Under the pieces are notes generated by a model that ran no database searches, was not told the origin of the DNA, and saw nothing but the letters and a program-made list of their open reading frames with translations. Below, piece by piece: positions 1-53,867 of a DNA stretch of 53,867 nucleotides. A program made the position numbers and the translations under genes. The DNA lies in the NCBI GenBank assembly GCA_016872675.1, contig VGZG01000015.1, positions 1 to 53,867 of the forward strand, written 5' to 3'. Positions within the stretch are counted from its first letter, which is position 1. Every line of letters begins with the position of its first letter. Origin of the DNA: Planctomycetota bacterium (lineage in GTDB: Bacteria > Planctomycetota > UBA1135 > UBA2386).

Positions 1-1
1 C

Positions 2-1039
2 GACGTCCCCGGCCAGCGCGCGCGCGCGGCCCAGCGCACCCTCGCAGCGGCGCTGCGCGCCGGCGAGGAGCCGCTCGCGGCGCTGGCGCAGTATCTCGGC
101 GACCGGCTCGGCGTCGCCGCTGCCGCGATCATCGCGCCCGACCTGCGCGAGCGGCTGCGCGCCGCCGGGCTCGCCGACGATCTCGTCGCGGCCGTCGTCG
201 CTACTGTCGAGCGAGGCACGACCGCGCGCTTTGGCGGCGGCGCGCCGCTCTTGGCCGACGCGGTGCTCGCGCTCGCGGCGCGGCTGGAGTCCGTGCGATT
301 GCTGCGCGCGGCTGCGGCGTTGGCGCCGCTGTGCGCGCTGGCGCTGTTGTGCGGCGGGCTCGGCGCGCAACACAAGGCCGATGCTCAGCTGGCTGCCGGC
401 GATCCGGTCGCGCTCTACCGCGCCGGCGACTTCCGCGCCGCCGCGGCGGCGTTTGGCGAGCGGTATGCGACGACCGGCGACCGCCGGCTGCTGCAGGCGC
501 AGGGCAACTGCTGGTTCCGGCTCGGCGACCTGCCGCGCGCGCTGTGGGCGTACGAGTCGGCGCTGCGGGCGCTGCCGCGCGACGCCGAACTGCGCGCCAA
601 CGCCGAGCTGGTCGCCGGCCGCCTTCAGCTCGATCCCGGCGGCGACGGCCTCGCCGCGCAGCTCGCGGCGCTGCGCGCGCGGTTGACGCCCGGCGAGCAA
701 CTGCTCGTCGCCGCGCTGCTGCTCGCGGTCGCCGCCGGTTGCTGCGCCTTTGGCTGGCGCCGCGTCGGCCTGCGCTGGCTTGCCGGTCTCGCTGCCGCGC
801 CCGGCGTCTGGTTGGCGCTCGACGCGCTGGCGTTCGCGCCGGCGCGACCGCCCGAGGCCATCGCGCTGCAGAAGCTGACGCTCGTCTCCGAACCTAGAGC
901 CGGCCTCGAGCCGGTGGCGACGGTGCGCGAGGGCGTGCGCGTCGCGGTGCTCGGCGGCGGCCAGGGCAGCTACGTGCGCGTGCGCGCCGGCGACCGCGTC
1001 GGCTTCACGCCGCGCGAGCATGTCGCTGTGATCGAGTGA
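2..1039 (+). CDS. BatD/BatE-like TPR membrane protein, 5' end outside window
   Basis: The frame is open from the window edge, so the true start lies upstream; TTG at 251 is an internal candidate without a convincing ribosome binding site. The first ~80 residues resemble the C-terminal tail of BatD/oxygen-tolerance proteins (a DLxxRLRAAGL segment). A hydrophobic stretch follows, then a TPR-like region (GDPVALYRAGDFRAAAAAF ... LGDLPRALWAYESAL), two more hydrophobic segments and a C-terminal bacterial SH3-like domain (EGVRVAVLGGG ... YVRVRAGDRVGF). TPR plus SH3 is the usual architecture of BatE of the Bat (aerotolerance) operon, whose proteins sit in the cytoplasmic membrane facing the periplasm. 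The rest of the operon (MoxR ATPase, BatA/BatB) would be upstream, off the window. The domain calls are by eye; a plain TPR/SH3 membrane protein is the alternative. Confidence 0.6.
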   Translation, partial: DVPGQRARAAQRTLAAALRAGEEPLAALAQYLGDRLGVAAAAIIAPDLRERLRAAGLADDLVAAVVATVERGTTARFGGGAPLLADAVLALAARLESVRLLRAAAALAPLCALALLCGGLGAQHKADAQLAAGDPVALYRAGDFRAAAAAFGERYATTGDRRLLQAQGNCWFRLGDLPRALWAYESALRALPRDAELRANAELVAGRLQLDPGGDGLAAQLAALRARLTPGEQLLVAALLLAVAAGCCAFGWRRVGLRWLAGLAAAPGVWLALDALAFAPARPPEAIALQKLTLVSEPRAGLEPVATVREGVRVAVLGGGQGSYVRVRAGDRVGFTPREHVAVIE

Positions 1040-1078
1040 GCATTGGCGTGCCGCGCGCCGCAGCGGCACGATGTCCGG

Positions 1079-1987
1079 ATGCGCCGTCATTTTGCCGCCT
1101 GCCTGCCACTGTGCGCTGCCGCTGTGCCGGCGCAGAACCAGGTGCTCGACGTCGTCGACGGCGAGACGCTGTACCGCGGCGGGTGGCTCGTCAGCTCCAG
1201 CATCGACCTCGACCGCGAGGAGTCGCTGTGGTCCGGCAACCGTCGCATCGACGATCCCGCCCAGCAGCACCGCACGCGCGCGACGACGACGCTCGGCGCG
1301 CAGTACGGCTTGCGCCACGATCTGCAGATCGGCTTCGCCGTCCCCTACGTGAGCGACGACTACGCGTCGCTCGTCGGCGGCTCGCGCATCGAAGGCGTCG
1401 GCGACGTCGAGCTGTTGGCGAAATGGCGGTTCCATCGTTGGGACGCGCCGCGCGTGGCGATCAACACCGCGTTGATCACCTCGTTGTCGCTGCCGACCGG
1501 CGCCAATGACGAGACGGTGGCGGGCGTCGAGCTGTCGCCGGAGCGCCAACCGGGCAGCGGCGGCCTCGATCCGGCGATCGGCGTCGCGATCACGCCCGAG
1601 CCCGGCCGCTGGCGCTTCAACGCCGCGATCCTGCGGCAGCTGCGCCACGACACCGACGGCGACGGCGACCGGCTGGGTTCGTCGTGGTACGGCGAGCTCG
1701 CCGTCGGCAACCGCTTCTGGCTCGAGCCGTATCCGGGGCCGTTCATGCGCCTGGATGCGTTCGCGCACTGGTACGACGAGTCGAACGACCGCCAGGACGG
1801 CGCCGATCTCGCCAACACCGGCACCGAGCGCCTCGCCGTCGGCGGCACCTGGGCGTTCCGGCCGCGGCCGTCGCTAGACTTCCAACTGACCGTCGAGGCC
1901 GTCGTCTGGCGCGACGCCAACGCGAACGCGCAGGGCCAGCTCGACGACGCCTGGTCGGCGCAGTTCGCGATCGGCTATCGTTTCTGA
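1079..1987 (+). CDS. exported beta-barrel-like outer membrane protein (transporter/MetA-like)
   Basis: A 302-residue protein starting at ATG 1079. That start gives a clean signal peptide (MRRHFAACLPLCAAAVPAQ); an upstream TTG at 1043 would add 12 residues that do not fit a signal. The mature part is rich in alternating hydrophobic strands, with phrases such as LQIGFAVPY, GVGDVELLAKWRF and ALITSLSLPTG, and it ends in aromatic FAIGYRF. This is the pattern of the 'transporter/MetA-pathway of phenol degradation' outer-membrane family and similar beta-barrels. No substrate can be assigned. It ends 21 bases before the lipoprotein-like gene at 2009, so the two may be co-transcribed. Confidence 0.6.
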   Translation: MRRHFAACLPLCAAAVPAQNQVLDVVDGETLYRGGWLVSSSIDLDREESLWSGNRRIDDPAQQHRTRATTTLGAQYGLRHDLQIGFAVPYVSDDYASLVGGSRIEGVGDVELLAKWRFHRWDAPRVAINTALITSLSLPTGANDETVAGVELSPERQPGSGGLDPAIGVAITPEPGRWRFNAAILRQLRHDTDGDGDRLGSSWYGELAVGNRFWLEPYPGPFMRLDAFAHWYDESNDRQDGADLANTGTERLAVGGTWAFRPRPSLDFQLTVEAVVWRDANANAQGQLDDAWSAQFAIGYRF

Positions 1988-2008
1988 CCGCGCCCGCCAG
2001 GACGTCCC

Positions 2009-2506
2009 ATGAAGCACAAGCTCCTTCCCGCGTTGTTCGCCGCCTTGGCGCTTGCCGCCTGCCTGCCGCCCGGCGTCGACATCCAGCCGGCGCCGACCGA
2101 CTTCGCGTTCGTCGAGATCCAGTTGCAGGGTTGAACTTGAAACGAGGAACTGCTGGGCCTTCAGCAGTTCTTCGAGAGCCGGTTCGGCTCTACCCCGCAG
2201 ATCGACCTTGATCGCCAGATCTGCCGCGTTCGCATCGAGCGACCGTTGCCGCTCGACCTCCGCGCCATCGCGCGCGGCGTGATCGAGAACAACATGGGCC
2301 TCGGTGGCCTCGAAGTGCGCGTCCGCGGCGAACTCGCCGACGGCACGGCGACGTTCGCCGACACCGGCCAGAAGGTGCCGGTCCATGGCGGGCCGGCGCG
2401 CTCGTCCGAGCCGTGGCTGTGGCTCGAGGCCAAGGACTACGGCAAGGAGCTCGCCGACAAGGCGACGTGGGTAAGGCAGACGCGCGTGCCGACGCTCGGC
2501 CCGTGA
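2009..2506 (+). CDS. lipoprotein reading frame with two in-frame TGA codons (candidate selenoprotein or broken gene)
   Basis: ATG 2009 opens a lipoprotein signal (MKHKLLPALFAALALAAC, lipobox Cys18). The frame meets TGA at 2132-2134, ACT, then TGA at 2138-2140. It then continues in the same frame as clear coding sequence (NEELLGLQQFFESRFG ... VRVRGELADGTATF ... RVPTLGP) to TGA 2504-2506. There is no ATG/GTG between the TGAs and 2246 (only TTG 2246 or CTG 2150), so the downstream part has no obvious start of its own. Both halves share one frame, so no frameshift is involved. A 13-bp hairpin begins three bases after the second TGA, the place where a bacterial SECIS element sits. Options: Sec insertion giving a U-T-U motif, a pseudogene, two base errors, or a 41-residue lipopeptide plus a separate gene. 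The family is not recognised. Confidence 0.45.
2143..2174 (+). promoter_or_regulatory. 13-bp hairpin directly after the double TGA (SECIS-like position)
   Basis: Left arm 2143-2155 pairs with right arm 2162-2174: 13 pairs including one G-U, with nine perfect pairs next to the loop. The six-base loop 2156-2161 is GGCCTT. The stem begins three bases after TGA 2138-2140, and the loop is 21 bases beyond the first TGA (2132-2134). Known bacterial SECIS hairpins lie immediately 3' of the UGA and carry G at the start of the apical loop. The arms also encode plausible protein, so chance pairing or a weak attenuator without a T-tract cannot be excluded. Confidence 0.4.
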
Positions 2507-2516
2507 GCCGCCCGGC

Positions 2517-2729
2517 TCACCCGATCATGCGCTTGGCGCGCAGCCCGGTCACTGCCAGCACCGCGCCGATCAGCAGGAACAGGCCGGCGACGAGGTAGCG
2601 CAGCAGCCATTCGTTCCACAGGATCAGCAGGCCGAAGCCGGCCGAGCCGGCGCCGAGGATCAGCAGCAGCGTCGGCAGCTGCGACGGGATGGGCATGCCG
2701 GGCATGCCGCGGTTGAGTTTGATGTCCAT
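2517..2729 (-). CDS. small two-TM membrane protein
   Basis: A 70-residue protein starting MDIKLNRGMPGMP. Two hydrophobic helices follow (LPTLLLILGAGSAGFGLLIL and YLVAGLFLLIGAVLAVTGL), separated by WNEWLLR, and the tail is basic (RAKRMIG). Its ATG overlaps the TGA of the upstream GNAT gene by one base (TGATG), implying translational coupling and a shared role. It is not assigned to a named family. Both termini are probably cytoplasmic. Confidence 0.7.
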   Translation of the reverse strand: MDIKLNRGMPGMPIPSQLPTLLLILGAGSAGFGLLILWNEWLLRYLVAGLFLLIGAVLAVTGLRAKRMIG

Positions 2730-3862
2730 CAGGCGAGTGAGCGGCGGTAGATGCGGTACCGGCGATAGGTCGCGAAGCCCATCGTCTCCAGCGGCCCGAT
2801 CATGTCCTTGTTGTCCTCGAGGATCCAACTGGCTTCGCAGGCGTTGAAGCCCGCCGCTTCGCCGTGCGTGGTGACGCGGTGCATCAACAGCATGTCGACG
2901 CCGGTGCGGCGGTACTCGGGGATCACGCCGAGCGTGAGCACCCGGATCGTTCGCGTGCGCTTCAACGCCCGCAGGAACTTCCACCAGCCGAACGGGAACA
3001 GTCGGCCGTCGCACGCCTTGGCCGCGATGTTGGTGTCCGGCACGGCGAGCGCGAACGCGATTGGTTCGCCCTTGGCCTCGGCGATGTGCAGCAGCGCCGG
3101 ATGTGCGATCTGCTTGAGGTCCTTGGCCTGCGCCAGGAACTCGTCGCGCGGCATCGGCACGAAGCCCCAGTTGCGCTCCCAGATGCGCTCGTACAGCGAC
3201 CAAAGCACGTCGCACTCGGCGTCGAAGCGCTTCATGTCGACATTGCGCAGGCTGATCTGCGACCGGCGCTGCAGGTGCTCGGCGATGCGGCCGATGCGTT
3301 TGCGATCGAGGTTGGCGCTGGTGCCCCAGAGCGCGACGAGGTCCTTTGCCTTCTCGAGGCCGGCGGCCTCGAGCCAGCCGCCGTAGCGCGGCGGGTTGTG
3401 CGGCATCATCATCACCGGCGGCCCGCCGGCGTCGTCGATACGCAGGCCGCAGCGGTTGTTGGTCGACAGGTCGACCGGGCCGCGCAGCTCGGTTGCGCCG
3501 CGGGCCCGGCACCAGTCGGCGGCGTGCGCAACCAGCGCCGCCGCGGTCTCGGCGTCGGCGGCCTCGAAGTGGCCGAAGAAGCCGACGCGGTCGCCGTGGA
3601 ACTCGTCGTGCAGCCGGTCGCGGCAGACGCTGACGCGGCCGGCGCAGTCGGCGCCGCGCCAGGCCGCGAAGAAGCCGACCTCGGCGTGGCCGAAGAACGG
3701 GTTCTTGCGCGCGTCGAGCTGCCAGGCCTCGGCGCGCGTCACCGGCGGCACGTAGTCGCGGTCGCCAACGTAGAAGCGGCGCTGCAGGTCGAGGAAGCGC
3801 CGTGGATCCGTCTCGGTCCGGATCGCGAGGGCTGCGCGCGGCTCTTTTGCGGGAGCGGCCAT
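2729..3862 (-). CDS. GNAT-superfamily N-acetyltransferase-like protein
   Basis: A 377-residue protein; ATG 3862 follows an AGCAGG-type ribosome binding site, and the frame upstream of this (to 5098) is shadow. The N-terminal part has the signature of an uncharacterised GNAT-like family: YVGDRDYVPPVTRAE, KNPFFGHAE, GRVSVCRDRLHDEF, GFFGHFEA, LRGPVDLSTNNRCGL. The C-terminal half carries an acetyl-CoA fold-like segment (VLTLGVIPEYRRTGVDMLLM) and the typical ending SWILEDNKDMIGPLETMGF. The substrate is unknown. It is coupled to the small membrane protein downstream and divergent from the HEAT-repeat lipoprotein gene with only 18 bases between starts, so at least one promoter must lie inside a coding region. 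Confidence 0.75.
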   Translation of the reverse strand: MAAPAKEPRAALAIRTETDPRRFLDLQRRFYVGDRDYVPPVTRAEAWQLDARKNPFFGHAEVGFFAAWRGADCAGRVSVCRDRLHDEFHGDRVGFFGHFEAADAETAAALVAHAADWCRARGATELRGPVDLSTNNRCGLRIDDAGGPPVMMMPHNPPRYGGWLEAAGLEKAKDLVALWGTSANLDRKRIGRIAEHLQRRSQISLRNVDMKRFDAECDVLWSLYERIWERNWGFVPMPRDEFLAQAKDLKQIAHPALLHIAEAKGEPIAFALAVPDTNIAAKACDGRLFPFGWWKFLRALKRTRTIRVLTLGVIPEYRRTGVDMLLMHRVTTHGEAAGFNACEASWILEDNKDMIGPLETMGFATYRRYRIYRRSLA

Positions 3863-3880
3863 CCTGCTAGACGTTAGGCG

Positions 3881-4810
3881 ATGCAACCGAGCGCTGCCAC
3901 GAAGCGGGTCCTCGTTGCGGCGGTCGCCGTTGCCGTCGCGGCGTGCGCGTCGACGCCGCCGCGCTTCGAGCTGGGGTTGCCGTCGCCCGAGCAAGCCGCG
4001 CGGCTCAAGGCCGCCGAGGCTGCGTATCGTGCCGCGGCGCCCGACTACCAAGCACAGCGGGACGCGATCGCGCCGGACCCGGTGGCGGTGGCGTGGCTCG
4101 TGCGCATGTTCATCCGCGACGTGTTCACGGCGCGCGAGGGCCGGCCGCTCGGCGACGACGACGAACTGCTGCGCGCCGCCGCGAAGATCGAGGATCCGCT
4201 GGCGGACCGCGCCATCGCCGAGATCAAGGCGCTCGGCGCCGTCGCCGTGCCGACACTGGTCGGCGACCTGCTGCAGCACGAGCAGCCGCAGCCGCGCGAA
4301 CTCGGCGTCGAGCTGCTCGGCGAGGTCGGCCAACCGGCGACGCCGGCGCTGCTGCCGCTCGCCAAGGCCGGCCCGCAGAAGCAGCGGCGCGCCGCCATCC
4401 GCGCCATCGGCCGCATCGGCTTCGACGCCGAAGGATTCGCGCTCGCGCGGTCGATGGCCGTCGATGACGCGGACTACAGGGTGCGCGCCGACGCGCTGCG
4501 CAGCCTGCACGGCGCTGGCTTGCAAGCGCAGGGGCTGGTGATCGGGCGGCTGCAGGCCGATGCCGACCCGTACGTCCGGCGCGTCGCCGCGGCGACCTTG
4601 GCGTCGTTCCGGACCACGGCGGCCGCGAACGCGCTGGTGGACTTCCTCGCCGCCTGCGAGCGCGCCAACGATCGCGATGGCGGCGTCGCCGCGCAGCGGG
4701 CGCTGCGGGCGATGGCCGGCGTGCGCACGGCGCGCACTGTCGCCGCCTGGCGCGAATGGGCCGCCGGCGTCGACGCCCGCGCCGCCAAACCGACCGGCGC
4801 CACCCGTTGA
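3881..4810 (+). CDS. HEAT-repeat lipoprotein
   Basis: 309 residues from ATG 3881. The N-terminus is a lipoprotein signal (KRVLVAAVAVAVAACAST; lipid Cys at about residue 22). Residues ~100-270 form HEAT/PBS-type helical repeats: VAVPTLVGDLLQHEQPQPREL, ATPALLPLAKAGPQKQRRAA, RVRADALRSLHGAG, YVRRVAAATLASF. Such proteins are binding scaffolds; no partner can be named. The gene faces away from the GNAT gene and is followed 20 bases later by a small Cys-rich protein gene, probably co-transcribed. Confidence 0.75.
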   Translation: MQPSAATKRVLVAAVAVAVAACASTPPRFELGLPSPEQAARLKAAEAAYRAAAPDYQAQRDAIAPDPVAVAWLVRMFIRDVFTAREGRPLGDDDELLRAAAKIEDPLADRAIAEIKALGAVAVPTLVGDLLQHEQPQPRELGVELLGEVGQPATPALLPLAKAGPQKQRRAAIRAIGRIGFDAEGFALARSMAVDDADYRVRADALRSLHGAGLQAQGLVIGRLQADADPYVRRVAAATLASFRTTAAANALVDFLAACERANDRDGGVAAQRALRAMAGVRTARTVAAWREWAAGVDARAAKPTGATR

Positions 4811-4830
4811 GCGCCCGAACCCCGACATCC

Positions 4831-5370
4831 ATGGTTGAAGACTGGAAGATCCAACGCGATCGCGCGGCGTGCACGCGCCCCGGTTGTCCGCTGCCGACGA
4901 GCAGGTCCTACTTCGCAGTGTTGCACTGGCCGGCGTGCGTGCGCAGCGACATGTGCGACGCCTGCTTCCAGGACCACGAGCGCCGTTGTCCGGCAGGGGA
5001 GCCGCCGATCTTCTGGCGCGCGTTCCGCAAGCTGTCGGGCAGCAAGGAGCCGGCGCTCGACCTCCACTCGCTGCGCGCGCTGTTCGACCGGCTCGCATCG
5101 GTCGCGGACGACCGGGCGCGCGCGCTGCGCTACTTCTGCGCCCTGCTGCTGCTGCGCAAGCGCGTGCTGCGCATGGTGCCGGCGCGCACCGCCGAGCAGG
5201 AGCGCGCCGACCTCGTGCTCGGCGACCCGAAGAACAAGGAAGCGCCGCCGGTGGCGCTGTTCGCGCCGGCGATCGACCTGTCCGATCTGTCGGCGCTCAA
5301 GGACGAGCTGATGGCCGCGATCGGCGAGGGCGGCGCGACGCCGGCCGAGGGCGAGCCGGGCGCGGGCTGA
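4831..5370 (+). CDS. Cys-rich hypothetical protein
   Basis: 179 residues from ATG 4831 (MVEDWKIQRDRAAC). Six Cys lie within the first ~55 residues, including C-x4-C near residues 14-19 and a C-x2-C near 42-45 (MCDACF), plus His residues, suggesting a small metal-binding or zinc-ribbon domain. The rest is charged and helical (RALFDRLASVADDRARALRYFCALLLLRKRVLRM, seen in two adjoining blocks) with a Gly/Glu-rich tail. No signal peptide, so cytoplasmic. The function is unknown; the position downstream of the HEAT lipoprotein gives only a weak hint. Confidence 0.65.
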   Translation: MVEDWKIQRDRAACTRPGCPLPTSRSYFAVLHWPACVRSDMCDACFQDHERRCPAGEPPIFWRAFRKLSGSKEPALDLHSLRALFDRLASVADDRARALRYFCALLLLRKRVLRMVPARTAEQERADLVLGDPKNKEAPPVALFAPAIDLSDLSALKDELMAAIGEGGATPAEGEPGAG

Positions 5371-5502
5371 GAGCCCGAGAACAAATCCCGCTAGCGGCGC
5401 GCAGATTGCCCGTGGTGAGCGCTTTCGGCGCCACGCGGAGTCTGTGCAACCGACTGACTCTCAGGCTCTGCGCGGCGGTCTGGTCGCTGCCGGGCAAGCC
5501 CG
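5371..5502. other. convergent intergenic stretch
   Basis: A 132-base spacer between the convergent ends of the Cys-rich protein gene and the minus-strand lipoprotein gene. Only a weak GAGTC/GACTC inverted repeat is visible and there is no T-tract. No gene is seen. Confidence 0.4.
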
Positions 5503-6087
5503 TCAGTTCCAGGTGACGTCCCAGGTCAGCGTCTCACCGGCCTCGCGTGCAGTCTCGACCGGGATGCTGAGCCACGCGCGTTTGCCGTCGCGGTCGGCCT
5601 CGACGCCGCGGGCGCTGGGCAGCACGCTGCTGCTGACCGCGGCGCCCGGCAGGTCGAACTCCAGGCGCAGCGTGTCGCCGACCTCGGTGGTCTTGCGGCG
5701 CGGGTCGTAGACGCCGGCCAACTCGCCGCGGGTGCGTTTGTCGGGGACGAGCGCTGCGACCCAGCCGGCGGTGGCGCTGCGGGCAATGCGCACGGTCAGC
5801 TTGTTGGCGTCCATGCGCGGCACGAACTGCAGCGCGTCGTCGCCAAAGCGCAGGTCGGCGAGTTTGGCCGCAGCGCCCTGGCTGTGCATGAGCGCGGCTC
5901 GCTGGTGCCAATCGACGCCCTTGACGACGGCCTCGGCGGGGCTGGGCGACGGCGAGGCGACCAGGGCGCGGGCGGTGACGTCGGCGGCGCCGTCGGGATG
6001 CAAACGGATGTGCAGGCCGACGATCTCGTTGCCTGAGCAGGCGGCAAGGCAGGGGAGTAGCCAGACGGCGAGGCGGAGCAGGTGCAT
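5503..6087 (-). CDS. lipoprotein of unknown function
   Basis: 194 residues when started at ATG 6087. This gives MHLLRLAVWLLPCLAAC, a lipoprotein signal with lipid Cys17 followed by SGNEIVGLHIRLHPDG. The longer frame to 6174 adds a polar leader incompatible with a signal. The mature domain is strand-rich (LRFGDDALQFVPRM, KLTVRIARSATAGWVAALV, DTLRLEFDLPG, ETLTWDVTWN), typical of a periplasm-facing beta-sandwich. Some planctomycete lipoproteins look similar, but no family can be named. No clear ribosome binding site is seen upstream; the leader contains a short CA repeat. Confidence 0.65.
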   Translation of the reverse strand: MHLLRLAVWLLPCLAACSGNEIVGLHIRLHPDGAADVTARALVASPSPSPAEAVVKGVDWHQRAALMHSQGAAAKLADLRFGDDALQFVPRMDANKLTVRIARSATAGWVAALVPDKRTRGELAGVYDPRRKTTEVGDTLRLEFDLPGAAVSSSVLPSARGVEADRDGKRAWLSIPVETAREAGETLTWDVTWN

Positions 6088-6233
6088 GAGCGTGTGTGTG
6101 TGGGGGGGCGTTTTCGCAGCCGGTGCGGCGCCGTGCGCGAATTTTTTCGCGGGGTCGCGGAGGCGGTCGGCCACAGGCTCTCGTGGTGGCGCGGAAGGCG
6201 CGACCCCAAGGGCTGTGCCTGCAAAACTATCCG

Positions 6234-6300
6234 GTGGTTTTGAGGGGGTAAATAGTGGGTGTAGCGTGGTAAAAAGTGGTTGATCAGTGGGTTTGTGTGG
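6234..6300 (+). repeat. seven-copy helically phased GTGG array, probable MraZ operator
   Basis: GTGG begins at 6234, 6255, 6266, 6276, 6287 and 6297, with a GGGG variant at 6244 filling the one gap. Spacings are 10, 11, 11, 10, 11 and 10 bases, about one helical turn each, so every copy is on the same DNA face. MraZ is known to bind tandem TGGG/GTGG-type repeats with about 10-base period upstream of its own operon (three copies in E. coli). The array ends 49 bases before mraZ and overlaps the candidate promoter, which fits autoregulation of the dcw cluster. Confidence 0.8.
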
Positions 6301-6307
6301 TTAGATT
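6280..6307 (+). promoter_or_regulatory. candidate sigma70 promoter of mraZ / dcw cluster
   Basis: TTGATC (6280-6285), a 16-base spacer and TAGATT (6302-6307), each 4/6 to consensus, predict a start near 6314 and a ~35-base leader. The last two GTGG repeats lie inside the spacer, so MraZ binding should block RNA polymerase. Assigned by eye. Confidence 0.5.
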
Positions 6308-6349
6308 CCGGCGCGACACGGGGGCGGCAGCTCCCCCAACCCCGCCGGC

Positions 6350-6826
6350 ATGACCTCCTACTTCGGCAGCTCGGAGCACACCCTGGATGACAAGAGCAGG
6401 CTCGTCCTGCCCGGTCGCATCCTGGATGCCGTCGCCAAGAACGTATGGCAGTTCCATCTCACGGCGGGGCTGGATCGCTGCCTCCTCCTGCACGACAGCC
6501 AGGGGTTTCAGGAACTCGTCGCGCGGATCGGCAAAGCCGTGCCAGGCAGCCGAGCCCATCGGGCGCTCTGCCGGCGGTTCCTGGGGCACTCCGTGGAGGT
6601 CGAGCCTGACGGCAACCGGCGCATTCGCATTCCGGAGCCGTTGCTCAAGTACGCGGGGCTCGCGGCGAGCCAGGCGGTGGTCCTCGTCGGCGCCGGCCGG
6701 GTCATGGAGATCTGGTCGCCTGCCAACCTGGACAACGTCCTTGCCGACGCGACCCCCGAGGAAGAGTCGCTCTTTGCCAGTCTGGTCAGTCCTGTCGAGC
6801 CGTCCGCGGCCACGAACAGGACCTGA
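6350..6826 (+). CDS. mraZ: transcriptional regulator MraZ
   Basis: 158 residues. Two SpoVT/AbrB-like swapped-hairpin domains are present, both with the DNA-contacting DxxxR motif: DDKSR (EHTLDDKSRLVLPGR, residues ~9-22) and DGNRR (PDGNRRIRIPEPLLKYAGL). Further family signatures are TAGLDRCLLLHD and VVLVGAGRVMEIW. MraZ forms ring-shaped octamers that bind direct repeats and control the dcw operon; it heads this cluster as in most bacteria. The GTGG array upstream is its likely target. The sequence is a little longer than usual (about 145-152) because of a polar C-terminal tail. Confidence 0.95.
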   Translation: MTSYFGSSEHTLDDKSRLVLPGRILDAVAKNVWQFHLTAGLDRCLLLHDSQGFQELVARIGKAVPGSRAHRALCRRFLGHSVEVEPDGNRRIRIPEPLLKYAGLAASQAVVLVGAGRVMEIWSPANLDNVLADATPEEESLFASLVSPVEPSAATNRT

Positions 6827-6907
6827 GCGTTGCGCGTTCGTGTCGGCGCGGTCCCGGTCAGGGCCCGAGTCCGATTGCTGCTGTCGGGTGGTCAAGGGAA
6901 GTAGCAA

Positions 6908-7858
6908 GTGGACGAACCGAGCACGAAGGCTAGCGACGCGGGACGGTCCGGGAACAGTCAGCCCGTGCATCGTCCCGTGTTGCTGCGGGAGGTCGTCGAC
7001 CTCCTGGCGCTGCGCGAGGGCCTGGTGGTGGTGGATGGGACGGTCGGGGCCGGTGGGCACGCTCGGGCGATCGTGCCGCACATCGGACCGACCGGGATCT
7101 TGGCGGGGTTGGACCGGGACAGCGAGATCCTGGAGTTGGCGCGGGCGGCCTTGGCGGAAGCCTCGGCCGCCGGCGCCAACTCCAGGGTCTCGCTGCACCA
7201 CTGTGCGCACTCCCAGATGCACGAAGCGTTGGCGTCGATCGGTCAGTCGCGCTGCGATCGTGTGTTGCTCGATCTGGGGGTGAGTTCCCTGCAACTCGAC
7301 CGTCCGGAACGTGGGTTCTCGTTCATGGCCGATGGGCCGTTGGACATGCGGATGGACAAGTCGGCGCCGGTTTCGGCCGCCGATTGGCTCGCCGTCGTCG
7401 GCGAGCGCGAGCTGGCGGACGTGATCTTCCAGCTCGGCGACGAGCGTCACAGCCGCCGCATCGCGCGGGCGATCGTCGACGCGCGTCGCCGCGCCCCGAT
7501 CACCCGCACCGGCCAGCTCGCCGAGCTCGTCCGCGCGGCCCTGCCGGCGGCGGCGCGCCACGGTCGCATCCATCCGGCCACGCGCACGTTCCAGGCGATC
7601 CGCATGCACGTGAACGACGAGCTCGGCGAACTGGTGCGCGGTCTCGAGGCGGCGCACGCCTGTCTCCGGCCGGGCGGTCGCCTGTGCGTGATCACGTTTC
7701 ATTCGCTCGAGGACCGCGTCGTGAAGCACTGGCTGCGCGAGCGTTTCGACGTCGTCACCAAGAAGCCCGTCGTCGGGATGCCCGACGAGGTCGCTGACAA
7801 TCCGCGCGCCCGCAGCGCCAAGCTGCGTTGCGGGGTGCGCCGGGAGGACGCCGCATGA
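6908..7858 (+). CDS. rsmH: 16S rRNA (cytosine1402-N4)-methyltransferase RsmH
   Basis: 316 residues from GTG 6908, which has an AAGGGAA ribosome binding site seven bases upstream. Signatures: HRPVLLREVVDLL, the SAM-binding loop DGTVGAGGHARAI, LDLGVSSLQLDRPERGFSF, GPLDMRMD, the THPATRTFQAIRM-like HPATRTFQAIRMHVNDEL, and ITFHSLEDRVVK. The enzyme N4-methylates C1402 in the 16S rRNA decoding centre. Canonical second gene of dcw; its TGA overlaps the ATG of the FtsL-like gene (ATGA). Confidence 0.96.
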   Translation: MDEPSTKASDAGRSGNSQPVHRPVLLREVVDLLALREGLVVVDGTVGAGGHARAIVPHIGPTGILAGLDRDSEILELARAALAEASAAGANSRVSLHHCAHSQMHEALASIGQSRCDRVLLDLGVSSLQLDRPERGFSFMADGPLDMRMDKSAPVSAADWLAVVGERELADVIFQLGDERHSRRIARAIVDARRRAPITRTGQLAELVRAALPAAARHGRIHPATRTFQAIRMHVNDELGELVRGLEAAHACLRPGGRLCVITFHSLEDRVVKHWLRERFDVVTKKPVVGMPDEVADNPRARSAKLRCGVRREDAA

Positions 7859-8109
7859 GGTGGATGCTCGCCGGCCTGTTGTTCGCCCTGGCGGTCGCGT
7901 TGGCGATCTTCACCGCCGCCCTGCGCGCCGAGAACGCGCGCGTTCGGCACTGCGTCGAGCGTGAGTACCGCGAGGTCTGGGACCGCGTCGTCGAGTTCAA
8001 GCGGCTGTCGATCGAGAAGCTGTCCGAGGCGTCGCCACAGCGGCTCGCCGCGGCCCACTGGCGGCATCTGCGCGCCGAGGCGACGCGGCAGGAGGCCCGC
8101 AGGCAATGA
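7855..8109 (+). CDS. ftsL: FtsL-like bitopic division protein
   Basis: 84 residues: one N-terminal TM helix (MLAGLLFALAVALAIFTAAL), then a charged helical region suited to a coiled coil (RAENARVRHCVEREYREVWDRVVE in two blocks). It starts at ATG 7855 inside the rsmH stop (ATGA) and ends at 8109 overlapping the ftsI ATG. Size, topology and position between rsmH and ftsI match FtsL, the divisome coiled-coil subunit that works with FtsB/FtsQ and FtsWI. Sequence similarity to named FtsL proteins cannot be judged by eye, so the assignment rests on architecture and synteny. Confidence 0.65.
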   Translation: MRWMLAGLLFALAVALAIFTAALRAENARVRHCVEREYREVWDRVVEFKRLSIEKLSEASPQRLAAAHWRHLRAEATRQEARRQ

Positions 8110-10187
8110 CCATCGACAAAGGCGAGTTGCGGCGCGTTCGCGCCGCCTTCGTGCTGCTGGGCTGCGTGCCGTTGTTCCTCGCCGGCTGGTTCGGCTACGT
8201 CCAGGTCGGCCAGGCGGGCGAGCTCGAGCGCGCCGGTCGTGCGCCGCTGCGCCTCGTGCCGGCCACGGCCGACTCGCAGGGCTCGCGCCAGGAGAAGGTG
8301 CCAGCGCCCCGCGGCACGATCGTCGATCGTCACGGCAACCTGCTGGCGCTCGATTGCGAGACCTACGAGATCCGCGCCGACGTCCGCGTGCCGCTGGGCG
8401 TGCGCGATGACGTCGGCGAGTACTGCGCGTGGTTGGCCAAGGTGCTCGACGCGCTGGCGCTGGCGCTGGTCGCCGATCCGGACCTCGCGGACCGCGAGGA
8501 CGTGCGCAAGCGCCACGTCGAGCGGCTGGCGAAGACGATGCAGCGCGAACTGCGCACCGGCGAATTGCCGGCGACGGGGCCGGTGCCGCCGCGCCACCCG
8601 GGCCGCGCCGACGTGCTGGTCGCCGGCGGCGTCGACTCGCTGGCGATCGTCGAGGCGCTGCGCGCGCTGGCCGCCGAGCGGTGGTTTGGCAACGTCACGC
8701 TGCACTTCTTGCGCTCCTACCAGCGTTCCTACCCGGAGCGCGACTTGACCTACGGGCTCGTCGGCCACACCGACACCAAGTGGCGCAAGAGCGCCGCCGG
8801 CGCGTCGTGGCTCGAGACCACGGGCGTCTGCGGCCTCGAGGCGATGGCCGAGTTGCGGCCCGATCCGAGCGGCGCGCGGCCGTTCCTGGCCGACGGCCGC
8901 GGCCGGCCGTACTTCCTGGCGCCGATCAGCGACGTGCCGCTGCCCAACGTCCTGCACTCGACGATTGACGTCGACCTGCAGCGCATCGCCGTCAAGGAAC
9001 TGGCGGCGCAGGCTGAGGCCGGCGCGCGCGAGGGCAAGGTGACCACGCCCAAGTGGGGCGCGATGGTCCTGGTCGAGATGGCGACTGGCGACGTGCTGGC
9101 GGCGGCGTCCTGGCACCGCGACGAGAAGAACCTCCAGGCGGCGTCGTTCACGCCCTACCAGAGCCTGTGCGAGCCCGGCTCGGTCGTGAAGCCGCTGGTG
9201 CTCGCCTATGCCTACGAGGCCGGCAAGCTCGACTGGGGCGCGCAGTTCGACTGCGCGCCGGGCAGCGCCGACTACCGCACGCGCATCGCGCACCTTGGCC
9301 GCAGCAAGCCGGTCCGCGACGACCACGACTGCAGCGTCCTCGATGCGCACGGCATCATCACGAACAGCTCGAACATCGGCGCCACCTACGTCGGCCTGAT
9401 GCTCGAGCGCGAGGAGTGGGAGGACTACATGGAGTGCTTTGGCTTCGGCCGGTCGCTCGGGTGGTCCTTGCCGCACGGCAGCCTCGGCGGCACCAACAAG
9501 CGCTCGTTCGCCCGCGACATCCCGGTCCGCTCGTTCAAGGCCAACAGCGCCATTTCATTCAGCTTCGGCTACGAGTTGCAGACCACGACGCTGCAGATGG
9601 CGCGCGCCTACCTGCGCCTGTTCCGCGGTCGCGACGCCCAGTTGCGCGTCTGCCGCGGCGCCGAGGTCGACGGCAAGTGGCAGCCGGCGCCGTCGGGAAT
9701 CGGCGGCCGGGCCTTCCGGCCCGAGGTCACCGACGCCGTGCGCGCCGCGATGATGGACGTCGTCAGCGCCGACCCGAAAGCGACAGGCTTCTACATGCAC
9801 GGCCGCATGTTGAAGGAGTTGGGGATCGATCTGCACGGCGTCGTCGGCGGCAAGACCGGCACGGCGGCGAGCATGATCGGCATTCCTGGTCGCGGCGCAG
9901 TCAACGTGCGCAACGCCAGCTTCGTCGGCTTCCTGCCGGCGGACAATCCGCGGTGGCTCGCGGTCTGCGTGCTGCAGAAGGACGATAGTGCGCGGTTCTA
10001 TGGCGGTAGCTATGCTGCTCCGCCTGTGGTGCGGATGCTGCTCCAGTGCCAGCAACTGGAACGGCGGCGCTTGCAGCGCCAGGAACCTGCGAACGGTGCG
10101 AGCGGTCAGGCTCGCGAGGCCTCCGTAACTCCTGGTGATTCAGGCTGGGGCCACGCGGCCTCAGAGAGCAAGGCATTGGGGCGGTAG
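8106..10187 (+). CDS. ftsI: class B penicillin-binding protein FtsI (PBP3-like)
   Basis: 693 residues. N-terminal TM anchor (VLLGCVPLFLAGWFGYVQVG) and the PBP-dimer start APRGTIVDRHGNLLALD. The transpeptidase domain carries all three catalytic motifs: S359-V-V-K362 (EPGSVVKP), S421-S-N423 (TNSSNIGA) and K583-T-G (GGKTGTAAS). It cross-links septal peptidoglycan in the periplasm with FtsW. It is longer than typical FtsI (~580-600), with a helical insertion around residues 95-175 and a ~45-residue polar tail after the enzyme domain. No PASTA domains. Start and stop overlap or abut neighbours. Confidence 0.93.
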   Translation: MTIDKGELRRVRAAFVLLGCVPLFLAGWFGYVQVGQAGELERAGRAPLRLVPATADSQGSRQEKVPAPRGTIVDRHGNLLALDCETYEIRADVRVPLGVRDDVGEYCAWLAKVLDALALALVADPDLADREDVRKRHVERLAKTMQRELRTGELPATGPVPPRHPGRADVLVAGGVDSLAIVEALRALAAERWFGNVTLHFLRSYQRSYPERDLTYGLVGHTDTKWRKSAAGASWLETTGVCGLEAMAELRPDPSGARPFLADGRGRPYFLAPISDVPLPNVLHSTIDVDLQRIAVKELAAQAEAGAREGKVTTPKWGAMVLVEMATGDVLAAASWHRDEKNLQAASFTPYQSLCEPGSVVKPLVLAYAYEAGKLDWGAQFDCAPGSADYRTRIAHLGRSKPVRDDHDCSVLDAHGIITNSSNIGATYVGLMLEREEWEDYMECFGFGRSLGWSLPHGSLGGTNKRSFARDIPVRSFKANSAISFSFGYELQTTTLQMARAYLRLFRGRDAQLRVCRGAEVDGKWQPAPSGIGGRAFRPEVTDAVRAAMMDVVSADPKATGFYMHGRMLKELGIDLHGVVGGKTGTAASMIGIPGRGAVNVRNASFVGFLPADNPRWLAVCVLQKDDSARFYGGSYAAPPVVRMLLQCQQLERRRLQRQEPANGASGQAREASVTPGDSGWGHAASESKALGR

Positions 10188-11723
10188 ATGACTGAACTGG
10201 CTTATCCGTCCGGACTCCCGTCCGGCCAGGGCTTCGTCCGTTTGCGCGAGATCCGCGACTGCTTGCAGCCGCGAGAGCTCCTTCGTTGGCGGGATCTCGC
10301 CATCGACGGCCTGTGCTTCGACAGCAAGGAAGCGCGCAGCGGCAATCTGTTCTTCGCCATTCGCGGCGCCAAGAGCGACGGCGCGCTGTTCGCGCAGCAG
10401 GCGGTCGCCAAGGGCGCCGTCGCCGTCGTCGCCGAGGAACCGCTGGCCCTGCCGGTGCCGGTGCTCGTCGTGCCGAGCGCGCGCGCCGCGCTGGCCGACG
10501 CTGCCCGCTACTACTATCGCGATCCGTCGCGCGCCGTGTCGGTCATCGGCATCACCGGCACCAACGGCAAGACGACGACGGCGCACCTGGTGCGCGCCTG
10601 CCTGCAGGCCGATCGCCGGCAGGTCGGCCTGCTCGGCACCATCGCCTACGAGTTCGGCGGCCGCCGCATCCCGGCGTCCAACACCACTCCCGACCCGGTG
10701 CGTCTGCAGGGCTATCTGCGCGAGATGGCGGACCGCTACGCCAGCGCCTGCGTGATGGAGGTCAGCAGCCACAGCCTCGACCAGGACCGCGTCCGCGGCG
10801 TGCGCTTCGCGACGGCGGTGTTCACCAACCTGACGCATGACCACCTCGACTATCACGGCACGATGGCGGCCTACAGCGAGGCCAAGTCGCGGTTGTTCAA
10901 GAGCCTCGCGCCCGGCTCGACGGCGGTGATCAACTGCGACGACCCGGCCGCGCCGCTGATGGCGGAGGCCTGCGGCCGCGGCGTGCGGACGATCTGGTAC
11001 GGGCTGTCGTCCGAGGCCGACGTCCGCGCTGAGAACCTGCAGCTCGGGCCCGACGGCACCCGCTTCACCCTGGTGATGCCCAACGGCGCCGTCGAGATGT
11101 TCCTGCGCCTCGTCGGCATGCACAACGTCTACAACGCGCTCGCGGCGGCGGCGGTGGCGATCTCGCTGGGCGTCAGCGATCTGACGGTCGCCTCGGCGCT
11201 CGAGGACGCGCGCGCGGTGCCCGGCCGGCTCGAACTGGTCGAGGCGCCGATCGGCGCCGGCGGCAAGGTCCGCACGTTCGTCGACTACGCGCACACGCCC
11301 GACGCGCTGGAGAAGGTCTGCGCCACGCTCGCCGAGCTCGCCGAGGGCAAGCTGCACGTCGTGTTTGGCTGTGGCGGCGACCGCGACCGCAGCAAGCGCG
11401 CGCCGATGGCCGCTGCGGTGGCGCGCCACGCGCACAGCGCCTACCTGACCAGCGACAACCCGCGCAGCGAAGACCCCGAGGCGATCCTCGACGAAGTCCA
11501 GAAGGGCCTCGCCGACGCCCCGATCGACGTGCGACGCATCGTCGACCGCGCCGAGGCGATTCGCGCCGCGGTCGGCTGCGCCGCGCCCGGCGACACCGTG
11601 CTGATCGCCGGCAAGGGCCACGAGACCTACCAGATCTTCAAGGACTGCGTCGTGCCGTTCGACGATCGGCTCGAAGCTGCGCGCGCGCTCGCAGCGAGGG
11701 AGGCGGGATGGTTGCCCCGATGA
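10188..11723 (+). CDS. murE: UDP-MurNAc-L-Ala-D-Glu:meso-DAP ligase MurE
   Basis: 511 residues; ATG 10188 follows the ftsI stop with no gap. The N-terminal substrate domain (LFFAIRGAKSDGALFA) precedes the ATP loop GITGTNGKTTT (G121-T131), then EVSSHSLDQDRVRGV and the YHGTMAAYSEAKSRLF carbamoyl-lysine region. The C-terminal domain has DNPRSEDP (D423-R426). DNPR is the signature of enzymes adding meso-diaminopimelate rather than lysine. The enzyme acts in the cytoplasm as the third amino-acid addition to the peptidoglycan stem. Confidence 0.96.
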   Translation: MTELAYPSGLPSGQGFVRLREIRDCLQPRELLRWRDLAIDGLCFDSKEARSGNLFFAIRGAKSDGALFAQQAVAKGAVAVVAEEPLALPVPVLVVPSARAALADAARYYYRDPSRAVSVIGITGTNGKTTTAHLVRACLQADRRQVGLLGTIAYEFGGRRIPASNTTPDPVRLQGYLREMADRYASACVMEVSSHSLDQDRVRGVRFATAVFTNLTHDHLDYHGTMAAYSEAKSRLFKSLAPGSTAVINCDDPAAPLMAEACGRGVRTIWYGLSSEADVRAENLQLGPDGTRFTLVMPNGAVEMFLRLVGMHNVYNALAAAAVAISLGVSDLTVASALEDARAVPGRLELVEAPIGAGGKVRTFVDYAHTPDALEKVCATLAELAEGKLHVVFGCGGDRDRSKRAPMAAAVARHAHSAYLTSDNPRSEDPEAILDEVQKGLADAPIDVRRIVDRAEAIRAAVGCAAPGDTVLIAGKGHETYQIFKDCVVPFDDRLEAARALAAREAGWLPR

Positions 11724-13216
11724 GACGCAAGGCCGCCGCCGTCACCGATGGCGTCCGCAGCGGACGCGACTCGTGGATGACCGCGGCCGCGGTCGCCAAA
11801 GCGACCGCCGGCGAGGTGTTGCAGCGCGGCGTCGCCGCCATCGGCGTCGAGACGGACACGCGCAAGGACTGCGTCGGCAAGCTGTTCGTCGCCATCCGCG
11901 GCGAGAAGAACGACGGCCATGCCTTCCTGGAGGCGGTCGTGCAGGGCGGCGCCGCCGGCTTGCTCGTCGACCAGCCGCGCCACGAACTGCCGGCGCTCGA
12001 CCGCATCGCTCCCAGCCGCACGCCGTTCGTCGTGCGCGTCGGCGACACCACGCAGGCGCTGCTCGACCTCGCGGCCGAGCACCGTCGGCGCATGCGCGCC
12101 AAGGTCGTCGGCATCACCGGCTCGTGCGGCAAGACCTCGACCAAGGAATGGCTCGGCGCCGTGCTTGCGGCGGCGATGCCGACCGTGCGCTCGCCGCAGT
12201 CGTTCAACAACCAGATCGGCGTGCCGATCACGCTGTTCAGCATCCGGCCCGACACGCGCGCCGCCGTGGTCGAGATCGGCACCAACGCGCCCGGCGAGAT
12301 CGCGCAGTTGGCCGGCGTCGCTCGTCCGGACATAGGCATCGTCACCTGCGTCGCGGCTGCGCACCTGCAGGGTCTCGGCTCGATCGCCGGCGTCGCCAAG
12401 GAGAAGTCGTCGTTGCCGGCGAGCCTGCCGGACGACGGCCTGTGCATCCTCAATGGCGACGACGCCAACTGCCGCGCGATGGCCGCGGCGACCAAGGCCG
12501 AGGTGCAGTTCTTCCGCGTCGGCTCGGCGAGCGGCGGCGGCCCCGCCGACTGGTTCGCCACCGACGTGCGCTTCCACGCGCTCGGCACGACCTTCCTGCT
12601 ACAGGGCAAGCGGCCGGTCACGCTGGCGCGCCTGGGCACGCACAGCGTCTACAACGCATTGGCGGTCATCGCCGCGGCGAGCCGCCTCGGTGTCGCCGAG
12701 GAGACGATCGTCGAGGCGCTCGCGCGCCTGCCTGCTGCGTCGCGCCGGCTCGAGCCCAAGGTCATCGCCGGCGTCACGGTCGTCGACGACACCTACAACA
12801 TGAACCCGCAGTCGGCCGCCGCGGCCCTGCAGGCGCTGGCCGGCATGGCGCCGGGCGGCCGTCGTATCGCCGTGTTTGGCGAGATGCGCGAGCTCGGCGC
12901 CGAGTCGGCGGCGCTGCATCGTCAGGTCGGCGCCGAGGTCGTGCGCACGCGCCAGGACCTGCTGGTGACGGTGGGCGGCGGCGACGCCGACGCGATCGCC
13001 GACGGCGCGATCGCCGCCGGTCTGCCGGCTGCGCGCGTGCATCGCGTGCCGGACATCGACGCCGCGCTGGCGCTGCTGCGCGCCGAAGCGCGCGCCGGCG
13101 ATCGCGTGCTGTGCAAGGCCTCGCGCGGCGTCCAGTTGGACCGCCTCGTCGACCGCTTCGTCGCCGACCTTGGGGCGGCCACTGGCGGCGCCGGCGCGGG
13201 GGCCGCCGGCGCATGA
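11708..13216 (+). CDS. murF: UDP-MurNAc-tripeptide:D-Ala-D-Ala ligase MurF
   Basis: 502 residues. ATG 11708 is chosen because AGGGAGG (11697-11703) sits four bases before it; ATG 11720, overlapping the murE stop as ATGA, is the alternative and removes four residues. Features: N-terminal domain (LFVAIRGEKNDGHAFL), ATP loop GITGSCGKTSTKEW (from residue 135), SFNNQIGVPITLF, EIGTNAPGEIAQL, the C-terminal start VVDDTYNMNPQS and VFGEMRELG. It adds D-Ala-D-Ala to complete the UDP-MurNAc-pentapeptide. The ddl gene that makes D-Ala-D-Ala is not in this cluster. Confidence 0.95.
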   Translation: MVAPMRRKAAAVTDGVRSGRDSWMTAAAVAKATAGEVLQRGVAAIGVETDTRKDCVGKLFVAIRGEKNDGHAFLEAVVQGGAAGLLVDQPRHELPALDRIAPSRTPFVVRVGDTTQALLDLAAEHRRRMRAKVVGITGSCGKTSTKEWLGAVLAAAMPTVRSPQSFNNQIGVPITLFSIRPDTRAAVVEIGTNAPGEIAQLAGVARPDIGIVTCVAAAHLQGLGSIAGVAKEKSSLPASLPDDGLCILNGDDANCRAMAAATKAEVQFFRVGSASGGGPADWFATDVRFHALGTTFLLQGKRPVTLARLGTHSVYNALAVIAAASRLGVAEETIVEALARLPAASRRLEPKVIAGVTVVDDTYNMNPQSAAAALQALAGMAPGGRRIAVFGEMRELGAESAALHRQVGAEVVRTRQDLLVTVGGGDADAIADGAIAAGLPAARVHRVPDIDAALALLRAEARAGDRVLCKASRGVQLDRLVDRFVADLGAATGGAGAGAAGA

Positions 13217-14331
13217 TCCACTGGCTCGTGTCGTGGCTGTTCTCCGAGGATCTCGGCCGGCTGTTCGGCTACATCTCGTTCCGCGCGGCCGGCGCGGCGG
13301 TGACCGCCTTCCTGCTCGCCATCCTCTTTGGCGGCCGCGTCATTGCCTGGCTGCGCAACCTCGGCGTCGGCGAGCGCATCGACGGCACGGGCTCGCAGAA
13401 GCTCGAGGACCTACACGCGCACAAGCGCGGCACGCCGACGATGGGTGGCGTGTTCGTCGTCGGCGCGATCCTCGTCGCCAGCGCCCTCTGGCTGCGTTTC
13501 GACGGCGCGAACCGCTTCTCGTTGCCCGGCATCGTGCTCGTCGGCGGCTTCGCCGCAGTCGGCCTGTGGGACGACTGGGTCAAGCTGCACGACACCGGGA
13601 AACGCGGCATCAGCAAGCGCCAGAAGCAGGGCGCGCTGACCTTGATCGCGCTGCTGGTCGGTTGGTGGCTCGCGGGTCCGGCCAGCCTGCAGGCCGAACT
13701 CGGCGGCCCGCACCTGTACGTGCCGTTCCTCAAGGACTTCGCCTTCGACCTGACGTGGGCTTGGTGCCTGCCGTTCCTGGCGCTGGCCGCGCTCGTGCTC
13801 ACCGGCTCGGCGAACGCCGTGAACCTCACCGACGGCCTTGATGGCCTCGCCACCGGCTGCATCGTCGCCGCGTCGCTCGCCTACGCGGTCATCGCCTATG
13901 CGGTCGGTCGCGTCGACTGGGCGCAGTACCTGCTGGTGCCGCACGTCGCCGGCGCGGGTGAGTTGACGGTGATGATGGCGGCGTTGCTCGGCGGCGCGCT
14001 GGGCTTTCTGTGGTTCAACGCCGCGCCGGCGCTCGTCTTCATGGGCGACGTCGGCAGCCTCGGCCTCGGCGGCGCGCTCGGCTACGCCGCGCTGGTCAGC
14101 CGCACCGAGCTGGTGCTGCTGGTCGTCGGCGGCGTGTTCGTGGCCGAGACGCTGTCGGTGATCCTGCAGGTGGCCTCGTTCAAGCTGCGCGGCAAGCGGA
14201 TCCTCCGCTGCGCCCCGCTGCACCATCACTTCCAGTTCGGCGGCATGCCAGAGACCCGCGTCGTCGTGCGCACGTGGATCGTCTCCGCCCTGCTCGCCCT
14301 CTGCAGCCTCGCGCTGTTCAAGGTGCGCTGA
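13213..14331 (+). CDS. mraY: phospho-MurNAc-pentapeptide translocase MraY
   Basis: 372 residues, about ten TM helices. ATG 13213 overlaps the murF TGA (ATGA). Diagnostic motifs: HKRGTPTMGG, GLWDDWVKL (the DD pair), NAVNLTDGLDGLA, FMGDVGSLGLGG and the C-terminal PLHHHFQFGG triple-His loop. MraY makes lipid I from UDP-MurNAc-pentapeptide and undecaprenyl phosphate on the inner face of the membrane. The usual next gene, murD, is absent; ftsW follows with a TGATG overlap. Confidence 0.97.
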   Translation: MIHWLVSWLFSEDLGRLFGYISFRAAGAAVTAFLLAILFGGRVIAWLRNLGVGERIDGTGSQKLEDLHAHKRGTPTMGGVFVVGAILVASALWLRFDGANRFSLPGIVLVGGFAAVGLWDDWVKLHDTGKRGISKRQKQGALTLIALLVGWWLAGPASLQAELGGPHLYVPFLKDFAFDLTWAWCLPFLALAALVLTGSANAVNLTDGLDGLATGCIVAASLAYAVIAYAVGRVDWAQYLLVPHVAGAGELTVMMAALLGGALGFLWFNAAPALVFMGDVGSLGLGGALGYAALVSRTELVLLVVGGVFVAETLSVILQVASFKLRGKRILRCAPLHHHFQFGGMPETRVVVRTWIVSALLALCSLALFKVR

Positions 14332-15470
14332 TGATCGCCCTGTCCGCTTCCCGCCACGACCGCGCCGGCGCCGCGCCGATCCGCGAACTCGACTGGCTGA
14401 TGCTCGTCGTCGTCGCGCTGTGCTGCCTCGGCCTCGTCATGGCCGTGTCGGTGCGCGGTTCCCAGGTCGACGTCGGGCCGATGGCCGTGATGCGCGACCA
14501 GGGCAGCAAGGTGCTGGTCGGACTCGTGCTGTTCCTGCTGGCTTCGATCGTGCCGATGCGCACGGTCCGCCAGTGGGCGCTGCCGCTGTTCGTCGTCGCG
14601 ACGGTCGCGTGCCTGCTGCCGCTGGCGCTCGGCCAGAAGGTCAACGGCGCCTACCGCTGGATCAAGATCGGCAGCCAGACGCTGCAGCCGGTCGAGCCGG
14701 CGCGGTTCTTCCTGGTGGTCGCGATGGCCTGGCTGCTGGCGAAGGCCGGCAGCAGCGTCGGCAGCTTTCGCGCCGGCTTCCTGCCGGCGATGGGCTGCGC
14801 CGCGCTGCTGGTCGCGGCGCTGGTCCTGCAGCCAGACAACGGCAACGCGCTGATCATCATCTTCATCGCTTCCTCTCTCGCGATGGTCGCCGGCGTCCGC
14901 CTGCGCTGGTTCCTGCCGTTCGGCGGCCTTGGCCTCGCCGGCTTCGCCTACTTCGCCTTGCAGCACGACTACGTCCGCCGACGCATCGCCGAGATGGCGT
15001 CCACGCCGCACGACGGTCAGGTCGGCCTCGGCCTGATCGCCGTCGGGTCGGGCGGCGCGTTCGGCCGCGGCATCGGCCAGGGCTGGATGAAGATGAACTA
15101 CGTGCCCGAGGCCAACAACGACTTCGTGTTCGCGATCGTCGCGGAGGAGTTCGGCTTCGCCGGCACGCTCTTCGTGTTGCTCGCCTTCACGGCGTTTGGC
15201 TGGATCGGCTATCGGCTGGTGTGCATGACGAAGAATCGCTTCCTTCGCTACGTCATCTGCGGGTACAGTTTGATGATCTGCTTGCAAGCGGCTGTGAACC
15301 TGCTCGTGGTCAGCGGGTGGGCTCCGGCCAAGGGCATCGACCTGCCGTTCGTTAGCACGGGCGGCACCAGCCTGGTGTTCTGTCTTGCGGCAGTGGGCCT
15401 GATCGGGAACGCCGCGCGGACCGACCGCGCGGGCACGTTCTCGCCGGGCGAAGCGTTGGCGGTGCGGTGA
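14331..15470 (+). CDS. ftsW: SEDS-family glycosyltransferase FtsW
   Basis: 379 residues from ATG 14331 overlapping the mraY stop by one base. Multi-TM SEDS protein with family motifs NGAYRWIKIG, LQPVEPARF, LQPDNGNALII, GQVGLGLIAVGSGGAFGRG, YVPEANNDFVFAIVAEEFG and LPFVSTGGTSLV. FtsW polymerises lipid II at the septum with FtsI. RodA is very similar, but the dcw location supports FtsW. A 63-base gap follows before the LysM gene. Confidence 0.93.
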   Translation: MIALSASRHDRAGAAPIRELDWLMLVVVALCCLGLVMAVSVRGSQVDVGPMAVMRDQGSKVLVGLVLFLLASIVPMRTVRQWALPLFVVATVACLLPLALGQKVNGAYRWIKIGSQTLQPVEPARFFLVVAMAWLLAKAGSSVGSFRAGFLPAMGCAALLVAALVLQPDNGNALIIIFIASSLAMVAGVRLRWFLPFGGLGLAGFAYFALQHDYVRRRIAEMASTPHDGQVGLGLIAVGSGGAFGRGIGQGWMKMNYVPEANNDFVFAIVAEEFGFAGTLFVLLAFTAFGWIGYRLVCMTKNRFLRYVICGYSLMICLQAAVNLLVVSGWAPAKGIDLPFVSTGGTSLVFCLAAVGLIGNAARTDRAGTFSPGEALAVR

Positions 15471-15533
15471 CGGCGGGCGACCGCCGCGCAGTTTGTTTCC
15501 ACGTCACGGTTTCCAAGTCTGGAGGGGTTAGCG

Positions 15534-16232
15534 ATGGGCCAGCTCGAGAAGTACGGCCTCTACGTCCTGTGTCTCGTCATCTTCCTGATCCTCGGCGTCA
15601 CCATCTGGGGCGGCGGGGACACGCCGCCGGTGCGCGTGCCGGCACAGCCGATTCGCGCCGACGTCAATGCGCCGCTGCAGCCCAAGGGCAACCTCGCGCA
15701 ACTGGCCGAGGACATCTTCCGGGCGGCGCCCGAGCCGGTCACGTCGGCGCCGACTCCGGGGCCGGCGGCGCTCGGGGGCGGCACCGCCACGGCCGAGCTC
15801 CCCTCGCCGACGCCAGCGCCGGCGCCGGCGCCGATACCGAAGCCGGCGCCCGCCATCTACAAGGTGCAGAAGGGCGACACGTTCACGACCATCGCCCGCA
15901 CGAAGCTCGGCAAGGAGTCGCTTTGGATTGAGATCCAGCGCCTCAATCCCGCCGTGCAGCCGTCAAAGCTGCGCGAGGGCCAGGAGCTGAAGCTGCCGTC
16001 CGCCGCGCCGTCCGCCGCGATGACGACGACGAAGCCGGGGATCGACTCGCCGTTGCCGATGCCCCCCGACGGCATGAGCGACTACGTGGTTCGCAAGGGC
16101 GACTCGTACGAGAAGATCGCCATCAACCAGCTCGGCGGCCGCAGGCGCACCGCCGCCGTGATCGCGGCCAACCCTGGCGTGCCGCCGGAGAAGCTCCGCG
16201 CCGGCATGACGATCAAGCTACCCAAGAAGTGA
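15534..16232 (+). CDS. membrane-anchored protein with two LysM domains
   Basis: 232 residues from ATG 15534, with GGAGGGG six bases upstream. One N-terminal TM helix (YGLYVLCLVIFLILGVTIWGG), then a Pro/Ala linker (SPTPAPAPAPIPKPAPA) and two LysM motifs: YKVQKGDTFTTIARTKLG ... LREGQELKLP (~110-155) and YVVRKGDSYEKIAINQLG ... LRAGMTIKLP (~185-230). LysM binds GlcNAc-containing peptidoglycan, so this is a periplasmic wall-binding protein tethered to the inner membrane. It sits between ftsW and murG, where murD/ftsQ-type genes might be expected, and may be a lineage-specific division or wall factor. No catalytic domain is present. Confidence 0.88.
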   Translation: MGQLEKYGLYVLCLVIFLILGVTIWGGGDTPPVRVPAQPIRADVNAPLQPKGNLAQLAEDIFRAAPEPVTSAPTPGPAALGGGTATAELPSPTPAPAPAPIPKPAPAIYKVQKGDTFTTIARTKLGKESLWIEIQRLNPAVQPSKLREGQELKLPSAAPSAAMTTTKPGIDSPLPMPPDGMSDYVVRKGDSYEKIAINQLGGRRRTAAVIAANPGVPPEKLRAGMTIKLPKK

Positions 16233-16236
16233 TCGC

Positions 16237-17328
16237 ATGGTGCAGCGCGTCTGTCTCGTCAGCGGCGGCACCGGCGGCCACCTGATGCCGGCGATGGTCC
16301 TGGCCCGCGCCATGGTGGCGTCGGGCCATCGACCGTTGTTCGTCACCGAGGGCCGCGAGGTGGAGCGCGAGATGCTTCGCCGCCAGCTGCCCAATGTCGC
16401 CGGCGTGGAACTGCCACCGGTGGGCCGTTCGAAGCTAGCGCTGCCGTTCTGGGTGCTGCGCGCGACCGCGGCGGCGCGGCGCATCCTGCGCGAGGAGCAG
16501 ATCGACTGCATCGTCAGCACCGGCGGCCGACCCTCCGTGCCGGTCGCGTTGGCGGCCCGCAGCCTCGGCAAGCCCGTCTACCTGCTCGAACAGAACGCAA
16601 TCATCGGCCGCGCCAATCGCATCCTGTCGCCGCTCGCCGAGCGCATCTACCACGGCTTGCCAGCGCCCGACGCCGAGGCGCCACGCGCGCTGGTGACCGG
16701 CACCCCGTTGCGTCCCGAACTCGGCCGCATCGAGCGCGCCGAGGCGCGCCGCCAGTTGGGTCTCCGCGACGACGTGCCGATGGTGCTCGTCACCGGCGGC
16801 AGCCAGGGCGCAAAGTCGCTGAACGAGATCGTGCCGCAGGCGCTCGCGTTGATGGCGCTGCCGGCGCAGGTCGTGCACCTTGCCGGCCTCGGCCGCGACG
16901 AGGCGGTGCGGGCGTTGTACGCGCAGGCGCACCGTTCGCTGGTCGCCGACGTGCGCGCCGTCGCGCTCGACATGGATCGCTTGTTCGGCGCGGCCGACCT
17001 CGTTGTCTGCCGCGGCGGCGGCACCACCGTCGCCGAGTTGTGCGCGGTCGGTCGTCCCGCGGTCATCGTGCCGTATCCGCACCACAAAGACCGTCAGCAA
17101 CTGCGCAACGCCGAGGTGCTCGCCAACGCGGGCGCGGCGTGGATCGTCGAGGAGAGCCGACTCACGATCGCGGGTCTCAGCGAACTCCTACAGAGCCTGC
17201 TCAGTGATCCAGCGCGGCTGCAGCGCATGGGCAAGGCCGCGTGCGGCCTGCTGCCGGGCGACGCCGCCGGCGCGATCCTGCGCGACATGGGTCTGACGTC
17301 CGCGGCGCCGGCGGAGGCCGCTTCGTGA
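16237..17328 (+). CDS. murG: UDP-GlcNAc:lipid I GlcNAc transferase MurG
   Basis: 363 residues, four bases after the LysM gene. GT-B fold with the N-terminal glycine loop SGGTGGHLMPAM, STGGRPSVPVALAA, EQNAIIGRANRIL, a second glycine-rich loop VTGGSQGAKSLNE and the donor-site CRGGGTTVAELCAVGRPAVIVPYP. It converts lipid I to lipid II at the inner membrane face. In the usual PHAADDHQ position it reads PHHKDRQQ, with the glutamines kept. The stop overlaps the murC GTG (GTGA). Confidence 0.95.
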   Translation: MVQRVCLVSGGTGGHLMPAMVLARAMVASGHRPLFVTEGREVEREMLRRQLPNVAGVELPPVGRSKLALPFWVLRATAAARRILREEQIDCIVSTGGRPSVPVALAARSLGKPVYLLEQNAIIGRANRILSPLAERIYHGLPAPDAEAPRALVTGTPLRPELGRIERAEARRQLGLRDDVPMVLVTGGSQGAKSLNEIVPQALALMALPAQVVHLAGLGRDEAVRALYAQAHRSLVADVRAVALDMDRLFGAADLVVCRGGGTTVAELCAVGRPAVIVPYPHHKDRQQLRNAEVLANAGAAWIVEESRLTIAGLSELLQSLLSDPARLQRMGKAACGLLPGDAAGAILRDMGLTSAAPAEAAS

Positions 17329-18761
17329 CCGATGTGCTCGCTAGCGACGCCGTGGCCGTGCCCAGCGCCACCCAAGGAGTCTTCGGCGCCTCCTTCGTCA
17401 GCAACCGCTTCCACTTCGTCGGCGTCGCCGGCGCCGGCGTCAGCGGGCTAGCCCGCCTGCTCGCCGGCAGCGGCTGCGTCGTCACCGGCAGCGACGCGGT
17501 CGGCGGCGCAGTGCTCGTGACACTTGCGACCGAAGGCGTCGATGTCTGGACCGGCTGCCGCCCCGAACGCATCGTCGGCGCCGATGGCTACGTCGTGCGC
17601 AGCGCCGCGGTGCCGGCGTCCGATCTCGAGGTGCAGGAGTGCGTGCGCCGCGGCTTCACGTCGCTGCTGTACGCCGAGGCGGTCGGCCGGCTCAGCGAGG
17701 GTCGCCGTACGCTGGCGATCGCCGGCACGCACGGCAAGACCACGACCACGGGCCTCACCGTCGCGGCCCTGCGCGGCGGCGGCGTTGATCCGTCGCACCT
17801 GATCGGCGGCGAGGTGCCCGAGCTCGGTGGCAACGGCCGCTGGGGCCACAGCCAGGAGTTCGTTGTCGAGGCCTGCGAGTTCAACCGCAGCTTCCACAAC
17901 TTGCGGCCGTTCGGCGCCGCGATCCTCAACGTCGACCACGACCACTTCGACTGCTTTCCGACGACCGACGAGCTGGAAGCGGCGTTTGCCGACTATCTCG
18001 CGCGCGTGCGGCCCGGCGGCACGGCGCTGGTGGAGGAGAGCGTGCCACGCCGCGTACTCGCCGGCCTGCGCAGCGACGTGCGCATCCTCACCGTCGGCAG
18101 CGGACTCTATGCCGACATCCGCGCGCTCGACGTCGCCGAGAACCTCGGCCGCTTCTCATTCGTGCCGTTGCTGCACGGCCGGCGCCTGCAGCGCGTGCAG
18201 CTGGCGCTCTCGGGCCGGCACAACCTGTACAACGCGTTGTTCGCGCTCGGCCTGTGCTGGATCGCCGGCGCCGACTTGGAGGGCGCGGCCTGCGGCGTCG
18301 GCACGTTCGGCGGCGTGCGCCGGCGCTTCGAGATGCACACCGGCCCGCAGGGAGGCGTGCTCATCAACGACTACGCGCACCATCCGGCGGAACTGCGCGC
18401 CGTGCTGACGGCGGCGCGTCAGCGCTTTCCGGGCCGCCGCCTCGTCGCCGTGTTCCAACCGCACCAGCACCAGCGCACGAAGCAGCTGCTCAAGGAGTTC
18501 GGCGCGGCGCTGGCCGGCGCCGACGTTGTCGGCGTCGTCGACATCTACGGTGCGCGCGAGTCGACCGAGATCACGGCGTCCGTGTGCGCCGCGGATCTCG
18601 TCGCCGAGATCCGCTCGGCGGGCGGCGAGTCGGACGCCATCGGTGGCGTCGACGGCGCGTCGGTGTTCACGCTGGCCCGGCGTCGTCCCGACGATGTGGT
18701 GTTGCTGATGGGGGCGGGTGACATCGATCGCGCCTTGGGAGGCATCGTTGCAGGCATCTGA
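17325..18761 (+). CDS. murC: UDP-MurNAc:L-alanine ligase MurC
   Basis: 478 residues from GTG 17325 within the murG stop. Rossmann start HFVGVAGAGVSGLARLL, ATP loop GTHGKTTTT (G134-T142), EACEFNRSFHNLRP, NVDHDHFDCF, SGRHNLYNALFALG, NDYAHHPAELRAVL and FQPHQHQRTKQLL. The DYAHHP and QPHQHxRT signatures separate MurC from Mpl, MurD and MurE. It adds the first L-Ala to UDP-MurNAc. murB follows, overlapping by 14 bases. Confidence 0.95.
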   Translation: MTDVLASDAVAVPSATQGVFGASFVSNRFHFVGVAGAGVSGLARLLAGSGCVVTGSDAVGGAVLVTLATEGVDVWTGCRPERIVGADGYVVRSAAVPASDLEVQECVRRGFTSLLYAEAVGRLSEGRRTLAIAGTHGKTTTTGLTVAALRGGGVDPSHLIGGEVPELGGNGRWGHSQEFVVEACEFNRSFHNLRPFGAAILNVDHDHFDCFPTTDELEAAFADYLARVRPGGTALVEESVPRRVLAGLRSDVRILTVGSGLYADIRALDVAENLGRFSFVPLLHGRRLQRVQLALSGRHNLYNALFALGLCWIAGADLEGAACGVGTFGGVRRRFEMHTGPQGGVLINDYAHHPAELRAVLTAARQRFPGRRLVAVFQPHQHQRTKQLLKEFGAALAGADVVGVVDIYGARESTEITASVCAADLVAEIRSAGGESDAIGGVDGASVFTLARRRPDDVVLLMGAGDIDRALGGIVAGI

Positions 18762-19650
18762 TCTGGATCTCCGGTCTGCTCTCGCCGCCATGCGCGGGGC
18801 CGTCCGCGAGCGCGTCGTGCTGGCGCCCTACATGCACCTGCGCATTGGCGGGCCGGCCGACTGGTTCCTCGAGCCATACGCCGAGGAGGACGTGGCCCTG
18901 GCGGTGCGCGCCTGCCGCGAACGCGACGTGCCGCTGCGCGTCCTTGGCGGCGGCAGCAACGTCGTGATCGCCGACGAGGGCGTGCGCGGCGCCTTGTTGC
19001 ACCTGCCGAGCCTCAATCGCATCCAGCGCGATGGCAACCGCATCACCGCCGGTGCTGGCGTGACCCTGCCGAGCCTGCTGCGAGCCGCCAAGGAGGCGGG
19101 GCTGGCGGGACTCGAGAAGCTGACCGGCATCCCGGCGATGGTCGGCGGCGCGGTGGCGATGAACGCCGGCACGCGCGATGGCGAGACCTTCGAGCACCTC
19201 GTGTCGCTCACGCTGGTCGACCGCGACGGCAACGTCGTCGTGCACGGCCGCGATCGCTTCCGCGCCTGCTATCGCGACGGCGGGCTCGACGACGCGATCG
19301 TCGTGCAGGCGACGTTCGAGTTGACGCCCGATGACCGGCAGGCGATCGCCGCGCGGTTCTCGGCTTCGCTGAAGCAGCGCAACGCCAGCCAGCCGGTGTC
19401 GATGCGCAGCGTCGGCTGCGTGTTCCGCAACCCGGCGGGCGACGCCGCCGGCCGACTCATCGAGGCCGCAGGCTGCAAGAACCTGCGCATCGGCGGCATC
19501 GAAGTCAGCCCGGTGCACGCCAACTACTTCGTCAACGACGGCTGCGGCTCGGCGGCGGAGTTCGTCGCCCTGATGGGCGAGGTGCGCGCCCGCGTGCGCA
19601 AAACCTTCGGCGTCGAGCTCGCGCCGGAAGTCAAGTTCTGGGGTTTCTGA
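18748..19650 (+). CDS. murB: UDP-N-acetylenolpyruvoylglucosamine reductase MurB
   Basis: 300 residues from TTG 18748, supported by GGGAGG five bases before it; GTG 18718 and ATG 18790 are alternatives. FAD-binding signatures: MHLRIGGPADWFLEP, VLGGGSNVVIADEGV, AGAGVTLPSLLRAA and LTGIPAMVGGAVAMNAG. The reductase region reads S221-V-G-C224-VFRNP, so the general-acid serine of E. coli MurB (second S of the SGS-type motif) is cysteine here. Type II layout, ending APEVKFWGF. NADPH-dependent, cytoplasmic. It is the last dcw gene; ftsQ, ftsA and ftsZ do not follow. Confidence 0.92.
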   Translation: MQASDLDLRSALAAMRGAVRERVVLAPYMHLRIGGPADWFLEPYAEEDVALAVRACRERDVPLRVLGGGSNVVIADEGVRGALLHLPSLNRIQRDGNRITAGAGVTLPSLLRAAKEAGLAGLEKLTGIPAMVGGAVAMNAGTRDGETFEHLVSLTLVDRDGNVVVHGRDRFRACYRDGGLDDAIVVQATFELTPDDRQAIAARFSASLKQRNASQPVSMRSVGCVFRNPAGDAAGRLIEAAGCKNLRIGGIEVSPVHANYFVNDGCGSAAEFVALMGEVRARVRKTFGVELAPEVKFWGF

Positions 19651-19751
19651 GCCGGTCGGGCACGCTGAGGGCGACTGCGTACTGCGACTACCTTGGGGGA
19701 TCGGCCCTCGCGCCGTCGCCTTCGCCACGGTATCCCTCGCCAACACATCCC

Positions 19752-20168
19752 ATGTCCGACGACGCCATCACCATCGAGTTCAAGGGCCGCCACGACCACA
19801 TCACCGAGCGCATGCAGGAGCACGCCGCCAAGAAGATGACGCGGTTGTCCCGCTTCGCCGACCGCCTTGTGCGCATCGAGGTCGTCGCCGACCACGCCCA
19901 CAAGAACCCCGAGGTCGAGTTGATCGCGCATCTGCGCCGCGGCGCGCCGCTGGTCACCAAGGATCGCGGCACGTCGTTCAGCGCCACGATCGACCTGCTG
20001 ATCGACAAGCTGGTCGCCCAGCTGCGCAAGCAGAAGGAGATCCGCAAGGGCCACAAGAACCCGGGCCGCAAGGGTGCGGCCCAGCGACCGGCCCGGCGGG
20101 CGGCGCGCGCCGAAGACGAGCGCGAGGAGACGTACGAGGACGTCGTCCGCAAGTCGCTGCGCGACTGA
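19752..20168 (+). CDS. hpf: short-form ribosome hibernation promoting factor HPF
   Basis: 138 residues. The ~100-residue beta-alpha-beta-beta-beta-alpha core (ITIEFKGRHDHITERMQEHA, KKMTRLSRFADRLVRIEV, VELIAHLRRGAPLVTKDRG, SFSATIDLLIDKLVAQLRKQKE) matches YfiA/HPF, followed by a basic and then acidic tail. There is no long-HPF dimerisation domain. It binds the 30S decoding region to store inactive ribosomes. A TACCTT -10-like hexamer at 19689-19694 could drive it separately from murB, though no good -35 is visible. hpf followed by ptsN recalls the proteobacterial rpoN-hpf-ptsN order; rpoN is absent. Confidence 0.88.
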   Translation: MSDDAITIEFKGRHDHITERMQEHAAKKMTRLSRFADRLVRIEVVADHAHKNPEVELIAHLRRGAPLVTKDRGTSFSATIDLLIDKLVAQLRKQKEIRKGHKNPGRKGAAQRPARRAARAEDEREETYEDVVRKSLRD

Positions 20169-20229
20169 TCGGGCGACGCCTGCCGGTCCGACATTGCGCC
20201 GCGTGGCCGGATGCCGGACACTCCCGCCC

Positions 20230-20700
20230 ATGATCCAGCAGTTGATCGGCGCGGCGGCGATGGTCGGGCAGCTCGAGGCCGCGACCAAGGAAGCGGCCTT
20301 GAAGGAACTGCTCGCTGCGGCCATGGCGGTCGGGGCGTTCCCGGCGAAGGCGCAGAAATCGCTGCACAAGCGCCTCGCCGACCGCGAGTCGATCGGCAGC
20401 ACGGGACTCGGCAACTCCGTCGCCGTGCCGCACGTCAAAGGCGACGAGGTCGCGCGCACGACGCTCGTGCTCGCCCGCTGCAAGACCGGGCTCGAATGGC
20501 AGGCCATCGACGGCCGGCCGGTGCACACGGCCTTCCTGCTGGTGTCGCCGGCGAGCGAGCCGGAGAGTCATCTCCAATGCCTGCGTTGGATCGCGAGCCT
20601 TGCGCGCAACGCCGACTTCCGCCGCTTCTTGCACGAGGCGAAGGATCCGGCGGCGATGCGCGAGCTGCTGCGTGAGATGACAGCCAAGGCGGGGCTGTGA
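20230..20700 (+). CDS. ptsN: PTS IIA component, nitrogen-regulatory type (PtsN-like)
   Basis: 156 residues from ATG 20230. EIIA(Ntr/Fru) core with KALHKRLADRE-like KSLHKRLADRESIGS, GLGNSVAVPHVKG with phospho-acceptor His68, and LLVSPASEPESHLQCLRWIASL. It would accept phosphate from the HPr encoded next and act as a regulator rather than a sugar permease part, since no IIB/IIC is nearby. Its TGA overlaps the HPr GTG. Confidence 0.88.
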   Translation: MIQQLIGAAAMVGQLEAATKEAALKELLAAAMAVGAFPAKAQKSLHKRLADRESIGSTGLGNSVAVPHVKGDEVARTTLVLARCKTGLEWQAIDGRPVHTAFLLVSPASEPESHLQCLRWIASLARNADFRRFLHEAKDPAAMRELLREMTAKAGL

Positions 20701-20984
20701 GCGACGCGGCGACGCGCCGACTGCGCGTCACGCTGACGAACCGCCAAGGCTTGCACGCGCGACCGGCGCACCTGTTCGTGCAGACGGCGAACGCCTACGC
20801 CAGCGAAATCCAGGTCGGCCGCGTCGACCAGGACGAGCGCGTCGACGGCAAGTCGATCATGGGGATGATGATGCTCGCGGCCGAGCCTGGCACGGAGCTT
20901 GAGCTCGCAGCGGTCGGTCCGGACGCCGAGGCCATGCTGCGCGCGCTGGCGGATCTGGTCGCGGCTGGTTTCGGCGAGGACTGA
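20697..20984 (+). CDS. HPr-family phosphocarrier (NPr-like)
   Basis: 95 residues from GTG 20697 inside the ptsN stop. Catalytic motif GLHARPA with His20, and the regulatory-serine region DGKSIMGMMML with Ser53 (equivalent of HPr Ser46, target of HprK kinase where that exists). Tail AADLVAAGFGED. It relays phosphate from enzyme I to EIIA. No ptsI or hprK is in the window. ptsH and ptsO/npr cannot be told apart by eye; coupling to ptsN favours the nitrogen-PTS branch. Confidence 0.9.
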   Translation: MSDAATRRLRVTLTNRQGLHARPAHLFVQTANAYASEIQVGRVDQDERVDGKSIMGMMMLAAEPGTELELAAVGPDAEAMLRALADLVAAGFGED

Positions 20985-21207
20985 CGGACCGACCATCGGG
21001 CGCGCCATGGCCCCATGCGACCGGCGCCTCGGCCGAGTCGCGAACTCCGTCCGGCCGGCCGGCCGCCGGCCCGTCGCGCTGCCGCGGGCGTCGTGCGGCG
21101 GCGCGACGGCGACACCGTCTCAGGCCGGCGATTGGCCGTTCAACCTGTGCTATCCGACATGCCGATATCGCCACGGCAGCGCAGTCTTTCCGCAGGAGCC
21201 ACTGATC
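20985..21207 (+). promoter_or_regulatory. 223-base spacer before the pil cluster
   Basis: A GC-rich stretch with short CCGGCCGGCC-type inverted repeats (about 21052-21072) that could end the hpf-ptsN-HPr transcript, then the likely control region of pilM. No convincing -35/-10 pair or sigma54 site could be identified. GGAG at about 21195 is the pilM ribosome binding site. No gene is seen. Confidence 0.35.
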
Positions 21208-22230
21208 ATGCTGAATCAGCGCAAGAGCATTGTCGGACTCGACATCGGCAGTAGTTGCATCAAGGCCGTCGAACTGACCCGCGACAAGTACGACCACGTC
21301 ATCACCGGCTACGCGCAGATGGACGTCTCGAACGAGGCTGCGCGTCAGGACGCCATCGCCGAACTGATGCGGGTCGCGCGCTTCCGCAGCAAGCGGGTGG
21401 CCACCGCGGTCAGCGGCAAGAACGTGGTCTTCCGCTATATCGGCATGCCCGAGATATCGGACGACAAGCTGCTGCAGGCCGCCCGCCTCGACGCTGACAA
21501 GTACATCCCATTCGACGTCGACGAGGTTGAACTCGACGCGCAGAAGCTCAGCGTCTCGACCGACGCGGCCGGCAAGCTGGAGATGAAGGTCCTGCTCGTT
21601 GCCGCCAAGAAGACGATCGTCGCCGACCACGCCCGCATGCTGACCGAGTTGGGCCTGCAGCCAGCGCTCGTCGGCGTCGACGGCTTCGCCCTCGGCAATG
21701 CGTGGGAGCTCGGCGACCTCGTCCACCCGGGCATCAACGAGCCGGGTCGCACGGTGGCGCTGATCGACGTCGGCGCGACCAAGACCTCGATCAACGTGCT
21801 GCGCGACAACATCAGCTGCTTCGCGCGCGAGGTTGGCATGGGCGGCCAGGACCTGACCAACGCGATTGCGCGGCGCACCGGCCTCGAGCCAATGCAGGCC
21901 GAGCAGCTCAAGCGCAACCCAGGCGACCAGTTGGCGATCGTGCAAGAGGCTTGCGCGCAGGCGCTCGACGACTTGGGCAACGAGATCAAGCTGAGCTTCG
22001 ACTTCTTCGAGAACCAGTTCGACGGCGAGGTGCAGGAGGTGCGCTTGACCGGCGGAACCGCGCTGTTGCCGTTCCTCGAGGAGACTTTCGAGCGTGTCTT
22101 CGAGAAGCGCACCAAGACGTGGAACCCCGTCGAAGGCCTGAAGGTCCGCGCCGACAACGTCGACGTCGAGCGTCTCAACCAACTAGCGCCCCAACTCGCC
22201 GTCGCGGTCGGGTTGGCCGCCGCTTCTTGA
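21208..22230 (+). CDS. pilM: type IV pilus inner-membrane platform protein PilM
   Basis: 340 residues from ATG 21208. Actin-like fold with phosphate loops VGLDIGSSCIKAVEL (start) and ALIDVGATKTSINV, plus LPFLEE after GGTALLP. Family signature: GMPEISDDKLLQAARLDADKYIPFDVDEVELDAQKL. PilM is a cytoplasmic ATP-binding protein that docks the N-terminal tail of PilN and links the alignment complex to the pilus motor. It is followed ten bases later by pilN, which carries the matching INLLP tail. Confidence 0.92.
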   Translation: MLNQRKSIVGLDIGSSCIKAVELTRDKYDHVITGYAQMDVSNEAARQDAIAELMRVARFRSKRVATAVSGKNVVFRYIGMPEISDDKLLQAARLDADKYIPFDVDEVELDAQKLSVSTDAAGKLEMKVLLVAAKKTIVADHARMLTELGLQPALVGVDGFALGNAWELGDLVHPGINEPGRTVALIDVGATKTSINVLRDNISCFAREVGMGGQDLTNAIARRTGLEPMQAEQLKRNPGDQLAIVQEACAQALDDLGNEIKLSFDFFENQFDGEVQEVRLTGGTALLPFLEETFERVFEKRTKTWNPVEGLKVRADNVDVERLNQLAPQLAVAVGLAAAS

Positions 22231-22240
22231 GGAACACGCC

Positions 22241-22888
22241 ATGATCCGCATCAATCTGCTCCCCGCTGACCTCCGCCGCGGCACCCGCCTGTCAGCCAGG
22301 GTTCTCGCGGTCGCCTTCGTCTCGACGTTGGCGGTCAGCGCCTCAGTCGGCTGGTTGAGCCTGAAGTGGTTCGGCGAACTGAAGGCCGCTGAGCAGCGCC
22401 TCGTGGCCAAGTCCAGTGAACTCGCGGACCGCCAGCGCAAGGTCCAGTACGTCGACCAGCTCGAAGCCAACAAGGCCGACTACACGAGCCGCGTGCAGAC
22501 GATCCAGGACATCGGCAAGTCGCGTCGCGTCTGGTCGAAGTTCCTCGACGAGATGATCGACGTCGTCAACAACGCTGGCGACTCCGAGAAACACCTCGCC
22601 TGGTTCGACAGCGTCGTGGTCCAGGGCGATTCCGTCCGCGGCGCCACCGTGCAGCTCAAGTGCATGGTCCAGGGCGACGAGCAGGACCGGCTCGCCAACT
22701 TCCACGATGACGTCGCCGCCGCTCCGTTCGGCAAGGAAGTCACCCTGTCCGACCCCAACTGGACGCTCGACGAGGACGGGGGCCGCGTGCCGCCGACCTC
22801 GCTGCGCTTCGACCTGAGCCTGCAATTCCAGCCCACCGTCGCCAAGCCGCAGGCTGGCGCTCCGGCCAAGGCACCGGCCAAGAAGTGA
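22241..22888 (+). CDS. pilN: type IV pilus assembly protein PilN
   Basis: 215 residues. The cytoplasmic MIRINLLPADLR tail is the known PilM-binding motif. One TM helix (VLAVAFVSTLAVSASVGWLSL), a coiled coil (ELKAAEQRLVAKSSELADR) and a periplasmic domain with WSKFLDEMIDVVNN and a ferredoxin-like beta pattern follow. Ala/Pro/Lys tail. PilN pairs with PilO through the coiled coils to build the inner-membrane alignment ring. Confidence 0.88.
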   Translation: MIRINLLPADLRRGTRLSARVLAVAFVSTLAVSASVGWLSLKWFGELKAAEQRLVAKSSELADRQRKVQYVDQLEANKADYTSRVQTIQDIGKSRRVWSKFLDEMIDVVNNAGDSEKHLAWFDSVVVQGDSVRGATVQLKCMVQGDEQDRLANFHDDVAAAPFGKEVTLSDPNWTLDEDGGRVPPTSLRFDLSLQFQPTVAKPQAGAPAKAPAKK

Positions 22889-22899
22889 GGATCCCGACC

Positions 22900-24312
22900 A
22901 TGGCCAACTGGACGCAATCGAAGCTCGTCTACACCATCGGCGGCGCCGCAACGCTGCTGTGCCTAACGGCCGGCGGCGGCATCTACTGGGCACAGGGCCT
23001 GATCGACGAGACCAACGTTCAGGCCCAGCTGAAGCAGGACCTCATCGACAAGGCCGACAGTCGCATTCGTCAAGTCCCCGCGCTCGAGCGCGACGTCATC
23101 ATCCTGCGCGAGAACCTCGGCGAGTACATCAAGATCCTGCCGGACGACAAGGAGCTGACGGACTTCCTCCGCATGCTCAACCAGTTCAACCGGCAGTCGG
23201 GCGTCAAGAGCAGCTCGCTGGTGAACAAGCAGCGCGGCGGCTCGAAGTCGACCGATCGGTTCACTCCCATCGAGTACTCGTACGAGATGACCGCCACGCT
23301 GTGGCAGGCCATCAAGTTCATGAACCTCGTCGAGAACTTCGAGCGGTTCGTGAGCATCACCGAGTTCCAGATCTCGTCGGGCGCCGGCGGGGACAAGGAG
23401 AAGACGCGCGACGGCGATGTCGTGCACCTGTTCAAGCTGACGCTGCAGACGTACTCGTACAACGGCAGGGGCGACGGCAAGGAGGTCCAGATCCCCGAGT
23501 ACCAGGACCTCAAGGAGCAGCTCCGCGAGGAGATCTGGAAGCGGATGCAGGCCATCCGCATCGACCGCTACGAGCATCGTGGCGCGCTTGGCCGTCGCGA
23601 CGTCCTCGTCGACCCGCGCGAGCGCGGCGACGCCACGGCGCCGGGCCCGACGCAGGAGGAGCAGCGCGAGGTGCTCAAGCGCAACCTTGGCGAGCTCGCG
23701 CGCCTGCGCGACATCCAGCAGCGCATCAAGCAGCAGGACACGACGTTGTTCGAGCAGTACTCGCTTGCGAAGAGCTTGAAGGACGGTCTCGACAAGCTGG
23801 CGCTCCAGGTCGAGGCCGACGCGCCGATCGTCACCTACCCGCCGTATCGGCTCCGCTGGGCGCGCGAGGTCGTCGCCCAACTGGAGGATCTGCGAGGCGA
23901 AGCTGTCGCCAAGGGCGGCGCGCCGAAGGACCCGTACCTGTCCGAGGCCGAGTTGCGCCAGCTGGTCGCCGACATGGCCGCCGACTGCAACAGCGGCCAA
24001 CTCGAGCAGGCCAAGACCCGCTACGAGTTGTTGTTCGCCCGGGTCGCCGTGCCCGCCGAGGACTCGCGCCACGAATTCGCCGTCCAGGCGAAGGCTTGGC
24101 ACGTGAAGGCGACCATCGCGCTCGACTTCAAGGCGCTCGACCTCAAAGTCCAGGGCGTCGTGGTCAATCAGGAGGGCCGCTCGGGCGTGCTCCTCAACGG
24201 CGAGACCTACGAGGAGGGCGAGTACGTCTCCGACGACCTGCTGGTCAAGCTGGTCGAAGAGGAGCAGATCTGGTTCGTATTCCGTGGACTCACGCTCGTA
24301 CGGACGATGTGA
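22900..24312 (+). CDS. pilO: PilO-like protein with long extension and PilP-like C-terminal domain
   Basis: 470 residues from ATG 22900 (TGAGG upstream); GTG 22885, overlapping the pilN stop, is an alternative. N-terminal TM (TIGGAATLLCLTAGGGIYWA), coiled coil, and a PilO-type domain at ~70-190 (KELTDFLRMLNQFNRQSGVK, ATLWQAIKFMNLVENFERFV, SITEFQIS). PilO normally ends near 200 residues. Here ~280 more follow: a charged helical region, and a last ~60-residue strand-rich domain (LKVQGVVVNQEGRSGVLLNG, LVEEEQIWFVFRGLTL) that resembles PilP/GspC-type periplasmic domains contacting the secretin. No separate pilP lies before pilQ, so this gene may supply both functions. Confidence 0.75.
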   Translation: MANWTQSKLVYTIGGAATLLCLTAGGGIYWAQGLIDETNVQAQLKQDLIDKADSRIRQVPALERDVIILRENLGEYIKILPDDKELTDFLRMLNQFNRQSGVKSSSLVNKQRGGSKSTDRFTPIEYSYEMTATLWQAIKFMNLVENFERFVSITEFQISSGAGGDKEKTRDGDVVHLFKLTLQTYSYNGRGDGKEVQIPEYQDLKEQLREEIWKRMQAIRIDRYEHRGALGRRDVLVDPRERGDATAPGPTQEEQREVLKRNLGELARLRDIQQRIKQQDTTLFEQYSLAKSLKDGLDKLALQVEADAPIVTYPPYRLRWAREVVAQLEDLRGEAVAKGGAPKDPYLSEAELRQLVADMAADCNSGQLEQAKTRYELLFARVAVPAEDSRHEFAVQAKAWHVKATIALDFKALDLKVQGVVVNQEGRSGVLLNGETYEEGEYVSDDLLVKLVEEEQIWFVFRGLTLVRTM

Positions 24313-24454
24313 CCGGACGTTCGCGCGCGCCGGCCTGATCGCTGGCTAAAGCTCGCCGCCCCGGTCTGCCGATTCACCAAGGACGTCGTGGCGCAGATCG
24401 AAAGCGTTGCGGCGGTTGACGACGCCAGCGACCCGAAGGGGACAAGGATCGACA

Positions 24455-26368
24455 ATGCAAACAGTCATCAAGGCAATTGCGTGTGGGCTGGCGGCTCTGT
24501 TGTTGCTCGCGGTTAGCAATGCCCAGGACCCGGCGGCGCCGCCGCAGCCTGCTGCGCAGCAACCGGCGAGCCCGCAGCACCCGGCTCAGCAGCCGGCGGC
24601 GCAAGGCCAGAAGCCGGATGACATTCGCGCCGAGGCCGAGAGCGAGCGCTCGAGCCGTCTGACGCTGCGGCTGAAGGACCGCGACCTCCGCGAGGTCGTG
24701 GCCAGCATCAGCAAGAAGGCCAACGCCAACATCATCATGGATCCCTCGATCGAGGCGATCGTGACCATCGACCTGCAGGACGTGCCGTGGCGCCAGGCGC
24801 TGAAGCTCGTCGCCGAGCAGGCCGGCTGCATCGTGACCGAGGTCGATGGCGGCGTGCTCAAGATCGAGAACCCGCCCAAGACCACGTTCTCGTTCGAGAA
24901 CACGGACATCCAGAAGGTCGTCGACACGATCGCCAAGATTTCAGGCGCCAACATCGTCGTCGCGCCCGAGGTAAAGGGCTCGATCACGGTGCGCCTGAAG
25001 AACATCCCTTGGCGCGACGCCCTCGAGGCCGTCGTCAAGACGCTCGGCTTCGTGGTGGTGGAGGAGGCGCGCGGCGTGCTGCGCGTGATCCCGCCGTCCA
25101 ACGTCCAACAGGATCTCGTCTCCGAGTCGTTCATGCTGCGCTACGTGCGCCCGCGCTCGACCCTGGTGCCGTTCATCCAATCGGAGTACCTCGACGACCT
25201 GCGCAACCGCCAGCCGATGCAGCCTGGTCAGCTGATGTTCTCGCTGATCGACACGCTGAAGAAGATGGTCACGCCCGACATCGGCTCGCTGGAGTACATC
25301 CAGGAGCAGAACGTCATCGTCGTCAAGGACACGCGCATGGTGGTCGACAGCATTCGTCGCACCATTGAGCTGATCGACGTCGAGCCGGCGCAGATCCAGC
25401 TGGACGTCCGCTTCGTCACCACGACCAACGAGGACATCCTCGATGTCGGCATCAATCCGGGCGGCAGCGGTTACACCGCCTCGCTCGGCCTCGGCCAGAT
25501 TCCGACCAACCTGCCGTTCAACCTGGGTTCGGGCGGCTGGGACGATCGCATCATCGCCAATCCGACGGGCGACAACAGCGGCCAGGGCGTGGGTCCGTTC
25601 GCGGACGCGACGCGCAACCCTGGCGAGACGTCGATCCCGAACGTCGTGTTCGGCGCGCTGAACATGACGCAGGTCACGGCGACGCTGCGCCTGCTGAAGA
25701 AGGACACGCGCTCGGAGATCGTCCAGGCGCCGCAGATCGTCACGCTGGACCACCAGCCGGCGACGATCTTCGTCGGCGAGGCGGTCCGCTATGCCCAGGC
25801 CCGCGTTGAGCAGGGCCAGGCGGGCGGCCTGCTGCTGGCGCTCGAGGAAGGCGACGAGTCGCCGGTCAGCGTCGGCTTCCAGCTGCTGACCACGCCGCAC
25901 GTCGTGCCGGGCACCGACAAGGTGATCATGCAGGTCGTCCCGCAGCGCACGGCGCTGACGGGCACCGGCAACTCGTCGCTGGCTCCGGCCGGCTTCGACG
26001 TGTTCACCGTCGGCACCGGCGGCCAGGAGGGCGTGATCGCCCTGCCGCGCGTCGCGTCGAGCACGCTGTCGACGACCGTCCTGCTGCGCAGCGGCCAGAC
26101 CGCCGTCCTCGGCGGCCTGAAGACCAAATCGGAGACCGAGACGGTCACCAAGCTGCCGCTCCTGGGCGACATTCCGGTGCTCGGCTACCTGTTCAAGGGC
26201 AAGTCGAAGCAGGACACGACGTCCACCCTGCTGGTGTTCATCACGCCCGAGCTGCTCCGCGGCGACGGCGACGTCAAGAAGGCGATGCTGCGCGCCCTCG
26301 AGGAGCGCCGGATCGACCACTCGAACATGGCGCAGCAGCGCGAAGCGATCTTCGGCAGGAGCCTGTGA
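24455..26368 (+). CDS. pilQ: type IV pilus secretin PilQ
   Basis: 637 residues from ATG 24455 with AAGGAT five bases upstream. Signal peptide (AIACGLAALLLLAVSNAQ), a Pro/Ala/Gln-rich linker, two successive STN-type domains with matching endings (TIDLQDVPWRQALKLVAEQ and TVRLKNIPWRDALEAVVKTL), an N0/N1-like region, and the secretin core (IVQAPQIVTLDHQPATIFVG, SSTLSTTVLLRSGQTAVLGGL, PLLGDIPVLGYLFKGKSK, LLVFITPELL). It forms the outer-membrane gate for the pilus, so the cell is diderm. Two duplicated STN modules in place of AMIN domains are a notable layout. Confidence 0.92.
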   Translation: MQTVIKAIACGLAALLLLAVSNAQDPAAPPQPAAQQPASPQHPAQQPAAQGQKPDDIRAEAESERSSRLTLRLKDRDLREVVASISKKANANIIMDPSIEAIVTIDLQDVPWRQALKLVAEQAGCIVTEVDGGVLKIENPPKTTFSFENTDIQKVVDTIAKISGANIVVAPEVKGSITVRLKNIPWRDALEAVVKTLGFVVVEEARGVLRVIPPSNVQQDLVSESFMLRYVRPRSTLVPFIQSEYLDDLRNRQPMQPGQLMFSLIDTLKKMVTPDIGSLEYIQEQNVIVVKDTRMVVDSIRRTIELIDVEPAQIQLDVRFVTTTNEDILDVGINPGGSGYTASLGLGQIPTNLPFNLGSGGWDDRIIANPTGDNSGQGVGPFADATRNPGETSIPNVVFGALNMTQVTATLRLLKKDTRSEIVQAPQIVTLDHQPATIFVGEAVRYAQARVEQGQAGGLLLALEEGDESPVSVGFQLLTTPHVVPGTDKVIMQVVPQRTALTGTGNSSLAPAGFDVFTVGTGGQEGVIALPRVASSTLSTTVLLRSGQTAVLGGLKTKSETETVTKLPLLGDIPVLGYLFKGKSKQDTTSTLLVFITPELLRGDGDVKKAMLRALEERRIDHSNMAQQREAIFGRSL

Positions 26369-26423
26369 GCCCGGCAGAGCCGCGGCGGGCCCTGCCTCGC
26401 GCCCGCCGCCGGCCAATCTGGCG

Positions 26424-26452
26424 TTGAGCAGGGCGCTGCTCCGCATTACCAT
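26424..26452 (+). promoter_or_regulatory. candidate promoter of rne
   Basis: TTGAGC (26424-26429), a 17-base spacer and TACCAT (26447-26452), 4/6 matches each, with the predicted start at about 26459, the first base of the leader hairpin. By eye only. Confidence 0.4.
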
Positions 26453-26458
26453 AGTGGC

Positions 26459-26481
26459 GCTCCCCGGATGTCATGGGGAGC
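26459..26481 (+). promoter_or_regulatory. 5' leader hairpin upstream of rne
   Basis: GCTCCCC (26459-26465) pairs perfectly with GGGGAGC (26475-26481) around a nine-base loop. There is no T-tract, so it is unlikely to be a terminator of pilQ. At the predicted 5' end it could shield the transcript from 5'-end-dependent RNase E. Confidence 0.4.
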
Positions 26482-26795
26482 ACGGTCTTGGCGGTCCCCG
26501 GCTGCCGACCGTCCCGATGGACCCTCCACGCCTGTGATGGCCAGCCTGAGCCCTTGCACCGCGCCGATCGGCGCGTCATCGCGCGAATCCTCGCGCGCGG
26601 CTCCGGTTCCGTCGACTCGGCGTGGGCTTGTTTTCACCCCTCCCCAATCGGTCGACACGGCGCCGTGGATCGGGCTTTGCCCTGCCACCGGCGCGCCGCC
26701 GCGGACGTTCGCGTCCGCCCGGTCGCCTGCGCGCGCTGCAGCGATCCTGGGGGCCGCCGTTCCGCACGGCGGCATTCCGCACGAAAAGGATTCCC

Positions 26796-28886
26796 TTGAA
26801 GAGGATGCTCATCAACGCCATCGATCCGGAAGAGAGCCGGATCGCAGTGGTGGAGGACGGCGTGCTGCAGGAGCTGCACGTCGAGTTGGCCAACCGCGAG
26901 GCCTATCTAGGTAACATCTACAAAGGCAAGGTCGTCAACATCGAGTCCAGCATCGGCGCGGCATTCGTCGCGTTCGGCGGGCGGATGAACGGCTTCCTGC
27001 ACGTCAGCGACGTGTTGCCTGCCTACGGCCGCCCCGAATTCCAGCTCGAGGATGTCATCGAGGGTCGCGCCCGCGTCGACGTCGACGACAGCCCCGAGTC
27101 GACGCAGCAGGCCTTGGTCGACGACGACGACGACGATGCGGGCGGCGCCGCGCCGGCGGCGCGCGCGCACGAGGAACCGCGTGAGGAGTCGAACGTCTCC
27201 ATCGCCGACGGCGACCACGACGACGCCGAGCCGGTCGACCCGAACGCGGGCGACGACCATGCTGGCGACGCCGACGCGGGCGACGAGGTGGTGCCCGAGC
27301 CCGACGACGAGCCGCACGCCGCCGACGCCGGCGAAGGGGACGCCGCCGACGGGGGCGACGGCTTCGGCGATGGCATCAACGGTGAGAAGCCGCTCGCCAT
27401 GGCGGCGGCTGGTGAGCCCGGCGGCGACGAACTTGCCGGCGGCGAGCCCCACGGCGGCGATGCGCCGGCTGGCGAACCGGGCGGCGGCGCGCCGGCGACG
27501 GCGCCGGACGGCCAGGGCGGCCAGCCCAACGGCCAACAGCAGGACGGCGACCGGCGCGGCCGGCGCGGCCGACGCGGTGGCCGGGATCGCGGCGGCGACC
27601 GACGCCCTCGCGGCCCGCGGCCGACGATCGACCAGCTGCTCAAGAAGGGCCAGGAAGTCGTCGTCCAGATCACCAAGGAAGGCATCGGCAGCAAGGGCCC
27701 GACGCTGACGACCTACGTGTCGCTGCCCGGCCGTTGCCTCGTGCTGATGCCGAGCCTGCCCAAGTGCGGCGTGTCGCGGAAGATCGAGGACGGCCACGAA
27801 CGCAAGCGGCTCAAGCGCATCGTTCGCGAGCTCGACGAGACCGGCGACGGTGGCATCGGCTTCATCGTGCGCACCGCCGGCGTCAACAAGAGCCTGCAGG
27901 ACCTGCAGCGCGACCGCGACTACCTCAAGAAGATCTGGGAGATGGTCGCCCAGCGGCTCAAGTTCACGCGCGCCCCGGCGCTGCTGTACCAGGAGTCGGA
28001 CCTCGTGCTGAAGGCGATGCGCGACCAGTTCACGCCCGACATCGCCGATGTCGTCGTCGACTGCGAGGACGTGTTCCTGCGCATCCGCGACTTCGCCGAG
28101 AAGCTGATGCCGCACATGGCGGATCGCATCAAGCAGCACGCGATGACGACGCCGCTGTACCACCACTTCGGCATCGAGAAGGACGTCGAGTCGCTCTACC
28201 AGCCCAAGGTCGAGCTGCCCAACGGCGCGTCGATCGTCATCGACCAGGCCGAGGCGCTGGTCGCCATCGACGTCAACTCCGGCAAGTACAAGGCTGGCGG
28301 CGACACCGACGAGACCGCGTATCGCACCAATCTCGATGCGATTCCCGAGATCGTTCGCCAACTGCGTCTGCGCGATCTTGGCGGTCTGATCATCATCGAC
28401 TTCATCGACATGGCGCACGAGAAGCAGCGCCGCGGCGTCGAGCGCAAGTTGATCGACGCGCTGCGCGGCGACCGCGCGCGCATCAAGGTCGGCCGGATCA
28501 GTCCGTTCGGCATGCTGGAGATCACGCGCCAGCGCGTCGGTCCGGGCCTCAAGCGCACGGTGTTCATGCAGTGTCCGCACTGCAAGGGCGCTGGCTGGTC
28601 GCGCACTGTGCAGAGCAAGGCGTTGTCGGTGCTGCGTGAGTCGCGCGCGCTCGTCAACCTCAAGGGCTTCTCGGTCCTGCAGGTCTTCGTCGCGCCGGCG
28701 GTCGCCGACTACTTGGTCAACTACAAGCGTCGCGCCGTCTTGGAACTCGAGGACGCGGTCGGCAAGTCGATCGTCTTCCGCCCCGAGGTCAGCTACCCGA
28801 TCGACGTCGTGCACTACCGCTTCATGACCGGCGATGGCCAGGAGGCGCGGATCGCCATTCCCGCCGGGCTCGGCGTGAAGGCCTGA
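26796..28886 (+). CDS. rne: RNase E/G endoribonuclease with acidic insertion in the S1 domain
   Basis: 696 residues. TTG 26796 is preferred over ATG 26805: it has AAGGA six bases upstream and gives MKRMLINA, identical to the start of E. coli RNase E. The S1 domain (ANREAYLGNIYKGKVVNIES, AAFVAFGGRMNGFLHVSDV) breaks off at ~residue 85. It resumes at ~275 (LLKKGQEVVVQITKEGIGSKG) after ~190 residues rich in Asp, Gly, Ala and finally Arg (GRRGRRGG). The catalytic core is intact: D492 in AIDVNSGK, D535 in IIIDFIDM, and zinc-link C593-P-H-C596. There is no long C-terminal degradosome scaffold. Single-strand RNA cleavage in mRNA decay and rRNA processing. Confidence 0.92.
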   Translation: MKRMLINAIDPEESRIAVVEDGVLQELHVELANREAYLGNIYKGKVVNIESSIGAAFVAFGGRMNGFLHVSDVLPAYGRPEFQLEDVIEGRARVDVDDSPESTQQALVDDDDDDAGGAAPAARAHEEPREESNVSIADGDHDDAEPVDPNAGDDHAGDADAGDEVVPEPDDEPHAADAGEGDAADGGDGFGDGINGEKPLAMAAAGEPGGDELAGGEPHGGDAPAGEPGGGAPATAPDGQGGQPNGQQQDGDRRGRRGRRGGRDRGGDRRPRGPRPTIDQLLKKGQEVVVQITKEGIGSKGPTLTTYVSLPGRCLVLMPSLPKCGVSRKIEDGHERKRLKRIVRELDETGDGGIGFIVRTAGVNKSLQDLQRDRDYLKKIWEMVAQRLKFTRAPALLYQESDLVLKAMRDQFTPDIADVVVDCEDVFLRIRDFAEKLMPHMADRIKQHAMTTPLYHHFGIEKDVESLYQPKVELPNGASIVIDQAEALVAIDVNSGKYKAGGDTDETAYRTNLDAIPEIVRQLRLRDLGGLIIIDFIDMAHEKQRRGVERKLIDALRGDRARIKVGRISPFGMLEITRQRVGPGLKRTVFMQCPHCKGAGWSRTVQSKALSVLRESRALVNLKGFSVLQVFVAPAVADYLVNYKRRAVLELEDAVGKSIVFRPEVSYPIDVVHYRFMTGDGQEARIAIPAGLGVKA

Positions 28887-28913
28887 CCGGCCTTCGCCAA
28901 CGGCGGATGGGGG

Positions 28914-28933
28914 CGGGCGCCGGCCGGCGCCCG
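28914..28933. terminator. 20-bp perfect palindrome after rne
   Basis: Perfect self-complementary GC sequence centred at 28923/28924, 28 bases after the rne stop and 23 bases before the TTGACA of the rplU promoter. It lacks a T-tract, so it may be a terminator of the GC-rich type, an mRNA 3'-end stabiliser, or a protein site. Confidence 0.35.
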
Positions 28934-28956
28934 GCCCATGCGGCCAGAGGGAAGGC

Positions 28957-28984
28957 TTGACACCCTCTGCCCCTTCGCTACCTT
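28957..28984 (+). promoter_or_regulatory. candidate promoter of rplU-rpmA-obgE
   Basis: Perfect -35 TTGACA (28957-28962), a 16-base spacer and TACCTT (28979-28984) preceded by CGC. The predicted start is near 28991, ~26 bases before rplU. The -10 resembles that before rpsJ. Confidence 0.55.
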
Positions 28985-29016
28985 CTCCGCCCCTTCCTTT
29001 TCGCCCAGAGCGCCGC

Positions 29017-29331
29017 ATGTACGCCGTCGTCGACGACCGCAACCAGCAGTACCGGGTCCAGCCCGGTGACCGCATCCAGATCCACCTCCGCAAGGGCGCC
29101 GCCGAAGGCGACGCGATCACCTTTGACAAGGTCTGCCTGCTCGGCGGCGAAGGCGTCGGCAAGATTGGCACGCCGCACGTCGCCGGCGCCTCGGTCGTCG
29201 GCAAGGTCGTGCGCCAGGTGAAGGGCCCGAAGGTGATCACCGGCAAGTGGAAGCGCCGCAAGAACAGCCGCCGTCGCCGCGGTTTCCGCGCGCAGTACAC
29301 CGTCGTCCAGATCGAGACGATCAACGGCTGA
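29017..29331 (+). CDS. rplU: 50S ribosomal protein L21
   Basis: 104 residues from ATG 29017, the normal L21 length; the frame upstream to 28957 is leader. [50 protein letters not shown] and [13 protein letters not shown] are L21 signatures. rplU-rpmA-obgE is a widely conserved trio. Confidence 0.95.
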
Positions 29332-29434
29332 TCCGCACGGCTGCGCCGTTGGCGGCCGCGCCCCCTGGGCAAGGCCGGCGACGGAAGGCCTCCCCGACTC
29401 GCAACCCCCGAACACTCGAAGAAAGGAACCTCCC

Positions 29435-29689
29435 ATGGCACACAAGATGGGTCAGGGCTCGACGCAGAACGGCCGGGACAGCAACCCGCAGTACCGTGGC
29501 GTCAAGGCTTATGGTGGCCAGCGCGTGAAGGCTGGCTCGATCATCGTCCGCCAGGTCGGCACCAAGTTCCGCGCCGGTCTCAACGTCCGTCGGGCCGGCG
29601 ACGACTCGCTGTTCTCGGTCGCCGAGGGCATCGTGCGCTTCCAGGGCAACGGCAAGGTCCACGTCGATCCGCTCCCGTCCAACGGCTGA
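29435..29689 (+). CDS. rpmA: 50S ribosomal protein L27
   Basis: 84 residues, AAAGGAA six bases upstream. [36 protein letters not shown] and [17 protein letters not shown]. Starts MAHK with no N-terminal cleavage extension of the Firmicutes kind. L27's N-terminal tail reaches the peptidyl transferase centre. Confidence 0.96.
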
Positions 29690-29740
29690 GCCCGTGCCGC
29701 CCGCGCGAGCCGCGGGTGGCGCGTTCGTCGATCCGCAGCC

Positions 29741-30751
<1,011 letters not shown>

Positions 30752-30784
30752 GCGCCCGCCGCGACGCCGTGATGCACGGGTCAG

Positions 30785-30821
30785 GCGGCCTCATGAGGCC
30801 GCGGCCACAGCGAGCCTGTGG
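30785..30821. terminator. tandem hairpins after obgE
   Basis: An 18-bp perfect palindrome at 30785-30802 is followed by CCACAG (30805-30810) / CTGTGG (30816-30821). They lie 33 bases after the obgE stop and lack a T-tract. Plausible end of the rplU-rpmA-obgE transcript or an RNA-stabilising element. Confidence 0.4.
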
Positions 30822-30919
30822 ACCCCGTGGACATAAGGGCGCTGGGGTGGCTCTGGCGGGGCCGCGAAGGGCTGCGGGCGGCGGCCCGGAAATGCCGATA
30901 CGGCCGGCGGAGGACCCGC

Positions 30920-32101
30920 GTGACCAGCCCGAACCAGCCACCCGCTGACGTTCCTGCCGCCGCAACCACCGCCGCGACGGCCAATGCGACGGCCAGAGCG
31001 CCCGCCGGGGCGCTGCCCGCCAGTCGCCTGCCGAAGCTGCGCGACTTCCTGCGCATCATGGTGAAGGAGGGCGCGTCCGACCTGGTGCTCAAGGCCAATG
31101 GCTGCCCCGCGGTTCGCGTCGCTGGCGTCATCCGCTTCCTCGGCGACCAGCCGCTGCCGGCGGAGTTGATGCGCTCGTACATCGACGAGGTGCTCGGCGA
31201 CCATCTGCTCGCCGAGTTCAAGCGCGCGGGCGCCGCCGACTCCTCGCTGGCGCTGCCGGGCGTCGGGCGCTTCCGCTGCAACGCCTTCCGTCAGTGCGGT
31301 GAGCACGGCCTCGTCTTCCGCGCCATCAAGAACGAGATCCCTTCGTTCAATGACCTCAACCTGCCGGTTGAGCCGCTGAAGCGACTGGCCGCGCTCAAGC
31401 GCGGCCTCGTCCTTGCCACCGGCGTCTCCGGATCCGGCAAGTCGACGACGCTCGCGTCGATGCTCGAGTACGTCAATCGGACGATGAACAAGCACATCGT
31501 CACGATCGAGGACCCGATCGAGTTCCGCTTCGAGGACAAGCGCTCGATCATCAGCCAGCGCGAGATCGGCGTCGACGTGACCAGCTTCGCCGAGGCCCTG
31601 CGGCAGGCGATGCGCCAGTCGCCGGACGTGATCCTCATCGGCGAGATGCGCGACGCCGAGACCGTGTCGGCGGCCCTGTCGGCGGCCGAGACCGGCCACC
31701 TGGTCTTCTCGACGCTGCACACGGTCAACGCCATGCAGACCGTCGAGCGCATCGTCTCGTTCTTCCCGCCGCACCAGCACGAGCTGCTGCGCCTGCAATT
31801 AGCGCTCAACCTCGCCGGCGTCTGCTCGCAGCGTCTGATCAAGAACAAGGACGGCACGGCCATGGTCCCGGCGGTCGAGTTGATGATCAACACGCCGACC
31901 GTGCGCGAACTGCTCGAACAGGGCCAGACGCGCCAACTGCCGAAGGCGCTCGCCGAGGGCAGCTACTACGGCACGATGACGTTCAACCAGTCGCTGATCC
32001 GCCTGTTCCATGCCGGCAACATCAGCCTTGAGGACGCCCTCGCCGCGTCGGACAACCCGGACGACCTCAAGTTGCAGATGCGCGGCATCACGCAGGGCTA
32101 G
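30920..32101 (+). CDS. pilT: type IV pilus retraction ATPase, PilT/PilU family
   Basis: 393 residues from GTG 30920 with GGAGG six bases upstream (GTG 30818 would add unlikely Arg-rich sequence). An Ala/Thr-rich N-terminal linker precedes the core LRIMVKEGASDLVLKA. Walker A GVSGSGKST (~168-176), Asp box VTIEDPIEF, Walker B DVILIGEMRD and His box HLVFSTLHT are intact. The C-terminal MTFNQSLIRLFHAGNISLEDAL ... NPDDLKLQMRGI resembles PilU more than PilT. It should depolymerise pili made with the pilMNOQ machinery encoded 4.5 kb upstream. Confidence 0.88.
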   Translation: MTSPNQPPADVPAAATTAATANATARAPAGALPASRLPKLRDFLRIMVKEGASDLVLKANGCPAVRVAGVIRFLGDQPLPAELMRSYIDEVLGDHLLAEFKRAGAADSSLALPGVGRFRCNAFRQCGEHGLVFRAIKNEIPSFNDLNLPVEPLKRLAALKRGLVLATGVSGSGKSTTLASMLEYVNRTMNKHIVTIEDPIEFRFEDKRSIISQREIGVDVTSFAEALRQAMRQSPDVILIGEMRDAETVSAALSAAETGHLVFSTLHTVNAMQTVERIVSFFPPHQHELLRLQLALNLAGVCSQRLIKNKDGTAMVPAVELMINTPTVRELLEQGQTRQLPKALAEGSYYGTMTFNQSLIRLFHAGNISLEDALAASDNPDDLKLQMRGITQG

Positions 32102-32183
32102 GTGTCGCGGCTGGGCCAACCGTGACGGTCATCGCCGCGCCGCGTGGCGCGGCGGGGTTGCGCGGGCTACGCTCGCGCCCGCC

Positions 32184-34145
32184 ATGGAGCGGCTGCGCAC
32201 GTTCGGCATCGTCGCGCACATCGACGCGGGCAAGACCACGCTGACCGAGCGCATCCTGCACGACGCGGGCGCGCAAGCGCACGTCGGCAGCGTCGATGAC
32301 GGCACCGCGGCGATGGACTGGCTGCCGGCCGAGCGCAGCCGTGGCATCTCGATCACCGCCGCCGCCACGCGCGTGCACTGGGGCGGCGCCGTGCTGCAGA
32401 TCGTCGATACGCCAGGCCACGTCGACTTCGTCGCCGAGGTCGAGCGCTGCCTACACGTCCTCGACGGCGTGGTCGTGGTGGTCGATGGCATCCGCGGCGT
32501 CGAGTCGCAGACGGTGGCCGTATGGCAACAGGCGGCGACGCGCGGCCTGCCGCGGCTCGTCTTCGTCAACAAGCTCGATCGCGATGGCGCCGACGCCGGC
32601 GCGTGCGTGGCCGAACTGCGGGAACGCCTCGACTGCGCGCCGTTGCCGATCGTCGTGCCGCTGTACGACGGCGGTCGGCGCTTCGCCGGCCTCGGCGACG
32701 CGCTGTCTGGGGCGGTGCAGTGGTTCGAAGGGCGGCCCGACCCGGCGGACGTTCCGCGCCTGCAGGCAGAACTGAGCGCTGCGCACGAGCGCGTCGTCGA
32801 TGCCGCCACCTTTGTCGACGAGTCCATCCTGGCCGACGCGCTCGCCGGCCGGCGCATCGATCCGGCGCGCCTGCGCGCCGCCCTGCGGCCGCGGTTCCTC
32901 GCCGGCCAACTGGTGCCGGTGCTGTGCGGGTCGGCGCTGTGGAACCGCGGCGTCGACTGGCTGCTCGACGCGGTCGTCGGTTGGCTGCCCGACATCGCTG
33001 AACTGCCGCGCGCCGGCCTGTGGGCGGTAGCGCGCGCCGGCGACCCGGCCGCCGCGCTTTGCGGCCTCGTGTTCAAGGTGCAGCACGCCGGCGAGGTGTG
33101 GAACTTCGTTCGTGTCGTCCGCGGGACCTTGCGCCCTGGCGCGCCGTGGGTGCGCGCGGCGCGACCGGACGAAGCGCGCGCCGCCGCCGCGCTCTGGTCG
33201 ATGCGGGCCGACCGCCACGACGCGGTGATGGCCGCCGGGCCGGGCGAGATCGTGGTCGTGCCGGGTGAGTTCCACCTGCGGACCGGCGACAGCCTTTGCG
33301 CTCCCGACGCAGTCGAGGCGCTGCCAGCGCCGCGCTTCCCGGCGCCGGTCCTCGGGGTGACTTTCGAACCGGAAGACGCTGCCGATCTGCCGCGCTTGAC
33401 TCAGGCGGCCCGCGACGTCGCGGCCGACGACCCGACGCTGCGCGTCGAGCGCGAAGGCGATCGGCTGCGCGTGCGCGGCATGGGCGAGTTGCACCTCGAG
33501 GTCGTCGCCGACGCCGTCAAGGCGCGCACCGGGGCGGCGTTTCACGTTTCGCGGCCGCAGGTCGACCGGCGCGCGGCCATCGCGGCCGCGGCCGAGGCGT
33601 CGATCGAGGTTCGTGCGCTCTCCGGCGGCGTCGAGCGCAGCGCCCGCTGTCGCGTGGTCGTCGCGCCGGTCGGCGACGTCGGCGTGCCGGCGGTCGTGCG
33701 CGCCGTCGGGGCTGGCGTCGGCGTCGCGGCGGCGACCGAAGAGCTGCAGCAGCTCGCGGCCGTCGGCGCGCAGCCAGGCCCGCTCCACGGCTGTATGGTG
33801 ACCGTCGCCGAGGCCGTCGGCGATCGCGCCGGCATCGTCGAGCCGCTGGTGCAGCAGGCGGCTGCGAAGGCGTTCGCGGCGGCGCTGGAGCGAGCGGGGG
33901 TCATCGCGCTCGAGCCGCACGTTCGCTTTGACGTCACCTGCCCGGAGGACGCGACGACGCCGGTCGTTGCCGACCTTGGCATGCGCGGCGCTACCGTGAC
34001 GATCGTTGCCGCTGGTCGCCTGGGCGGTCGCGTCGAGGGGCGCGCCCCGTTACGTCGTATGTTGGGCTATGTCACCAGGTTACGCTCCATGACGCGAGGC
34101 TTGGGGCAGGCCCACATGCGCCCGGTCGGCTACGCGCCGAGTTGA
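32184..34145 (+). CDS. EF-G-like translational GTPase (divergent paralogue)
   Basis: 653 residues from ATG 32184, shorter than standard EF-G (~690-700). G1 AHIDAGKTT (11-19), switch I RSRGISITAAATRV, G3 DTPGHVDFVAEV, G4 NKLDRDGAD; domain III GMGELHLEVVADAVK; domain V ending YVTRLRSMTRGLGQAHM. All five EF-G domains seem present but diverged. It lies directly before rpsJ, where fusA-tuf often sits, yet rpsL, rpsG and tuf are absent. It could be one of the duplicated EF-Gs known in planctomycetes and spirochaetes (translocation versus recycling) or a fusA2/TetM-like protein; these cannot be separated by eye. Confidence 0.8.
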   Translation: MERLRTFGIVAHIDAGKTTLTERILHDAGAQAHVGSVDDGTAAMDWLPAERSRGISITAAATRVHWGGAVLQIVDTPGHVDFVAEVERCLHVLDGVVVVVDGIRGVESQTVAVWQQAATRGLPRLVFVNKLDRDGADAGACVAELRERLDCAPLPIVVPLYDGGRRFAGLGDALSGAVQWFEGRPDPADVPRLQAELSAAHERVVDAATFVDESILADALAGRRIDPARLRAALRPRFLAGQLVPVLCGSALWNRGVDWLLDAVVGWLPDIAELPRAGLWAVARAGDPAAALCGLVFKVQHAGEVWNFVRVVRGTLRPGAPWVRAARPDEARAAAALWSMRADRHDAVMAAGPGEIVVVPGEFHLRTGDSLCAPDAVEALPAPRFPAPVLGVTFEPEDAADLPRLTQAARDVAADDPTLRVEREGDRLRVRGMGELHLEVVADAVKARTGAAFHVSRPQVDRRAAIAAAAEASIEVRALSGGVERSARCRVVVAPVGDVGVPAVVRAVGAGVGVAAATEELQQLAAVGAQPGPLHGCMVTVAEAVGDRAGIVEPLVQQAAAKAFAAALERAGVIALEPHVRFDVTCPEDATTPVVADLGMRGATVTIVAAGRLGGRVEGRAPLRRMLGYVTRLRSMTRGLGQAHMRPVGYAPS

Positions 34146-34210
34146 CCGGGGAGCGCGGCGGCTGTGGCGATGCCGGCCGGCTGCCGCTGTGGATTTATCG
34201 ATTTGCCAAC

Positions 34211-34239
34211 TTGACCGCGAGGGGCGGGATCGCTACCCT
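34211..34239 (+). promoter_or_regulatory. candidate promoter of the S10-spc-alpha cluster
   Basis: TTGACC (34211-34216), a 17-base spacer and TACCCT (34234-34239) preceded by CGC. The predicted start is near 34246, giving a ~138-base leader to rpsJ. Same pattern as the rplU promoter. Confidence 0.55.
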
Positions 34240-34245
34240 GCCGCA

Positions 34246-34383
34246 CCCCGTACGCTCCAGGGAGCACATCGGTTGATGTAACCCCTAGCCGCGTAGCGGT
34301 TTAGGCGAAAAGCAGCCCACGTGGGGCCGCCGTCCGCCAGTGTCCGCCGCGACCACGTTCGAGCCACGGCTCGCCCACCTGTC
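34246..34383 (+). promoter_or_regulatory. structured leader of the S10 cluster
   Basis: Four inverted repeats: GCTCC/GGAGC (34254-34265), CCTAgCCGC/GCGGttTAGG (34284-34305), CCCACGTGGG (34316-34325) and CGAGCC/GGCTCG (34360-34373), the last ten bases before the rpsJ ATG. S10-type leaders in other bacteria are bound by a ribosomal protein (L4 in gamma-proteobacteria) for feedback. This leader does not visibly match a known class, so the role is inferred from position. Confidence 0.4.
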
Positions 34384-34689
34384 ATGCAAGAGCGAATCCA
34401 GATCCGGATGGAGGCCTACGACCACGAGGCCCTCGACCAGGCGGCCCTCGACATCGTCGAGACGAGCAAGCGCACGGGCGCCCGCGTCGCGGGACCGGTG
34501 CCGCTGCCGACGCGCATCGAGCGCTACACGGTCCTGCGCTCGCCGCACATCGACAAGAAGAGCCGCGAGCAGTTCGAGATCCGCACGCACAAGCGGCTGA
34601 TCTACATCTCCGAGCCGACCACCAAGACGGTCGACGCGCTCAGCAAGCTGAACATGCCTGCCGGCGTCGACATCCGCATCAAGGCCTGA
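34384..34689 (+). CDS. rpsJ: 30S ribosomal protein S10
   Basis: 101 residues from ATG 34384, the normal S10 length; the frame upstream to 34321 is leader. [54 protein letters not shown] and [10 protein letters not shown]-like [10 protein letters not shown] are diagnostic. First gene of the ribosomal cluster. The next gene should be rplC but is rplD. Confidence 0.97.
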
Positions 34690-34753
34690 TCCTGCAGGCT
34701 CCTGCGCCGGTTTGCCGGCGAGCAGCCAAACCCCGCACACCCTGCTGACGAAC

Positions 34754-35383
34754 ATGGTCGAGGTCAAAGTCATCCAAGGCGGCGCCGTCACGACGAAGAA
34801 GGTCGATGCCTCGGCGTTTGGCACGAAGGTCCTCGGGCGCACGCTGAAGGATGCGATCGTGATGTACGAGGACAATGCCCGTCAGGGCACGGTCCAAGCG
34901 CGCACGCGCGCCATGGTCAAGGGCCCGAACAAGAAGCTCTGGCCGCAGAAGCACACCGGTCGCGCCCGCATGGGCACGCCGAAGTCGCCGCTGTGGCGCG
35001 GCGGTGGTCGTATCCATCCGCCGGAGCCGCGCGATCACCGCTACGCGATGCCGGTCCAGGCGCGCCGCAGCGCCTTGCGCAATGCGCTCTTCACCAAGTT
35101 CCGCGACCAGGAGGTCGCGATCGCCGAGGGTTGGCCGACCGACAAGCCGAGCACCAAGTCGGCCGTCGCCATCTTGGCGAAGCTCGGCATGGGCGGCAGC
35201 GCGACGGTCGTCACGTCGGAGTTGGATCGCAACCTGTGCAAGTCGCTGCGCAACGTGCCGCTCGTCGACGTCCGCACCGTGGCGGATCTCAACGCGCGCC
35301 AGGTCCTGCTGCGCCGCTACCTCGTCCTGACGCCCGCCGCCTTCGCAGCGATCGAGCAGCGTTTCGCCAAGAAGGAGTCGTGA
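34754..35383 (+). CDS. rplD: 50S ribosomal protein L4
   Basis: 209 residues from ATG 34754. Signatures: ARQGTVQARTRAMVKGPNKK, KHTGRARMGTPKSPLWRGGG (extended exit-tunnel loop, QKGTGRARxGS... in most bacteria, here QKHTGRARMGT) and HPPEPRDHRYAMPVQARRSAL. Sits 64 bases after rpsJ with no rplC between. Confidence 0.95.
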   Translation: MVEVKVIQGGAVTTKKVDASAFGTKVLGRTLKDAIVMYEDNARQGTVQARTRAMVKGPNKKLWPQKHTGRARMGTPKSPLWRGGGRIHPPEPRDHRYAMPVQARRSALRNALFTKFRDQEVAIAEGWPTDKPSTKSAVAILAKLGMGGSATVVTSELDRNLCKSLRNVPLVDVRTVADLNARQVLLRRYLVLTPAAFAAIEQRFAKKES

Positions 35384-35384
35384 G

Positions 35385-35675
35385 ATGGCCAACCCCGCTC
35401 AGTACTACGACATCGTCCGTCGTCCGATCGTGACCGAGAAGTCGGCGTCGATGCAGGCAATGCGCAACCAGTTCACCTTCGAGGTCGCCGCGAGCGCCAA
35501 CAAGGTCGAGGTGAAGAAGGCGATCGAGACGCTGTTCGCCGTCAAGGTCCTCAAGGTCAACATGGTCAGCATGCAGGGCAAGCAGAAGCGCACCTTCGGC
35601 CGCCCGGGCTCGACCAAGCCGTGGAAGAAGGCCGTCGTCACGCTCAAGCAGGGCGATTCGATCGACATCGGCTGA
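35385..35675 (+). CDS. rplW: 50S ribosomal protein L23
   Basis: 96 residues; the ATG follows the rplD stop by one base. IVRRPIVTEKSAS, NQFTFEVAASANKVEVKKAIE and KRTFGRPGSTKPWKKAVVTL match L23, which forms the exit-tunnel rim and the docking site for trigger factor and SRP. Confidence 0.95.
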   Translation: MANPAQYYDIVRRPIVTEKSASMQAMRNQFTFEVAASANKVEVKKAIETLFAVKVLKVNMVSMQGKQKRTFGRPGSTKPWKKAVVTLKQGDSIDIG

Positions 35676-35709
35676 TTCCGAGCGCCCCAACGCATCCCCG
35701 AGGCACGTC

Positions 35710-36570
35710 ATGCCAGTCAAAGTCTACCAGCCCACGTCCGCCGGCCGACGCAACTCGTCGGTGCTGGACTTCAGCCACCTGACGAAGGGCAAGCGCCGTG
35801 AGAAGTCCCTCACCGAGCGCATCGCGGATCGCGCCGGTCGCGACGCGCTCGGCCATGTCACCAGCCGCTTCCGTGGCGGTGGCGCGCGCCGCATCTACCG
35901 CAAGGTCGACTTCCTCCGCCAGCGCGACGGCATCCCCGCCGTTGTCGCGGCGATCGAGTACGACCCGAATCGCTCGGCGGACCTGGCGCTGCTGCACTAC
36001 GCGGACGGCGTGAAGTCGTACATCCTGGCGCCCAAGGGACTCGTGGTCGGCATGAAGGTCGTGTCGGCTGACCGCTGCGACCCGGAGCTCGGCAACAGCA
36101 TGCGCCTCGAGTCGATTCCGCTCGGCCTCCAGATCCACAATGTGGAGCTGCAGCCGGGGCGCGGCGGCCAGATCGCGCGTTCGGCCGGCAACAGCTGCCA
36201 GTTGATGGCGCGCGATGGCGACTACGCCGTCGTCGTCATGCCTTCCGGCGAGATGCGCAAGATCCACGCGACATGCCGCGCCACGATCGGCGAGATCGGC
36301 AATGCCGACTGGCAGAACGTGCGCTGGGGCAAGGCTGGCCGCGTCCGTCACCTCGGCCGCCGGCCGCACAACCGCGGCACCGCGCAGAACCCGGTCTCCC
36401 ACCCGATGGGTGGTGGCGAAGGCCGTACCGGTGGTGGTCGCCACCCCGTCTCGCCGAGCGGCAAGCTCAGCAAGGGCGGCAAGACGCGTCGTGGCAAGGC
36501 GCGCAGCAACCAGTTGATCCTCCGGCGCCGTCCGCCGGGCAAGCACGTCGCCGTTGGTAGCGGCTCGTGA
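35710..36570 (+). CDS. rplB: 50S ribosomal protein L2
   Basis: 286 residues. VKVYQPTSAGRRNSSVLDF, AAIEYDPNRSADLALLHY, ADGVKSYILAPKGL, LPLGLQIHNVE-like IPLGLQIHNVELQPG and VRWGKAGRVRHLGRRP. The near-universal DHPHGGGEGR segment next to the peptidyl transferase centre reads S230-H-P-M233-GGGEGR, so the second Asp/His pair is changed while H231 (equivalent of E. coli H229) is kept. The tail GKLSKGGKTRRGKARSN is basic. Confidence 0.97.
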   Translation: MPVKVYQPTSAGRRNSSVLDFSHLTKGKRREKSLTERIADRAGRDALGHVTSRFRGGGARRIYRKVDFLRQRDGIPAVVAAIEYDPNRSADLALLHYADGVKSYILAPKGLVVGMKVVSADRCDPELGNSMRLESIPLGLQIHNVELQPGRGGQIARSAGNSCQLMARDGDYAVVVMPSGEMRKIHATCRATIGEIGNADWQNVRWGKAGRVRHLGRRPHNRGTAQNPVSHPMGGGEGRTGGGRHPVSPSGKLSKGGKTRRGKARSNQLILRRRPPGKHVAVGSGS

Positions 36571-36608
36571 TCGCCAAGTAGCAACCGAATGACGCCAGGA
36601 GATCCGCG

Positions 36609-36887
36609 ATGAGCCGCAGCATCAGCAAAGGCCCGTTCGTCCACCCCAAGCTCATGCAGAAGGTGGAGGCGATGAACAAGAAGGGTGTCAAGGACCCGGT
36701 GCAGACGTGGTCGCGCGCGAGCGTGATCCTGCCCGAGTTCGTCGGCCATACGTTCAACGTGCACAACGGCCGCGCCTTCCTGAAGGTCTACGTGACCGAG
36801 GACATGGTTGGGCACCGCCTCGGCGAGTTCGCGCCGACGCGCACGTTCCGCGGCCACTCGACGAAGAAGGTGGAGGAAGCAAAGTGA
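36609..36887 (+). CDS. rpsS: 30S ribosomal protein S19
   Basis: 92 residues. [57 protein letters not shown]. Its stop overlaps the rplV GTG (GTGA). Confidence 0.97.
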
Positions 36888-37273
36888 GCTTCGAAGTCCG
36901 CGCTGTGCACCGCGGCGCCCGCATGGGCGCCTACAAGGCGCGCCGCATCCTGGCGTTGATCCGCGGTCGTTCCGTCAACTCGGCGCTCGACGAGTTGCGC
37001 CACGATCGGCATCGCGCGTCGAAGGCGATCTACCGCGTGCTCGCCTCGGCCGTCGCCAACGCGCTGCAGAATCCCGCCGTGCGCGCCAACCGCCTGGTCG
37101 TCTCGCGCACGTTCGCCCAGGACGGCCCGCTGCTGCCGGGCGGCATGCGCGTCCGTCCGGGTCCGCAGGGCCGCGCGATGCCGATCAAGCGCCGCACCTG
37201 CCACATCCACATCCACGTCGCCGACCCGCAAGCTGGCAGCCAATCTGGCGGCGGCGCGGGGGGCGAGGAGTAA
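36884..37273 (+). CDS. rplV: 50S ribosomal protein L22
   Basis: 129 residues from GTG 36884 inside the rpsS stop. [45 protein letters not shown] and [21 protein letters not shown]-type text with [17 protein letters not shown] Gly/Glu-rich tail replaces the usual short end. L22 lines the exit tunnel. Confidence 0.95.
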
Positions 37274-37276
37274 GCC

Positions 37277-37963
37277 ATGGGCCAGAAGATCCACCCCACC
37301 GGGTTCCGCATCGCGGTCACCGAGCCTTGGCGCTCGCGTTGGTACGCGAACAAGAAGGACTTCAGCAAGCACCTCGTCGAGGACCAGAAGATCCGTCGCT
37401 TCATCCGCAAGGAGTGGCAGTTCGCGGCCATCCCGAAGGTCGAGATCGAGCGCACCGGCGAACTCGTGACCGTGTTCATCCACACGGCGCGCCCGGGCGT
37501 GCTGATCGGCAAGAAGGGCACGAAGGTCGACGAGTTCCGCATGGAGCTCGAGAAGCTGACCGGCAAGCCGGTCCGCATGAAGATCGTCGAGATCCACCGT
37601 CCGGAGGTCGAGGCCAACCTCGTCGCCGAAGCGGTCGCCGAGCAACTCGCCAAGCGCATCAACTACCGCCGCGCCCTCAAGAAGGTCGCCGACGCGTCGA
37701 TGGCCGCTGGCGCCAAGGGCATCAAGATCCGCGTCGCCGGTCGCCTCGGTGGCGCCGAGATGTCGCGCATCGGCAACTACCGCAAGGGCCGCGTCCCGTG
37801 CGGCACGCTGCGCGCGCAACTCGACTACGGCTTCGCCGTCTGCTCGACCAAGTACGGCACTCTCGGCTGCAAGGTCTGGATCTTCAGGGGCGAATACGGA
37901 CCCGGCGAGACCACGAACGGTCTGCTGCCCGTCCGTCCGACCCAGGACCGCCCGAACGCCTGA
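37277..37963 (+). CDS. rpsC: 30S ribosomal protein S3
   Basis: 228 residues. MGQKIHPTGFRIAVTEPWRS, KH-domain loop ARPGVLIGKKGTKVDEF, VAEAVAEQLAKRINYRRALKK and GRLGGAEMSR. mRNA-entry-tunnel helicase protein. Follows rplV by three bases. Confidence 0.97.
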   Translation: MGQKIHPTGFRIAVTEPWRSRWYANKKDFSKHLVEDQKIRRFIRKEWQFAAIPKVEIERTGELVTVFIHTARPGVLIGKKGTKVDEFRMELEKLTGKPVRMKIVEIHRPEVEANLVAEAVAEQLAKRINYRRALKKVADASMAAGAKGIKIRVAGRLGGAEMSRIGNYRKGRVPCGTLRAQLDYGFAVCSTKYGTLGCKVWIFRGEYGPGETTNGLLPVRPTQDRPNA

Positions 37964-37981
37964 TCCTGCAGGAGACCACCC

Positions 37982-38392
37982 ATGTTGATGCCCAAGAGAA
38001 CCAAGTGGCGCAAGCAGATGCGCGGTCGCATCCGCGGCGAGGCCACGCGCGGCCACGAAGTCGCGTTCGGCGAGTTCGGCCTGCAATCGCTCGAGCCGGC
38101 GTGGTTGTCCGCGCGCGTCATCGAGGCCGGCCGTGTCGCGGCGTCGCGCAGCGCGCCGGAGGCGAAGCTCTGGATCCGCGTGTTCCCGCACAAGTCGGTC
38201 TCGAAGAAGGCCGCCGAGACGCGAATGGGCACGGGCAAGGGCGACGTCGAGTTCTGGGCCGCGGTCATCAAGCCGGGCACCATCCTCTTCGAGCTTGACG
38301 GCGTCACGGAAGAGGTCGCCAAGCTCGCCTTCAACCGCGTCGCGCACAAGCTGCCGATGCGCGTCCGTTTGATCCGTCGCCGTCACGGCTGA
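37982..38392 (+). CDS. rplP: 50S ribosomal protein L16
   Basis: 136 residues. [84 protein letters not shown]-type text. The MLMPKRT start supports ATG 37982 over 37988. Confidence 0.97.
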
Positions 38393-38407
38393 TCGCGAGG
38401 CACTCCC

Positions 38408-38620
38408 ATGAAGAAGGCAATCACCGAGATCCGCGGCGAGGACACCAAGGAGCTCAAGGCGAAGCTGAACGACCTCCGCAAGGAGCAGTTCAACCTTCGT
38501 TTCCGCGGCGCGGCCGAGGCCGGCGCCAAGACGACCCGCAACCGCGAGATCCGTCGCACGATCGCGCGAATCATGATGGTGCTCGGCGATCGCGCCCGCA
38601 CCGGAGGCAAGAAGCAATGA
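38408..38620 (+). CDS. rpmC: 50S ribosomal protein L29
   Basis: 70 residues. KELKAKLNDLRKEQFNLRFR, followed by TTRNREIRRTIARIMMVLGDR, the helical hairpin of L29. The stop overlaps the rpsQ ATG (ATGA). Confidence 0.94.
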   Translation: MKKAITEIRGEDTKELKAKLNDLRKEQFNLRFRGAAEAGAKTTRNREIRRTIARIMMVLGDRARTGGKKQ

Positions 38621-38937
38621 CCACCACTGGCAACAGCGCGTCTGGCAACAGCGCGTCCGGCGGCAACGCCGCTGGTTCGACCGAGCGCGCCGAGCGCAAG
38701 GTCATGCGCGGCACCGTGACGTCGAACAAGATGGCCAAGACGGTCGTCATCCAGGTCGATCGCAAGGTGAAGCACCCGCTGTACGAGAAGTTCGTCTCGA
38801 AGCGGACCAAGCTCTACGCCCACGACGAGAAGGGCGAGGCCAAGGTGGGCGACATCGTCGAGGTCGTGCAGACCCGTCCGCTGAGCAAGCTCAAGAACTG
38901 GCGACTGCTCCGCATCGTCCAGAAGGCTGCCCAGTAG
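38617..38937 (+). CDS. rpsQ: 30S ribosomal protein S17
   Basis: 106 residues. OB-fold core RKVMRGTVTSNKMAKTVVIQ, VDRKVKHPLYEKFVSKRTKL, GDIVEVVQTRPLSKLKNWRL. The first ~27 residues are a Ser/Gly/Asn/Ala extension encoded partly by a two-copy 15-base tandem repeat near 38625-38660. Confidence 0.95.
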   Translation: MTTTGNSASGNSASGGNAAGSTERAERKVMRGTVTSNKMAKTVVIQVDRKVKHPLYEKFVSKRTKLYAHDEKGEAKVGDIVEVVQTRPLSKLKNWRLLRIVQKAAQ

Positions 38938-38993
38938 CCCCAACCGCCCCGAACGAGCCCATCCGCTAGCGCCGAAGCTGCAGGAGAACCCCG

Positions 38994-39362
38994 ATGATCC
39001 AGGAAATGTCGATGCTCGACGTCGCTGACAACACCGGAGCCAAGCGCGCCATGTGCGTGAAGGTCCTTGGTGGCAGCGGCCGTCGTTACGCATCGGTCGG
39101 CGACGTCGTGATCGCAGTCGTCAAGAAGGCCCTGCCGACGGGCGAAGTGAAGGAACACGAGGTGGTCAAGGCGGTGGTCGTTCGCACCGCGAAGCCTGTC
39201 CGCCGCTCGGATGGGTCGTACATCCGCTTCGACCGCAACGCGCTCGTGGTGATCGACAAGGAAGGCAACCCGCGCGGCACGCGCATCTTCGGCGCCGTGG
39301 CTCGCGAGCTGCGCGACCGCAACTTCATGAAGATCGTCTCGCTCGCGGAGGAGGTCGTCTGA
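38994..39362 (+). CDS. rplN: 50S ribosomal protein L14
   Basis: 122 residues, the canonical length. [54 protein letters not shown] and [20 protein letters not shown]. The stop overlaps rplX (TGATG). Confidence 0.98.
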
Positions 39363-39718
39363 TGCTCGCCAACAAGCCCAAGCCCGTCGTCAGCGCGCAC
39401 GTCAAGAAGGGCGACCAGGTGGTCGTCACTTCCGGTCAGTACAAGTCCAACGAGCCGCGCGAGGTCCTCAAGGTCCAGTCCGACGGCCGTGTGATCGTCC
39501 AGGGCGTGAACCTGCGGTGGAAGCACCAGCGCCGTTCGCAGCAGAACCCCAAGGGCGGTCGCGTGCAGCTCGAGATGCCGATCCCGGCCAGCAAGGTGCT
39601 CCTGTTCAGCTCGAAGCTGGGCAAGGGCACGCGCACCAAGGTCCAGGTCGTCGGCGGCAAGAAGTGCCGCGTCGGCGTGAAGTGCGGCACCAACTTCGAC
39701 GCGCAAGCGGCGAAGTGA
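39362..39718 (+). CDS. rplX: 50S ribosomal protein L24
   Basis: 118 residues from ATG 39362. KOW segment VKKGDQVVVTSGQYKSNEPR, then GVNLRWKHQRRSQQNPKGG and the C-terminal VQVVGGKKCRVGVKCGTNFD. Normal function is early 50S assembly. Confidence 0.94.
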   Translation: MLANKPKPVVSAHVKKGDQVVVTSGQYKSNEPREVLKVQSDGRVIVQGVNLRWKHQRRSQQNPKGGRVQLEMPIPASKVLLFSSKLGKGTRTKVQVVGGKKCRVGVKCGTNFDAQAAK

Positions 39719-39780
39719 CCTGAAGGCGAACCGAATCCCCCGGACCGAACCCTGATCCCGCGAGTCGCAGAGAGTTTCCG

Positions 39781-40353
39781 ATGACCAGCACGATGAACAA
39801 GGGCCAGCCCAAGACGCTGCCCCGCCGCCAGCAGATCTACCGCGAGAAGGTGGTCCCGGCGCTCAGCAAGGAGTTCGGCTACCCGAACCCGATGATGATT
39901 CCGCGCCTACAGAAGATCGTCATCAACATGGGCGTCGGTCGCGCCGTCGAGAACAAGAACCGCATCGAGTCGGCCAACAAGGACCTGACCGCGATCGCCG
40001 GCCAGAAGCCGATGATCCGCAAGGCCCGTGGCGCTGTGTCGGGGTTCAAGCTCCGCGAGGGCTATCCGATCGGCATCGCCGTCACGCTGCGCGGCTCGCG
40101 CATGTGGGAGTTCCTCGATCGCCTGATCTCGCTGGCCATCCCGCGCATCCGCGACTTCCGCGGCCTGCCGACCAAGCTGGACGGGCGCGGCAACTACACG
40201 ATGGGCCTCTCGGAGCAGAGTGTGTTCCCGGAGATCCAGCTCGACAAGGTCGAGTTCGTCCAGGGCATGGACATCACGTTCGTCACCAGCGCGCCGACCG
40301 ACAAGGAAGGCCTCGCGCTGTTGACGCACCTTGGCATGCCCTTCCGCAAGTGA
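39781..40353 (+). CDS. rplE: 50S ribosomal protein L5
   Basis: 190 residues. [57 protein letters not shown] and [19 protein letters not shown]. Binds 5S rRNA with L18. 79 bases without a gene follow before rpsN. Confidence 0.97.
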
Positions 40354-40432
40354 TTACCGGCACTGGACCCGAATCCATCGCAACATCCTGTGACGCCGGC
40401 CAACCCGGCAGCCAACGAACGAGCTAACGAAC

Positions 40433-40618
40433 ATGGCGAAGAAGTGCTTGAGGATGAAGCAGCAGCAGAAGCCGAAGTTCTCGACTCGGCGCTACAACCG
40501 CTGCCAGCTCTGCGGCCGCGCGCGCGCGTACTACCGGAAGTTCGGGATCTGCCGGTGCTGTTTCCGTCAACTTGCACTCCAGGGCGAGATCCCCGGCGTG
40601 CGCAAGGCTTCGTGGTAG
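40433..40618 (+). CDS. rpsN: 30S ribosomal protein S14, zinc-binding short form
   Basis: 61 residues. Two C-x2-C pairs ([20 protein letters not shown]) define the C+ type that holds zinc; ends [11 protein letters not shown]. Confidence 0.97.
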
Positions 40619-40634
40619 TTAGGAGGTCTGTCCC

Positions 40635-41030
40635 ATGATGACCGATCCGATCGCTGACATGCTGACCCGCATGCGCAACGCTCTCACGAGCGGGGCTCAA
40701 AACTGCGTGGTGCCCGGCAGCCGCCTCAAGGTGGCCATCCTGGACACCATGAAGCGGGAGGGCTTCATCCAGAGCTACGAAGTCGCCGCCGACGGCCCGC
40801 GCGCGTCGGTGCGCATCGAGTTCCGCTTCGGCCCCGAAGGCGAGCGCGTCATCTCGTCGCTGGCCCGGTTCAGCAAGCCGGGTTGCCGCCGCTACCGCAC
40901 CGTCAACGACCTGCCCAAGGTCCGCGGCGGACTCGGCATCGCGGTCGTCTCGACCAACCAGGGCGTGCTCTCCGACCGCGAGTGCCGCCAGCGCCGCGTC
41001 GGTGGCGAAGTCCTCTGCACGGTGGACTGA
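40635..41030 (+). CDS. rpsH: 30S ribosomal protein S8
   Basis: 131 residues; a near-perfect ribosome binding site TTAGGAGGT lies at 40619-40627, one of the strongest in the window. DPIADMLTRMRNALTSGA, LPKVRGGLGIAVVSTNQGVL, SDRECRQRRVGGEVLCTV. Confidence 0.97.
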   Translation: MMTDPIADMLTRMRNALTSGAQNCVVPGSRLKVAILDTMKREGFIQSYEVAADGPRASVRIEFRFGPEGERVISSLARFSKPGCRRYRTVNDLPKVRGGLGIAVVSTNQGVLSDRECRQRRVGGEVLCTVD

Positions 41031-41039
41031 GAGGCAACC

Positions 41040-41591
41040 ATGTCCAGAATCGGCAAGAAGCCCATCTCCGTCCCCAAGGGCGTGACCGTCTCGATCGGCG
41101 CCGACGCCGTCGCGATCAAGGGTCCGAAGGGCGAGCTGAAGTTCCCGTTGCGGTCCGAGGTCGAGATCAAGCTCGACGGCGCCGTGCTGACCGTCGCCGC
41201 CCGTGACGAGGAGCGTCAGTCGCGCGCGCTGCAAGGCACCGCTCGCGCCATCCTCGCCAACATGATCGACGGCGTGTCGAAGGGCTACGAGAAGAAGCTC
41301 GAGATCAACGGCGTCGGTTACGAAGCCGCGATCGAGGGCAAGGTTCTGGTGTTGAAGCTGGGCTTCAACCGCCCGGTCCGCTTCCCGATCCCGGCTACGG
41401 TCACGATCGATGCTCCGACGCCGACGGCGCTCGTGATCAAGGGCGTCGACAACCAGCAGGTCGGCACGGTCGCCGCTTCCATCCGCAAGCTGCGCAAGCC
41501 GGAGCCCTACAAGGGCAAGGGCATCAAGTACGCGGAAGAAGTCATCAAGCGCAAGGCCGGCAAGGCCTTCGCGTCCGGCGGTGCCGGCTGA
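41040..41591 (+). CDS. rplF: 50S ribosomal protein L6
   Basis: 183 residues. MSRIGKKPISVPKGVTVSIG, ALQGTARAILANMIDGVSKGY, LEINGVGYEAAIEGKVLVL and RKPEPYKGKGIKYAEEVIKRK-type ending. Confidence 0.97.
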   Translation: MSRIGKKPISVPKGVTVSIGADAVAIKGPKGELKFPLRSEVEIKLDGAVLTVAARDEERQSRALQGTARAILANMIDGVSKGYEKKLEINGVGYEAAIEGKVLVLKLGFNRPVRFPIPATVTIDAPTPTALVIKGVDNQQVGTVAASIRKLRKPEPYKGKGIKYAEEVIKRKAGKAFASGGAG

Positions 41592-41621
41592 TCGCCGCGC
41601 TGACATCAGGAGCAAAGCAGC

Positions 41622-41990
41622 ATGACGAGCACGTTCCAGAAGCACCAACGCCGGATCGGCAAGAGCAAGTCGGTGCGCACCAAACTGCGCACCGTCGGCG
41701 GCCGTCCGCGTCTCACGGTGTTCCGCAGCCTCGCCAACATCTCGGCGCAGATCATCGATGACGTGAAGGGCCACACGCTGGTCGCTGCGTCGTCGCTGGA
41801 GAAGGACCTCCGCGCCGCGATCAAGGGCATGAACAAGACCGATGTCGCGAAGAAGGTCGGGTCCCTGGTCGCCGAGCGCGCCAAGCGCGCGGGCGTGGGC
41901 CAGGTCTGCTTCGACCGCGGCGCCTACAAGTACCACGGCCGCATCAAGGCCCTCGCCGACGCGGCCCGTGAAGCGGGCCTGTCATTCTGA
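41622..41990 (+). CDS. rplR: 50S ribosomal protein L18
   Basis: 122 residues. [72 protein letters not shown]. 5S rRNA-binding. Confidence 0.97.
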
Positions 41991-42054
41991 TCCAAGTCCC
42001 CGACGAACCCACCTACCAGCACGGCATGACCGGCGCAGCCGGTGAGACAGAGCA

Positions 42055-42567
42055 ATGGCCAAGGGCAACATTCCACTGATTCCGATCGACGAGGCGCTCG
42101 CGGCGGACGTCGAAGACGACGTCGTCGCGATCAACCGCTCGGCGTGCGTCGTGAAGGGCGGCCGCCGCTTCTCGTTCAGCGCACTGTCGGTCGTCGGCAA
42201 CCGCAATGGCCTGGTCGGCATCGGCTACGGCAAGGCGAACGAGGTCCCCAACGCGATCGAGAAGTCGGTCAAGGACGCGCGCAAGCAGATCATGCGCGTC
42301 TGCCGTGACGGCTCGACGATCCCACACATGACGGAAGGCGAGTACGGCGCGACGAAGGTCCGCCTGCTGCCGGCCGCGCCGGGCACAGGCATCATCGCCG
42401 GCAAGGCGGTGCGCAAAGTCCTCGAGCGCGCCGGCATCGCCGACATCCTCACCAAGAACTACGGCTCGACGAACGCGGTGAACGTCGTCAAGGCCACCAT
42501 GATGGCGCTGAGCAAGCTGCGCAATCGTGAGCAGACGGTCGCGCTGCGCGGAGTGAACCTCGAATGA
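42055..42567 (+). CDS. rpsE: 30S ribosomal protein S5
   Basis: 170 residues. VVAINRSACVVKGGRRFSFS, ALSVVGNRNGLVGIGYGKAN, GTGIIAGKAVRKVLERAGI, DILTKNYGSTNAVNVVKAT. The stop overlaps the rplO ATG; rpmD (L30), often between them, is absent. Confidence 0.97.
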   Translation: MAKGNIPLIPIDEALAADVEDDVVAINRSACVVKGGRRFSFSALSVVGNRNGLVGIGYGKANEVPNAIEKSVKDARKQIMRVCRDGSTIPHMTEGEYGATKVRLLPAAPGTGIIAGKAVRKVLERAGIADILTKNYGSTNAVNVVKATMMALSKLRNREQTVALRGVNLE

Positions 42568-43097
42568 ACCTCGCCGAAGCGAAGGCCCTCGGCCTCAAGT
42601 TCCCGGAACGCAAGCGTATCGGCCGTGGCGTCGGCTCGGGTCTGGGCAAGACCTCGGGTCGCGGTCACAAGGGCGCCAAGGCGCGCTCGGGCTGGTCCCG
42701 CCGCATCGGCTGGGAAGGCGGTCAGATGCCGCTGTACCGCCGTCTGCCCAAGGTCGGCTTCAACAACAAGAACTTCGAGAAGGTGTTCACGGTCATCAAC
42801 GTGGGCGACCTCGACGTCTTCGCCGCGGGCACGGAGGTCGACCTCAAGGCCGTCCTCGCCAAGGGCCTGACCTCGAAGGAGAAGCAGTCAGACCTGTTCA
42901 AGATCCTCGGCGACGGCGACGTCAAGAAGGCGCTGACTGTCAAGGTCGACGCCATCACTGCGTCAGCGCGCCAGAAGATCGAGGCCGCCGGCGGCAAGGT
43001 CGTGCTGATCGAGAAGAAGGCCCGCCGCGAGAAGTTCGTGGCGAAGGACGGCAGCAAGCGCAAGCCCGGCTCACCCCGAGTCCGTCGTGGCAAGTGA
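42564..43097 (+). CDS. rplO: 50S ribosomal protein L15
   Basis: 177 residues. RIGRGVGSGLGKTSGRGHKG, RSGWSRRIGWEGGQMPLYRR, LPKVGFNNKNFEKVFTVINV, a C-terminal KxDAITASARQKIEAAGGKV domain and a basic tail ~25 residues longer than usual. Confidence 0.96.
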   Translation: MNLAEAKALGLKFPERKRIGRGVGSGLGKTSGRGHKGAKARSGWSRRIGWEGGQMPLYRRLPKVGFNNKNFEKVFTVINVGDLDVFAAGTEVDLKAVLAKGLTSKEKQSDLFKILGDGDVKKALTVKVDAITASARQKIEAAGGKVVLIEKKARREKFVAKDGSKRKPGSPRVRRGK

Positions 43098-43142
43098 GCC
43101 GGTCCTGGTGATGATTCGATCGCTTCCCCGCAGCTGAACTCG

Positions 43143-44492
43143 ATGAACCTGACGCTCGCCAACCTGTTCAAGATCAAGGAGATCAGGACCAAGATCCTGA
43201 TCACCTTCGGACTGCTGTTGGTCTATCGCGTCGGCTCGTTCATCCCGCTACCGGGCGTCAACTTCGCGGCTGCGCTCGAGCAGATGCGCAACCTCGGCGG
43301 CGTCAACAAGCTGTTCGGCATGATGAACGTGCTGACCGGCGGTTCGCTGCAGAGCGCGACGCTCTTCTCGCTCGGCGTGATGCCCTACATCTCGGCGAGC
43401 ATCATCTTCAGCCTGCTGGCCAAGGCCGTCCCGGCGCTCGAAAAGATCGCCAAGGAGGGCCAGAGCGGCCAGCGCAAGATCAACCAGTACACGCGCCTGA
43501 CCACGGTCGCGATCTGCCTCGTGCAGAGCTGGTTCGTCATTTTCGGCGCCCTGCGCGTCGAGAACAGCAAGCTGCTGCACGCCGGCGTCACCGAATGGTT
43601 CGGTCTCTACTGCATCATCGTGATGGTGGGGCTGACGGCCGGCACGCTGTTCATCATGTGGCTCGGCGAGCAGATCACTGAGCACGGCGTCGGCAACGGC
43701 ATCTCGCTGATCATCATGGCGGGCATCATCAGCAACCTGTCGCCCGCCATGGCAACGTACCTGGAAGGGTTCGACCGCGGCGCGTGGCAGACCCTGCTGA
43801 CGTTCATCGCCGCCTGGGGCGTCGCCGTCGTCGCCGTCGTCTACATGACGAAGGCCCAGCGCCGCATCCCGATCAACAACGCCAAGCACCAGCGCGGCCG
43901 CAACGTCTACGGCGGCGATCGCGCCTTCCTGCCGTTCAAGCTGAACCAGGCCAACGTGATGCCGATCATCTTCGCTTCGGCGCTGCTGATCATCCCGGCG
44001 TTCATCGGCACGGCCATCGGCAGCACGTGGCTGGAGACGTCGTTCGGCGGCCAGCGCGGCTTCTGGTACGTGTTCTGCTACACGGCCCTGATCTTCTTCT
44101 TCGCCTTCTTCTGGACGTCGATGATGTTCCAGCCGAACGAGATCGCGAAGAACCTGCAGGAGCAGGGCTCGTTCGTCCCCGGCATTCGCCCGGGCCGCCA
44201 GACGGCCGAGTTCCTCGAGCAGACGATGGTCCGCATCACGCTGGCAGGCGCGACGTTCCTTGCCGTCGTCGCGATCATCCCGTCGTTCATCGGCTCTGGC
44301 GGCGGCGGCACGATGGACCAGGTGCTGCTCTACTTCATGTCGGGCACGTCGATCCTGATCGTCGTTGGCGTCGCGCTCGACATGGTCGAGAAGCTCAACG
44401 CCCTCCTCGTCATGCGCAATTACGAGGCGACGATGAAGGACGGCGAGGCGGCGGCCACGTCTGGTAGCGGTTGGGGCCGCCGTTCCAGCTGA
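43143..44492 (+). CDS. secY: preprotein translocase channel subunit SecY
   Basis: 449 residues with ten predicted TM helices. LVYRVGSFIPLPGVNFAAAL, LFSLGVMPYISASIIFSLL, LWLGEQITEHGVGNGISLII-type text, LPFKLNQANVMPIIFAS, PGRQTAEFLEQTMVRITLAG and a C-terminal MRNYEATMKDG. Forms the SecYEG channel. Stop overlaps adk (TGATG). Confidence 0.97.
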   Translation: MNLTLANLFKIKEIRTKILITFGLLLVYRVGSFIPLPGVNFAAALEQMRNLGGVNKLFGMMNVLTGGSLQSATLFSLGVMPYISASIIFSLLAKAVPALEKIAKEGQSGQRKINQYTRLTTVAICLVQSWFVIFGALRVENSKLLHAGVTEWFGLYCIIVMVGLTAGTLFIMWLGEQITEHGVGNGISLIIMAGIISNLSPAMATYLEGFDRGAWQTLLTFIAAWGVAVVAVVYMTKAQRRIPINNAKHQRGRNVYGGDRAFLPFKLNQANVMPIIFASALLIIPAFIGTAIGSTWLETSFGGQRGFWYVFCYTALIFFFAFFWTSMMFQPNEIAKNLQEQGSFVPGIRPGRQTAEFLEQTMVRITLAGATFLAVVAIIPSFIGSGGGGTMDQVLLYFMSGTSILIVVGVALDMVEKLNALLVMRNYEATMKDGEAAATSGSGWGRRSS

Positions 44493-45154
44493 TGTCCATG
44501 GCCACTGCGCTACAAGCCCGCTGCGTGTTCCTCGGCGCCCCTGGCGCTGGCAAGGGCACCCAGGCGAAGAAGGTCGCCGACGGGGCGGCCCTGGCGCACA
44601 TCTCGACGGGCGACATGCTCCGTCAGGAGGTGGCCGCAGGCACTGCGCTCGGCCGGCAGGCCAGGACCTTCATGGACGCCGGCAAGCTGGTTCCCGATGA
44701 CGTGATCATCGGCATGGTGCGGGCGCGCATCCAACAGCCGGACGCGAAGACCGCCTGGATCCTGGATGGTTTTCCCCGTACGCTTCCACAAGCGGAAGCC
44801 CTCGATCGCAGCCTGACGGGGGCCACCGCTCTGACGCACGTCATCTACTTCGCCGTGCCCGAAGCAGCCCTTGTCGGGCGGTTGTCGGGCCGTCGCACGT
44901 GCTCCAAATGCGGAGCCATCTGGCACGTGGAGCACAAGCCGACGCGCCGCGCCGGCATCTGTGACGCGTGCGGTGGAGAACTCGCCCAGCGCTCCGACGA
45001 TCGCCCCGAAGCGATCGGCAAGCGCCTTGAAGTGTATCGGTCGCAGACGGCGCCCTTGTTGGCGTACTACCGCGATCGCCGTGTCCTGCGGGAGGTCGAT
45101 GCTGATCGATCGCCCGAGATCGTCTACCAGGAGTTGCTGAAGCTGATGCAATGA
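44492..45154 (+). CDS. adk: adenylate kinase, zinc-lid type
   Basis: 220 residues from ATG 44492 overlapping the secY stop. P-loop FLGAPGAGKGTQAKK, AHISTGDMLRQEV, WILDGFPRTLPQAEAL and LID domain GRRTCSKCGAIWHVEH ... GICDACGGEL with four zinc-type Cys, then QRSDDRPEAIGKRLEVYRSQT. Interconverts AMP+ATP and 2 ADP. map (methionine aminopeptidase), often next, is absent. Confidence 0.96.
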   Translation: MSMATALQARCVFLGAPGAGKGTQAKKVADGAALAHISTGDMLRQEVAAGTALGRQARTFMDAGKLVPDDVIIGMVRARIQQPDAKTAWILDGFPRTLPQAEALDRSLTGATALTHVIYFAVPEAALVGRLSGRRTCSKCGAIWHVEHKPTRRAGICDACGGELAQRSDDRPEAIGKRLEVYRSQTAPLLAYYRDRRVLREVDADRSPEIVYQELLKLMQ

Positions 45155-45456
45155 CGACAGCCGACGGAACCTCGCCAGTGGCAGGTGACGATCGTGGCGT
45201 TCGCGCCACGGTCATCGCGCACCTGAACAACGGCATGTTTCGCCTGCAGCTGACCGACGGTCGCGAAGTGATGGCCCACACGGCCTTGGACTTCCGGATG
45301 GCGTTCGCGCGCCTCTTGCCGGGAGATCAGGTGGTCGCCGAGGTCTCGCCCTTCGATCCGAACAAGGCCCGCATCCGCAGGTTGCTCAAGTCGACGCAGA
45401 AGAGCCAGCACGAGAATCCCAACCCAAATCCCCCCAACCAGCGAGAACGGTCGTGA
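45151..45456 (+). CDS. infA: translation initiation factor IF-1
   Basis: 101 residues against ~72 normally. Core [61 protein letters not shown] ~15-residue N-terminal extension and a ~22-residue Asn/Pro-rich tail ([13 protein letters not shown]) are extra. ATG overlaps the adk stop; TGA overlaps the rpmJ GTG. Confidence 0.93.
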
Positions 45457-45569
45457 AGGTCAGAGCCAGCGTTCGGCGCATCTGCGAGCACTGCAAGATC
45501 GTGAAGCGCGGCGGTGTCGTGCGCGTCATCTGCAGCAACCCCCGGCACAAGCAGCGTCAAGGTAAGTAA
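45453..45569 (+). CDS. rpmJ: 50S ribosomal protein L36, zinc-binding form
   Basis: 38 residues read from GTG 45453, which overlaps the infA stop. [20 protein letters not shown] then [18 protein letters not shown]-x2-C, C and H of the C+ type. Stop TAA 45567-45569. Confidence 0.95.
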
Positions 45570-45572
45570 CCC

Positions 45573-45950
45573 ATGCCACGTCTCCTCGGCGTCGACATCC
45601 CCAACGAGAAGCGCATCGAGATCGCGCTTCAGTACATCTATGGCGTCGGCCCGCACGTCGCCAAGAAGGTGCTGAAGGAGCTCGCGATCAATCCCGCCGT
45701 CCGGGCCAAGGACCTGAAGGACGACGAGGTCGCGAACATCGCGAGCTACCTCGAGAAGAACTTCCCGGTGGAGGGCGCTCTGCGTCGTCTGACGATGCAG
45801 AACATCAACCGCCTGAAGGAGATCTATTGCTATCGCGGTCTACGTCACCGCCGCGGCCTGCCGGTGCGCGGCCAACGCACGCGCAGCAACTCCCGTTCGC
45901 GCAAGGGCCCGCGCAAGACCGTCGCCAACAAGAAGATCCTGAGGAAGTGA
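45573..45950 (+). CDS. rpsM: 30S ribosomal protein S13
   Basis: 125 residues. [76 protein letters not shown]. Confidence 0.97.
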
Positions 45951-45954
45951 TTCG

Positions 45955-46365
45955 ATGAGCACGCAGAATCCAGCTGCCCCGGCGGCACCCGAGAAGAAGA
46001 AGGCCAAGCTGCGCAAGAACGTCGGCAAGGCGATCGCGCACGTGAAGGCCTCCTTCAACAACACGATCATCACGATCGTCGACAGCGCCGGCCAGGTCAT
46101 CGCCTGGGACTCGGCGGGCACGATCGGCTACAAGGGTTCGCGCAAGAGCACGCCCTTCGCCGCCCAGCGCGCCGCTGAGAAGGTCGCCGACAAGATCAAG
46201 AAGATGGGCGTTCACGAGCTCGAAGTGCTCGTTCGCGGTCCCGGCTCTGGCCGCGAGTCCGCCATCCGCGCGCTCGCCAACTCCGGTATCGAGGTCAAGT
46301 CGATCGAGGACGTGACCCCGCTGCCGCACAACGGCTGCCGGCCCCGCAAGCGCCGCCGCGTCTGA
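45955..46365 (+). CDS. rpsK: 30S ribosomal protein S11
   Basis: 136 residues. [78 protein letters not shown]. Confidence 0.97.
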
Positions 46366-46414
46366 TTCCTCCGCCACATAGCACGACACAAGAACCGCGA
46401 ATCCTGGATCCGTA

Positions 46415-47038
46415 ATGGCCCGCATCGACAAGAACGTCTGCAAGCTCTGCCGTCGCGAAGGCGTGAAGCTGTTTCTGAAGGGACAGCGCTGCTTCTCCGA
46501 GAAGTGCGGCGTGAATCGCCGCAACTACCCGCCGGGCCAGCACGTCCGCCCCAAGAAGGGCACCGACTATGGCACCCAGCTGCGCGAGAAGCAGAAGTGC
46601 AAGCGCATCTACGGCGTGATGGAGCGCCAGTTCCAGCACTACTTCTCGATCGCGCAGCGCCAGAAGGGCAACACGGGCGAGAACCTGTTGATCCTGATGG
46701 AGCGCCGCCTCGACAACGTCGTCCTGAGCCTCGGCCTCGCATTCTCGCGGTTCGACGCGCGCCAGATGGTCGCGCACGGCCATGTGCACGTGAATGGCAA
46801 GCGCGTCGACATCGCCGGCTACCTGGTCCGCTCGGGCGACGAGATCACCGTCAAGGGCACGGACAAGATCAAGAAGAAGGCCGGCGACGCCATTGAGATG
46901 AACAAGGGCCGCGCCCTGCCGGCGTGGCTCGAAGCCACTCCCGCCGAGTTGAAGGGCCGTGTCGTCCAGCTGCCCAAGCGCGAGGACGTCAGCGTCGAGA
47001 TCCAAGAGCAGCTCATCATCGAGTTGTGCTCGAAGTAA
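46415..47038 (+). CDS. rpsD: 30S ribosomal protein S4, zinc-type N-terminus
   Basis: 207 residues. Cys at 9, 12, 26 and 31 (CKLCRREG ... [19 protein letters not shown]) suits a C+ S4. Then [39 protein letters not shown] and the S4 RNA-binding [21 protein letters not shown]-type segment. S4 often autoregulates the alpha operon. Confidence 0.97.
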
Positions 47039-47074
47039 TCCTGTCACCCCGAACCCACCCGGGAGACCCCAATC

Positions 47075-48079
47075 ATGCGCATCCGTTGGCGTAACTTCGA
47101 GTTGCCTTCCCAGGTCCGCCTTGAGCGCGAGACCGCCACACAGCAGTACGGTCGCTTCGTCGTCGAGCCCTTCGAGAAGGGCTTCGGCACGACGATCGGC
47201 AACGGCCTTCGTCGCGTCTTGCTCTCGTCAATCGAGGGCACGGCGGTGACGTGGGTCCGCATCGACGGCGTCGTCCACGAGTTCTCGACCATCCAGGGCG
47301 TCCTCGAGGACGTCGCGCAGATCGTCCTGAACATCAAGAAGCTGCGCGTCAAGATGCACACTGATGCTCCGACGACGCTGCGTATCGACGTCAACCAGAA
47401 GGGTGAAGTCCTCGCGGGCAAGATCGAGGGCGATCACAACATCGAGATCGCGAACCCCGAACTGAAGATCTGCACGCTGACCGAGGACGTCCGCTTCTAC
47501 TGCGAGATGCAGGTGAAGAAGGGCCGCGGCTACGTGACGGCCGAGGAGAACGTCACCGAGGAGCAGGAGATCGGCACGATCCCGTGCGACTCGATCTTCA
47601 GCCCGGTGCACCGCGTCCGCTACGCCATCGAGAACACCCGCGTCGGCAAGTCGACCGACTACGACCGCCTGGTCCTCGAGATCTGGACGGACGGCACGGT
47701 GACGCCCGAGATGGGCCTGGTCGAGGCCAGCAAGATCTATCGCAAGCACCTCAACCCCTTCGTCCAGTACTTCGAGATGAAGGAAGACCTGGCGGTCGAG
47801 GGCGGCGCGCTGGCGCCCGAGGGCGACGAGGGCGCTCGGCGCCGCGAGATGGTCGATCTGCTCAACAAGAGCATCGACATGCTCGAGTTGTCGGTCCGCG
47901 CCAAGAACTGCCTCGACAGCGAGAACGTCGCGACGCTGCGTGATCTCGTCCAGCTCGCCGAACCGGAGCTGCTCAAGGTCCGCAACTTCGGCAAGACGTC
48001 GTTGAAGGAAGTGAAGAGCAAGCTGGCCGCCCTGGGCCTGTCGCTCGGAATGAACATCGATGAGTTCAAGCAGGGCTGA
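47075..48079 (+). CDS. rpoA: RNA polymerase alpha subunit
   Basis: 334 residues. The N-terminal domain has YGRFVVEPFEKGFGTTIGNG, LRRVLLSSIEGTAVTWVRI and ATLRIDVNQKGEV-like segments; the C-terminal domain (~255-330) has LELSVRAKNCLDSENVATLR and LLKVRNFGKTSLKEVKSKLA. Standard length. Confidence 0.98.
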   Translation: MRIRWRNFELPSQVRLERETATQQYGRFVVEPFEKGFGTTIGNGLRRVLLSSIEGTAVTWVRIDGVVHEFSTIQGVLEDVAQIVLNIKKLRVKMHTDAPTTLRIDVNQKGEVLAGKIEGDHNIEIANPELKICTLTEDVRFYCEMQVKKGRGYVTAEENVTEEQEIGTIPCDSIFSPVHRVRYAIENTRVGKSTDYDRLVLEIWTDGTVTPEMGLVEASKIYRKHLNPFVQYFEMKEDLAVEGGALAPEGDEGARRREMVDLLNKSIDMLELSVRAKNCLDSENVATLRDLVQLAEPELLKVRNFGKTSLKEVKSKLAALGLSLGMNIDEFKQG

Positions 48080-48103
48080 TCAGCACGAGAGAGATCTGCG
48101 GCC

Positions 48104-48547
48104 ATGATGCACAACATTGCAGGCAAGCGTTTGGGGCGGAACACGGCGCACCGTGCCGCCCTGCGCAAGAACTTCACCGTCTCGCTCATCAAGAACGAGC
48201 GCGTCGTCACCACGCTGCCCAAGGCCAAGGCCCTGCGGCCGTTCGTGGAGAAGATGATCACCCTGGCGCGCAGCAACGACGCCAAGACCAAGCTTCACCG
48301 CATGCGTCGCGCGATCGCGTTCCTGCAGGACAAGGCCGCGGTCAAGAAGCTGTTCGACGTCATTGGTCCGCGCTTCGCGAACCGCGCTGGCGGCTACACG
48401 CGCATCCTGCGCCTGCCGGACTACCGCATCGGTGACGGCGGCACGAAGGTCGTGTTCGAACTGGTCGAGAACACGGTCCTCGAGCAGAAGATCAAGGCCA
48501 AGGAATCGGCCATGACCAAGGACGCGGAGCCGGCTGCGAAGGCCTGA
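48104..48547 (+). CDS. rplQ: 50S ribosomal protein L17
   Basis: 147 residues. KRLGRNTAHRAALRKNFTVS, LIKNERVVTTLPKAKALRPF, VEKMITLARSNDAKTKLHR, FANRAGGYTRILRLPDYRIGD. About 25 extra C-terminal residues rich in Lys/Glu/Ala. Last gene of the cluster. Confidence 0.97.
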   Translation: MMHNIAGKRLGRNTAHRAALRKNFTVSLIKNERVVTTLPKAKALRPFVEKMITLARSNDAKTKLHRMRRAIAFLQDKAAVKKLFDVIGPRFANRAGGYTRILRLPDYRIGDGGTKVVFELVENTVLEQKIKAKESAMTKDAEPAAKA

Positions 48548-48581
48548 TCCGCCCGTCGGCGCGCGAGCGCACGGGGTAACA

Positions 48582-48618
48582 CGAAGGCGCGTCCCCCTGG
48601 GGCGCGCCTTCGTTCGTT
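48582..48618 (+). terminator. strong terminator of the ribosomal cluster
   Basis: CGAAGGCGCG (48582-48591) pairs with CGCGCCTTCG (48603-48612); an inner CCCC/GGGG extends the stem with one bulge. TTCGTTC follows. It is the clearest terminator in the window, 34 bases after rplQ and between convergent genes. Confidence 0.8.
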
Positions 48619-48705
48619 CATGAGTCGGCATCGCCGGCGTAGCTTCGCCGTGCGGGTGGGGGCTGGGGCCGGCTGTCTGCCCGCCGCCGCGGGGGCGCGC
48701 CGGCC

Positions 48706-52137
<3,432 letters not shown>

Positions 52138-52148
52138 GGCAGACGCAC

Positions 52149-52154
52149 AGGGTA
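52149..52154 (-). promoter_or_regulatory. TACCCT -10-like box before dnaE
   Basis: On the minus strand TACCCT reads 52154 to 52149, 11 bases before the dnaE ATG, the same hexamer as before rpsJ. The -35 region is weak, so this is tentative; the leader would be only a few bases long. Confidence 0.3.
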
Positions 52155-52227
52155 CGCGCCGGGCGGTTGCCGGCCAGAGCCGCGTGCTCGCCGATGGGGG
52201 CTGTTCGTGCGCCGGCGCCGTCGGCGG

Positions 52228-53867
52228 TCAGCGCCTGTCGGTGGTCGGCAGCGGTGGCCCTTGCCAGCAGCCTGCCGGTAGCGCCGCGACGAGTTCCGGC
52301 AGGTCGCGCCAGCGCAGTAGCTCGGGACACAGCGGTAGGCGATTGCCGTCGCGGGCGAAGCGCTGGCCGGGTTCCGGCGCGCGCACGCCGCCAATCCGCG
52401 GGCACAACAGCGCCGCCAGCACGGCGACGACGCCGGCCTCGCCGCGGCCCTCGACGAGGACCGGGAGGTCGCCGGGCAGGCTGGCCGCGACCAGGGCCAC
52501 GTCGACCGCCGCCTGGTAGCCCTCACCGCGGCCGAGCAGCAGGCCGTTGCGCTGCCAAGCGCTCCGGTACGGCGCCCACTCGCCGTACGGCCGTGGATCG
52601 ACGATGGCGCGGGGACCATGTCCGGACGCGTCGGCGCTCGGCCCATCGGCCGCCACCTCCGCCGTGGCCACCGCCGCGCCGCGCGGATCGACGACCAACG
52701 TCCATGCGCCGCCGCGTGCCGTGGCGGCGACGCGGAACGGCACCGGCACGTCGTCGCTGCCGGTCACCGTGCCCTTGCGCCAGCCGGCGCCGTCGGGATC
52801 GCGCCAGGCGATGGGACGCGGCGCCACCGTCAGGTCGAGTCCGGGCGCCAGCGCCGCCAGCCCCGTGACCTTCGGCTGGCGCGCCAGACGCTCGATGACC
52901 AGCGCCGCGCGGTCCGGCGCGCCGCTCGGCCCTGCCGCCGCCAGCTGCTGCAGCGCCTGCGGCGCGAACGGCGCGAACGGCGGCTCGGCGACGCGCGCAC
53001 GCGGCTGGCCGTCGGTGGTCGGGCCAAGCAGCGCGTCGTGCAGGAAGCCGTAGACCTCCTCGCGCATCGGCCGGTCGTAGTTGTGCGGTTCGTCGGCATG
53101 GCGCGCCCGCGGCGCCGGCGCGCCGAGCTGCTGCCAGTGCGCCGCCAGTTCGGGCAGGCCCTGGCGCGGGAAGTCGCGCGTCCAGTCGCCGGTGACACTG
53201 CCGAACATCGTCGGCTTTGGCGCGAACACCGCGCACAGCTCCGGCACGTCGACGCCGGCGGCGATGCGTGGTGGGTGGTTGCAGCCGCAGTGCGCGCTGC
53301 GGTCGTCGACGATGGCGTCGAAGTAGCAGGCCATCACCATGGGCGCGGCGGCGGCGAAGGCGTCGCTGAGCGCCATCAGGTAGTAGGTCTGCTGGCCGCC
53401 GCCCGACGCGCCGGTCACGCCGATCACCGCCGGATCGACGTCATCGCGCGCGGCGAGCACGCGCAGGCCCTGCAGATCGTGCCACGCCATCGCGCCAAGC
53501 GACGACACGCCGCTGGCGACGTCTTCGACGTGCACGGAGTCGACGGCGAGGGTCGTCCAGCCAAACTGCGCGAACGACGCACAGCGCGCCTGCACCACCG
53601 GATCGCGCGCGCCGTGCGCCCAATGGCCGTGGGGGCACAGCATCGCTGGCCGCCGCGCCGGACCGTCTGGCGGCGTCGCCGGCTGCCACAGCCAGCCGGT
53701 CGCGCGCTGCCCTGGGAACCCGGCCCAACTGAGCCGCTGCACGCGCACGCCGTCGCGCTGCACCTCGCCGTGCACGCGCACGTCGAGTTCGTCCGCCGGC
53801 GGCGGCGGCGCGAGCCCGAGGCAGTCGGCGACGTGCGCGCGGATTGCCGCGCGGCGCGCCGGCCACG
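52228..53867 (-). CDS. alpha/beta hydrolase, acetyl-xylan-esterase-like, 5' end outside window
   Basis: The frame is open to the window edge (residues before GTG 53781 continue ARRAAIRAHVADCLGLAPPPP), so the start is missing. At least 546 residues. Alpha/beta-hydrolase signatures: LCPHGHWAHGA (oxyanion region), nucleophile elbow GVTGASGGGQQTYYLMAL (G-x-S-x-G) and a likely catalytic His in DEPHNYDRPMREEVYGFLHD. The first half resembles acetyl xylan esterase/dienelactone-hydrolase-like enzymes common in planctomycetes. The second half (after ~330) repeats a beta/alpha pattern ending in a possible second, inactive hydrolase-like lobe. Substrate unknown. It lies 90 bases upstream of dnaE on the same strand. 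Confidence 0.7.
   Translation of the reverse strand, partial: WPARRAAIRAHVADCLGLAPPPPADELDVRVHGEVQRDGVRVQRLSWAGFPGQRATGWLWQPATPPDGPARRPAMLCPHGHWAHGARDPVVQARCASFAQFGWTTLAVDSVHVEDVASGVSSLGAMAWHDLQGLRVLAARDDVDPAVIGVTGASGGGQQTYYLMALSDAFAAAAPMVMACYFDAIVDDRSAHCGCNHPPRIAAGVDVPELCAVFAPKPTMFGSVTGDWTRDFPRQGLPELAAHWQQLGAPAPRARHADEPHNYDRPMREEVYGFLHDALLGPTTDGQPRARVAEPPFAPFAPQALQQLAAAGPSGAPDRAALVIERLARQPKVTGLAALAPGLDLTVAPRPIAWRDPDGAGWRKGTVTGSDDVPVPFRVAATARGGAWTLVVDPRGAAVATAEVAADGPSADASGHGPRAIVDPRPYGEWAPYRSAWQRNGLLLGRGEGYQAAVDVALVAASLPGDLPVLVEGRGEAGVVAVLAALLCPRIGGVRAPEPGQRFARDGNRLPLCPELLRWRDLPELVAALPAGCWQGPPLPTTDRR

Follow-up and report, generated by a model that had tools for sequence, protein, structure and literature searches.

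Our analysis revealed that the window, i.e. the whole stretch of 53,867 nucleotides from a Planctomycetota bacterium, encodes a small lipoprotein whose reading frame is crossed by two TGA codons only one codon apart, and that this double TGA is kept across a family of planctomycetal proteins. To judge from sequence comparison, both TGAs are almost certainly recoded to selenocysteine (Sec). In the best reading of the data, these UxU proteins form a new family of selenoproteins that descends from HMA proteins and carries a novel Sec motif. The larger picture, namely a phylum-wide family in which an HMA site would have been rebuilt as an invariant Sec-x-Sec, in which one hairpin would serve two UGAs, and whose members would be the periplasmic half of an undescribed two-gene outer-membrane unit for soft metals (or selenium), seems to us, taken as a whole, about evenly balanced between right and wrong.

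The features of the locus are collected in Table 1. An earlier note on this DNA, made from the letters alone, had proposed a lipoprotein signal frame from 2009 which runs into TGA-ACT-TGA at 2132-2140 and remains open to 2506, and all of these coordinates are confirmed, together with the ATG at 2009 and the lipobox Cys18, the latter being invariant in both of our alignments (A1 and A2). As read from the window sequence, the codon between the two TGAs is ACT (2135-2137), and the frame closes with a TGA stop at 2504-2506. What that note did not contain is the phylum-wide spread of the family, its apparent HMA/MerP-like origin and the putative two-gene unit with an outer-membrane barrel.

Table 1. 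Features of the UxU locus in the window
Feature	Position	Strand	Remarks
Outer-membrane beta-barrel gene, upstream	1043..1987	+	likely true start ATG 1079; 21 nt from stop to lipoprotein ATG
UxU selenolipoprotein CDS (putative)	2009..2506	+	165 aa, two Sec; MKHKLLPALFAALALAACLPPG...EIQLQGUTUNEELLGLQQFF...; 42 homologues
Signal peptide, lipoprotein type	2009..2062	+	lipobox Cys18 (LAAC), codon 2060-2062; Leu at +2
HMA-like beta-alpha-beta-beta-alpha-beta domain (predicted)	2102..2323	+	about residues 32-105; hhalign, AlphaFold2, Foldseek
First in-frame TGA, predicted Sec42	2132..2134	+	invariant in 42 homologues; aligned to Met of HMA GMxC
Second in-frame TGA, predicted Sec44	2138..2140	+	invariant; aligned to first Cys of HMA GMxCxxC
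Candidate bSECIS hairpin	2143..2174	+	14-bp stem; apical loop GCCT (or GGCCTT); RNAfold, covariation, low synonymous change
C-terminal extension	2324..2503	+	about residues 106-165; conservation poor

With the window protein as query, homologues were found in 13 of 60 related genomes, every one with exactly two in-frame TGAs, and the family was then extended over the order and the phylum by a profile of these and subsequently by a profile of 21 sequences. This yielded 41 further homologues, all in Planctomycetota, whose identity to the window protein ranges over about 20-86%; two of them (L032 in G001 and L033 in G045) come from Planctomycetota MAGs, one of which is assigned to the genus of the window. 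No relatives were found in the plasmid collection. When the loci were inspected one by one, each of the 42 UxU homologues, that of the host among them, was seen to have TGA-NNN-TGA in the identical alignment columns, and the motif of the family is U-[T/I/V]-U. Two subfamilies can be distinguished, one with GUTU[NS]EELLGL, to which the window protein belongs, and the other with U[I/V/T]UNDKAFGL. Most members of the second subfamily (L046-L051, L072 and L074-L080) add a C-terminal CxxC such as CADC, CEDC or CSTC, which the subfamily of the window does not have. Both Sec positions and the lipobox Cys are among the eight invariant columns of the 21-sequence alignment, and no UxU member in the 42 genomes has Cys at either Sec position. 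As the pair is invariant and no Cys version was seen inside the clade, standard methods based on Cys homologues would likely miss this family. Homologues with Cys-x-Cys or U-x-U at the site had been named in the earlier note as support for Sec; in fact UxU is present in 42 of 42, and more remote homologues carry Cys or Sec at the aligned site. Moreover, one locus (L094 in G292, bases 1-324) has three in-frame TGAs (UTUNDU), the third Sec falling where HMA proteins have their second Cys; it joins the UxU and UxxU types and is possibly an intermediate between them. Another locus (L104, G345:C22:1171618-1172067), whose genome has a UxU copy besides, is a divergent paralogue that retains one TGA (HPULSHN) and has additional Cys.

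The interruption of the frame by two TGAs could by itself be read as a decayed gene or a sequencing error, i.e. two nonsense substitutions in an ordinary lipoprotein, and this interruption is all that speaks for such a reading. We give it almost no credence, since the identical two TGAs recur in 42 genomes, including the separately deposited MAGs JADCJE01 and SHNF01, and since purifying selection persists downstream; it is refuted by the conservation of both TGAs. When close relatives are compared, dN/dS downstream of the TGAs is about 0.3, for example dN 0.083 and dS 0.249 for the window against G001, and dN 0.242 and dS 0.853 for L020 against L023. It might also be supposed that two proteins are made, translation of a short lipopeptide stopping at the first TGA and starting afresh further downstream, as an ORF with a TTG start at 2246 does exist. 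This TTG is the first in-frame start candidate past the TGAs; the earlier note had stated that no ATG or GTG offers a restart before 2246. Re-initiation was rejected as extremely improbable, because conservation peaks right across the TGAs (GUTUNEELLGL), ahead of any start codon, because the starts of the downstream ORF vary between species, and because the HMA domain would be split in two.

The reading as Sec is consistent with the gene content of the host, a Planctomycetota MAG of 3.58 Mb and 95% completeness of which the window is contig 15. The selA, selB, selC and selD genes, proposed in the earlier note as the thing to look for in the genome, are all present outside the window: selB scores 343.5 bits (cut-off 242), selA 447.5 bits (cut-off 268) and tRNA-Sec, with anticodon tca, 72.7 bits, while selD adjoins selA, lying directly after it. 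Sec decoding is therefore available in this organism. The host selD is itself a selenoprotein gene with one in-frame TGA (L131, G000:C131:1270-2190, with selA at 35-1216). Among the 42 UxU genomes, selA is detected in 39, and the three without it are incomplete, two at 73-76% and one at 87%. The presence of selA does not separate genomes with the UxU gene from those without, because nearly all genomes of the order carry selA. A genome-wide reassignment of TGA, e.g. to Trp or Gly, would equally let the in-frame TGA be read here, but we regard it as most improbable: this gene and the upstream barrel gene both end in a TGA stop, the Sec machinery (tRNA-Sec, selA, selB and selD) is present, and Cys occupies the aligned position in remote homologues. 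Code reassignment was rejected on these grounds.

The candidate SECIS lies immediately behind the second TGA. The earlier note had described here a 13-bp hairpin with a loop starting in GG; the hairpin itself stands, but the stem has 14 bp (2143-2156/2161-2174, uninterrupted) with the loop GCCT, the described form being the same hairpin with its apical G.U pair opened. RNAfold gives -22.3 kcal/mol over 42 nt. Of 21,530 42-mers sampled from both strands of the window, 9 contain a stem of this length, and some of these 9 are the hairpin itself; together with the shared TGA-NNN-TGA, this goes beyond chance. The loop is separated by 16 nt from the second TGA and by 22 nt from the first, so that one hairpin could serve both, and the hairpin fits the published bacterial SECIS model (PMC13188914). 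In 19 sequences of the first subfamily, the covariation score is 0.295 against 0.161 +/- 0.020 in shuffles, 90.4% of cells are paired against 32-54% in slid controls, and four stem pairs show changes in both strands of the stem (18 cells). Thus eight sequences have GAG...CTC in place of GAA...TTC, a silent Glu change accompanied by a first-base change in the partner codon. Moreover, the synonymous difference in the 15 codons after the TGAs, compared with the rest of the gene, is 0.107/0.223, 0.103/0.557, 0/0.276 and 0.111/0.501 in four close pairs (the pair with about 0.10 against 0.56 being L020/L023), as expected if the RNA is constrained too.

These two kinds of test are more telling than a codon-preserving energy shuffle, which is only modestly significant for the individual sequences (mean z -1.9 and -1.2); part of the reason is that its pooled codon usage came from those same constrained sites. 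A match to a loose bSECIS consensus is by itself weak and unspecific, because it is obtained at 34% of random window positions, and 11 of the 41 members do not show it. In the second subfamily the stem is shifted, shorter and less regular, and the support is weaker. Rfam recognises no RNA family in the window, as expected of a SECIS. On the whole, these comparisons show that the hairpin after the second TGA is constrained at the RNA level, in keeping with a bacterial SECIS. The proposal in the earlier note of Sec read-through at U-T-U in a secreted lipoprotein is thus backed from three sides, the sel genes, the UxU homologues and the constrained hairpin.

As for the protein itself, neither NCBIfam (June 2026) nor Pfam has a model that matches the window UxU protein, and a PDB sequence search with this protein or its profile returned nothing usable. 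In particular, the window protein and 13 relatives of alignment A1 do not reach the gathering threshold of Pfam HMA (PF00403), the metal-binding motif GMxCxxC of HMA is absent from the window protein, and the cut-off of MerP TIGR02052 (92.55 bits) is not reached. Profile search nevertheless leads beyond the UxU clade to remote homologues that are of HMA type, with CxxC, CxxU or UxxU, for example GMVCNLC in L096, GMVCNLU in L095 and GVTCPIU in L097, and ten of them have UxxU, such as GVTUPIU in L099. L095 matches Pfam HMA at 1.8e-10, and hhalign aligns the UxU profile to it at 96.2% (E 2.7e-9, 76 columns), placing Sec42 on the Met of GMxC, Sec44 on the first Cys and Glu47 on the second Cys. Sec44 is aligned with Cys in L095, L096 and L097, whereas Sec42 is aligned with Met or Val and not with Cys. 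UxU proteins have Glu or Lys in place of the second Cys of HMA (GUTUNEE in the window), and the geometry of the site is therefore unlike that of known HMA proteins.

The structural evidence is in line with this homology. AlphaFold2 runs on three sequences give beta-alpha-beta-beta-alpha-beta over residues 33-105 at a mean pLDDT of only 58.7, and with this weak model as query the top Foldseek matches are copper-chaperone HMA domains and MerP (best E 0.034; probability 0.92-1.00 and E > 0.03 for the best eight). In the tree, UxU proteins stand apart from UxxU/CxxU proteins, where the deep forks are weakly supported and several branches are long. Altogether, from profile alignment and model, the UxU family looks like a derivative of the HMA/MerP-like metal-binding fold.

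The neighbour just upstream of the lipoprotein gene encodes an outer-membrane beta-barrel. Relatives of the barrel match Pfam PF13557 (E 2.5e-8), while the copy in the window has no Pfam match. The barrel lies directly upstream in 40 of the 41 testable UxU loci, the exception being L031; L094 was left out of this count as its contig begins too close to the gene. Most UxxU/CxxU/CxxC loci (L081, L095-L099, L101, L102, L106 and L108-L110) have the barrel upstream as well, but it was not found there in L100 or L105. As the barrel is kept beside UxU, UxxU, CxxU and CxxC members alike, barrel and HMA-like lipoprotein constitute a lasting two-gene unit, within which the Sec content of the HMA part varies. 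No other neighbour is conserved beyond genus-level synteny; specifically, neither a metal-resistance gene beside the gene pair nor a thioredoxin or disulfide reductase next to the UxU gene is conserved. Downstream in the window (6300-10200) are genes that by eye resemble mraZ, mraW and PBP/FtsI, with synteny only in close relatives.

The explanation we favour, with fair confidence, is that the UxU selenolipoprotein captures a soft metal together with the outer-membrane barrel. SelB and Sec-tRNA would insert Sec at both UGAs of UGA-NNN-UGA, both insertions being directed by the one hairpin directly after the second UGA, and the product would be a lipid-anchored periplasmic selenoprotein. Its UxU pair would lie in the metal-site loop at the N-terminus of helix 1 in a ferredoxin-type fold like that of HMA/MerP, where the two selenolates would most probably serve to trap a periplasmic soft metal ion (Hg2+, Cu+, Ag+ or Cd2+); metal binding as such we consider reasonably probable. 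The barrel, presumably co-transcribed and interacting with the lipoprotein, may provide an entry or exit path, or the two may act as a sensor or scavenger at the outer membrane. The main rival is that the UxU selenoprotein is genuine but works in thiol/selenol redox chemistry, as a 1,3-diselenide reductase or oxidase or in the handling of peroxide or selenium, and does not bind metal. Redox proteins are indeed the majority of known selenoproteins (reviewed in PMC13188914), UxU resembles the CxU/UxC redox motifs in Table 1 of that review, and the downstream CxxC of many second-subfamily members could exchange with the Sec pair. However, fold and homology are those of metal-binding HMA proteins and not of thioredoxin, and the conserved redox neighbours are lacking, so we hold a redox role to be possible rather than probable. 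Soft-metal capture thus remains our preferred reading.

Compared with known systems, the nearest is NF041115 (UxxU_metal_bind, a 'putative mercuric reductase' selenoprotein), likewise a small domain of HMA type whose metal-binding loop holds two Sec. Its motif is UxxU, whereas the window protein has UxU, does not match the NF041115 model (cut-off 95 bits), and has a lipid anchor, a C-terminal extension and a barrel partner; the UxxU/CxxU/CxxC relatives found herein resemble NF041115 weakly, with E from 0.003 to 4e-9, all under its cut-off. With PF00403 HMA proteins (CopZ/Atx1/MerP), the family shares the order of secondary structure, a site loop before helix 1 and profile homology via L095/L096, but has GUxU with Glu/Lys at the second Cys in place of GMxCxxC, and no direct Pfam match. 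MerP (TIGR02052) and MerT_CopZ_Se (NF045683) are periplasmic and HMA-like too, and Sec versions of mercury-transport proteins are known, but the window protein has a UxU motif and a lipid anchor, and no MerT or MerA is seen nearby. The upstream partner is of the PF13557 kind (Phenol_MetA_deg, an outer-membrane 'transporter'), for which we found no description, in the literature searched, of a consistent pairing with an HMA-like selenolipoprotein. An inventory published in 2026 covers 119 selenoprotein families of prokaryotes, those from Haft and Tolstoy 2025 among them; its Table 1 has no UxU entry, and the nearest listed family is the UxxU metal-binding protein NF041115 (PMC13188914).

With the UxU gene, nature provides a case in which the decoding of two UGAs, with a single codon between them, by SelB and one SECIS can be studied, and a single protein family with a single operon partner spans the graded series CxxC, CxxU, UxxU, UxU and UxUxxU. 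The family may also be a candidate for the handling of very soft metals in a phylum that has been little studied. Besides these, two further HMA-like genes on minus strands were observed in genomes that have a UxU protein as well. One (L105 in G112, reverse complement about 561-900) encodes a tandem protein, GMTUPVGUPPRV and GATUVGUPNKV, with four in-frame TGAs in two domains; the other (L107 in G087) encodes a lipoprotein with GMTUGAACPPRV, in which Sec and Cys are four residues apart.
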